NCBI GenBank assembly: GCA_034687125.1
Contig: JAQGBZ010000051.1
Span: forward strand, 62,001 to 126,000
Length of the DNA: 64,000 nt
Origin: Neelides folsomi
Lineage: Eukaryota; Arthropoda; Collembola; Neelipleona; Neelidae
Reading direction: 5' to 3'
Part shown: positions 1-64,000 of the stretch, piece by piece
Position numbering within the stretch: the stretch's first letter is position 1
How the letters are laid out: every line of letters starts with the position of its first letter
Made by a program: the position numbers and the translations under genes
The notes under the pieces: model-generated
Told to the model about the DNA's origin: nothing
The model's input: the letters and a program-made list of their open reading frames with translations, nothing else
Database searches by the model: none

Positions 1-1008
1 GTTGTTTAATTTGATTTTTAAAATTTTAATCTTATTTTCCGCAAGAAAACCCATGCCATGTGCAATTTCAGTCGCCCATTGTAGTAAAACAACTGATTTG
101 TCCATTTCCTCATTTCTATTTATTAAATAATTTTTCCGAATAAACCAAATAAGAAAATATAAAATACATTTATTTTAATCAATAGATTGAATATTATGAA
201 TTTATTAATTAATTAAATAACTTTTTTGGTTTTGGTAAATGTTAACAATTGTTTGTTCAAACTTTTGTTCATTTCCATTTAATAAACAAAGATTTTGTAG
301 TAAATTTTTGAACTTTGAAAGATTTGAACATAATTTTACTGCCACATATATCTCATCTATAATGTAAATATTTAAATATTTATTGATGAGATTTACAGCA
401 CTATCGGTAATAGACAATTAAAACTAAAGGTTTAATTCAATTGAAAATAAATTTTAATTATATATTTTTACTTGAGTTTATATTTTCCGTATTGGCGGCA
501 ATCAATGAAACGATGTTTTCGTGTTTTTCGATTGTTGACATGATTTTTAATTCATCTAAAAGAGATTTGACATGGGCAAGTTTAACTATACCAAAATTTC
601 CGCTTCCCAAAATCGTATTTCCTTAATATTATAATTTTAGTATTTAAAAAAGATTATATTATCATAAATAAATTGATATTCATACATCTTATTAATATTT
701 TTTTATCAGTTTTCTTTAAAAAATATAGTTATATTTGAAATTTATTTATATTTACCAATAAATAATTTTTCTGTTGAAACTTCATAATAGTTATTGTATT
801 TAATGACACGGTCATCATTTGTTAGCAAATTATAGTAAGTTTTTTCCCCTTCAATAAATTCTTTTATTTTCTTTTCGTTTAGAAATCGCTTCAATTCCAG
901 ATTTTTCCTTTTAGAATACACAATGGAATAAATTAGTGCAGAAGAAAGCAAAAGAATGAGAAGTACGCTGACAATGACATTAATTGTTGATTTGTCAATT
1001 TTTGGGTG
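1..1008 (-). CDS. Receptor tyrosine kinase-like gene, partial (TM, juxtamembrane, kinase N-lobe); probable pseudokinase or decaying copy
   Basis: Four exons join in one frame on the minus strand: 1008-756, 621-472, 356-263 and 115 to the window edge, all with GT-AG introns. The first encodes a hydrophobic helix (about 985-915, INVIVSVLLILLLSSALIY) followed by a basic stop-transfer SKRK and a juxtamembrane region typical of arthropod RTKs. The second carries the glycine loop LGSGNFGIV and an alpha-C-like stretch ending HENIVSLIAANTENI. The third has the hinge EIYVAVKLCSN, the fourth the alpha-E helix WATEIAHGMGFLAENK. The beta-3 segment with the VAxK lysine is missing between GIVKLAHV and KSLLDELK. 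The HGDLAARN catalytic loop expected right after FLAENK is not there: the frame runs on as KILKIKLNN to the edge, with no GT in the last 40 bases. Family assignment is fairly safe. Whether this is a functional pseudokinase or a pseudogene is open. Confidence 0.7.
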
Positions 1009-1529
1009 CTAAACATCAATTTTTTCTGGTTTTTCTAATATTTTAATAATGTCAATGTTTTTATTTTTTATTGCCAAATCATGTGCAGTTTGATTCTGAT
1101 TATTCCTTATTTCTTCATTGGCTTTATTTTTTAGTAATAATTTAACCATCTCAATTTGACTGTTATTTGCAGCAAAATGCAAAGGAGTCCAACCATCCAA
1201 TCCAATTGCATTTACATTCGCGCTGTTGTTTAGTAAATTAACAGCAGTTTCTTCAATTCCATAATATGCCGCGTAGTGTAATGCGGTTAAATTCAAACTG
1301 TTTTGATTATTAACATTTGCTCCTCTTTCAATTAGGAAATTCACAATATTATAATGCCTATTTATCAAAGTTATGAGAAGCGGTGTGTTAAATTTCTTTT
1401 TTTCAATATAATTTATATTTGCATTTTTTACAAGTAGCATTTTTAATATTTTTAAGTTCCCATTTTCAGCTGCAATGAACAAAGGGGTTTTCTGTGAATT
1501 TTCCATAAATTCAACTTTGGCATTATAAT
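1009..1529 (-). CDS. Ankyrin-repeat exon, in frame with the downstream kinase-like gene but ended by a TAG
   Basis: The open frame from an acceptor at 1530/1529 to the TAG at 1011-1009 encodes about four ankyrin repeats, recognisable from TPLFIAAENGNLKILKMLL, TALHYAAYYG, GWTPLHFAANNSQIEMVKLL and TAHDLAIKNKNIDIIKIL. The first ATG is at 1506, but seven codons precede it in frame (YNAKVEF) and look like the tail of an earlier repeat. A 72-base intron (1601-1530) would join this to a short upstream exon ending at 1602 (NLLKLLLKL), so the gene probably starts further upstream. Ankyrin repeats are protein-binding modules. After the TAG the same frame continues into the transmembrane exon of the neighbouring kinase-like gene. 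This may be an independent gene, an alternative last exon, or the N-terminal part of one broken gene. The repeats are certain; the gene boundaries are not. Confidence 0.75.
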
Positions 1530-1602
1530 CTAATAATATAAAGTAATTTTATCCTCGAAATAAGTCGACGTGTAACTTAATATTTAAAAAAATAACTGCC
1601 TA

Positions 1603-1674
1603 CCTAATTTTAAAAGTAATTTAAGCAAATTAAATAATACTTGGAAAATATAATTGGGAACAAATACAATTTAA
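1603..1674 (-). other. Possible upstream ankyrin micro-exon
   Basis: An open stretch ending at a GT donor (1601-1600) reads FQVLFNLLKLLLKL and joins in phase to the ankyrin exon, giving the repeat tail LLKLDYNAKVEF. A candidate acceptor (CCAAG) lies near 1645. No TPLHxAA half of this repeat is visible nearby, so the exon is uncertain. Confidence 0.3.
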
Positions 1675-3117
1675 TATAATGACCTGCATATTACAATTGC
1701 AATGTAAGTTGGAAAAAAATATTTGCATTACGTATATTTTAATATATTTTAATACATAGGTTAATTCGATTTTCTGTATCAAAATAATAAAGTGAATTGA
1801 TGAACAAAATATTACAATATTATTAAGTCTTTCTCTGTATAATCCCCTAAAAGAATCCACTAATTTTTTACAAGTAACTCTGCATTGTACTATATATATA
1901 TATATTAAATATAGATATTTGTATAAGTTATAACTCTACAGGTAAGTTTTCCTCTTGTGATGATTGTACTGAATGTGAGTGAGCTGTATTTATATCGGAT
2001 TTTTTATATGTATTTATAAATACAAAACTCAGTCACTCTCATTCCACTTGTATTGCGAATAATTTCTCGAGGATTGAAGTTTTAAGGGCCCTCGTCCCAG
2101 TCGGAGAACATGGAGTGGATATTATGATGGATACAGTCCCTTTTCTCTTTCTTATTTTGGCAACCCATTAGCCTTCCTCTTTGTGTCCGGATAAATGGTG
2201 AAAGAGGGGAGGGGAGTGAATGGTGCTAATGAGCTCTCCACCTATTCCCACAACATCCATTTCATGGATTATTGCCTCTGAGGACACTGAGGAGTCCTTA
2301 AAGGCCCCAAGGAGAGCTCCCCTTCAACCACACTTCAAACGTCATTCAACTTTTGGACCACTTCTGGCTCTTTCCCACTATTTTACACTCAGCTTTTCTG
2401 GGGGAAGAAATCGAAAAGCCATCGAGTGGTGATTGAAGGAAGGTGCGATTTCTTATTTAATTTCAACCTTTAATTCATTTGAGCCTTTTAAGAAAACACA
2501 TGTTTTGAGTTAATCGCTTCACATTTCTGAGACCTTTAATTCTTATCAATCACTAAGGATAAATGGAGAACTCAATTGACAAGGAATTATTCTACACAAA
2601 ATTTTAAGTCAAAGTGCCTTTTTGACTTTTATTTCTACTTTTCATTGAAAATAGTTTTAAGAAGCTTATTCTAATTAAGCCTTTGTAAAACCCTTTGACC
2701 TACCTTTTGGCATTTGTAACCACGAGACAAATACCTTTCTTTTATTCTAAGATAGAGTACTTGGCTATAACTTCAGGAATTCGGGATTCTTTCATTTTAT
2801 TTGGTATTTTCAATGGTAAATGATTTTAATTGCATACAATAAACATAAACTGTAAACCTATAATGAAATGGATGTGTACGTGTGTACCATAGTGTACATA
2901 ATACTATGTATTTACATACTATACATATTTATTTGTAAAAATTAAATCAGTAATTATTCCGTGCGGGTAGTAATGCTGTGAGTTTGTATGCGAGTAATCA
3001 GTAATCATGTGAGTGAAAGTTGAAAATAAGAAATTGAATGATTCAATCAAAATTACCATTTGATTTAATGCTTTTAGATGTCTAATATGTACATACAAAA
3101 TGATATTCAAATACTAC

Positions 3118-3120
<3 letters not shown>

Positions 3121-3167
<47 letters not shown>
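3121..3167. repeat. (TAA)n microsatellite
   Basis: About fifteen uninterrupted TAA/ATA units in intergenic DNA downstream of tailless. Confidence 0.97.
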
Positions 3168-3168
<1 letters not shown>

Positions 3169-3262
3169 AATAATAAATAAAATGAGTTCAGATAAATCAA
3201 GGTTGATTTTAATGTTGTAAATACATTTTTCGGCCATTTTTATACTTTTGTACATATACTAG

Positions 3263-3285
3263 ATATATATATATATATATATATA
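3263..3285. repeat. (AT)n microsatellite
   Basis: Eleven or so AT dinucleotides in intergenic DNA. Confidence 0.95.
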
Positions 3286-3520
3286 CATATTTAAATGTAG
3301 TATCTACCAACTCCTCAAATAATAAATTGATTAAACATGTTATATTTACAAGATGATCATAATATATAAAAAATACTTGATTAGGCAATGATGAAAATAC
3401 AATATAATAAATATAATGTCTATATTCATTTATGTAAAGTGTTTTACTCTAATTTCTCACCTAATATAATACTGATATATAATACTTAGGTATGTATGGT
3501 ACAGATTTAATTGTTAGTGC

Positions 3521-3526
3521 TTTATT
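3521..3526 (-). terminator. Candidate polyadenylation signal of tailless
   Basis: AATAAA on the minus strand about 100 bases past the tailless stop codon. Spacing suits a 3' end, but nothing further confirms use. Confidence 0.45.
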
Positions 3527-3626
3527 AAGATATTCATTGATCCTATTATTTGAAATCTTATAATTGTATAAATTGTATTGAGATTATACAGCGTTCAGTT
3601 TAATGTTATTTAAAAATATCAATTTA

Positions 3627-6600
3627 TCAACTTTCGTTTTTATACATATCACAAATGAGCTTTTCAATTGGGAGTCTATCGCCAATGTATTTCTTGAAGA
3701 AAAGAGTTTCGATCGTCGCGGAGCTGATTGACTTCAGCTGGGGAAGGAGCAACAGAAGTTTCCCAAATCTTGACGGCTGATTTGAATACGCCATACTGAT
3801 ATAATTGCTCAGCGTCAACTGGGCTTCATCTTGGAGACTCGCCGCAGCTCGCGAGTCTTTTAAACTCTTCGAAACATCACCGGAACAATTCTTAAAGAGG
3901 ACAATGGCTCTTAAACAGGCAAATTCAGTATGATCAACGCCCATTTCTCGGAATTTAAGCATCGTTTCTTCACATGCCTTCAACTCTTTCAATACATCCT
4001 TATGGCAGGGCTCTTCTATTGGAAAGAATAAAATGGTTTAATATTTAATTACATTAAATACAGTAAGTATGTAAGCATACTATGGTAGCTTATATTAATA
4101 CTATAAAATGCACAAACATAGCAATTGAAGAAAAGTGTATTTCTTTAATAAAACTTACCACCAGATTCTCCATGAAATTGTCCTAAAACCTTCGCTCCCA
4201 TTTCTAGCCGAAATCCAAATTGTGAAGAAGCGAGAACAAACAATTCCCGCCAACTTTGCTCCAAGAGGATGAATTGATCCCTCATGGGAAGGGAAACAAA
4301 GGCCGGGACGCTTTTGGCCCATCTCGCATTCCAAAGAAGGAACCGGGCTGCAGTTTCACAGGGGCTGTCTGTTCCAAACATCATCAAAGGGATGTTGAGA
4401 TTTGGATTGTTGAGCAAATGTGTTTGATTTGCAACGGCGAGGAGATTCGAATGCTTCTGTTGTTCCTCTAAAGATTGCTGGAGCATTGCATGAAGCCCAT
4501 ACTAATAATTAAAATAATACATTTTGTTATTTTTTAGTCTCAAAACATTAAAATTAAAGCTTCAAAGCCACCAACGTTGCTTTGAGACTTTTTCATGCCT
4601 AATCATAATAATGTCAATTAAAGGGACAGAGAAAGCTTTGCCATTATACCGTATATTGACGTGCATTAAAATATGGATATTTGAGATATTGTTTATTATG
4701 CAGTACTTCTTTATTTAATCAAAAATAGAATATTTTAATGCACTTTAAAGGTAGTATGGTATAAGTAACTAAAGTCCATCCAGTCCAGTGTTAACAAACA
4801 ACTATCTGTAAATAATAGCCCATATGGCATTTTTAACTGCGTGGTTTTACCAAGAATTCAATATTATTTAATTTAATTTCATTGAATCATTGAATCATTG
4901 AAAGAATGAATGATGATGATTGAATAATAATTATTAAAAAATAATTACAACTTTTTTGCCTTGTCTGGTGCAACTATTGAAATGCTTTAAATGTTCCTAT
5001 ACTAATGTAATAGTGTGTCTACTTTCTTAACGGTCAATATACACCAAGGTATTCCACTCTAGCTCCTACAATATGTTTCTGGCTCAATATTTTAAAAAAA
5101 TTCAAATACATTATTTGTTCAGATTTGGTTGATTGAAGTACTTTCCGAATTAATATTAATCAAAAGTTCTTCAAAACTCTTGTAAACCGTCGCAAAGTTG
5201 TTGATTTTTAAAACTTCTACCTCCTATAGCTCAGAATATATCACTTTATTCATATAAGTTTATATATACATTTTAAGGGAAGTCAAATTTTATATCCCAT
5301 TTCGGAGTTCATTTTTGACACATGTGATAAATATGGTTTCCACGAATATTGGGGCTTAAAGAAACTTTAGAAATGACGTAATTAAATTAGCTTTACCTTC
5401 ATAGGAGGAAAATACATGAGCGGATGAGGAATCTGAGGCCGATGAACATTTCCATTTCGTCCCATTGCCAGGTTGAGAGGTGGCGGCCAAAATAGACCAA
5501 TTCCATGTGAAGACGGGTGATGGGAATTGACAGAGGGCGAGGAGAGATGGGAGGAAGACATTGGAGGCATTTGGTAGTGAAGTTGTTGTTGAGGTCGAGA
5601 TAGCGGCGATGAGAGCGGAGGGCTCTTTGAGTCCGAAGAACACAAAGCCACCAAGGGAAGATTAGAACTTCCTGAAGCCGACGAAGGAGAAGAAGAAGAG
5701 GAAGAAGGAGAGTTGGGACTCGTGCTTGAAATCAATGGTTCGGCCTTAATTTTTGAAGTCTCTCCTATGAGTGGAGTTTCTTTGAAGAAAAGTGTCCTTC
5801 GAAGTGTCGAGTTACGGGGACCTCGCTCATGTTGAACGGCTAAAGACATCAAATTACATTTTATAGTACTTTTATGTCCTTTTATGTACCTTTATTTAAC
5901 AGCATTGACAGGATTGATTCAATTAACAGAAACTTATTTTATAGAAGAATGAATATTGGAAGTAATAGATTGCATGCGGTGAAAGACAGAATGATTAAAA
6001 TAACAATAAAATCTAATTTACCATCTTTGTTCATTCCAGCATCAACACATTTTTTGAGTCTACACGCTCTGCATTGATTCCTGTGGGTTTTGTCAACGGT
6101 ACAGTTTCCTTCAGCTCTTGCTCGACAGACATATTGGCGGTTTCGCCTTATTGATCTCTAAAATCACAACAGACGTCAAATTAATTTAAGTTCCACTCCT
6201 TTAAGCAAAAGTCAGACGTCCTTAGTAAATTCTTCACAACATGTTTTGTTTCTCTTTCAAACTGTGTGAACCTCAATATTGGTAAAAATCGTGGGATTCA
6301 AAAGGTTCCATGCGAAAGAGACGAAAAAAGATAAGAGCCAAAAGGCCCTTAATGTCTCTATGTATTTGTAAACAGGTAAAGACAGGTAAAGACTAGGGCT
6401 CACTTTAAAGAAACCGGCACATCCATCACAGGCAAAGATACCGTAGTGTTTTCCAGAAGAATGATCTTGACAGACTCGACATGGAATATCGTAAAGTATT
6501 CGACCTAATAAATAAAACAAAATATGATTAAGTAATATTCTTATATTAATTTTTCAATTTTCTAGATATCCACAATTCCAATAAACTCTCTATTACATAA

Positions 6601-8057
6601 TAAAATTATGTATTTACCCCCAATTATGTAGATAATATGCATAGAATAGATTGTATAATGTGTAAAATTATACGATTATGTATTGTAAGCGTTTAATCTT
6701 AATTGTAACAATAAAAGAAATGGTATTGTGGACACATACAATACCTACATACAGTATTTCATATTTATGTTTTTATGTATTTCATTCCATTTGTTTTATT
6801 TTGTATTGCAGGTGAGAGGTGAGTGGGGTGAATTTAGGGTTAGTTGGTAAGGTTAATCATATAGGAGGAACAAAAGGGGAAGTGGAGGACTTCCGGTCCG
6901 ACACGTGCAATTGAGATCGCGGTGGGATCGTTGAAGGGCGGAACTGATCCTCCTCATTTCCTCTAATCATTCATCTCCTCTCTGCGAGGGACCTTAAGTG
7001 AAATGGATCTGTAAATCATATCTCATCCGAGGATGTGAGTCCTGGAATCACGCGAAAATCCGAGAGAGACTCAGAGAGATGATGAGTCCTTGTTCCGGTA
7101 TTTTTGCGCCAGTTGGCCCCTTCGAACAACAACCCCTCTCCCTCCGCTCCTCGCCGTCATGAGCTGGTAGATCACGGATGTCAAAAGGAAGAGCCAATCA
7201 ATTATCTATTACTCATTATACTCATCCTGAGCGTGGGAATCTGGGGATGCGAGCACTAAATATATTATACTTACTTGAAGGTCCAACATACCTGCATCAT
7301 GCATCTGTCTGTCCCTTTCCTATGATTTCCAACTTATTGCTTTCCTACGAGGGGATCTTATGTTATGATGCCGGGAAATGGAGTTGACGAGGAAAGTACG
7401 CCAGATTGCAATCAGGAAATGCAGATGTGACTCTTCCTCATCTCGTGAGAAAGTTTTTATAACCGAAATATTGCTACAGGGATCGCCGGTTGTTGACGAT
7501 GAAACCATTTATAAACTTCTCTCCCCATTTCTTAACTCATTTTTCATCCTCTATCCATCATTTCGCATATTGTAAACTGTCTTGTTAATTCTAACTTTAA
7601 GCATATCACATGATAATATGATGAAAAGTAACGCTTCTGCTTTAATATGCATAATTATGATTAATCAATTAAATGTATTATCAATTTGTATTAGTAATAC
7701 ATATAATTGTAGAATCTTATCTCTGTGATACTTCAATAGGTAAAGTATTGGTACTGTAATCACAAATTTTATTGTAATTAAGTACTATATTAAGTATATC
7801 AGTAATACATATAACTTAATAATATCCCATCTTTTTGTGCCGCTATTTCTACTATTGGAGGAAAAATTAATCAAATGATGATGTCTTATAAATAAATGTG
7901 AGTTGACTCATTGACTCTTGTATGTCTGTCTTCTATCCATAATTACATCACACTACTAGGTATAAATTAAATACTTATTTATTCCTGCTTTAAAGTGCTT
8001 TTATATGAAATTTGACTTACTTGAACTTTGAGATACTTTCCCCAAACGGAGATCCAT
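3627..8057 (-). CDS. tll: Tailless-type orphan nuclear receptor (NR2E2)
   Basis: Six coding exons: 8057-8021, 6504-6404, 6157-6022, 5839-5397, 4501-4159 and 4015-3627. Together they give 1449 bases, 482 aa, in one frame. The 37-base first exon encodes [12 protein letters not shown] and joins to SRILYDIPC, matching the N-terminal layout of TLL/TLX. The two-zinc-finger DNA-binding domain spans about residues 21-87, with P-box CDGCAGFFK (alanine as in insect TLL, not the serine of vertebrate TLX), followed by [15 protein letters not shown] long Ser/Pro-rich hinge (about 110-240) precedes the ligand-binding domain (about 260-482), which ends in the AF-2 helix [11 protein letters not shown]. In insects tailless is a transcriptional repressor for terminal and head patterning and for neural stem cells. 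It acts in the nucleus at AAGTCA half-sites. The start is the ATG of the short exon, chosen because it splices in phase to the known N-terminal motif. Confidence 0.93.
4502..5396 (-). other. tailless intron 4
   Basis: An 895-base AT-rich intron between the hinge exon and the first ligand-binding-domain exon. No internal gene is seen. Confidence 0.85.
6505..8020 (-). other. tailless intron 1 with GC-richer islands
   Basis: A 1516-base intron after the 12-codon first exon. About 6830-7520 is richer in GC and includes several GAGAG/CTCTC runs (for instance near 7060-7080), unlike the flanking AT-rich sequence. Short open frames here have no recognisable similarity. It may hold enhancer elements; that is inference from composition and position only. 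Confidence 0.6.
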
Positions 8058-11000
8058 ATTGGTAAATGAATCAATCTTGAACCAAAATAAGAAAACGAAT
8101 TTTGTTCCACTCACACCACCACTTAAAACTTCTTTATCAGTTGGAGTTGAATGGGCCGTTTAGGATGGACATTTGAGAGTTCGTCAGCGTGGGCCAGGAC
8201 TGGGACAACCTTTAATCCGAACGTTGATTTTTGACGAGGAGTGAAGGGTCGGGTGGTGGATGTAGCCATAGGAGTCGGACCAGTCCCTGGGCCCTTGAAT
8301 GAAGGCTGAAGGGCCCGGTGAGTCCCATTGGGCTGGTCAAATGAGAAGTCCCTGCCTTCGGAACCAAAGGCCCTTCCCCAACAAACTCGCTCTCTTTGTC
8401 CGCTAGCCTTTTTCCACTCGACAAATTGGCCTCCTATGACAGAGTCCTCTCACACCCATGGGTGCCCTTTTCATGTCAGGGACCCCTTCCTCAAGATGCA
8501 CCCCACCTTTTGCTCTTTCCTCCACCGCCCCTCCTTTCCTTTATATCCAAGCACAATGGATTATATCCCCAAAATGACATTTGGGTGATCCTGGAGTAAT
8601 TGGACACTCTTATTCCGCTTCTGACATTCAATCTTTTAGGGATATTTCCCTCGTTTTACAAAATTCCCTTTCGGCCGTGGCTTAAAACCCATAATTTGAT
8701 TTCTTTTATTCCTCTTCGGATCCTAAAATGCTCATATATCATGATCTGCCCATTAGGGTCTTACATATTGTGGTATCATGTCTCGTTTAACAGATTGCCA
8801 ATGCATCATGAATTAAATTTAAAATAATATGTGTACAAATGCAATGAAGTTCATGAATTTTTTAAATGACGACAAATATGATTATTTAAATGAGAATGAA
8901 ATAAAATTTAGTAAAGTCAAAAGAAAGAGTGTGAATTAATCCATCGAGAATTGAGAGGTTTGGGAGAATTGGGAAAGCGGATTAAGGTTGGGCGAACAGT
9001 TAGTTATTTTGATTAAAGTGTCGGATGATTTGAGGTCTACCGTTCTCCGAGAGTCGGCGGTTCCTCATTGTCCATATATGGTTGAAGGTGAGTGTTGGAG
9101 CCGATGTCAGAGAGTCAGACGACGGGGCCTAATAGACTCACCGGACTTCATGAAGCGGACTCTTTCCCACAAAGGACCGGGGACACGTAAATGAGTGAAG
9201 GGCCGGCTAATCCTCTCCTATTATCCCATGTGATCCTCAATGAGGTCGTTAGCTCTCTCTATTAAGGAACGGAAAGGGAGAGAGAACCAGCAGGGAAGGT
9301 GCATATTTCAACGACAAATGATGTGTGAAATGACGACTCTCCGCTCTCCTCACCTTTGTCCAGTTCAGAGAGGGAAACAAATCCGGACAAACATCTCCAC
9401 TTCGGGTTCCTAGAGATTATCTCCAGATAACTTTGCCTTCCTCCACCGACTGACCTTCCAAGTTCTCATTCAATCTCTCATATTTACTAGTCCCATTTGT
9501 TGTATGTACTTGTCTGAATCAACTCGGTCGACTTCATATTTCATGGACAAAATCATAAAACGTGATTTTAATGTTGTTTTGCACAATTTCCACATTACAT
9601 GTATTTATAAATTTCTACTTCTTTTACTAGTATTTATTATACATTAAAATATACGCAAAGCAAAACAGCAAATTATAAATTAAATTAAAATTATGTACTT
9701 GTAAAAAGTTCATTAGCTTTTAGTTGTTGAATATTTCTTAGAAAGCACATTTGGCATTTTCATTTATTTAAGAATAAAAACAGGAGCCTCAATAAAGTAA
9801 TAAAACATTAAAATGACTATTAATATTATGTATTTGTATTTTAGAGTATTTAAATACATACTGTATAGTAGTTATTGAATGTCTAATATGGAATTTAAAA
9901 TAGCAAGAGAAGCAATTCGTGATAAGTAATTGTAATATACATAATGTAAAATACTGCTTTCCTTGTAGAAATGCATTTAATAGTATTTAAATAGGTAACT
10001 TATATTCTACTGTTAGAGTCTGATTTTAGAGTCTTATTATGATGAGGTTTGAAGGATCTATCTTCCATCATCTTGTCCATGTCAAAAAAGCGTATTGAGC
10101 CGAAGAGGGTCGAGTGAAGAAATCGTCTTGGGCTTCTTTTCAAATCCTCAGGGTGGGGGATTTTTTTAGTCAAGTTTCCTCGGGTATTCCACCTACGCCC
10201 TTTTCACTCCATTATTCCACTTCTTGTCTTTTGCTTCTCCTTCTAGTCGTTCCCTTTTGTTGTGAGTGCCTACAGGGCCTTTGGTGTTGTAGGTCAATCA
10301 GTTTTGTAATCTGAGCGACTTCCTTGACAATTTCTTCACTTCTTTCTTCTCATTCTTTAAACTCCCCTTTCTCTCTCATCCGGCCGATTTCTCAGGGAAT
10401 TGAATGTCGCATCACATCACATTCACATTCCGTGAGAAAATCTCCAGAGGAAATCACACTCCTTTCATTAAACATCTTTATTCATCTTTATAAACTCTCC
10501 TCTTTCTTAAATATTTCAAAAGCTTGTAATTGATCGATAGCACCGCGTATTAAAGGATCATTTTATGCTTACAACCTGTAAATATAGATCATATTCTTTG
10601 TTAAATGTCAAATTGTATTTTTACTTATCTTTAATACAATATCTACTATATTATACATAGTCTAGTATGTTATGTATGTATGAGTACTACAATATTGTCA
10701 ATATCATCTACTACAACCAATATTATAATATTGTGCTTAAATGTGTACATAAATATATTTATTTATGAATATTGTACAGATACATGTGTATAGTTAAATT
10801 ATAACGTTTCCTTTTCTTAATTATTTTTGATTTTTCGGTTTATCGGTAGTGCTCTGTAATGAATAGAGGTTTCCTATCGTACATTATACAGTAGTTACAA
10901 TCTATAGATTGTGACATTGGGAGTAGTTTGGTATTAGGATTAGAATGGTTTAAGCAAAGAGGTAAATATACTTTTTTGTATCATGAGTTTCATGAGAAAG

Positions 11001-14000
11001 ATTGGGTTAAAAAATATTAGTTGAAGAGGATTGGGATCCAAATAATGGTGTGAGTGGAAGATGTAAAGAAAAAGCATTTAGGAGAGTTGGTAGCAAATAG
11101 ATATTTTGAAGTGGGTGAATTTCAGGCTTTTACCCGTTGTTGAACTTCTCATGAGGGGATTTGGAGTGGGGAACGTGACAGTTTAGTCAACCATTCCGGG
11201 GTCTATTAAGGCAAGAAGAGAAAAGTGGAACCGCACCTTTCCCTCCCATCAACCCCTAAATTGAATTGAGAGTGGAAGAATAATAAAAAAGGGAATCAAA
11301 TAAAACCACACTTCAACTTTTCACACCAGAACCATCCATAGAATCATTTCCAGTTCGGACCCAGCCCTTTGGAAAGAAACGACGCTCGGACCGAATTATC
11401 CGAATAAATAATACCCTTTTGATTGACATGTGCGAAAATGAGGGGTTCTTTTATTCTCTCCACTGAACCACAGCCACCAGCCGCTCAAAACGTGCATTTT
11501 GCATAAATTAAAAAATCAAATATGAGTTGGTCTCAAATTATGGGAGTGAAAGGCGATTATGTTCTAATCGACACCCGGACCAAACAGAAAAACCCTCACA
11601 AGACAATACAAAATACTCTTTTATATCCTTTTTATATCTTTCCCCATTTTTGGGTTGTTGAAACTCAATTGGGTTCCTCAACCCACGCACATTAATTTTG
11701 AATAACGAGATTTGAAAGAATGGTTTCAGCTGCTTGTAAATTCCTCCTTGTGGATCCATTTCAATAAAATTTCATGATTCAATTACCGTTATTTCACTTC
11801 ACCATCTGATCCATTGAACCCCAAAACTCAATTATGTAGCAATAAGAATAAATATTTAATTTTTGAACCTATTTTACTTACACAATATTACATAATAAGT
11901 GTATGTAGTATTTACATTTGTACAGACATTTGTACATCTGTATGTATGGTATGTAGTAGTACATAAATATGTATTTGTCTGTCTTAGGTGCAAGAATATT
12001 CTAAACCAAAACTGATATTACTAAATTAGTGAATATAAATATAAATTAAACTGTAAAACATTCAATTGTATTTGTAGTCAAAAGTAATTTAAATCTTTTC
12101 TTTACCATATGAAACGATTACATGTATGAAGAAATAAAGGAGGTTGGATTTTAAATTTGAATATGATTGAATGGCAAAGGCTCTAAGTTCATCCGGGTAT
12201 TAAGGGAGAAATGACTGGAGGGTGAAAAGCAAAAGGTAATGGTTGGTGGGTGAAAAATGGGGAGGCATTTCAATTGATTCCGTCTAATCTCAGAGCCATG
12301 GTGAATGCAGGCGAAGGTCGGAATGAAATCGGATGGTCGGATTGAAAATCTGAGGAATCTTTTCACGACCTGAATGAAGGTATTAAGTTACAACAAGGCA
12401 AAAGATGAAGTCCCCTTCTCAGCCGTAAGCCATTTCCATTAGACTCACATACACGCACATGAACAGATTGGCGTATTATTGTGTATGAACAAAGGGGGGC
12501 CGAGGAAGGGATCACTCAAGTCTTCATCAGAGCCCTATATCATCATTATATTATTATTATTTTAAAGGAGAAATAAAAAGGGCAGCTTTGTCGAGGGAGA
12601 ACAACCAAATGCGGTAACGCATTCCTCGGACTCTCTTTGACAAATTGCCCTAGTACCCGAACCTCAAAAGGAGCCAATATTATTATCAACGCCTTTGCCA
12701 CTCGGTTTCTCATTTCACTGTATTTAGAAATTGCGGTTCCCGAAGTGAGCTCTGCTTTGTAAACCATCTACTTAACCACTCTCAAATGTAAATTTAATTC
12801 CATTATTGTTCCTCATGAGAAAAAGGTCTATTAAGGAGAAATGGAATGGATATATATTTATATTTAAGACGCTTCGGGCAAACACCCCTTGAATGAAAGT
12901 AAACATAAATACATATAAAGTACAGAGTAAAGACATTTAACACCTCTGTAACATTCTTCAAAGGATTTAAAATTCAAATAATTTTTCCAAACGAAAAATA
13001 TTATAAATTAACCATATCTTTAAAGGGCTGTAAGGTACATCAGGATTATTGGGATATTTAGATAAATTAAATAACTTAACGAGAACATTAGTAACAATTA
13101 GAAAAGGGCGAGGGAATTGAGACGGTTAATGTAAAGGATGTTTGTATTTCTGAGCTGCTGACAAATTGGGGTGGGTTTGTCCATCGAAGGGAGCGATTCA
13201 TTGAGCCATAGTCAAAATAGGGATAAATAGGGAGCTTTCCGGCTTTTTCCTTCTCCCGTAGTAATGCGGCGGACAAAGGGGAGTCGTCGAGTCAGACGGA
13301 GGATGAGAGAATTGTGGACTTCATCATCCCTTTCAATGGCATGTTTTCGCTTAGTTCCACCCTCAGCACCTGGCTCTTCATTTCAACTCATTTGACTAGG
13401 GAGAAGCCGAAAGGTTAAGGGATTCAAGCCAAGACCAGTCAAAAGCCCCTGCAAGGCCGAGACTCTCCATTGTCCCAAACAACATCTATCTCCTCTTCGC
13501 GGCTGACTGTGTCGGAATGGAAAGATGGGAACCGGCAGATCCGAATGGCCGGAGGACTTTTGCCTCCAACCCTCAACCCGACCCACTCAAAACCATTCAC
13601 ATCTCAGGCCAAACATTGAGTCTTAATGCACCCTCGTTTCTATTGAGAAATCTTCTAGTCCTGACTAAACTCCTTTTCTAAAGACCTCTTGTTGGACCTA
13701 CAATTTCCCTCCCTACCTGAAGAAGAGAAGCCTGAGATGATTCTGAAACTCTGTAGGATCAATTGGATGGATTTGGTAAAATAGAAAGTCTCGGGTGTTG
13801 AAGACTCCAATGAGGATTTGTGGAGAAATTGGTCAAGAACTGGAGTTGAACCCGGTTGAATGGGAAAGTAAAGGCGAGTAAAGGAGGGATACTGATGGAC
13901 TGAGACCTTGTTTTTCCTCTCGACTAAATAACTTTTAATGGGGGATGAGACAGGAGAGGAACTCGGCCCGAATTACCGTCACTCCATCGAACCTCAATGG

Positions 14001-15280
14001 CAATGGGAAGCTCTTACATATCGGCGGACCCTGCCTTTGTGCCTCCCATTTCACTACAGATTCATATCAATTCATTCACATTTCTCATTCATTCCCTCGC
14101 ATCTTCTCTTACCAAATACAGTGAGTCTCGATTCCCAAGCTACTTAAAGTTACAATGGATGTACCACCATGTACAGAGTAATCTTACCACTTCACATGTA
14201 GGTAATTCGTTCTGATTCTTGCTCTTTGTTCTTCATAAGAGTTAAGCAGGGGAAGATTTAAAGAACCTTCATTTTCTCAAATTGTACCAATCTCAAATTG
14301 TAAATTGTACAAATTGATTTGTATTTCTAAATACGTTGCTTTTATGAATTAATTTTAATGTCATTGTTTTTATGAAAAACAATGATATAATGATTTTAAT
14401 ATTTATAATTTGGTATTTCATCTATTTCCAAAAATTCAAGATTTTCAAGGTGGCCCTCGATTTTCACCAAGAGTTGTTATATGTAAAAAATCGACCTCTT
14501 ATTCAATTTCCTGTCTTGATAACTCTAATTAAGTATGATTATGACTTATGACGATTAGAATTTTTCCCATCAGCCTTAAATTTAATGAAAGACGCTTTGG
14601 ACCCAAAAAGGAATTTGACCTTATTATTGAATGTCTAAATCCAAGTGGGCTATATGAAAATTGAAACTAGAATAAGAATATACTTGTATGTATCTCCACT
14701 CCAAAGACAATCATGTTAATCAAACGGTTTATTTAACAAAACCTGCGGAAGCTTCAGTGTTTCATTAGATATGTATTTATGTACATAGGATATACATTTA
14801 TGGACATGAATAGAGGCATAGGTATACCGCGAGATTAAATCCCTTATAAATTGCATTGACAAATTGCAGATTCATTTAAAGGAGCTCGGGAATGAAAAGA
14901 AGTGATGAATGCGGATAGGTCCATGAAGAAACATGGAAATTCACCTCTCATTCCTCTTGAAAAGGAAGTGAAGCGTGGTAATGAATGATGAGCGTGGATT
15001 GATTTAGGAGTAGAGTTGTATTGGCAAGAAAGGAGGAGATCGTAAATAAGGAACAATGGGGCAGGAGGTTCTGCAGAGTGAATTGGAGTGTGCGAGTAGG
15101 TGTGGCCGATAGGAAGCACGTTGGTCAGGTAATCAGGGTCATCGCTTCAAAGAAGAGGAGAAAAAGTCGGAAGTCAAAGTCAAGTGAAACGATGGCAAGG
15201 TCGAAGTGTGCAGACACCACACTCATCATCATGCAAACTGAGAATTGTCCATTATTCTTGGGAGTTGTCCAGAAGGAGTT
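8058..15280. other. Long gene-free region between tailless and the cuticle gene, with GC-richer islands
   Basis: No convincing exon was found on either strand over 7.2 kb. GC-richer blocks lie at roughly 8120-8700, 8940-9530, 10030-10560, 11030-11780, 12130-12780, 13080-14240 and 14830-15280. They are separated by AT-rich DNA full of TATGTA/ATTTAT words. Overlapping open frames on both strands in the blocks lack codon structure, splice sites in phase or known motifs. Given the large control regions of tailless in other arthropods, these blocks are candidate cis-regulatory elements. Confidence 0.5.
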
Positions 15281-15287
15281 GAGTGGC

Positions 15288-15295
15288 TATAAAAG
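15288..15295 (+). promoter_or_regulatory. TATA box of the cuticle protein gene
   Basis: TATAAAAG sits 31 bases before the A of a GTCACT initiator-like site (15316-15321) and 53 bases before the start codon. This is the usual strong core promoter of arthropod cuticle genes. Confidence 0.85.
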
Positions 15296-15340
15296 AGATC
15301 ATAACCGTCCCAGCCGTCACTCTCACCTCTTTAGGTCATT

Positions 15341-16275
15341 ATGAAGACTTCTCTTGTAAGATTTCAATTACTATATAAAATCTATAAAACATTTTATGCT
15401 CACACTTTAACTTTAATATTTTATTGATAATTTATTTATAACAAAATATATAAACAAAATGATTGGATTATTTCAGGCGATTCTTTTTGCAATTTTGGCT
15501 CTTGCTTGTGGCCAACGTCGTAATAACGGCGCTGACCCAAGAAATGTCGCCATTTTGCAGGATTCTCGTTACTTGTCCGGAGATGGTTCATTCGGATCTG
15601 CTTACGTACAAGATGATGGAAGTGAATTTAAAGTACGTAAAATTCAAATTAAATTTTAAGAAACAATAAATGTAATTTAGTAAAATATCTGTATGTTACA
15701 AATAGTAATTTGTAATTAACTGCATTAAAAACCCTTAATTAAAATGTTTGATACTTTTTTAGGAGGAAACTGATGCTGATGGAACAAGAAAGGGCCAATA
15801 CAGCTATGTGGATCCCGATGGTAAGAAGATCACTGTTCACTACACGGCGGGAAAGAACGGATTCCAAGTGACAGGAGATCATTTGCCAAAGGCTCCTCAA
15901 CCCGTCCCTGCTGCAGCTCCAGCTCCAACACCAACAAGACAACAAAAGCGTCCACAACAGCAATATTACCAACAACCAGCTCCAGTTCCACAATATGAGA
16001 GTCAACCACAATACAACTCAATCCAAAATCAACCCCAAAGAGCTCCTCAGCAATTCGCATACAGCTTCGGAGCAAATGATAACAATAACAATGGCCAATA
16101 TCAACAGCAAGACCAATACAACCAAAATTATTATCAACCCCAACAACAATTCAATAACAATTATAATATTCCAACAACGACAACTACTCAAGCTCCTTCA
16201 AGATATTTCCCACCAGGCAAACTTAACTTGAACCGAACACCAACTGGATATCAATATCAGTTTACGAGCCAATAA
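15341..16275 (+). CDS. Cuticle protein with Rebers-Riddiford chitin-binding domain
   Basis: Three exons (15341-15355, 15477-15632, 15763-16275) give 227 aa. The 15-base first exon (MKTSL) interrupting the signal peptide is a hallmark of arthropod cuticle genes. Residues 1-18 form a secretion signal ending ALACGQ. The chitin_bind_4 domain (about 40-92) runs through [15 protein letters not shown], then [20 protein letters not shown] and [10 protein letters not shown], an RR-1-like pattern of aromatic residues facing chitin. The last ~130 residues are a Pro/Gln/Asn/Tyr-rich low-complexity tail, common in flexible cuticle and prone to cross-linking. The product should be secreted by epidermis into the chitin matrix. 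An in-frame ATG at 15459, just before exon 2, could give an alternative start with an equally good signal peptide. Confidence 0.93.
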
Positions 16276-16450
16276 TACAATTTTAGTTATTGTACAACTT
16301 AATTATAACAACTTACTCAATTATGTTATTGCTAATAATTAATTCAAATATCCTGTATTCACTTTAGTGTGTGCAAAATTATTTTGAGTTGTAATTTAAT
16401 ATGGATCTGTATAAGAATATTTAATTTTGTATTTTTCAAGATTTGCATTA

Positions 16451-16456
16451 AATAAA
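16451..16456 (+). terminator. Polyadenylation signal of the cuticle gene
   Basis: AATAAA about 175 bases after the stop codon, in the right orientation. Confidence 0.6.
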
Positions 16457-16725
16457 ATCCTCCAAGAAATTTAATTTTTCGTGACATCATGACACTAAAA
16501 ACGGAATTCATATTAGGTAATTGCTAACAAAAAATGTAATACAAGATAGCATTCCGTTTTGTTTAATTATTAACTTTAATGGATTACCAACAAGCATGGA
16601 ACTCAGACAATGAGAGCATATAGTCAAGATACACTCATACATTTAACGGTTTAAAAAGAAGATAATGAGAGCATAAACGGACTTGAACTATGAATGCACG
16701 TGTCTGAATGTTGTCTGCATACATA

Positions 16726-16816
16726 TTGAGTTGCCCAATAAACTCATAGAACTATTTTGTGTATAATCATATAATGTTATATAATAAATATTCTATGAAT
16801 TTATTGGACAACCCTA
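16726..16816. mobile_element. Tiny mariner-like MITE
   Basis: Arms 16731-16751 and 16791-16811 are inverted copies (19 of 21 bases). They read outward to the mariner-type end GGGTTGTCC and are flanked by TA on both sides, as expected for a Tc1/mariner target duplication. The whole unit is only about 90 bases and encodes nothing. Confidence 0.65.
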
Positions 16817-18329
16817 TACATGTACCTGTACTTACTTACCTGTACTTACCTGTACTCCTTGTGAAAAGTGAAAGATCAAAATGGATATTTGGACTCTCTA
16901 ATCTATAAATCTATAATTTATCTTTTTATGAATTTTATAAACAGGTGTGCAGATGTTAATCATATAACGCATATAATGTTGTCTTTATAATCAAAAATGT
17001 TGAATTAAATATCTGCCCAAACTGTAAAATTGAAATAATGAGTAAAAACATTACTAACAATAAGATCAGTTTTTAATTGTATAGAAAAATGAAAGGGCAT
17101 TCTGCAATAAATATGATTCGATCTAATTTCATAACCTTTCAATATTGAGCTATCGTTGTCGGAATGAAAGTGAATTGAAATCAAACGGTTTGATGGTTTA
17201 TAGCTTTTAATGCTCAATAGGTTTCCTCCATTTCACGCTCCCTTCTAATTTGAGGTATAAATTATATTAGATTTGGGGAGTGGAGACGATTGATGAGCTT
17301 TGAGGTATATAAAGAGAATCAATGGGAAAGAAACGGGAGGAAAAGCTCCACGACATTCCTCATTAATCTCTTTGACCAAAAGAGATTCATTTCCAATTGT
17401 CTTTTTATTCTTCGAGGGAAGCGGAGGATGACAAGACTTCGACTCTCGATTTCAGTTTTCACTCATTCTTGCGATTAGTCACGGTGAGTTGGTTTCCCTT
17501 TCCAAAAAGTTTCTAGCGATTCACTTTGAAGCTTCTGGTTCACCTTTTCTGGTTCTTGTTGGAGTCGAGAGATTAGCTAGCAAAGACCACGACTCTCATT
17601 ATTGCCATTATCCCCACGTCAGTTTTTAAATCCGAAGCCTTCCCTTCCCACGTCAACATTTCCGCCTTTACATCAGGAGTGTCAAAGGGGGATTGACACT
17701 TTGGCTGTGTCCGGCTCCAGCCAACGTCAAGTTCCTTCTGTTGGTCAATGGGAAACTCAGTTGCTGTCTCACTTCAAGTTGAATTTGAAAAGTAAGTTTT
17801 TCATACAAACATCCATTATTGATACGTATCTCAATTCTAATCTAACTTTAACTAAGGCTAAACTCAATTTGACATGAGACCTCTTATTTAGAATAGAGAC
17901 TTAACACTAAAATAAGTAATGTGACGATTCAATAGGAATTCCATTATTGATTTTCAAAATATTTAGTTAAACGGGATTCAAAAGGTTTGACTGACAATGT
18001 ATGAGTTCCATACATAAATACATGCCTTAATTTATTTGTATTGTAATACAACAGGTCAAACTTTGGCGTCTCGTCGATTTATATTTAATTAAGTGCTTTG
18101 AGTTTAAATATAATACCGAATATACCCAGTCAATGAAACAACCTCAGTCAGTTATCGATTATATTGTTTCTTATTAATTTAATACAGTTTAATACAGTTC
18201 AGTTTAATACGCTTACTTTTACCTATACATACCTGTATATGTATGAGTTTTATGAGATAAGCCTCCAGGGCAAAAGAGTAAATTCGAACCACACGCTGTC
18301 CTTCAATTCAAAGCGGCAAACTTCATGAA
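16817..18329. other. Intergenic; possible non-coding 5' exons of the following candidate gene
   Basis: Mostly AT-rich. A GC-richer block at about 17250-17800 contains two sites that look like good donors (GGTGAGTTGG near 17483 and GTAAGTTTTT near 17791) and an acceptor (CACGTCAG near 17622). The 17623-17790 segment is open, but no protein motif is recognised and it does not continue in frame into 18330. It could be untranslated exons or nothing. Confidence 0.3.
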
Positions 18330-18961
18330 ATGTCGAACAACATGGATTTGAGGAAAGGAAAATTTTTGTATTTAAAATTAAACAATGATGGAAGTGAGAC
18401 CAGTGACAAAAATTTAAAAGACAAAAGGAACGTGTTGAAGATAAGGCTCAAAACTTGGATCTCGATAACAGTCATTTTAATCTCAATTTTAGTTAATTTT
18501 ATCCAATTCAAATATTTTAAAGATCATACAAAGTGCCAATGTTTCTGTGATTATTCTTCTTATACTAAAAATATAAAGGCTGATTTTTACATGTAAGTTA
18601 CAATTTAACTCTTATTTATAATTATCCAATTCATACGAATCATTAAAATAATTATTGTTAAACCTCAACATGTTACAAAATGACATTTTTAATTTGTTTG
18701 CATTCATCCATTTTCCATTTTCATGAAAGAATAATATTTGTGTTCTATTCTATTCAATTGCACGACGTTTATTTTGTTCGCGTGCGTGTTGGAGTTATCG
18801 AACCACTTCCTTGCGAATTTCATTTCCTAACTTTGGAAATCGGATTATATAGCGGATTCAATTGTGAGCTAAAGGCGGGTAAAAGTTCCCGGGTTCCCGA
18901 ATCCCCAAATCTCTCCAGGTTCATTCACTTCAAACTTCGGGCTTTAAGAGTTCAAAATTAG
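18330..18961 (+). CDS. Candidate single-pass membrane protein, unrecognised
   Basis: Two open segments, 18330-18592 and 18730-18961, are joined by a consensus GTAAGT donor and an AAAG acceptor, keeping frame to give 164 aa. The N-terminal 40 residues are charged (KGKFLYLKLNNDGSETSDKN). They are followed by a hydrophobic helix at about 45-62 (WISITVILISILVNFIQF) and a Cys motif CQCFC, suggesting a type II membrane topology. The second exon encodes a basic segment with VRVRVGVIEPLPCEF and no known domain. An AATAAA lies about 60 bases after the stop. No homologue is recognised. Evidence is limited to splice grammar and the membrane helix. Confidence 0.35.
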
Positions 18962-20313
18962 AATTGTTCATACAGTATTTATTTGGTGTCTAAAGAAGTC
19001 GTCTTCATTTGACCTTATCACTCCACGAATAATAAATATACAGAGATCAGTAAGTGGTTTGAAAAAAATATTTCATATTTTCCCCTATCTTTTGATTTCT
19101 TTTTCATTCATTAAAAATTTATATTGCAGAATATCATTGATTTATAATGTATATATATTTAACACCAATTGATAATAATTTCAATGCATCATCAAATCAA
19201 TATAAAAAGTTATCAAAGTATGAGGTGTCATCTTAAAAAAATGTAAAAACTAAAATATCAGCAACAAGTATCTATACATAGTCTGCGCCCTTGGTGTGTG
19301 TCCGAGTTATGCACTATTAATATCTTACCTGATTATGTAATAGTGTCATTAGTGTTAAAAGGGTAGCATCTGCTCTTGATTACATTAACTAATATACATA
19401 TCAGATAGAGACCGACAGACTTTTAGTCAGAATACATAATATTTGCTATACAATTTTCAAGTTTTTACAAGATGATTCTTTGGAATGATCCATTAACAAA
19501 TATTTTCTCAATTAAATGCATACGTACATAATTGTTAAAAAACGTGAAACAAAGCTCGAGCCTCGAGGGAACCATCTTTGAAGGCATATAATTTGTTTAA
19601 TGGATAGGTGAAGTTTCACTCTCTTATTTGAGAATATTTGGAATAAGTTTCATCAATTCCATTGGTGTTATAAGGAGATATAAATCATAAAATATATAGG
19701 AGTACATAATCTATGCATCTGTATTGATATATCTACAATGTATAAATTTTAAGAATTTTCTATTGAGCATTGCATGTTGAAGAAGTCTTTTTGAAGTTCA
19801 ATAAAGGTGACTCGAACCTTTTGACTTCTCCTAAATATAAGTATGCATGGAAAATGGGTGGTAAAACATTGTGGTTGAATAAATGAGTCAAAACCAATTT
19901 GGTGATCTTTTCCTCGAACCTCGTCATATTAAAAATACCCATCATCATCACCTTTCCAAAGCATAGGTATACTGTATAGCTGGGGAATAGGGCAGGAGGA
20001 ATAAAATTACAAGGTTCCCAGAGTTCTCATTGGAGATTATCACTGCTGGAAGTTGTGTATAAGTCAGTTTCACTGTTGGATCTTCGTTGTCTGAGAAAAG
20101 TCTATTGCTATTGCACAACTCACTCGATTTTATTTAGGTGAAGAGATAGTCGACTTCTGTCATTCGTTGTATAACACGAGTCGAAGTCTGACCTTTTATT
20201 CGATCCTCAATACATTTCCGAGCTGTTCAGTTTGTATTACCCTTATTTTACAATTTTTATTGTTTAATAGAAACCAACACCTAATTGAAGGTGGTAAGCG
20301 AGAACTGTTCAAA
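18962..20313. other. Intergenic and malic enzyme 5' region
   Basis: AT-rich with no exon recognised up to about 20000. The sequence near 20055-20075 (TATAAGTCAGTTTCACTG) resembles an arthropod initiator. An acceptor-like AG at about 20270 suggests a 5'UTR intron before the malic enzyme start. The upstream in-frame ATG at 20167 is probably within that untranslated region. Confidence 0.45.
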
Positions 20314-23956
<3,643 letters not shown>

Positions 23957-24352
23957 TCCACGGAGTTCATCGTTCGGCTATTCACCTTTGATCTTTATTT
24001 TAATTTCTTTTTAAATAGCTCCAAATCACTCTCAATTGCTCACATGTATTATTATCGTATGTAGTTGGTGATCAAAAAGTATTATAATTTCTCAAATCAA
24101 TATTATTTTATCCACCGATAAAAATTATCTTGAAATATAATGGTATTCATTTTCAGAGTATTAAGAAAATTATGATTTTAATCATTTTAAAAAATGTATT
24201 TTACCCTGTGTACTTTATTATATTTTCTTTTCATTTTCGTTCTTTGAAAAGGCGTCGAAAATGTTCCCTGGTTGGAACTTTAATTAAATATCGCTAAATA
24301 TTAGTAGTATGGAATGGAAGAAATGTTATAAATATTCCAATGATGTAGAGAG

Positions 24353-24358
24353 AATAAA
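24353..24358 (+). terminator. Candidate proximal polyadenylation signal of malic enzyme
   Basis: AATAAA about 400 bases after the first stop codon and before the alternative last exon, as needed for a transcript ending on exon 15. Confidence 0.45.
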
Positions 24359-24613
24359 ATTGTACCTTATTGTGAAACTTAATATTGAATGCTGCTTTAT
24401 AATACACAATTACACAACTTACAAGTAAGGTGCAAGTGCAAACCCATATTAATTTTTCAATGAATTGATAAATATAATTGAATTTTTATAAAAAAAATAC
24501 AATTGCATGGTTCACGGCTTCAAATTTAAAAACGTGAAATGCAATAACGCAATGGCTGGATCGCAATTTTTCATTCGCATTTATGGATAATTAATTAAAT
24601 TCAAAACCACCAG

Positions 24614-24762
24614 GAACTGCATCTCATTATCCGGAACCGAAAGATAAAGGAGAGTGGGTTAAATCTCTTCAATATAATTCTGACTATTCACACTACGCCA
24701 CAACTCCAATTGAATACGAATGGCCTCAACATGTTATGAATGGTTGGTCTGATTATAATTAA
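24614..24762 (+). CDS. Men: Alternative last exon of malic enzyme
   Basis: After a CCACCAG acceptor, an open frame of 48 codons runs to TAA. Its phase fits the donor of exon 14 (23694), giving YRIGTASHYPEPKDKGEWVK in place of YRIGIGSTYPEPSNKEEFIK from exon 15. The two exons are clearly homologous at their starts (TxYPEP, K-E, IxxxYxxP) and differ in length and in the extreme C-terminus (YEWPQHVMNGWSDYN against MYDYPAV). It would be used in place of exon 15, giving 585 aa. A C-terminal YxWP is the commoner form in animal malic enzymes. Use requires skipping exon 15. Confidence 0.8.
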
Positions 24763-24786
24763 AATGATATTCAGAATAGTAAAAGT

Positions 24787-24796
24787 AATAAATAAA
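24787..24796 (+). terminator. Candidate distal polyadenylation signal of malic enzyme
   Basis: Two overlapping AATAAA hexamers 25 bases after the stop of the alternative last exon. They support that exon as a true transcript end. Confidence 0.55.
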
Positions 24797-25111
24797 TGTG
24801 AAATGTTTACAACAGTTAAATGGCATTAGGAATAATATATGTATTTCTTGATCATGATATTTGACAATAATTATATTATTTATATTGAAAAATTATATTG
24901 AACAAGCTCATTCTATTTGAGAATTCAAATCTGCATTTTAAATTTAAAATGAAACCATAGCATAGTGAAGTTATAAAAAAGTAAAATGCAATAATGATTG
25001 GATTATGAAATTACAAGAGGTAGAAATGTAAGTAATACAAGTAAAGTGTAAAAAATTTCAATAAAGCTTGATAATCTTAATTAGAAAATGTTGAAGATTA
25101 TCAGAAGAGTT

Positions 25112-28100
25112 TTAATGCTTGTCAGCAAATGTTTTTGATTCGGGTAATTTAGCTAAACGCTTCATCATCCTGAGACCTTTGATGAGATTTTGAAGTTCTT
25201 TTTCCATACTCTTCAAATCCGGAGTTTCCTTTTGAATTTCTTCCTCTTTTTCATATTCTGTTCAATATAATATGTTAGATTTATTTTTAAGCATAAATTA
25301 AACATGAATAATTAGTAATTACTTAAACAATAGTCAATAAATATACCAAGAATTTTTGCTTCAATTGAATCCATTTGATCTGCCAACATGTCCTGTTGCT
25401 GCTCAATTTCTTTACAGAGATTTACTCTGCATTTCTCTGGAGTGATTCTTTCAGGGAGTTGAATCTCACTAAAAACATTAAAAACTCTTATCAGATATAT
25501 GGAATATTGAAAACTTTCAATTAAGTTTTTAACAATAAAAATATTCAGATTTGAAAAATAATTAAATTATTCAATCCTTACAATGCTGAAATGGTAGGAA
25601 TATTAGCAGAAGGTTCGGGCAAAACAGGGTCAGTGAAGAAATCATCATTGAATATATTGAGATCAGCAATATCAGTATCATCAATTTCTTTGGGCATAAC
25701 ATTGGCAAGCGAATCAAGGTTATTTGCTTCTTTCTCCAAAACTTTGTCAAGAAAACTTTCATTCACGGCGAGTTCCTCAGGTTGAGTTTCAGGTTCATCG
25801 ATCTTTGCTTCTTCGGCTGTTTTAACTTCAGGTTCCTGTACTTTTGAATCCTTTGATTGAACTTCTTGATCCATTTTCTCATCAACAATTTCATCTTTCT
25901 TTTCATCTACACTCAGAATTTGAGACAATTTGATAAATGCATCAAGACCTGCATCTTTAATTGGCTCATCCTTGGATTTATCATTAATTTCTTGTTTAGC
26001 CGAATCTTCAATTTTATCAACAAGTTCAACTTGCTTTTCTTCAACAACTAATTTTTCTTCTGCCAATTTATCTTCGACCAATTTATCTTCGCCGAATTCA
26101 TCTTCGACCAATTTTTCTTTAACTAATTTTACTTCGGATAATTTTTCATCTATTTTTTCTTCCACGACTACAGTTTTGTCATCTTTTTGTCCTTGAATCA
26201 ATTGAGATTCTTTTTCCTTCTCTTGTACAGAATTTTTCGAAGGTTCGACAATTTCGAAAGGAATTTTATTTTGGGCCAGTAAACGTTCCCTTTTAAGCTT
26301 TTCCTCTTGAACCATAGCATGACTCGTACCGGGCTTTTCGTCCTCAGGTTTGCTTGTAGTTGTACTCAAATCGATATTCGACGGGATGGTTTTCATTGCG
26401 GCCATATGAAGAGAATTCATTCTTGCTGCAGAAGCCGATGAAGCCATACATTTTGCCTTCATTCGATCTTTCAGTTGCTCAGCGTAGGCTTTTGGATCGT
26501 CAGGATGAGCTTTTAGAAGACGTCTCAAAATGGCTCGATAGTTCTTTTGGAATAATTCCATATTGAGTTGATCATTTGCAGTTGGAGGAGGTTTTGCCCA
26601 TTGATACAACTTCGGATGTTCCACTTGATCAGTCGCCAGTTTCATTTTGATTTGAGTAGATCGCAAATAATTCTTTACTGTAAACAACTTTTCAATGAGT
26701 TCGTGACATGACTTGAGACGCTTTTGAACACTTGGCTCCAATTTTGAAACATTGGCAAATCTAATGACAATCAAATTAATTTAATGTTAACTGCTAATAA
26801 ACTAATATTGAATTATTAATAAAATTAGATAAATTGTATTAAATAAAATACATAGGTGAAAAAAATCTTACGTGGGAAGATTTCCTTTTCTAAAGAATTC
26901 TGCACCCCATTCGTGTCTTGCTGAACTTCGAACATTTAAAGGATCTTTACAAGAAGCACAAACGTAGTAATTTTCAAGTTGAGTTTCATCTTGAATTCCA
27001 AAACAATTCCCATGTTGCCAACATTGACATTGTTCACACTAAAACCAATTAATAATGATATTAGATAAGAAATTAGATTAATGGTTTAAGATTTGGATTT
27101 CTAAAATTAAAACCTTAATTTTTTTAAATAATATATTAAATTATGAACTTACTTGAATCATAAGACCAAATTCGTCCTTTGACTCGCATTCACAATTGAT
27201 GATGTCCACACTCACGTCTTTAATGTTAAGGTCGGATTTGAATTTATAAGGAATTTTTTTCTCAAATGATTTTTTCCGAAGATTAGCAATTCTTCTAGAA
27301 CTCAAGCCATTCAACAGCGTTTCCATTTTAATATCCTTTCCCGACTTCTTCCTATAAGGTCTAGTTATAAAGAATCTCCTCGCCAGTGTCGATGATCCTC
27401 TCCTTGCCAACTTCCGACGTCCGACCTCATGTGAATTTTCATCACCTTCAACTTCATCCCCATCGACCTTCGCAGATTCCTCACCACAAGCGTCTTCATT
27501 CGGAGTGACCGGGTCTTGAACTTGGCACGATTCTTCGTTCCTCACAGACAAACTATCTTTCCTTCGGCTCCTCATGACATGACTCGAATTAGAAACCTTT
27601 TCCTGTTGTTCCTTATTCTGTGATTTGGTTTTCTTCATTTCTTCAATCAAATCAACATTCATTTTGTCCAATTTAATCGTCATTTCCTTTTTATTCATCG
27701 ATACTTCTTGAGTCTCTTCATTCCCATCTTCTTTAACTGGAACTTCTTCATGGGACTCTACAACAACATGAGTTTTTGATTTATTTACTGTTGAACATCT
27801 TCTCGATGAAGATTTCTTTATTGGAGGTTCTTGTTGCTGGATTGGTTGTTGTTGTTCTGGAACTTCATTCTCAATAGGAATGGGCTCATTTGAAGACTGA
27901 GGAACTTGTGATGTTTGTGGAGGAGTATAAGGGAAAACTGGAAAATGATAATCGTCATATTCATTAAGTCTTTCATTTCGAGCTTTAGCAAGTTCAACAA
28001 CATTTGCAATTTTCTTCTGTCCTTGTGATTTAATCTCAGGATGGTAATGCTTTAAATGCATTTGCAAAAGTGAATCTTTCCTGAAATTTTTCCCGCAATT

Positions 28101-30090
28101 TAAAATGGGACAAATCCATCCGCCATCGGGACTCTGTTGAATGAACACATTTTTCCCTTCAGCATCAACAAAACCTGAGTCGAGACGAGAAGGAGTTGAA
28201 GGTGTTGAGAGGAGAGCGGACAAATGAGCAAATGCATATTCTTTTACTGGAGTTTTCAAAATTGATGGTGACTCAAGAGCCAAATCTTCTTTTTTGAACT
28301 CAAATGGTGCCTTGAAATTTGATTTCTTTTTCTTCACAATTTTGTCTGCTTTCGGAATGGTTTCGGTTAGTGTTTCAATTGTGTTAGATTCCTAAAAATT
28401 TTAAAAATATAAATCAAATATAATCATATAATCAGTCAGGAATTTAAAATTGATTAATTTAACATGACATAGATTTAAATGGATAAATGTAATAAATGAT
28501 GAATACCTCATGAGTTTCAACAGGTAAATTACCCTTTTCAATACTTTTGGTGGACCTTCTCTTTTTAGGAATCAATTTCAAACGATTTGGAATTTCGGCT
28601 TCAGGCTCTTGTTTAACTTCGACAATTTCATCTGGTAAGGTTGTATTTAATTCTCCTGGTTTGACAGTTTTTGTTAATTCCGATGGAACCAACAAAGACT
28701 TTTTCTTCTTTTTTGCACTTTTCTCTTCTTCTTCAGAAAATGACTTTTGGGGTCGTTTAAGTAGCAAAGAATAATCGTAAATGTTTCGTTTTCTCTTTCC
28801 AAGCTCTGTCGTGACGGGAGAAAACATTGAATAAGGTTGAAGAGAAGATATTGGAGGAGTTGAAGGCAAAGGCAATAAATCAGGTATAAGAAGGTGTGAA
28901 GGCTCCTGTTGTTCAACTTTTATTTCAACTTCACCAGGAACAGAAGTTGTCAGAGTTGCTTTGATGTTTTTTAATTGCTCTTTTGACTCAATCGATGGCC
29001 TTCCCCTTTTCCCAGTCCCACTATGGGTTGTAGATTTGATCAAAGTAGGAATTGGCTTGGTCCAGGGTTTAAGCGAAGAAGTTTGAACTGGAATTGGTAA
29101 ATTGGTTGAAGTAGAAGGTTCATTTATGGGAAGTGGTGGAATTGGTTCTGGAAACTCCACTTCTGGTATTATAATTGGAGGGCCGTCGTCTTCCGTCTTG
29201 TCTTTCGAAGTTCGACTTACAAGACGTGTCAACCTTTTGGTTTTGAATATTTGATTGTACTTCTTTTTCCACTTAATTCCATCGTCAAATAGGATTTCAT
29301 AATAATCTAAAAATATAAAACAATTACATTGAATTTCATTATTGATACCAATTAGATTCGCTATGGAAAACGGAATTGAAAAATATTTAATACTTAATTG
29401 ATTAATTAATGCTATACCATTTGGTAATATTGAGTGAATGACACCAGGATATCGCTGCCCATCATTTCCCCAAGATGCTTCAACCTTTTCGTTGATCTTA
29501 AATTGCATTCTGTAAATAATGAAAATCTGATTATATTCTTTATATTCTATCAAAACAGTAAACCTAAAAGAAATTCATCAATATAAAATTTCGACATTTA
29601 TAATTAATTTTATAATTTCATACTTGACAATATTTGTATTGACAGTTGGACGAAGTCGTTCGCTGTCCATTTTAATTCGTTCATCAAATCGAGCCGACCA
29701 ATTTTCAAAATGCACCACAACTTCATTTTCTGCCGGTTTGACTTCCACGACCTTTGCTGGATACCATTTATCCATATTTGAAACATCTCTCACTTCAAGT
29801 TTAATCCCTGGTTCATAAACAGCGATTTTCCCAGTCTTCTCATCAACGTAAGCCTTGATCACTCTATCACCCTTTTTAATGATCTTCGGAGCAGCATCAG
29901 CTGAAGGTTTAACATCTTCGCCTTCTTTTTTCTCTCTTTTCTTTTGAATATTTTGAACCTTCTTGACTGGTTTAATTTCCAATTCGCTTGAATGACTCTC
30001 CGACTTCTCTTTCGGCTTGGTCAATTTTTGCTCTGTGCTTGCTCTCCCTCTTTTCTTTTCCTTCGATTTGTCTTCTTCGACCAACTCCAT
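25112..30090 (-). CDS. Phf20: PHF20/MBD-R2-like chromatin reader
   Basis: Eight coding exons (30090-29624, 29509-29418, 29306-28507, 28391-27153, 27038-26872, 26760-25582, 25468-25347, 25257-25112) give 1403 aa. In order: a Lys/Glu-rich N-terminus; a Tudor domain at ~93-150 (KWYPAKVVEV, VHFENWSARFDE); a second Tudor/Agenet domain at ~158-212 (VEASWGNDGQRYPGVI, YYEILFDDGIK); a C2H2 finger at ~547-570 (CPILNCGKNF, HLKHYH); a complete PHD finger starting at ~853 (CECESKDEFGLMIQCEQC, CWQHGNCFG, YYVCASC); a long acidic Lys/Glu/Val region with imperfect KLVEDK repeats; and a helical C-terminus. This architecture is that of PHF20, PHF20L1 and fly MBD-R2, subunits of the NSL histone acetyltransferase complex that reads methylated lysines at promoters. 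A splice acceptor just upstream of the ATG and a donor near 30190 suggest a 5'UTR intron. It ends 350 bases from malic enzyme's alternative exon. Confidence 0.9.
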
Positions 30091-30192
30091 CTCCTTTTAA
30101 GATTAAAATCATTAAAATGATGATTAAATTCTATTATACTGAAGCATAAGTAAGGTGTTATAATTTGTATCATATATGAATTTTAATTACCA

Positions 30193-30840
30193 GGCATAGG
30201 CTTGGAGTGTTGGAAGTCCTGACGCACTGACGCAATTTATTAAGGCTCGTTTCAATCAAGTTTGCAAAACACAAAACTTGATTTTGCCACGAGTTTTCCT
30301 ATATGAAGATATTTCGAAGATTTAATATAAAATAGAATAATACCCCTTAATAAGCCTAACAATTAATGACTTTTGCAGATTATTTGCAGATTAGCAAAAA
30401 GATATGAACAAGAACAATGGAATATTCAGAATACTTATTTAATAATAAAATCGAAAAAGAGCAAGCGATGAAATTAAATATGCCGCATTGTCTTCACGAG
30501 GCTTTCCTATATGTTAAACACTGTATTGGCTATACACATCTATTCTCAATATATCCGTCCTATATTACGAAAGGAAAAATTCTGAGTCAGGAATCAACCA
30601 ACTTGTTTTAAAATTTATAACTCAACTCAAAGGCTTTTATGGATGAAGGTGTGAAAAATGAGATATATTATGTAAAGAGGATTTTGTTTAATATTTTAAC
30701 ACATATCCAGATGGGGGGTTTGGCCAAGGTGGTTTGACGGTGGGAGTTATCATATGAGAGGTCACATGAAACTTCTTGAGGTACTCTTCTGCGTTCATAT
30801 AGAATTCATAGTTGAATTCAACGACAGAGGAAGAAAGGCA
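30193..30840. other. Head-to-head promoter region of the PHF20-like and LAMP-like genes
   Basis: The interval lies between the probable 5' exon of the minus-strand gene (about 30193-30300) and that of the plus-strand gene (about 30840-30927). A short open frame at 30417-30611 shows no motif and no splice logic. No TATA box is evident. Confidence 0.45.
30254..30283. repeat. Perfect 10-base inverted repeat, 10-base loop
   Basis: AATCAAGTTT and AAACTTGATT are separated by ten bases. It lies in the likely 5' untranslated or core promoter part of the PHF20-like gene and could be a protein-binding palindrome or an RNA hairpin. Confidence 0.6.
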
Positions 30841-30927
30841 GAAAGGCATTTATTTAGCTTCCACTTGCTTCATTAAGACTTTTTCTTATTTATTGTTCAC
30901 TTGTCTTCAACGACTGTCTTTTCCATT

Positions 30928-31007
30928 GTAAGCTGTTGTTACAATTATTGTCAGCCATTTTGATTTAACAATATTTGTCACATTACTTTAATTTCATTTC
31001 TCTTTAG
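30928..31007 (+). other. 5'UTR intron of the LAMP-like gene
   Basis: A donor (CATTGTAAGC) and acceptor (TTTCTCTTTAG) 80 bases apart lie upstream of the start codon at 31100. The flanking sequence is non-coding. Confidence 0.5.
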
Positions 31008-31099
31008 ATTGGAACGTAAAAAGTGAGGAGGCAGCTCAAGACGGAGTAGACGGAGTTCATTGTTCTTATCAGCTTCGGATTCTCCATTATAATTAGACA

Positions 31100-33267
31100 A
31101 TGGCTTCGAAGTTAATTCTCTTATTCGCTCTCGCTGTATTTGTTAATGGTGAGGAACCATCAAGAATGGATTGACAATTAAATTAATATAGAATTAATAT
31201 TATTTTTATTTACTAATTTGAGCTCTAAAATATATCGTGGGTTTTGGAGAATTTTAAAGCGTTTGTATCATATTTCGAACAATTATTAAATGGGAAATAT
31301 AAAGTTTATTAAGTAGCAATCAATGATCCTGCATTCGAAATATTTTTTATAATGTTGAGCACTGGGGGTTGTGGATTTGTTTCTCTGCAATCACTGCAAC
31401 ATGACTCATCACAATTATAATGTGTGTATTAGATTAACATTAACATTACATTTCAGACATTTTTGTTACATTATAGGAAGTTAGCTCGTTGGTAAAGTCC
31501 AAGCATTTTTTTATAGATCGTAAAACATAACACACAATTGAATTTTTCGACTTGGCATTTTTCGAGTCTAAGGTTTAACTTGTTTCAATGTTCTTTCCCT
31601 ATTCGCCAAGGACAAATAATTGTTCTTCCTCAAATGATAAACTCTTTTCTTGTAAGTAATAAATATATCGATGATTAATTATTAATTATTTTCTTATTTT
31701 CAGCTCAAACTCCGCCATTAAAAGAAACAACTTCTTTGCCAACTGATTCCACCACCCTTATGCCCATAGATAAAAATACGACCGTAATTACTACAACTAA
31801 AGCTACAACTACAACTACGACGACAACTCCAGAAACAACAACTCCAGAAACTACAACTCCAAAAACGACCACTCCAAAAACAACAACCCCATCAACTCCA
31901 GCCCCAACTACAACGACTCCCGTACCATCGGTTCCTTTCCCAAATAATGTTGGAAATTGGAGTGTAACCGAAAAAGACCACACATGCATTAACGTCACAG
32001 GAGCTTTCGAGATCAATGTTTCATACCAGTCAGGAAAGGTATAAGAGATATAAAAGAATATAACACATAACAATATTAAGATTAGAGATTATTTTTACTA
32101 ACTTTAAATAATTTAAGATCGGATAATAGATTTAAATTAATAAATTCATTTATAATTCTTAAAGGATAAGAAGTTGGAAAAGATTGTCGTTCCGGCCAAT
32201 GCCAAGGCCTCAGGTTCATGTGGAAATGATACTCAAACAATGGAACTCAAATGGCTCGTAACATACGTCAATGTCACAACTAATGAGACGGTCAACCAAG
32301 AAGACTCCATTGTTTTAACTTTTAAAGAAAAGGAAGCAACCGGGAAGGAAGCCAATTTTGGTCTCGACCATTTTACAGCTCTGCTCTACAGTGACAAGTT
32401 TGGAGGTCGGACTCACCAAAATTTTCCAATATTCCTTTTAGCTTCCTTAAATACACCTAGAGATAGGAGAAGGACTTTGATGTTGATTTTCATTATTCCA
32501 ATATTTTATTTTCTCTCGGATAGTTGTGACTGGGAGCCTTCTTCTTTCGGACCCTTACCAAACGCCTCTGAACCATTCGTTCCAATGCAAGAAGGAAATG
32601 ACTTTGAAGCCCAAAGAGGGAGAGTCCCCTTTTACCATCACGACCGCCTCGCTCCAGTTCGAAGCATTCCGATCCACAGACGATTCTCATAAGACATTTG
32701 GAGAAGGTGAGTCATTCAGTTAACGTTGGACTCAATTGATAAGATTACTACTTATAGCAATTATATACCATTTTTAAACAGCTTAGCTAACTTTTAAACA
32801 TGTTCTTTTAAACTGTCTGTCATTATATGTATTATTTTACACACTTTAAATAATTGATAATATTTATTTAATAAACCAAATGAGAAACATTTGGACTTCA
32901 ATATTAGCAATGTGGAGATTTCAGATCATCTTGTCATGGTGTCTGTAGATATTTAATAATTTAATCTTTTGTGGATGCAACTGCGTTGAGCTTAAATAAT
33001 CCTCCTTGAACCAGCTTTAATATTCCCCCAATGAGAGTGTTGCTTCATCCTCATTCATTAGTTTTAACATTGACGAGTGGTAAACTGACAAGGAATTTAC
33101 ATGTGCATTTTGATTGTTTCACAGTTGTCAATTGTGAGTTGGATGATACGACTGACACGGTGCCGATTGTGATTGGAGCTCTTCTTGCCGGACTCGTCGT
33201 ACTCGTCCTTATTGCCTATCTTTTCGGAAGAAGAAGGTCCCGTGCACGTGGATACCAAAGCGTTTAA
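31100..33267 (+). CDS. Lamp1: LAMP-like lysosomal membrane glycoprotein
   Basis: Five exons (31100-31148, 31704-32038, 32165-32405, 32524-32706, 33125-33267) give 316 aa. A signal peptide (MASKLILLFALAVFVNA) is followed by a Thr/Pro-rich mucin-like stretch (~25-90, repeated TTTP units), a luminal LAMP domain with N-glycosylation sites and the paired cysteines of CINVTG, SGSCGND, SFQCKKE and NCELDD, a transmembrane helix (VPIVIGALLAGLVVLVLIAY) and a short basic tail ending GYQSV. GYxx plus a hydrophobic residue is the classic lysosomal sorting signal bound by AP complexes. LAMPs line the lysosomal membrane and serve in its integrity and fusion. The donor of exon 3 is the least certain junction: GGAG/GTCGG was chosen because it keeps phase, but TACA/GTGACA would too. 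Length is short of vertebrate LAMPs because there is one luminal domain, not two. Confidence 0.88.
31149..31703 (+). other. Intron 1 of the LAMP-like gene
   Basis: A 555-base intron splitting signal peptide from mucin-like region. No internal gene is seen. Confidence 0.85.
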
Positions 33268-33802
33268 ATTCACACTTCTTCGTCGTCTCTTAGCTTCATC
33301 GCACTTTTTATCTAAACCTTTCAATTATACAGCTTTTTAATCATCCAGCTATGTATATGAATAATTATATAATTGTTTCTCTCTTTGATTTATTTAAATT
33401 TCAAATTTTCAGAATAATTATTGGAATTTATTGTTTTTGAGTTAACACTTTAAGCAAAATCTGAGTTTATTGGCATATAAATTTTAGATGATTATTTATA
33501 TGCGACTTTAACATTTCTTTCATTTCTTTCGATAAAACGATAAATAGACTGCAGAACTTACTTAAATTATTATCAAAATATCTTTACGTGTGTTACAGAA
33601 TATAAGCACCGTTAATTGAACAATTTTTAAGTGTTATGATGCGATACTAATTATATAGGTAGTAATAGTTATTGTAAAATACGGATGTCGAGATTTCTTC
33701 CTCATATCGAAAATTTAATACAAGAAAAAAGTCGAATAATTTGAATATATAAATTATCAAAGTAGTAATTAGTATATTAAAAGCAAATCAAAATAATTAA
33801 TA

Positions 33803-33990
33803 GGTCAGTTTACAAATTCTTGGCACACCTCGCCATAACATTTAAAAAGAAACAGTATTTTGGAATATTGAATTTCTAAATTACTCCAAGGATTTTTAAA
33901 ACGTTGAATGTAAATCAAACGTCAAATTCTGCTCCTATTTTAAAACATTTAAAAGAGTTTGTGCGGTATGCCAGGAATTTCTAAATTGGG
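33803..33990. mobile_element. Short non-autonomous element (MITE-like)
   Basis: Terminal inverted repeats 33807-33829 and 33965-33987 match at 19 of 23 bases (core AAATTCxTGGCAxACC). The unit is about 190 bases, AT-rich inside and non-coding. The superfamily is not determined; target duplications are unclear. Confidence 0.55.
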
Positions 33991-34339
33991 CAGTAGTGAT
34001 TTTTTAAATTATTTATTAATTTATTACACCGTTAATCATGGATTATCCATAAGATTGTTATTTGTTAACTAAATTCCTTTAATTTATTATTATTGGACTT
34101 AATGTTAGAAGTGGTTATTTATTCATCTATTCATAATAAAAGTATGATAAATTATATACGTATTATAAATATTTACCTAAACATTAAATATTCGATTAGC
34201 CGAATATGTAAAAAATTAAATACAACATATCCATAAACAATTAGTTTTTATTTCTGAATGAATTTCTAAATTCAATATGATAATTTCTTGATTTCATATT
34301 GTAAAATTATAATTAATTACATCTAATTTAATTATTAAA

Positions 34340-34736
34340 TGTGACATTCCAATGAAGAATAGGTTATCTCGGAATTAGATTCATTTCTAACGATTTTTAT
34401 CAAATAAATAATTTTAATGGACATTACGAATATAATGATAGTACATCAAATATAAGTTGTTCTTTATGGTAGATTATAATTGATAAGCAAATTTTCAATA
34501 AATATAATGAATTTGAGTGAGAAATGAGACAAAATAGAACTTTTGTCATCGATAGCGGAACAAAGAGAATCGCATTATGTAATTTGTCCATATTTCATTT
34601 TACGCGGAATAACCCATATTTGTTATAATAACGCTATGTCAAACGTCGATTAAAATTTTATGAAATTCCATTTCCAAAATCCACTACTAACGAATTAAAA
34701 ATTTCGAGATAACCTGTTCTTCTTTGAAATGTCACA
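34340..34736. mobile_element. 397-base MITE-like element
   Basis: Inverted repeats 34340-34376 and 34700-34736 match at 33 of 37 bases, starting TGTGACATT and including AGGTTATCTCG. The similarity trails on for about 15 more bases. The interior has no open frame. Flanks are ATTAAA on the left and TTTAAT a few bases to the right, so exact ends are uncertain. Confidence 0.7.
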
Positions 34737-35087
34737 AATGTATTTAATCCATCGTATGCAAGTTATATGAAATAGAATCTAACAACTTTGAAGTAATAAT
34801 TCATTGTGATGAAATAATGTTAAGAAATATGTTCCAATATTGTGTGTTTAATTACGATTGAGAATAATCACTTTATGATACGTTGTCATTTTATTTGCTG
34901 TTACGTACATGTTTACGATGTAAATATAAAAGTTACAATTTATCGTGCTCATCAATTTAAATTAACAAATTATATGGTAAGATTGTTGGATGTGTTTATA
35001 AATGAGAATAAACCTCTATAAAATGTCCAAAATTGTTTTAATTATATTTATTTGGATTTACAATACTTTCTGTATTATGGTAAAAAA

Positions 35088-36723
35088 TTATTTATTACAG
35101 TGTTTTAAAAATTCATCATGTAACTTTTGTGTTCTTTTCCAATTTTCCTTCAATTTCTCATTCGCCTCTTCGATCCAAAAGTTTATTAGATCATTTGATT
35201 TGAGCAATTGAAGTTTTAAAGGAATTTCAATTAGCAACGTACTTCGAATGGCCACCGTAACTTTATTTAGCTTTCCAACGACCATGCCAGAATTGCGAAA
35301 CCCAGCTTCCGTCGCAGAATGAATCTAAATAAAAAAAATGCACACAATTCATACGAGTGACGAAGTGACACAAAAATACACCAACAATGCCACTTGCTTC
35401 ATATTCAAAACTTAAGGTCAATGAATCTTAATTAGTTAATTAGGTTAAATATAAAAACTCACCAGCTTCTTCGCATATTCAAGATCTTTGCATTGTACAT
35501 GAAATATTGTCGGCTCGACTTTGAAAGTTATGGAAGTCTCTGGTCGTATGTTGGCTAAAACCTTCATGAATTCCTCATTATTAATTTCATCATGGGTTAC
35601 AAATAACCATTTGCACCCTTTCTTCCGTATCTTTTCAGCATTTGAGTCATCGTCCAAAATCTCATCTTCAGGTTTTGAGATCGAATCTGAAGATACATCA
35701 TTCTCCTATAATATAAAAACAAACAATATTAGGTATCATTCATATCATCAATAACGTCCATAAGGTAAAAAAAACTTTTACTAAACAATTCGTCATTTTA
35801 CACTAAAAAAATAATACAGTTCTTTATCCAAAATTCGTCATTCTCTCGTGCTTCTGAGCTCTGACTGATCGTTAGTAAAAAAAATCTCGTTTTTTACAAG
35901 ATCAGAGATTTAGCCTCATTAAATGAATCATATTTTTTCGCTAGTGAAATGTAAAATCTTTGTGCGAATTTAGTGAAATCACAATTAACGTCGTATGACA
36001 AGCTAATTACTGTCAACTCCTAAACGTCTCTGCAAAGATAAATAAACGTTAGCAGAAATGCTTCCAAAAATTGAAATTATTCGTATATTCGTACAGAGTC
36101 CATATTGAAAGGTAAACTAAATTCAAGAAAATCTTATATATTTTTACATGTACGTTTCTCATATTTTCTTTAATTAATTAATGGGATTGAATTTATTTAG
36201 TTAATTATATTAATCGCCATTACATTGACATTTGGTGAAGACTTCTGATGCGATGCGATGGGGGAAAGAGGAATTGTGTATGTGATTGAGAATAGAAGAA
36301 GAGTCGAAGGAGGGCGGGTGAATCGTTGTATGAGTAAAACGCAGATGATTCACATCCCATTCAGTCCCTATTATCTCCTATGTATCACATCGGAGCACGA
36401 GATTTTGAAACAGTTCTCCAACAAGTGCCAAAGGATCAATTCCTCGGCTCCGTTAGTTTAAATTAGGAATTAAGTTGAGTTAATTAGTTTAATTAGTTGT
36501 CCGAGACGTTACCTGTAATTTGGCTTACCTTTGTGAAGAGGATGGCTCTTCCGGAACAGGAACTTGTGGTGAAGTAGGAATCGGTGGAATTGATGGAGTG
36601 AACAAGTGGAACAATCCGACAATCCACCGACCCCTTCCGACTCTTGTCATCCGACTGTCCTCCCGTGAGTCCTTGTCTTTCTCGATTAACTTCAAACTGT
36701 TGATTGACCAAGCTCTTGGCCAT
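35088..36723 (-). CDS. TYW3: tRNA wybutosine-synthesizing protein 3 (TYW3) homologue
   Basis: Three exons (36723-36529, 35705-35463, 35324-35088), all phase 0, give 224 aa. TYW3 is the AdoMet-dependent methyltransferase that methylates N4 of the yW-86 intermediate on tRNA-Phe position 37, in the cytosol, during wybutosine synthesis. Recognisable blocks are DKSRKGSVD and YFTTSSCSGR near the N-terminus, CKWLFVTHDEI, FKVEPTIFHVQCKDLEYAKKL, and EAGFRNSGMVVGKLNKVTVA followed by IRSTLLIEIPL, all in the family order. The first exon begins MAKSLVNQQFEVNRERQ. An acidic Ser/Asp insert (SSDSISKPEDEILDDDSN) at the second exon start lengthens the region between the SSCSGR and WLFVTH blocks. Wybutosine protects the reading frame at UUU/UUC codons. 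Confidence 0.93.
35706..36528 (-). other. TYW3 intron 1
   Basis: An 823-base AT-rich intron. An open frame on the opposite strand at 36258-36461 has no recognisable motif and is not called. Confidence 0.8.
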
Positions 36724-39700
36724 TGCGAAAAATTAAAATAGATAATAAAATAACAAAAGCGGCTCGGTCCAGCTCGAAGAGAGGCGAGGGATTGAATTCA
36801 AAGCGGTTCCAGTTAAAATGCAATAAGTGCTCCTAGCACGAACGATTCACACCCTTGCCTTTTTATTTAATCTTTTCCACCACTCTAATTTTTAAAATTT
36901 TAATTAAACGTTAATTCTTGGCTTAAAATTATGACTTTTTATCTAAATTTTAAAATATCTCCATTATTTAATTTTGAAAGATAAACTGCTTTTGAATGAT
37001 TGAATGTATTATTTTATCATGTTAGTTATTGAATGAATTTTTTTTCAAATGGTATTTATGAAATGCATTATATGAAATATAACTACACAATAAAAAGTAC
37101 AGTTGATATTATATTATATTTTTTGAATTTATTAAAATATTTTTTAAAGATTAATAGAAGCTTTAATTGTCATTGATCGAAAGGTATTTGTGAATGGATA
37201 GCATAGTTTAATTACCTTGCTTTTTGATCGGCTTTGCAACATGCTCATTAGCTCATTATTTATTATTAGATTTTATCAGGTACTTTTAGTCGATAAAGTT
37301 AAATTTTTTACAAAAGAATAATTTATGAGTAAAATTAGTATTTATGCCACATTTCTTTCATGAAGTTGGGTCTTTTGTATTTGCTCCTAGTAAAAATGTC
37401 TCGTTCCATTTTACACTCTCTTGATTTATTTTTAAAGAATAGAAGACCCAATTAGGGGTTTTACTTCTTTTTTTACTTCCCTTGCTCTTCCTTTGAGATT
37501 AACGAGTAGCGGAATTTGATTTAGTGTATTAACTCCCACTTGCTAATTACTTTTATTATTAGGAAATCCTTCCAATGGTTCGTTTTAAAATATTTTCGCC
37601 AATCCAACCGATGTCTCGAGATCGTAAAAATTCTGAGGGTTTTAAAATAGTCCAACACTGGTTCTAAGGATTAAAATAGCCTGAGTGTTCCTGGACGGGG
37701 GATCTTTGTAAATTAATTATTCACCTCGAAGTGGGTTTAAGCGAAGAGGGACGGAGACCCCTCTTGAACTTCTTCTCCTCTCCACTGACAGTTGTGAATT
37801 TGGTGTGGAGGAGAGTGGAGCCTGAGCTCAATTACAATTTTTACTTTACCCACTTCGTGTTCTAGGAATATTATTTTCATCTATTTCCACCTGTTGTTGA
37901 TCATTTTGACAGTTTAACATGCCTTGTGATAATTACGTGGTTCTTAGGACGTTGATTATATTATTTACATTCAAGTGGTGAAGTGATTTGATATTAAAAA
38001 TTGGAAACCCGGCTAAATATGGATACAATAATTGTATCGTTGTATTGATTTTGTTAAGATGAAGATAAGTGAATTGGAGTAAAATGATCAAAAGATAATA
38101 AGTTTTTGAAAAAAGGAATTTTTAATTAAATCCTCACATTATCCCAAAAATAATGATGAGTCGTTAAGTGGAATAGTAAATTTTAGTAAGTACGTGTAAG
38201 TTCTAATTAGTGAGTATTGGTGCTCGAATATAATTTAATAATTTAGACCCTTTCAATGGCTTCAATAATGAACTTGGATTCATTTAACTCATTTGAATCA
38301 TATCTTGAAACTGACAATTGAGGTATTTCTGTTTATCACTTCATTATTGTTTATCAATGTTCAATGACTTGTGTTGAAATGCATATGTAAATACCAGGAC
38401 GGACGTATGTATTAGTAATTGTACAATTTTATGTTAATAATTACATATTTACCAAGTTTTGCTTATTTAGTTTTAATTGTTGGAACGAAAGGATTAATAA
38501 AGGGAAATGAGCTTATGCAATGAAAGATGTGACAATGGATTTTCTTATGGATTTTACGTCTTTGGGTGAATGTATGAGAGGACTTTTAGATATTAATTTT
38601 GAGCAAGGCTGTGAGCACGCAAATTTCCCTAATACTTACATTACTTACATACTTCCGACCTTGAAATCCTGAAATGAAGCTAAGCGTAGATAAATTGTAA
38701 TAAATTATTGTCGTAATAACAATCAACGCACCGGCGGCCCTCTGGTCGTATTTCGCATATAAAACGGTTATTGAATGAAAGGTGTCTCCAATTAAGAAAT
38801 TAGCTCCAGATACATTTTTATACAATGGAATATTTACCCTTTTAGATTGAGTGATTGAATGTGATCCACACATGAGAGAGATTGGAAAGGACAGGTATTT
38901 GCAGCGGTGTGGGCAAATGAGTTTGGAGGTTAGGGAGTTGAATAAAACAAGTGTGTTTGTTTGTTTGGGCAAAAAGCAGAAATTTGAGTTGTGTCTTGTT
39001 GTTCTTCTTGTCACACGAGTAATTTGGCTTTGATTTTCCTCGGCCCACTTTTCCCTTCTTCGAACCTCAAATCAAAGTACACGTCAGGAGCTGAAACTCT
39101 GTGTGGAAAACAATCGGAAAAGAATTTATCAATTCTCTTCTTCTTGAGAGAAATTCAATGTTTGGATTGGATAATTGGTATCAATATTCAATTACTTATT
39201 CCTCGAGCTATTTGCTCAATTCAATCTTCCCTTTATGTATAAAATGTCTATCTTAAGTTTCTGCTCCTTCTAGCTCACCAAATGAAATTAAATCCCTATT
39301 TAGTTATTTTGTTACTTACTATTTTACTCACTTTTAAAATAACGAGTTTAGGAATTATTTAGAAAAGTTTGGAATTGGAATTAAATCTGTTTTTCCCTTT
39401 TAGCACCCTTCTTCCTACATTTGGTACAATTCCTACTAATTGAGTTTGAATGTGAGTATGTGAGTATGAATGTGGGCGATTGTGAATTTGGAAATGGGAA
39501 AGAGATGAATACAATGGGGCCTATTTATATATATATAAAGTGAATTTTAGTGATTGTTCTACATCGTGTTGGTCATATTTGATTTGCGATTTCCTTCCTC
39601 TCAGCTGCTTATCGCCAGGCGCTTCCTTGTGTCTCATCCTCTTTTTTTTCACTCGCCCTATTTCCCCTGTGCTTGATGTAAAGGGAATATTTACAAATAC

Positions 39701-40356
39701 TGTAATATGGGTCTAATATAAATAATGTAATTGCGTGTTATTGTATTTTACACTTGGATGTGTTCGAGTGAATTTATCAAACTATTATTATAGCCAACTT
39801 GTTCTATTCAACTATTCATTATTATTTATATTTTAATGCATATAATACATATTATTTGTTTACAATCATATTGGAATCAGTAAGTAAGGGTATAATTTAT
39901 AATTTTAGTTGTTGGATTTAAAGAAAGCCTTTTGATTTTTCGATTCCCGTTTAATATTTGTTTTGCCCTTTTATTTTAATCCTCGACATTCATCCTACAC
40001 TTTCTCGCAATCTTCCATTTCTCTTTAATCTTCGTATCTTTGAGTGGAATCGACTTTACTTATTTGCTTTATATTTACTTAAAGTATTCTTCGAACTCGT
40101 ATTTACTGAGAAAGTTGATGGCTTAAAAATGTTTGCTTAAAACTTGTTTTTCTCATGAAACTTCTTTAAAAGAGTTATCTTACCTCTTTGTTTAAATGAC
40201 GGTGATCGAATGTTAATTCAATTGATGATTTAGTTAGTACAATTGCAATTGTAAACAATTAATCGTTTTAATAGTGTCGATTACAATTTCGCTGATGATA
40301 AAATTCGAATTTTATACTTTTGGATGGGAGTTTGAATTATTTTATATTTTTTTCAG
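36724..40356. other. Divergent intergenic region between TYW3 and myosin IX
   Basis: 3.6 kb without a recognisable coding exon. It must hold both promoters. A GC-richer block (about 38600-39120) has open frames on both strands without motifs. Upstream untranslated exons of the myosin gene may lie here, because its start codon sits just after a strong acceptor (TTTTTTTCAG ending at 40356). Confidence 0.5.
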
Positions 40357-40405
40357 GTTGGAACCCCGAATGGTTCGTGAAGGTCTCGCCGACTGAGGTG
40401 GAAAC

Positions 40406-43400
40406 ATGGGGGAGGAAACACCCCGCCACATTGTCCGGGTGTATGTTGGGTCTCTATCAGCTGAATATGAGGCCTTGTCGGTGGAGGCGAGCAAGCACAC
40501 AACGGCGGACGAGATCGTGTCGTGCATTGTGGCCAAACTTGGGTTCAAGAGCTTCGGGGAATATGAGCTGGCCGAGGTGATCGGAAACTCGGTGGGGCAG
40601 GAGTGCAAGGAGCGGCGGATTGGCTCCCTCGAGTCTCCCGTCGCACTCAAGCTCTTATGGCCCAAAGCATCAGAAGCCGCAGACTCGGCCCTTTTCCCTT
40701 CTACGACCAATTTCAATTCCGCCAATCCGTCCAATACTTGTCTTGATCAGTACCGGTTTTGTCTCAGAGAGAAGTTGACGACCGAGTCTCTCTGGACTGA
40801 GGGATTTCTCATGGACCCCCAAATAGTCCGAGATTACTTCTACAGATTCCTGTACCAACCGAAGGACAAGGAATATCCTGACCTTTGCCAACTCCCTGAC
40901 CTCAACGAATCAACTCTCCTGGAGAACCTCAAGTCACGGTTTGTTGCAGGTCACATTTACACTTATGTCGGCTCGATCCTCATCGCTGTCAACCCTTTCA
41001 AATTCCATCCGATTTACAATCCCAAGTATGTCAAGTTGTACCAGAATCGGAGAAGGGAAGAATTACCTCCACATATCTTCGCCATTGCTGACTCGGCTTA
41101 TCATACAATGCTGAAGGAGAGGAAAAACCAATGTATTGTCATCAGTGGGGAGAGCGGGAGTGGGAAAACGGAGAGCACGAACTTCCTCCTTCATCACTTG
41201 ACGGCCCTCTCGCAAAAGGGAACTCATGGGAGCGGTGTGGAGCAAACGATACTCAGCGCTGGACCTGTCTTGGAGGTCATTTTCCTTTTAACTCACAATA
41301 CTTTCTCACTATTTTTACATCATTTCTCATATTATGAACCATCGTGCCATTACCCATTCGAAAATATTCTCATTCATTTACGACCCTTTAGACACACCTA
41401 TTTCCCATTGTTGAGGTGTTGAACACAAAGACAGGAATCAAGAGTCCATAACCTTCCCTTATTATTATATCATTTTTAATAAGGATGGGACAAACCGCAA
41501 TGGTCAGAATGCAAAGGATTTAAGATTTTTATTATTTGGATTTGGCATGCAAAATGTTTATTTAACAGTATATAAATATTATAAAAAAAGTAATCGAAAG
41601 ATTGCCGTGTGAGTGTTGTAAAGACGAGGATTTTCTTTCAATTGGCCATTGAAAAATTTATTTTCAAGGGGGTTATTATTTTATCAATTGAATTTTTACC
41701 ATATTATGTACATTGAGATTCTGTATTGATGTATTGGCTTGTCTCTTTGTTGCTAACTTACGAAAGAACGTTAGGACTTGAATTTAAGTTTGGGTTGGTA
41801 AAAGGCTTCTGGAGTGTGGCCATTGTTATTTGAGATGGCATATTTTATCAAAAGCCTTTTCTGCCTCTGTTTCCTTTGGATCTCATGAAGTGAAGGTAAA
41901 TAGGAAGGAGTGGAGAAGATTTTCTTGTCGCTCCTTATCAAACTCATCCTAATAATCCTATTCATTCCCCATCCTCACATTTGATTCAAGACCTTGAAGC
42001 CTTCAAGTTCATACTTTACATCTACAGATACATATGATTTTTACATGTATAAGGTTAGGGCCACAAGGAGGTGGAATATCAATTTGTTAACAAATGCTTC
42101 ACTCAGATTTTTCTTCTTTCTGCGCTGTTGGTATTGTTTTATTATATATCTTACATATACATACTTTTTTAGTTATCCCAACATGATGCATATGAGGATC
42201 GAATAAGTATTTTAGATATTATTGTATTTTTTGTTCAATCTGCATCAAACCGAAATCCTTAAGGAGCCTCCCAAAGATCTTTGTACTTTTGTACATTGCA
42301 GAATTTATCCTTAAGACATTAAGACATAGCCGTGATTGTGCTTAAGCTACAAGTCATAGAAAATTTAGACAACATATGGTGAAGAAGTGTTGAAGCGGAT
42401 TTGAATACACAACTAAAGTTACAAGATGAGTGAAATGTTTACTAATGGAAAAATGTAGTCGATCCCCTAGTATTACACTAACTAGGATAAATGTATGTTA
42501 AAAGAAGAGTTCTTTGAATTTTCTGTTAAACCCGAGCTTTGTGTATTTTTTATCAACAAGTGCTGAAAGTTTAAAGATATCAACTTCCCTTCCAACTTGT
42601 GATTGAGCGGTGGATGTGTAAGCCGATCTTCAGAATCGTTGGCGAATTCTTATGCCAAACTGTCAATGTGGGAAAACATAAGAGCTAAGGATTTTAAATT
42701 AAGTATGAGATTCTATTTAATGTATTTAACATCAAATGAAACTTGATGATAGAAAAGATGGTGAGCGAGAGTTTATGGAACTATGAAGCCCATTAGTATT
42801 TTAGACAAATAAATTCCAAACGAAGGTGAAGGTTTAGCCTGATGTGAATATTAATGATCAATGAAGGAAGATCAAATGAAGAGAATTAAAATACATTTTC
42901 AACCACTTGGTCGAGAATGTATCTTCTAATCTTTTGAGGATTGTTTATTTTATTGTCAACTTTTACATGTTTTTTGACATTATGTAAATGTAAGAGTTTG
43001 GCGGCTTCTTGTGTTAATTCTATTTGAGTTCTTGGATATTTTTCTTAGTTATTGAATGGATGTCGAAATGTTGATGTTGATGTTTGTGGGGGAGAAAGTA
43101 AAAGTTTGAGGGAAGTGTCATTTTCCCTTTATATAAAGGACTATACTTTGATTCTTACCGTTAGTGCTTGAGCCCCCGGTTGGAATTTCTCTTTATTTAT
43201 ATATAGTAAGTAGGGTATAAGAAGGTTAAATGGAAGACTCTTTGTCCACAAGGGCTTTTCATACATACTTATTAGATTTTTAGATACCTTCAGTATCATA
43301 TTTTAAGAGTCATCATCATTCATCACAAATACATAAGAATTTGACAATAAACGAAATATTAATTATTATCTTAGTTTGAAAAATTGTCCCAATTTAATGT

Positions 43401-46400
43401 TGAATGCCATTTGAGAATTAATAGTATATATCGTCATAATTGTTTTTACGGATAAAAGGAGATTTTGATTAATTCCTTTAATAGTGTTTAGAAGTTAGAA
43501 TAAAAGCAGCTGACGATAATTTTGTGTTATTTTCAATTAAAACTTTTAATTAAGTTTTCTTCGCATTGAATAATTTAAATTAAATATTTCCCATTCCTTT
43601 AGCCATATTCCTGAATAACATATTTATTTATGAAGAATTGCGGAATAATATAATTTTTGTTTAAAATATCATTTTGGATTTATTATGAAGGATATGAAAA
43701 TGGAACATATTGGTTATATTATGAAGGTAGGTGTGTAAAGTATTCTTTCTTATACGTATATACAGTATATTTATTTATTTGTATATTTATATGTAAAGTT
43801 ATATTTTCTAACATTATTTCGCATCATAACAGTTGAAAGGATTTGAATTTGAGGAATCCCTGAAGTTTGTGTCCATAAGTTTTAAATCTCGATCAATTTT
43901 GTCATTCCCTGGGCTCCCTCCATTCTCCAGAGGAGGTGGGAAAAAGTTAAAGAGTTCATAGTTTTCCCATACAAATAAGTTGAAGGCTGTTTGGGCAAAC
44001 TGGGAACAAATCCATTTATATTTTACAATAAAGATGAATACATCTGGGGAAGTATCGGGAAGGACGTAAAAAGGGAAATACATTCACTCCCCGTGTTCTC
44101 TTTCATGTGAGGAAGTTTGATGTTGTAAATGGGAAAATCTAAATAGGGCTTTTGCCTACTTCAACTTTAATACTTCCAGGCCCGGGACTTGCTTCGATTT
44201 CCTCCGATTTCCTCTCAAGTTGTACGAATCTCGGATTTTGAACATTAAAGGGGTTTGGGAATAGATCAAAGGGCTTTAATTATGTGTCACAGACACGAAT
44301 TGGTCGGAGATTTAAAGACTAAATGAAGGAATTGAGTTTTATTTTAACTCTCCTTTACCGGGGGGAGTGAGGTTCTCGGAATTATTCGGGAACTTGTAAA
44401 GTGGAAACATACAAAGTAACTATTTTCATCAAAAGCCATCACAAATGCTGCATATAATAAAATGAAACTCCTTTTAGAGCAAGTGTGGGATTGACATTTT
44501 AGTGTCGTGTGAGATTTAAAATCAGCCAGTGAACAAAGTGATCATTGATTCTGTACTATTTATTACTGTTCTACTTTCTATCCTCTTAAGAACTCTCCAT
44601 ATTCCAAGGGTTAAAGAATTATTGAAGTTGTCATATTTCAATAAATTCAATGGTACAATGCTTATTAATGTCAAAATATGAAATGTTCATTGATCACATT
44701 GATCAGTATCAGAATACTCTCGACGCTATTTATTCTTAATAGTACTAAATAATATCCTTATAATTTAAAAGAAGTATTTATATTTGTAAAGTACAATTAC
44801 ATAGCATTTCTGTATGTTAAATATACAGGTAGAATTCTTATTACAACTTATATAATTTTAACTTGGATTAAAGAAATGAAGTGATCTTTGTTAAATTTTA
44901 AGTATAAATTCGATTTTTAATCGTCAACTTACAATTAAGGACATTTGCCCAAGGACTTATGGTCTATTACTACAAATAATTATTACATTTAACCGGATTT
45001 AAATTGCTGGAGATGTAACGAAGTTGGAAATTGAATCAAGTCGCAAATTAACTTTCTGCTTCCCTTCATACAAAATCTCATTTCTCATCTAGGAGCTCCC
45101 TGTTAGATTGAGGATTTCAGTAGCTCCTTTTTTACATCACCATCATTTATTATTCTGGATCTCTTGGTCATAAAAATGAATACTGGAAGTGTTCGAAGGC
45201 ACCAGCCCACCTATGATGATCTTTTAAGTTATTCACCAACTCGGCCACATCTCACTACCATTTGAATATGAATTTATCGATGAATTTAGATGTGAATATT
45301 AAACTTGCTCTTTCTTCTCCTCCTGTGTATACTAATCATAGTAAATATTTTAATTTGTATATCCAAATGTATATTAGATCTTTGGAGTTGAGATGAATTC
45401 ATTGGAGGTTGGGAGAGGTTTAATCGGTCCATGCATAATAGTTTATAAAGTGGAAGAGCCATTACAATCTTGGCTCCCATCAAACATTTTCTCTCTTATG
45501 ACCTTCTAGTTTAAATGTGCTCTTGCCACTTTCAATCTATGGGAGTCATAAAAGAAACCGATTATTGAAAATTGCACTCTGCAGCGTGAAACATACCTAT
45601 GAGGATATAACTGGTTATACTATGCATACATAGGATATAGCTGGCTATACTGGATATACTTAGAGAGTAGATCAAAGAATCCCAATACAAAGAGTTAGAA
45701 TGAGGATGGGATTAAGTTGGTTATAAATACCTACAACGTAAAGGTCAAAGAAGATTCCATTTTAAGATTTCGATTATAGTTGGAATATTTACTTTTCTTA
45801 ATCACTTTCATCTGTTTCGGCTTTCTTTGAATCATGTGGATTTTTAAGTCATCATCATTTTCTGCATATTTCAAATTTTTCACTTAAAACCAGAATTTTA
45901 AAAGTTTTAATTGATCTATTAAAACGAAATAATTATATGAATTATATATTCATTATTGAGTTTTCTTGATTTAATTCCCTTAATTTTTGGTTAATGTTTG
46001 GCTTTTTATTGCATTTTATGTTTTTTGCTTCAATTTTATTACATTTTTTGTATTTTTTATTTCATGTTCTACGTTTATAACAATTAAGGAATTAAGTTTA
46101 ACATTTGACGTTTGAATATTTGAAAAGTGGTATTTCAGGTGAACGTGTAAGTTAGAGATTTTGAGAGTCGGAAGAATCCGTTTTAATTACCCCTATCACG
46201 CTTTTAATTAATTGAAATTACCGGCTGTTCCTCATTGTAGTAGGTGCATATGAGCAGTGATTGAATCACCGGTTGCACTACTGGCTTATCCCTTTCCAAG
46301 ATCAAGGCTGTGATCATTCAAAAAATTGGAGCGGAGAAATTTCCCATCCTTGCTGCCCCTCTCCCATTTTGATATTTAATAAGATGAAGTTTGATTCTTT

Positions 46401-49400
46401 TCCCTTCACGTTCAACTTCTTGATCCATGACCAGGGTGAAATACGCACACCCGGCCTTATCGCTGTTGAGCATATAACTGCAAAGTGTAATAATCATCTT
46501 TTCCAACACACAATTTAGGGTAACTATCATAATTTAGAGGTTTATTTACTTAATTAAATAGCTTACCCTTTTTTGAGATTGCTCTGTCAAGTATCATGGC
46601 GTTGAATTCATATAAATTAAATTATTAAAAATCCATTTCTTTATTACCTAGATAAAATTAAATAAGTTAAACTTACACCTACTACTCAGTATACCATAGA
46701 TGTATCATATAAGCTATTTCCTTAAATAAAATATTTTTATTAACTACGTTTTTTAACATTCTAAATATTTATAATTTATATTTTCTTTCAGGCTTTCGGA
46801 AATGCGAAAACGGCACATAATAATAATTCCAGCCGCTTTGGGAAATTTATTCAAGTCAGTTACAGAGAAAATGGATTGGTCCATGGGTAAGTTTATTTAT
46901 TTATTTTAACAATATTCCATATTATGTTGAATTATTTTATTATTCGGTTTATTTTGTGTAACTATCAGTGAGAAGTCAACAAGTTTATTGATTTAAAAGA
47001 TTTCCTTATCATTGATGTGAAACTGTGAAAGTAAATCAAAGTGAATTTGTAGGGCAATCGTCCAGAAGTACCTGCTAGAAAAATCACGTATTTGCTGTCA
47101 AGCAAAAAATGAACGGAATTACCACGTATTCTATTATTTGCTGGCTGGTGCTAGTGACACGGAGAAAGAAACTCTCTGTCTGCTTCCGCCGAACAATTAC
47201 CATTACCTCAATCAGGTCAGTCACCGATATAATAATACTAACTCTTTTTTTTCTATTTCACCCAACGGACTATTCTGACTATTGACTGCACCTCTCAATG
47301 GCCCATTGTTGGTTCAACCCCCGCCCAGTGAGAGTTCAAACTCACAATTATCATCATTGTCCTTTTGTTCTCCAAATTAGATATCGGTCATCTCCGAGAG
47401 GAGATTTTAATGAGAATTGTTATTTACTTACAACCTACACAGTCAACACTCAAAACTCCCACCAGATTTACCAAATTTCCTATTAAATGCATTATATGAA
47501 TCAAATTTGTAAACTCATCTCCCTGTTCCTTTTAAAAAATGGCTTGATATGGTTTAAAAATGATTCCATTCAATAGTTGAAGAATGACCTGAATGACATT
47601 TCCATTATTGTAGTTTTAAAACCTTTTAAAAAGCCCACTGTTTGTGAATGTAAATGGGAGAATTTATACTATAATGGATTTCAATTCTGTAAGTTTTCAA
47701 GAGTGCGTTTGACGTGAGATTTTTTTATATTTATTTTTTCTTTGGGTTTTGCTCATCACAGTATCATAAATATTTAAAGAAAATTAAATCATGAGTTCAT
47801 GAGATTTAAAAACAATTCAAAGAATTCATTTAAAAGAGGATGAATTATATGTAGGACAAGGATATCGATTCTTAAGATATTTTAACTATTTATTCATCAA
47901 CATTTTTTATCTTCTACAAAGTCGTACAATCCACAACATATTATTATATTGTATATTGTTCGTCTTTTATTTTTTTCCTTAAATGGTGGACATTTGTTCT
48001 TTTAAATTAATCCCCATCACACATGGTTTGTCAAAAAAATTAATGGCATTGACATCTCCCTGTTTACAATATTTTTTACGTGAAGAGCAGTTTGATGGGT
48101 TATTGGGTGGAGGTTTTGTATACGATGAACTAACATTTGCGTTCTTCATTCATTTCCCTATCTTTACATCCTTCATCATCTTTCACGCTATCCTTGACAA
48201 GTGGAAGTTCAGGAAACAATGCCGTTTGACTGCCACAGTTTAAAAACTCACATCTACTTTACTTCTCCTTTACTTACTCCCAAATTACTAACATTAACCA
48301 CCAAAAGAGTAGGTTTGGGAAACCGCGCAGCCTACAAATGTGTGCCAATACTTCTCTGACTGTGCATGTGATTTCTCTGCTTGAGTTTCAAAGTTTTATT
48401 GAATGTACTATCATTATTTAACTTGCTCAAACCATTCATATAATTCACAATTTGGCATATGTGAAGATTATATTTCATACATTTTTTCCTAATTTTGTAG
48501 ATTATCCTAAAGAGTTAAATTGCTCAAATGAGAGAAGCCGTTAAGAATTGATTTGAACAATTAATCACCAATTTTAATGTAGGGTAACTGACTCTGGCTT
48601 ATTGAGGATAAGTAGGGCGATTGATTCTTCAAATGGCAATGGCTTCAAAAGAAAGAACTGTGAAAGAAGTCGAGCAAGATTTTGAAATTTGTTGGAAAGT
48701 TTTATTATAGGAGGAATTGGATCCAAATAGGAGATATTGAAGATATTTCAAATTACAAATAATCAATAACAAGTTGGAACAAATTAATAGTCAAATGAAG
48801 AATGAATATTTAGAGTAAGGAATTTAAGGAAAATATATAATAATATGAATATATATGGAAGGAAAGGATTGTGATGAGAAATTCCTAAGAATGTAAACAT
48901 GGGCATGTTTAAAGATGCGTTCGACCTTGCATATATGTAAGCATTAGTTTAAGTTTTTGAATATTTTGTCTTAAATCTTTATGCCTTGTAGGAACATCCC
49001 ACGTAGTTATATTGGAGGTAGGGTGAAGGTATAATTTAATTTATCATTACAATGGAGGAGAGGTTTAATGGGGAGAGGATGGGATGGTTCATAATTTGCC
49101 CAAGACGTAATATTTTTTGATTAGAATTACAAAGAAGATCTCTCTGAGTCTTCGTCTTCTTCTTCTTTGGGTTACTACATCTAGGGTTGGGGCTTGGGGC
49201 TGTGAGTAAAGGCAAGGTTTACGTGTACCCTTGTTGTTCCTTCCCAACAGGAGAATGAGAAAAAGGAATCTATTGAGCTAGGGAGGAATGTCGTATAAGG
49301 GGGCTTTACGTGTTGGATGAAGAGGCCCCGTAGCCCAAATCTCATCTCATTACTCCGTACTCTAAATAGTTACAAGGTGAACGGATATATATTTGGGAGA

Positions 49401-52400
49401 AATAAAAAGAGGACGGGAAGAATGCAGTTTTTTGTCCTCACTCTCACAATGCAATAAGTTTTTCCATGGAGGATCTCAATGTAACATTACATAGACTTAC
49501 AGTACTTACACATTGGAGGAAACATTATTACAAGGAACTCGAGTACAGATAACGTGCATAATATACATAGATATTTCGTTAGTAGAAGGAAGAGGGAGAA
49601 ATAGTCGTAGTAAAAGAGGTTTGGTGGATTATTCCAGATTTAATGGACCTGTCCTCTTTATTTATATCTTTAAAGTGTGCTAACTTACTCATCTAAAACA
49701 GAAGGAGGAGAAGAAAAGTAAGACAGGGATTCCTCCGATTTTATCTCTCCTTCCTTCATTTTGGCCCTCTCACCCATAATCACTGCACATTTATGTAACT
49801 AACGTCTGATCTTACCTTCTTGTATATAAAATGGTATAAATATATACGTAATATGAATTTAATTTACGTATATTCTTGCGTTTTATTATACATTTTAAGA
49901 CATAAGACACGGTGTGTTTTTATACTGCGTTGGCATATTTAATATGAACAGAATACAGTCAGTCAGTGTACTAATATCACATAAGCTTAATAAGTAATTT
50001 TTAATTGAGGTTTAATAAAGTTTTTTACTAAATGTAAGAATAGTATTTATGTACTTGTAATACCTATAAATATATTCTTAAATAGATATATTCATATGTA
50101 TGAGCGGTTGAGGAAATGTATTTAACACCCAAAGAGGAAGGGAAAAGGAATCACGCTGGGTGTAACATTAGGACAGACTCACAAGAAACTCATTGTCAGT
50201 CCGATTGCACAATGTGACCCGCTGATTGATGTGCATTCAAATGATCATTCTCTCCAATTACTTGAAGTGTATCAGCACATGCTATTTTTAAAGGGTTATA
50301 AAAATAGTATAGTGTGATTTAATGTGATATGACCGACCGACTATTTTATACCAAAGAACTGTTCTCGGATCGTATTTAATATGTATGAGTAGATACAAAG
50401 AAAAAGTCAAGTCTCAGTTCCTCATTGTTTTGTTTTTATTCACAGAGTGGGTGCTATACACTTGATGAAGTCGACGAGTGTTACGAGTTCTCCAGGTTAA
50501 AGCAATCAATGGAAATGGTCGGATTTGGAGCAGACAAACAACGAAAATTATTCTGCGTCTTGTCAGCTGTGCTTCTCCTTGGTAAGAAAAACTCATCTTA
50601 TCTCATTACTTGATTGAAGGGGATAAAAAGCGTAGTGGAGTAGTTCAAATCTACTTTAATCAATGTGGGCGCTGGCAAGTAAAAACATTGAAGGTTGGAG
50701 AGGAAAAACACAATTTTTTAAATGGGTTTACAATAAGTGTTACACATTTGAGTTCCTCCTGATGAGGAAGAGTTTTATTATATTTATTATTATGTAAAAG
50801 GGCAAGGCTTTGAATTTAATACTTTTAATACTTTACAAGCTGATTGTTGGGAATTTATATTTTATTTAGACATGTTATGTTTGGAAAAGGAGGGACTTTG
50901 AAATTTGGAGTTTGTGTTTGGAGTTTCAAGGTGTGATCGAATGATGGTGAAATCAATGAGACTTGTGTAAGGTGAATAAATATGGTGAGGGGGATGATTT
51001 GGGGTGCTGAGGAATTACATGGGTTGGGTCGTCGCTTCGGTCGGCTCGTTACCAAACCCATCATGTCCTGCAATATATAAATCCTATATAATATTTATTA
51101 TGTACACATACTCTTGGATATGTATAAGTACATATTTTAAGTAGTAAAGAGTATGAAATCATTCCTTTGGAATTCCATACACACAATCTTTATTTAGCTT
51201 CGCTTATTCAATTTTTCACTCTCGTTGTCTTTTTCTTCACATTCAATACTTGTTGTAATCCTTGTACTTTGGCGTTTAGTTTCTAAACATTATTCCTATT
51301 GCAATTTCTCATGGTTTGGCCCATCATTGTTAAATTATTATTATTGTAATGCATTTTGAACATTATTGTGCTTGGTGAATAATGCTAGTAGCCTAAGCGT
51401 ATGGAAGGTTTAAATTACCTCTTACATGAATTGAAGCTTCTTCTTTTCCTTTGTTAAGATTCTCATTTACCACTTGACATGAGAGGATTCTATATTTTTC
51501 AATAGCCTGATGGATTGCTGATTTCACAATAAACGAAGAACTTGGGACAACTCTTAATTGAATCTTATTTGTAATTAATCCTGTAAACCGAGTGGATAAT
51601 GCTTATTGTCATTTCCAAGGTCGTTCACTTTTCGTTGACATAATTTGGTGAAGATCGTATCAATTTATCAATGGTTGTAAATGGCCAGTTTATTCACTGT
51701 TGAGAAGGTTGAGTAACATTAATTTGTTGGCGCGAGTTTGGTTTTTATTTGCGCATTAATTTTTAATTGATTTGAGGAATTTTAAGGTGATCTTGGTGTG
51801 ATAAATTGTCTTAATTGTTTGGTATTGGTTTGGATCAGGTTTGAATTGGTTCAAAGAGTTGAATTGGCTGAAAGCCGAAACAAAGCGAAATGTAATATGT
51901 AAATATTTGTAGCATATTATGTTATGTAGTTTTTTGAATGTCGTAGCATTGTTTATTGAGAATCAAATGAAAAGGATAGCCTTTTTGTTATGATCTTATG
52001 ATGGTTTTGTGGATTATCAGATTATCATTGGTATGGACATGGATTATACAGGAGGGATGAAGGTGGATTGTTTGTGTTGAGAATTGAGATTAATTAAGTG
52101 ATAAAGATTCTTGCTAATCATTTTCCTTTTATCGGGTTTAGGAAACGTTGAGTTTTTGCCAAAAAAATCTTCATATCATCATGATGAGTCAGTGCTGGTC
52201 AAAAATCCTGAAGTTGTTCGTCAAATCTCTTCACTTCTCCGCGTAACGGAAGAAACTCTCATGGCAGCGTTGACATCCAAAAGGGCGCGTGTCTCGGGAG
52301 AAATGCTAGTCATTCATTATCGCATGCCTGAGGTAAGTTGATTGATATTCAATATCAACACTTCCGTTTTTTATATCTACCACAAAAAAATTGTAAATAG

Positions 52401-55400
52401 CTAATCGTTACATCGTTAGTAAGCATTTAGGTCTGGGAAAATGGATCTATGTATATATCTTTTAACTTTGGATGGATAGAGATACCTAATAATAATGATA
52501 CACTTTAGATACGCTATTAACTAACAAGGGATGAAATAAGCGAATAAGCCTATATCAAATAAGTACATTTCTTATACTAAAATAAGTATAAGATTCATAT
52601 AAATACATACTCGTTTATAGGATATGGAAGAAAGGTATAATGAAGGATATTTCCTTTTGGATCATATAAAATATGTGTATTTTCTTTTCTTTTATAGTCA
52701 AACATTTATTATTATAATCGCTAATGATTTCAACAAGTAGAATTACGTTATATTTTGAGATAAAAATAATGGTCTTTTAATGAGTTTTGAGGTAAAAACT
52801 CGTTTTCCGTCAATTGGGTGATGGAAATGATGAAGATGAAGACTATGAATTTCTTGAGATGAATGCTCTTGAAAAGGATGGGAGGGAAAAGGAAAATAGG
52901 CAATTATTATATATATATGTGTGGAAGGAGCTGAACGCTTGAGGAGGATCAGATCTGTTCTATTTCCTCAAGCAGTTAACGTTACTTTGTACAATTCGAG
53001 AGCTTCAACATTAAATATCAATTTAAACGGAAATGGTTCTGAGGGAGAAAAACGAGGATTTACAACCTACGTGTCCACTTCTGTTATAAAGAATTATTCT
53101 CCTTCGTTTTAAAACCTTTTTTGCTCCCAAGTCTCTGTCTTCTTTTGGTGATTGGCATTGTGGAGGGAGAATTATTGAAACATTTCGAGTCTGTACGGAT
53201 ATATAATTTATATTAGCCCATCCATTGTTCAAATTCATTTTTAAGGGGAAATCGGGGGCGTTAAATTTGGTTGGGTCCTTTCAGAGGAATGTGTATTAGG
53301 CCCATTATTATTTTGATTGTTTTCCGATCCTTTTATTATTTTTCTTAATTAATTATTTTAATGATGATTGAGTATATTACATATTATGTAGAATTAATCG
53401 AAGATTTAAGTAACGAATCGAATTTTTATTTCTCAAATCAAATCAAATCAATATATTAAATACTGATAAAAGAAGTATAGTATACATAGCTAAATATTTA
53501 AACTTTACACATATTTTTATCATAGATGATATTTTGTTGATGGTATTCATATCATGAAAATGCTGGGGGTGAATAAGTACGATGTGGGTCGAAATGGAAA
53601 GGAATTATAATGCAAATTAGTCGTTATTATAATTATTGGATAATTGAGTTCCTGCCCACTACAATTTAATTAGTAGAAAAGTGTGGCCTGAATATTAATT
53701 GAGGAATGACAAGTGTTTGGATGATTTAAATTTATAAGAATCCTTGATCAAAACTGGTGTTATTTCCTTATTTTGGCAGGAGATATGTCTGGGTACATGT
53801 TGGGCAGGATTCATTTGATGGGTCTTGGCCAGGGAGATTAATTTATTGGTTTCATTGATGCAAGAAATTTTGCAAGATGCGTAGGAGCTCTTATTTTTAA
53901 GATTGTTGAAATTCATTAAGTTATGAAAAAGGCAACATTTTGTGTCTCGTTTATGTATTCAATTCCTTGGTTGATGAGACGGATTGGAATAAATGAATTA
54001 TTTTGAGTGAGTGGATGTGAAAGTGTGTAATTTGGCTAAATCTCCACTTCGTCTCTCTTTATTCTCTTTAGGAATCAAATGAGAGAGAGAGAAATGAAAT
54101 GAAGTGTGAAGATGAGGATTTTATTCTCTTGTCTCTGTTCATTCCTCCTCCGGTCCAACTTTGTTTAATTCTCCATTCAACGAGGGTCTTAGTAGGGACA
54201 TTTGACTCATTGAGGCACATCATTGTTTTCATCATTACATTTCCACTTCAAAATGTTGAAAATGGTTTGGATGTGGGATGAAGTCGTGTGAGCGGAGGGT
54301 GGGAGTAGGAAAAGGAAAATATTCCACTTCACTATTATTATTATTATTATTATATGTACATGGGATTGAATGAGGATTTGAATCAAAGGAAATAATGACA
54401 TTGAGTGTAAGCCTCGGGTTCATTTCATGACTATGAAGATGATGAACTGCTTGACAACTTACCCATTAGTTTCAGCTTATATTTATGTGTATAAGTTTTA
54501 ACTTGAGCTTATGATTGAACTTAAGCTAGGAATCATGTAAGCTCATTGACTTTCCTCATTGCCTTATAAATTGAAAGAGTCAATTCCAATTCCTCCAAGC
54601 CTTTCTTCTCTGATCTTGAGCACTGAACAGATGATGACTATGTGTTTACATTCCAAGGGACAATTTACAAATTTTATCGCGCTTATCGATATTTTCCCCC
54701 TTGGGGATTTGTATGAATATTTACTTGAGTTGATATTGAAGAACGGTGAATGAATGAATTCATTCCGATTAAAATATCAGCAGATGGATTTATTATATGG
54801 GATTGTATAGTACTTATACGTGGGAGATTCGTTACAGAAGGAATGGAAAATATCTATGTGATTATATGTATATGGTATTTGGTATAGGTTTTGAAGTTTG
54901 CCTGGAGATTTAAATTATGCATTAAGTGATGATTGATTATGCGGATAACTTGGAGGTTGAGATGCATCAAGATGCTCTATAGTCTTTATAGAGATTCATT
55001 GGAGAGTATTATCTAATTCTTATATATCTAATTTTTTTATTCATTAAAGGCAATAGCTGCTCGTAATGCCATGGCCAAATGTCTTTATGGTGCACTGTTT
55101 GATTGGATTGTTCTTCAAGTTAATCATGCCCTTTTGAGCAAGAAGGACCCTGCCGGGTCTGAGTCCCTTGGAAAATCAATTGGCGTCTTGGATATATTTG
55201 GATTTGAAAATAAAGATTCCCAAAATAGTCTCGTGCCAAGGTAAGCCCATTACTTCACACTTACTTCTTCGACCTTGTCCTTTGGGACCTGTAAAGATAA
55301 CATCTACATAATATTAGGTATTCTCCTCTTTCTTCTCAAATTAATTTCAATTTTATCACTTGTAGTTTCGAACAATTTTGCATCAACTATGCCAATGAGC

Positions 55401-58400
55401 ATCTTCAACACTACTTTAACCAACACGTCTTCAAGTACGAACAGGAGGAGTATAAGAAAGAACAAATTCTCTGGACGAACATCGGCTTTATGGACAACAC
55501 ACCTTGTTTAAGTCTGATTGAGGCAAAGCCGAATGGCCTGATTTGCATCTTGGATGATCAGTGCAAGTGAGTGAAGAAAGCATTTGACTAATGATAATGA
55601 AAGTGATTGTGGAAAAGGAGAATAACTTTGATGAGGAGAACGAGAATAGTATTTGAGATGAACTACTGAATGAGTTGAAGGAATCTCCAGAGTAGAACTT
55701 AAAAATGACGTCTTTTAATATAGCAATTTCAATTAGGTTGTATATGATTAATATGAATATCAAATCGACATTTTTCTAAATATATAAAAGCTATTTGTAG
55801 AAGAGAAGGAAAAGAAGAAGGGCTTAAAAATATTCAAATGAAAAAGATTGGGAACAAAAGTCGGGATGGGATTATTTTTCCAATTATTTATAAAGCAAAA
55901 GAGTTACATTTTATCTTTTTTTTATGTAATAGAATCTCAAAAATATTTTTTTATTGTATTAAGCATTTTTACGACTGAGGTTTTACCGAAAGGAGTATGC
56001 GTTTGATCTGTATGTATGTATGTGTTCGTTTTCTTTGGAAGCTAACTCCTCCCAAACGCCTTAACCAATCAGACAACATAATACATCAACGACGTGATTT
56101 AATGTCGGGCAAGTCGGGCAAGTGGTCTAATGTCGGGTAAGGGGGTAGGGACTTTTAATTTCATAATGGTTAATTGATTAACCATGATTAACCATAAAAG
56201 AAAAAAATTCAAAATCCATTAGAAACATAATTAATAATAAAGATCTAATGTTAAAAAATTCTTTTTTTAATATAAAATAAAGTTAATGGCAATTGGGTTA
56301 AACTTTGTAAATGGATTTAACTTTTTGAAACTTTAACCAACTTTAAATCACTTTTTAAATCAAACAATGCATTCACTCCTTTCGGTTAAAATGATGAAAT
56401 AAAACCAATTTGAAAAATTGAAAAAACGACTGAGGGATGGGTATTAAAAAGCATGAAATAACCTCAACAAATGATTAATTAATTGTCGAGGTCGTCGCAA
56501 ATTAGAAATATATAAAAAAAATTATTGTAATCAAAATCACTTATACCAAACACATCATAACGTATCGGTAATTGTAGGCTCCTATCGGTTACCGGAGTTT
56601 CGGGTAAAGATCGGGTAATGAGATTTTAATTTACGGGGATTACGGGACCCGTCAAGATATCATCAGGTACGGGTACGGTTTTTAATATTATCCGTTCGGG
56701 TGCCATTCGGGTCAATTTCGGATATTATCATAAAATACCGAAAAAGGTAAGTTTGGGCTGATAAAGTAAGAATTTTTCACGTATCCACGAATTTAACTAG
56801 GTATGTATGTTAAAATTAGATGTAAAATACCGTCATTTGTGAAAATCAAGCCACCTCTGAACCGGATTTAAGGATAACATGAAGAATTTGCGACGACTTC
56901 GGCAAATAATTAATCATATGTTGAGGTTATTTCATGCTTTTTATTACCCATCCCTCAGTCGTTTTTTCAATTTTTCAAATTGGTTTTATTACATTTGTAA
57001 AAACTTTTTCGTCAACTTGTCTATTTTTCCATTTCATAATAATTTATTGGGATATAATTAAATGTGTTTCTAGAAAGTATATTTTTTGTATAAAGTTTAT
57101 AAAGATAATTTTTGATTACAAACGGAAAATAAACTACAAATGGTCCTTGATTAAATAGTTAGGAGATTTTAACAAGATCTAATAAAGATGCAATAAAAAG
57201 TTTCGATGAATGGCCTACGCGAAGTTGAGAGTTCTTTAGTAATAAATTTATTGGGACGAGAGGGAAAATGAATTGAATTGTGATAGAAAGAGTTTGAGCT
57301 TTATTGATTTTTGATATGACATTTGTGGTTTTGATGTGAATCGCAGTTTTCCTGGAGCCACGAGCGAGACTCTTCTTCAAAAGTTTAATTCAGTACACAA
57401 AGAACACGAGTTCTACGAAGTCCCACAAAAGAGAGAAGCAGCTTTCATCCTTCGCCATTATGCTGGGAAAGTTAAATATCAAGTAAGTTGAACCCTGATG
57501 TTCCTTCAATGTAATCCTCGGCTCCTCAATTGCGCAACTTGATTAATTTTAGCTCAATATAATGAGACATCTTTCAACTCAACTTCTCGGTTGAGATCTC
57601 TTCGTTTCAATGAGACACACTGGAAAGGGAAACCCAATCAATCTAACAATTAGTATGAACCACGTGGAAAATTTAATTATGATTTACCTTTAAGTTTTCA
57701 CCCCAACTTAGAGATAGTTTTAGTGAGGTTTCTTTGCATAACATACAATGGTTGCATTACGTATTGTATACACAATACTGGATACAATACTTGAAATGTA
57801 TTATATTGATATTGGGCTGGGCATTGTTCCTTGTTGACTCAACTTTCACAAGATCATTTATCTTTATGTGTGGGCAAATGTCCTCTGGCTTTTCATAACA
57901 TTATGTCAATATTACATTACATTCATTCTCATTTCCTTCATCCTAATCGTAAAGGGGAAATCAGAGGATTAAACTCAATAGATTACTTTCATTAAACCTC
58001 TCATTGCTAATTATTCCCAATAATTAAATTACTTAAAGTTTAAATTTAATAGTTTAATAATTAGCCATTATTACATAAATATTTCAATTAATGAGCTTTT
58101 CTAGTGAAAACGATATTTGATTGATACAATGTGTACCTACTGTACAGTTAAGGTATATAAATTAAATAATAAAGCATGTTACCCAATATTATAAATATTT
58201 AACCAATGGCCAAGGGTATAATTAGTACTTTTGCACAATAAATTAATCTTAAATTCAAAATGATTGAGTTGTTTTTATTAAAGTAATTTAATATTAATTA
58301 GCAAGTTTCTCGTGTATTATCATTATTAAAATGAATAATAAAATTTGTAAGCCCTTTTAACACTTTTAAACAGTTCTTGAGTCAGTTTTCTAAGTCACGC

Positions 58401-61400
58401 TTTTAAGTATATTTTTGAAGAGGTTTTGAAGGGCCCTTGGAAGTACAAAGGAATAATGAGAGGCTTAAAATGTAATCCGAATCATAATTCCATTCTGATG
58501 CATTTGTGATTGTACAGGTAATGGAATTCCGGGAGAAGAATATGGACCTCATGCGTCACGACATCGTTAGCGTGATCAAAAACAGCTCCCTTGCTTTTGT
58601 CCGAGAGCTCGTTGGAATTGACCCGGTTGCCGTCTTTCGTTGGGCAATTCTTCGGGCATTCTTCCGTGCCTATTTTGCTTTCTCTGAGGCGGGACGAAGA
58701 CATCGGGCATTTAAAGGCAAGGGTTTTGATTTTCTTTTTTTATCCACCCGGTACATTCTCCCATTATCATTTTCCTTCCTTTGTGTAGCCAAGAGCGCAT
58801 TCAACAGGGCTTTTTCAACTACGAGCCGTCGGCGGTCTTCCGGAAATGACCATTTAGTCAAGTAAGCCACTTATTTCCATTATTGATTTTCTTCCTCTCT
58901 CTCATTAATGCAAATCTTCACTTTCTCATTCGGGCACTCGGAATAAATAATACTAATATAATGTAAATATTTAAATATTAAACTTACTTTATATATACAT
59001 TTATACGTATTTAAACATACATATATTACAATGATCAAGGTGTGGGGGCTAGATTTGAATTAAACACTTTAGATTTGAATTATTGCCAATGTTTTGTCTC
59101 TTTACATCTCATTGCTCAATAAATAATTCCATTACAATTCATTGTAATAATTTATGAAAAGACATTGTGTTAACAATATTCCAAGTAGTCGTATTTACAA
59201 TATTCCTATTACCTACTTTATTGTTAGTTAATGGATAAGGTTTTAACAGCAGAGTTTCATTATACTTAATTGCGTAGTTTCACTCTTTCGTGTTTCACCA
59301 ACTATCCTTAACAAGACTTTTGAATTTTAACTATAAAATCTTTCATAACGCATTCTCATTTAACTGATTGAGAACACGGGCGTTAACAAATTTTGGAAAA
59401 TTAGTGCTTTAAATTGTGTATAGTCTTTACAATTAGTGGAATAGAATCATATATTGTATATTCTATAATATTTATTAACACAAATACACTTAATATGAAA
59501 AATATACTTATTTACAAATACTTATAAAGCATTATTCAAATGTACAAATTGAGTTTAACCATTCTGAAGGTGTTGGTTCATCATTTTAGTTGAAGTTATT
59601 CATAACATAATAATAATGGTGATTGTTTTGTTCTCGCGGTATAGCCTGCTTGTGACTATCTCTTCTGTCAATTTGCGCATAAATCGGATAGCGTAAGTAC
59701 ATTATGTATTTGCCATCTTCTTCCTTCATCTTGTATATACATTTGTATTTTAGTGTTCTGCTGTCAAAGACTTGTAAATATTTAATTATTAAGGGTTGAG
59801 ATCATTGGGTCAGCTTATTAATTCCCATTGGAGTGTATTTTGCATGATTTCTGTGTTTTGTTTTTTGTTTCCCTAATATTATTCTTTTTTTGTTGAATTA
59901 AAACTCTAAAGTGGGGATGAGAATTTGGATCCGTCTCACATTCCTCTCTCTCGAACTGACGGAGGTGAGATTGGGACGAAGAAGGCAAATCGGAGATCGC
60001 GACAGTATTCCCACCACCATAGTTGCCGTCCTTATCCGAACATGAGCAGTAATTGTTCCAAATTGAACAATTCGGGCCATGGGGACGGAGCGACGACGAT
60101 TTTACCGAAGCTTCCCAATGGCCACACTCCAGGATACCTCGTTCAAGAATTTGCTCAACAACCGGCTTCCAAATCTCATTTACCTCTTCACTCTGGCCCT
60201 TGTTGCTACCCTGCTTATGATTTTGATCAGTTCTCTTACGTGTATGTTTTTTCATTTCTTTTTCAACTACGAGTTTTTAAAAGCCGTCTATTTAAGACAA
60301 AACAGCTTTTCTATGCTTATATCATAACTTAATGAAATTCGGTTTTTCTTAAATAATTATTTGGCAGATATTAACATAACATAATAAAGTTATGTTTAAT
60401 TATCATATACTTAAAAGCACATTTAGCGAGTTTTGATGTTTGAACCGGAAAATTTTAGTTGAGAATTCTACAGAATATTTATGTAGATTAAAATAATTTA
60501 GGAATAACTTGATTTATTGAAATTAAACTTTCCTTTTATTTCATGTAAAATCAATTACTGTCAGTTTGCAGATTTTCCAACTCTTACAAATTAGATTAGC
60601 TGAACAATATATTATAATTACTTATGATTACTTTGTTCTATTTTATATCATAACAATTTTGCAATTAGGTATTATTCGAATTTCAAACGGTGAATTTAAC
60701 TTTAATTAATTTTGTTCTAAGAATTTTGATTAATTTTGAGCTCCGCTGAAATATTATTTTCGTGATTGATGTTGGTTTGCATCTCACTCAATGTTGGTCC
60801 TTCACAAAGTCTATCCTTTACTAAATCAGCAGGGTAGAAATTGATGTATTTTCTCAATGTTTTTTAAAATTGGTATTTTGATCAATTTTCATATCCATTT
60901 TTGTAATGTATATAGGAAGAATCGATCCTTTCGCTCTCATTCCTATGTGTCCCGTGGGATGAAAAATCTCCAAAGTGTGAAGATCTTGGCGAGTCAAACG
61001 GTGGCAATTGGGGTTTCCAATAAGAGCTACAATCCTCGGAAACAACCGATATCGGTCTCTGCACAGTTCCAGCAATCACTTCATTCCCTCATGGTCACGC
61101 TGAACCAAGCAAATCCTTTCTTTATCCGCTGCATTAAGTCAAACTCGGACAAGGTACGCACGAACCGATTTATTCACCTATTTAACCTTTAGTTTATCCA
61201 ATAAAACCCACAATTTAACACAATTTACACTTGAACAAAAATTTAAGTTGAACTTCTTTTTAGTATGATATTTTTATATTCATAATTTTTTCAATGTTTT
61301 TTTTTCATTATTTTATTTTAATGATTTTGGATCATTTCAGCTACCGAATAAATTCGATGATGAAATTGTATTGAGACAATTGAGATATACCGGAATGTTG

Positions 61401-64000
61401 GAGACTGTGCGGATTCGTCAAGCTGGGTACAATGTCCGACTATCTTTTGAAGAGTTCATTCATATTTATCGAATCCTTCTACCACGTGGATTGGAGAGGT
61501 TTGTATTTAACGGATATCTCATTTACTTTTATGTATTTAGAGTATTTACTACCTAATGTATGTAGTTATTAAGTGTATTACATTCTATTTGTACTAGATT
61601 TCATTCTTTAATGTGTGTTAAAATGACACGTTTGAATGTGGTGAGAGGATTTGTTTAACTATTTTTACACTTTTGCAGCACGAAGAAGGACATTGAGGAA
61701 TTTTTGAATTTGTTAAGTCTGAACCGACTGAATTACCAAATCGGCGAAACGAAAGTATTTCTTCGTGAGTCCGAAAAGATCAAACTTGACTTTTTCCTTC
61801 ATCAACAAATCATGGCCAGCATTGTGAGGATACAAAGATGGTATAGGACACTGTTGGAACGGAGACATTTCATTCGTGTTCAACATGCCATCATCAAAAT
61901 CCAAGTAAAATACATATTTGACTCTTTCCTGTTTTAATCCTAAATATAGATAATATTATGACATGAAGATGTTTTGAGGATTTTGACTTCACTGTGTATT
62001 ATTTATTTATTCGGTCTTTGGTTGATTGTATAGGCCTATGTTCGCATGTTCCTGGCACACAAAACGGTTACGAATCTGCGGATGCGAACTCTCGCTGCCA
62101 CTTACATTCAAAAAGTATGGAGGGGATATAGGGTTCGGAAATGGTATCAGAACTTGCGAACGAGCTGCATCCAGTTCCAGGCAATTGTGAGAGGGAATTT
62201 TGCTCGTCAAAGGTTCACCGCCACTTTCGACCAGAACTCATCCAGGCATTCCAATAAGCCCAAAGAGGTAAGAAATGTGATATATGGAAGATAGGGATAT
62301 TATTATTATATCAATTGGATTTATAAGAAAGGGAGTGCAGTTATGAAACTTCCTGTGGTGATTCCTTTGTTGAAGGATTTTGATGAGAAATGATGATTGG
62401 TTTCTTGTAGAATCTCCTCAGTGTCAATCGAGTGAAAGGTGAAGACTCCCATTCTGGTCAATCCACAGACGAGGCCTTTTTGTCAAAGGGCTCAAGTCAG
62501 GAAGAGCTTGATGAAAGCAAACTGGTGATTCCCTCAGATCTCGGTGACTCTGAAGAGTAAGTTCATTATTTCCTAATACTGTTAGTATACACATTTATGA
62601 AGTTATTTGGAATTTATAAATTAATAAATGATCCATTGGTATATGTACTTAATTATGTATGATATATTTAATGTGATATATTAATTTGTATGGGATGTTT
62701 TAGGAGCAGCGGAGTGCATGAAGATAGCGAATCTGAGTCAATAAGTTCATATCGAGATTTACGTCACATTCCCACTACTCATCGGCCGCTGCCGTCGTTG
62801 TCGGAATCAATGCCAACGCTCACCTCCAACCCACAAGCTCAACCACACCATTGGAGCAACTTCAGCCCATCTATGTCAAATTTTCCACATGGTTTCTCAC
62901 AGAATGTACCTCAACAGTTGGGTGGTTCTCCATCATTGGAAAAGTATGCTGGGATTAATTTAACATTAGGAATTAGATTCAGAGCTCTCCACTCGAGCCT
63001 TGTACTAAAATCCAATTAATGTTGCAGGAATTCTAGTCAACCGAATGCCCCACCGCCCATCAAACAAAGGACCAACAAGAAGAAATCCCCGACTAAAAAT
63101 GCCAAAATTAATAAATCTGAAGAGGAAATGAATCGATTGGATGAAGCATTGAGTGGTGAGTTATTTCTGCTTCGTATGATTTTTTATTCGAGTTTTATTA
63201 GGAAAATCGTATTATTAAACTTTTCTTTAATTTGGAAATTTTTTATTAAAAATATTAGGCTTGAAACGAGATGAAGAAATTATGACAAATGTGAGCAAGA
63301 ATCCTTTCAATCGAGCAAAGAAGCATATTAAAACGTTGATTGGTATGTGATAATTTTAGCAAAAGGATCAATAATTATTTTAATTATTTAATGTTGTTTG
63401 TTTCTGTTAATTCTAATATAATTATTAAGCATTTTTATTCTTTATTTCAGTTGGTGGGAATAGTAAGACGAAAGCGGAGAAAGAAGCTGCCATTTTAGAC
63501 AGTGAGAGTGAGACGGAAGACACAGACACTCTCACCATCTCAAATTCCTCTTCAACACCTTCAACCATCACTTTGGATTCTGCCGAGACTCAGACGACGA
63601 GGAATAAAAATAAAGAATCCCATTTGTCACTCCAGGCCTACCATGGCGAGTCCCATAGGGATCTTGGGAATTTGAAGACAACTCGATCTCTTCAGTCCTT
63701 CTCAACCCATGATGGGAAGTTTGAGTCGAGGGAGAGGAGCGAAGAGACGCGATCCAGAATTGACAGAAGAGAAGAACGAAGGCGGTTGATTGAGGAAAGA
63801 GCGGCGATGAAGAATTTGTCAATTGATACGAGTGGAGAGAGACGGGAGAGTGAGGAAAGTGGAAGCAGCAGCGAAATGAGGAGGGAAAGTCGAGATAGCA
63901 ATCAGAGCAAAGGGAGTTATGCAAGCGGAAGTCCCAGTAACTCAAGTCAAGATAGTCTTTTCGAATTAAGAAACTCATCTGAGAGATTTAGTGGAAGAGA
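40406..64000 (+). CDS. Myo9: Unconventional myosin IX, 5' part (20 coding exons; continues past the window)
   Basis: Exons: 40406-41275, 46792-46886, 47053-47215, 50446-50581, 52142-52332, 55050-55240, 55366-55566, 57347-57482, 58518-58716, 58789-58861, 59912-60241, 60916-61153, 61341-61498, 61679-61904, 62034-62267, 62411-62556, 62704-62943, 63028-63155, 63259-63342, 63451-64000, giving 1529 aa so far. In order: Ras-associating domain (~7-88); motor with P-loop GESGSGKT (248-255), switch I NNNSSRF (~300-306) and switch II DIFGFE (533-538); a long loop-2 insert (~715-890); the actin-binding [12 protein letters not shown] and [10 protein letters not shown]; converter; four IQ motifs (~1040-1130); then a Ser-rich tail. 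The N-terminal RA domain and the block [20 protein letters not shown] are specific to class IX. These myosins move on actin and inactivate Rho through a C-terminal RhoGAP domain, not reached here. Oddities: a 4-residue insert after switch II and a GC-AG intron. Confidence 0.95.
41276..46791 (+). other. Myosin IX intron 1
   Basis: A 5.5-kb intron following the P-loop exon. It is AT-rich, with scattered GC-richer blocks and short fortuitous open frames on both strands. No nested gene, tRNA or transposon was recognised. Near 45595-45660 there are imperfect repeats of GGATATAGCTGGCTATACT. Confidence 0.7.
47216..50445 (+). other. Myosin IX intron 3
   Basis: A 3.2-kb intron. No nested gene or mobile element was recognised. 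A GC-richer stretch at about 49010-49450 has no open coding structure. Confidence 0.7.
50582..52141 (+). other. Myosin IX intron 4
   Basis: A 1.6-kb AT-rich intron in which nothing further was recognised. Confidence 0.7.
52333..55049 (+). other. Myosin IX intron 5
   Basis: A 2.7-kb intron. Apart from a short (ATT)n run, no structured element was recognised; open frames on both strands appear fortuitous. Confidence 0.7.
54332..54352. repeat. (ATT)n microsatellite in myosin IX intron 5
   Basis: Seven ATT units. Confidence 0.9.
55981..56391. mobile_element. Candidate short-TIR element
   Basis: TTTTACCGAAAGGAGT at the left (55981-55996) recurs inverted at the right (about 56374-56391, with one extra base). 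Inside is a GC-richer stretch with repeated GTCGGGCAAG words (about 56103-56145). The TIR is short, so this is tentative. Confidence 0.4.
56398..56990. mobile_element. Foldback-type element with 106-base arms
   Basis: Arms 56398-56503 and 56885-56990 are inverted copies differing at about 5 of 106 positions with no gaps. The 381-base centre contains several CGGGTA/CGGGTC words and no open frame. The near identity of the arms points to a recent insertion or ongoing arm correction. Confidence 0.85.
57483..58517 (+). other. Myosin IX intron 8
   Basis: A 1.0-kb AT-rich intron in which nothing further was recognised. Confidence 0.7.
58717..58788 (+). other. Short GC-AG intron in myosin IX
   Basis: The donor reads AAAG/GCAAGG and the acceptor TTTGTGTAG. 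The 72-base interval is a multiple of three and has no stop in frame, so retention would insert 24 residues, hydrophobic and unlike the surrounding myosin. A GT donor further in (58751) would leave only 38 bases. Confidence 0.65.
58862..59911 (+). other. Myosin IX intron 10
   Basis: A 1.05-kb AT-rich intron in which nothing further was recognised. Confidence 0.7.
60242..60915 (+). other. Myosin IX intron 11
   Basis: A 0.67-kb AT-rich intron with a strong GTATGT donor; nothing else was recognised. Confidence 0.75.

Follow-up and report, generated by a model that had tools for sequence, protein, structure and literature searches.

The ankyrin, transmembrane (TM) and kinase-like sequence at the start of the window, that is, the whole 64,000-nt stretch analysed here (C51:62001-126000), is very probably a pseudogene. 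As judged from sequence analysis, it would belong to an expanded family of trefoil-ankyrin receptor tyrosine kinases, whose ankyrin array would lie outside the cell and bind ligands. The genome comprises 75.1 Mb in 840 contigs, which are denoted by C-numbers, and the left flank of the window was read as well. The value of the window copy is that of a pointer to this receptor family, and it is also evidence for the birth and death of its members.

A broken copy at the edge of the window

An initial sequence-only reading placed ankyrin repeats, a TM helix and a tyrosine kinase-like part in one minus-strand frame split by a single TAG, and this layout was confirmed. The ORF at 1009-1548, which encodes 179 aa and ends with the TAG, is followed at the next codon and in the same frame by an 88-aa frame (742-1008) containing a single strongly hydrophobic helix, and kinase exons lie downstream. 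The TM exon of that reading is real and in the same frame, but it ends near 756, at a GT donor, and not at 742. The parts of the copy are given below in window coordinates, or in contig coordinates where C51 is named.

1549..1551, minus strand: in-frame TAA that bounds the ankyrin remnant on its 5′ side (tblastn and reading)
1012..1548, minus strand: what remains of the ankyrin array, with some 4-5 repeats (Pfam: Ank 1.2e-32 in 4 stretches; Ank_2 1.2e-29)
1009..1011, minus strand: in-frame TAG at the boundary between the last ankyrin repeat and the TM helix
756..1008, minus strand: TM helix and juxtamembrane segment, remainder of the exon (GT donor at 755-754; 30 genome matches)
472..621, minus strand: kinase exon E2, at about 472-621 (tblastn; exon ends read from the sequence)
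205..356, minus strand: probable kinase exon E3 (EIYVAVKLC), identified by reading, with its 3′ end left undefined and without a BLAST match of its own
28..135, minus strand: kinase exon E4 (tblastn)
C51:61944-61822, 61721-61509 and 61393-61310, minus strand: kinase exons E5, E6 and E7, left of the window (tblastn)

The ankyrin remnant is 26-41% identical to its paralogs in tblastn searches; the best alignment extends over the TM part, and the ankyrin similarity ends by about 1575. The 88-aa TM/juxtamembrane frame matched no Pfam family. In addition to the TAG, the copy is truncated at its 5′ end, and 23 residues of its E2, the VAIK lysine among them, are deleted in frame when it is compared with the full family member on C756. 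In E5, a TAA occurs at C51:61893-61891, and the DFG motif reads DFD. E6 is stop-free and 63% identical to that of C756, and E7 also matches stop-free. When C51:54001-74000 was searched by tblastn, using C756 and five long paralog frames as queries, neither a trefoil nor a signal peptide match appeared; the genome has 66 trefoil matches, all of them on contigs other than C51.

Three explanations had been offered for the TAG: a nonsense mutation in a fused gene, stop readthrough, or two neighbours sharing a frame by chance. The first is borne out by 20 of the 30 relatives found through the TM exon, in which the ankyrin-TM frame is unbroken, and by the further lesions of the window copy. Because these lesions are present here and unbroken copies occur elsewhere in the genome, we conclude from the sequence that the window copy is a pseudogene. 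If the TAG were regularly read through, the window gene would yield a working ankyrin receptor kinase, and it is true that the frame is open before and after the TAG and that some kinase exons have open frames. However, the linker at this position is stop-free in the ankyrin relatives, and readthrough is highly improbable because the kinase is also broken by the deletion of the catalytic lysine region, the second stop in the catalytic exon and the DFD, and the 5′ part is missing. Somewhat less improbable, although still quite unlikely, is that the copy persists as a shortened receptor or a pseudokinase that acts as a regulator or decoy. The open TM/juxtamembrane exon and the stop-free E6 and E7 would suit such a role, but any product would be cut by the stops before E6, and the trefoil and signal peptide are those parts for which the flanking sequence gave no match.

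Adjoining the pseudogene, at 3627-6553 on the minus strand of the window, is a nuclear receptor gene, with zf-C4 and a hormone receptor domain, which we take to be tailless-like by its motifs. The start of a myosin, presumably myosin-IX-like, whose RA domain precedes the motor, lies at 40397-41422 on the plus strand, and the window also contains a Chitin_bind_4 cuticle protein. Four neighbouring 2-kb bins at 48001-56000, which include the two highest of the window, have a positive GC skew of 0.12-0.24. TGA is read as Trp in the mitochondrial COI (animal mitochondrial code), and together with the cuticle protein this points to an arthropod. The Pfam model of the Lin-12/Notch repeat has 3 matches in the genome, all in one frame, which makes the copepod Oithona nana, for which these repeats were counted with a special model (PMC8301441), an unlikely source.

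The putative receptor family in the genome

A genome search with the 88-aa segment of the window TM exon, in which 32 candidates were scored, gave 30 matches. The sequence-only reading had proposed a search for the fused order without the stop, and that order was found in 20 of these matches, on 16 contigs, each with a stop-free frame of at least 300 aa that runs upstream of the TM segment and contains ankyrin cores; in C756, this frame also joins to the kinase. Ankyrin array and TM segment lie in a single exon in those relatives. The upstream frames measure 311-1412 aa within the fetched pieces; 4 of the 20 frames are cut off by the edge of their piece. A simple pattern counted 6 to 29 ankyrin cores per frame in the 20 frames, and separate ankyrin matches are among those listed. 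The eleven longest paralog arrays, when read, span about 700-1400 aa, and the fuller relatives appear to have about two dozen repeats. A separate ankyrin gene and a receptor kinase gene that abut by chance would be expected to share a frame in one case of three. Yet chance is excluded because the relatives carry the same abutment without a stop, on all of those 16 contigs, and the long uninterrupted frames contradict it for the family; we therefore give this explanation practically no weight.

In seven of the 30 matches, a short TM exon follows Ig-like exons, as identified by reading. For four of these seven, eight pieces in total were compared with Pfam: I-set was found in all four juxta-TM pieces, in two of them above the cut-off, and the upstream pieces gave weak Ig matches below the cut-off in three cases and none in the fourth. 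The remaining three matches are the window copy, C806 and C375, in which ankyrin sequence occurs in broken frames. Trefoils share the frame of the ankyrin array and TM segment in 12 of the 20 ankyrin members (10 read directly; for C532:677-928 and C454, the assignment follows from agreement in frame length). Of the remaining eight members, three (C451, C259 and C133) have their trefoils outside the ankyrin frame, which suggests decay in these sequences, and five show none.

The complete join from the signal peptide to the end of the kinase was made for C756, and the comparison with PDB classes likewise refers to C756. C756:7338-12689 joins into 1526 aa with GT-AG introns, or into 1556 aa if a GC donor is used, the E3 donor being uncertain. 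A single exon (7338-11106) contains a signal-peptide-like start, three trefoils, the ankyrin array, the TM helix and the juxtamembrane segment, and short kinase exons come after it. The Pfam scan identified Trefoil (8.7e-19, 3 stretches), Ank_2 (3e-156, 13 stretches) and PK_Tyr_Ser-Thr (7.1e-71), and neither an Ig domain nor SH2. The trefoils of the fullest members are three in number and of the P-type. KIT, PDGFR, VEGFR, FLT3 or CSF1R account for 59 of the best 60 of 2262 PDB rows; the top row is a chain with two EGFR kinase copies, whose scores are summed. The TM segment of C756 has no confirmed relative in the virus and prokaryote contig sets, where none is expected.

The kinase motifs (K, HxD and DFG) of receptor tyrosine kinases are present in the family, and the window copy lacks the full set. 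The catalytic lysine (VA[IV]K or IAVK) is kept in 26 of 27 E2 matches, and within the fetched pieces DFG is kept in 20 of 21 E5 matches, one of which contains a stop; the window copy is the exception in all three respects. E2 lies downstream in 19 of the 20 ankyrin-frame loci, and C388 runs off the contig. HRD reads HCD in 20 of the 21 E5 matches and YCD in the other; this holds for both Ig and ankyrin members. Stops in C375 (E2) and C259 (E6) indicate that decay recurs in the family, and the altered Gly loop together with YCD at C532:21913 indicates that open copies need not all be active kinases. We read the family as an expanded group of receptor tyrosine kinases in which a DARPin-like outer domain would serve for recognition.

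Several frames resemble parts of these receptors. Very regular ankyrin repeats fill the open frames C342:56-1717, C517:3929-5221, C235:38068-41298, C459:43597-45298 and C829:10-1545, in which N-x-T often precedes PLH. The genome search found no TM-exon match on C342, C517, C235 or C459, and the sole match on C829, about 8.7 kb from the ankyrin-rich frame, belongs to an Ig-type copy. These five are possible donors of the ankyrin module. Short open frames of 136-288 aa with two or three trefoils (C148:29657-30136, C544:5246-5545 and C468:15-293) are possibly soluble or decayed relatives. A 970-aa frame at C699:3704-6346 has three trefoils and ankyrin repeats; it has no TM-exon match of its own in the genome search, and an Ig-type receptor kinase occurs on the same contig (C699:12808).

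Position and variation of the ankyrin array

In members whose 5′ end was read, hydropathy and reading identified a signal peptide and a single TM segment between the ectodomain and the kinase. The hydropathy peaks of the 20 frames, as fetched, are 1.63-1.89 inside the arrays versus 2.58-3.55 in the TM helix. We infer a type I membrane topology, with the ankyrin array outside the cell, for the fullest members because a signal peptide and cysteine-rich trefoils precede the array, and a single TM segment and then the kinase follow it. Two other features were considered as proof of this location and rejected as not discriminating. The arrays contain little cysteine (0-0.71 per 100 residues), but so do the Notch ankyrin repeats of the same genome (1 in 220 residues). 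In all 20 arrays, N-glycosylation sites (N-x-S/T) are more numerous than the mean of the shuffles, but they are also common in five ankyrin-only frames, counted unshuffled.

Six close paralogs, 82-86% identical, were compared in 15 pairs per region. The median dN/dS is 0.32 for the signal peptide and trefoils, 0.40 for the linker, 0.44 for the ankyrin array and 0.25 for the TM/juxtamembrane segment, and these six sequences look constrained. Within the array, variation was compared between positions that, by DARPin numbering, are taken to be those randomised in DARPins, and other positions. Over 22 repeats, of which one was misregistered by 5 residues, the mean pairwise amino acid difference is 0.324 at the DARPin-type positions versus 0.155 elsewhere (Mann-Whitney P 1.9e-11) and versus 0.191 at six helix-surface positions (P 0.0002). 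With the register correct, the pooled pN/pS is 1.51 [0.93-3.12] at the two helix-1 positions, 0.72 [0.46-1.23] in the hairpin and 0.81 [0.63-1.08] over the whole binding face, versus 0.44 [0.30-0.69] on the back surface and 0.17 [0.11-0.25] in the core; the intervals for the helix-1 positions and the whole face both include 1. The repeats and pairs behind these position statistics are non-independent and come from six paralogs of one family alone. Variation concentrated at the ankyrin target face is the pattern that a diversifying recognition surface would show, short of proof of positive selection.

Long ankyrin arrays elsewhere act as elastic parts, and the array may be a spacer or spring rather than a ligand surface, the binding being done by the trefoils. 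The trefoils are outermost, and their dN/dS is below that of the array (0.32 vs. 0.44). However, the paralogs vary at the target face of the array and not at its back, and eight of the 20 frames show no in-frame trefoil; we consider the spacer function a serious but unlikely alternative. In the recognition receptor that we prefer, the concave face of the array would bind diverse or fast-changing protein ligands, and binding would cluster the receptors and lead to tyrosine phosphorylation.

Origin of the module and comparison with known systems

In a TM/juxtamembrane tree of 29 of the 30 copies (C806 was left out), ankyrin and Ig members group with 3 label changes, the least possible being 2, and none of 200 shuffles gave as few as 3. 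C454 falls among the Ig members, 4 of 26 inner branches are well supported, and the tree does not show that the ankyrin members arose only once. The trefoil-ankyrin part is one long exon, whereas separate exons persist in the Ig members; for this reason, the module probably took the place of the Ig exons upstream of the TM exon, and expansion would have come afterwards.

We tentatively propose, with slightly more doubt than confidence, a repertoire of surface tyrosine kinase receptors that bear a natural DARPin-like array, the binding face of which would diversify as repertoires for immunity, chemosensation or self-recognition do, once a trefoil-ankyrin exon had replaced the Ig domains of a PVR/VEGFR-like receptor. 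If this is true, evolution has reached a design similar to that of the engineered DARPins, and the family would offer a new type of ligand-recognition repertoire, with immunity and chemical sensing as candidate roles. Ankyrin repeats are known chiefly as protein-binding repeats inside cells and are rarely found outside them.

Among the titles and opening lines of abstracts listed for this layout in an open-access library, none describes a receptor kinase with an ankyrin ectodomain; at the same level, the phrase "secreted ankyrin repeat" leads to an oomycete genome paper and an Anaplasma effector paper.

The class III/V receptor tyrosine kinases (KIT, PDGFR, VEGFR), among which arthropod PVR is counted, share with this family the single TM segment, the juxtamembrane segment and the most similar kinase, and the seven sister members found here have Ig-like ends. 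However, the ectodomain of that class consists of Ig domains and its catalytic motif is HRD, whereas the ankyrin members have trefoils and ankyrin repeats in one exon and the family has HCD. In Shark and HTK16, too, a tyrosine kinase is combined with ankyrin repeats, but these proteins are cytosolic, with SH2 and without a TM segment, signal peptide or trefoil; C756 has a TM segment and signal peptide and no SH2. Latrotoxins are secreted toxins whose ankyrin repeats act outside cells, and by description they are set apart from this family in being neither receptors nor kinases. DARPins are designed, soluble ankyrin binders; the family described here is natural and predicted to be membrane-bound, and it varies at the positions that DARPin libraries randomise.
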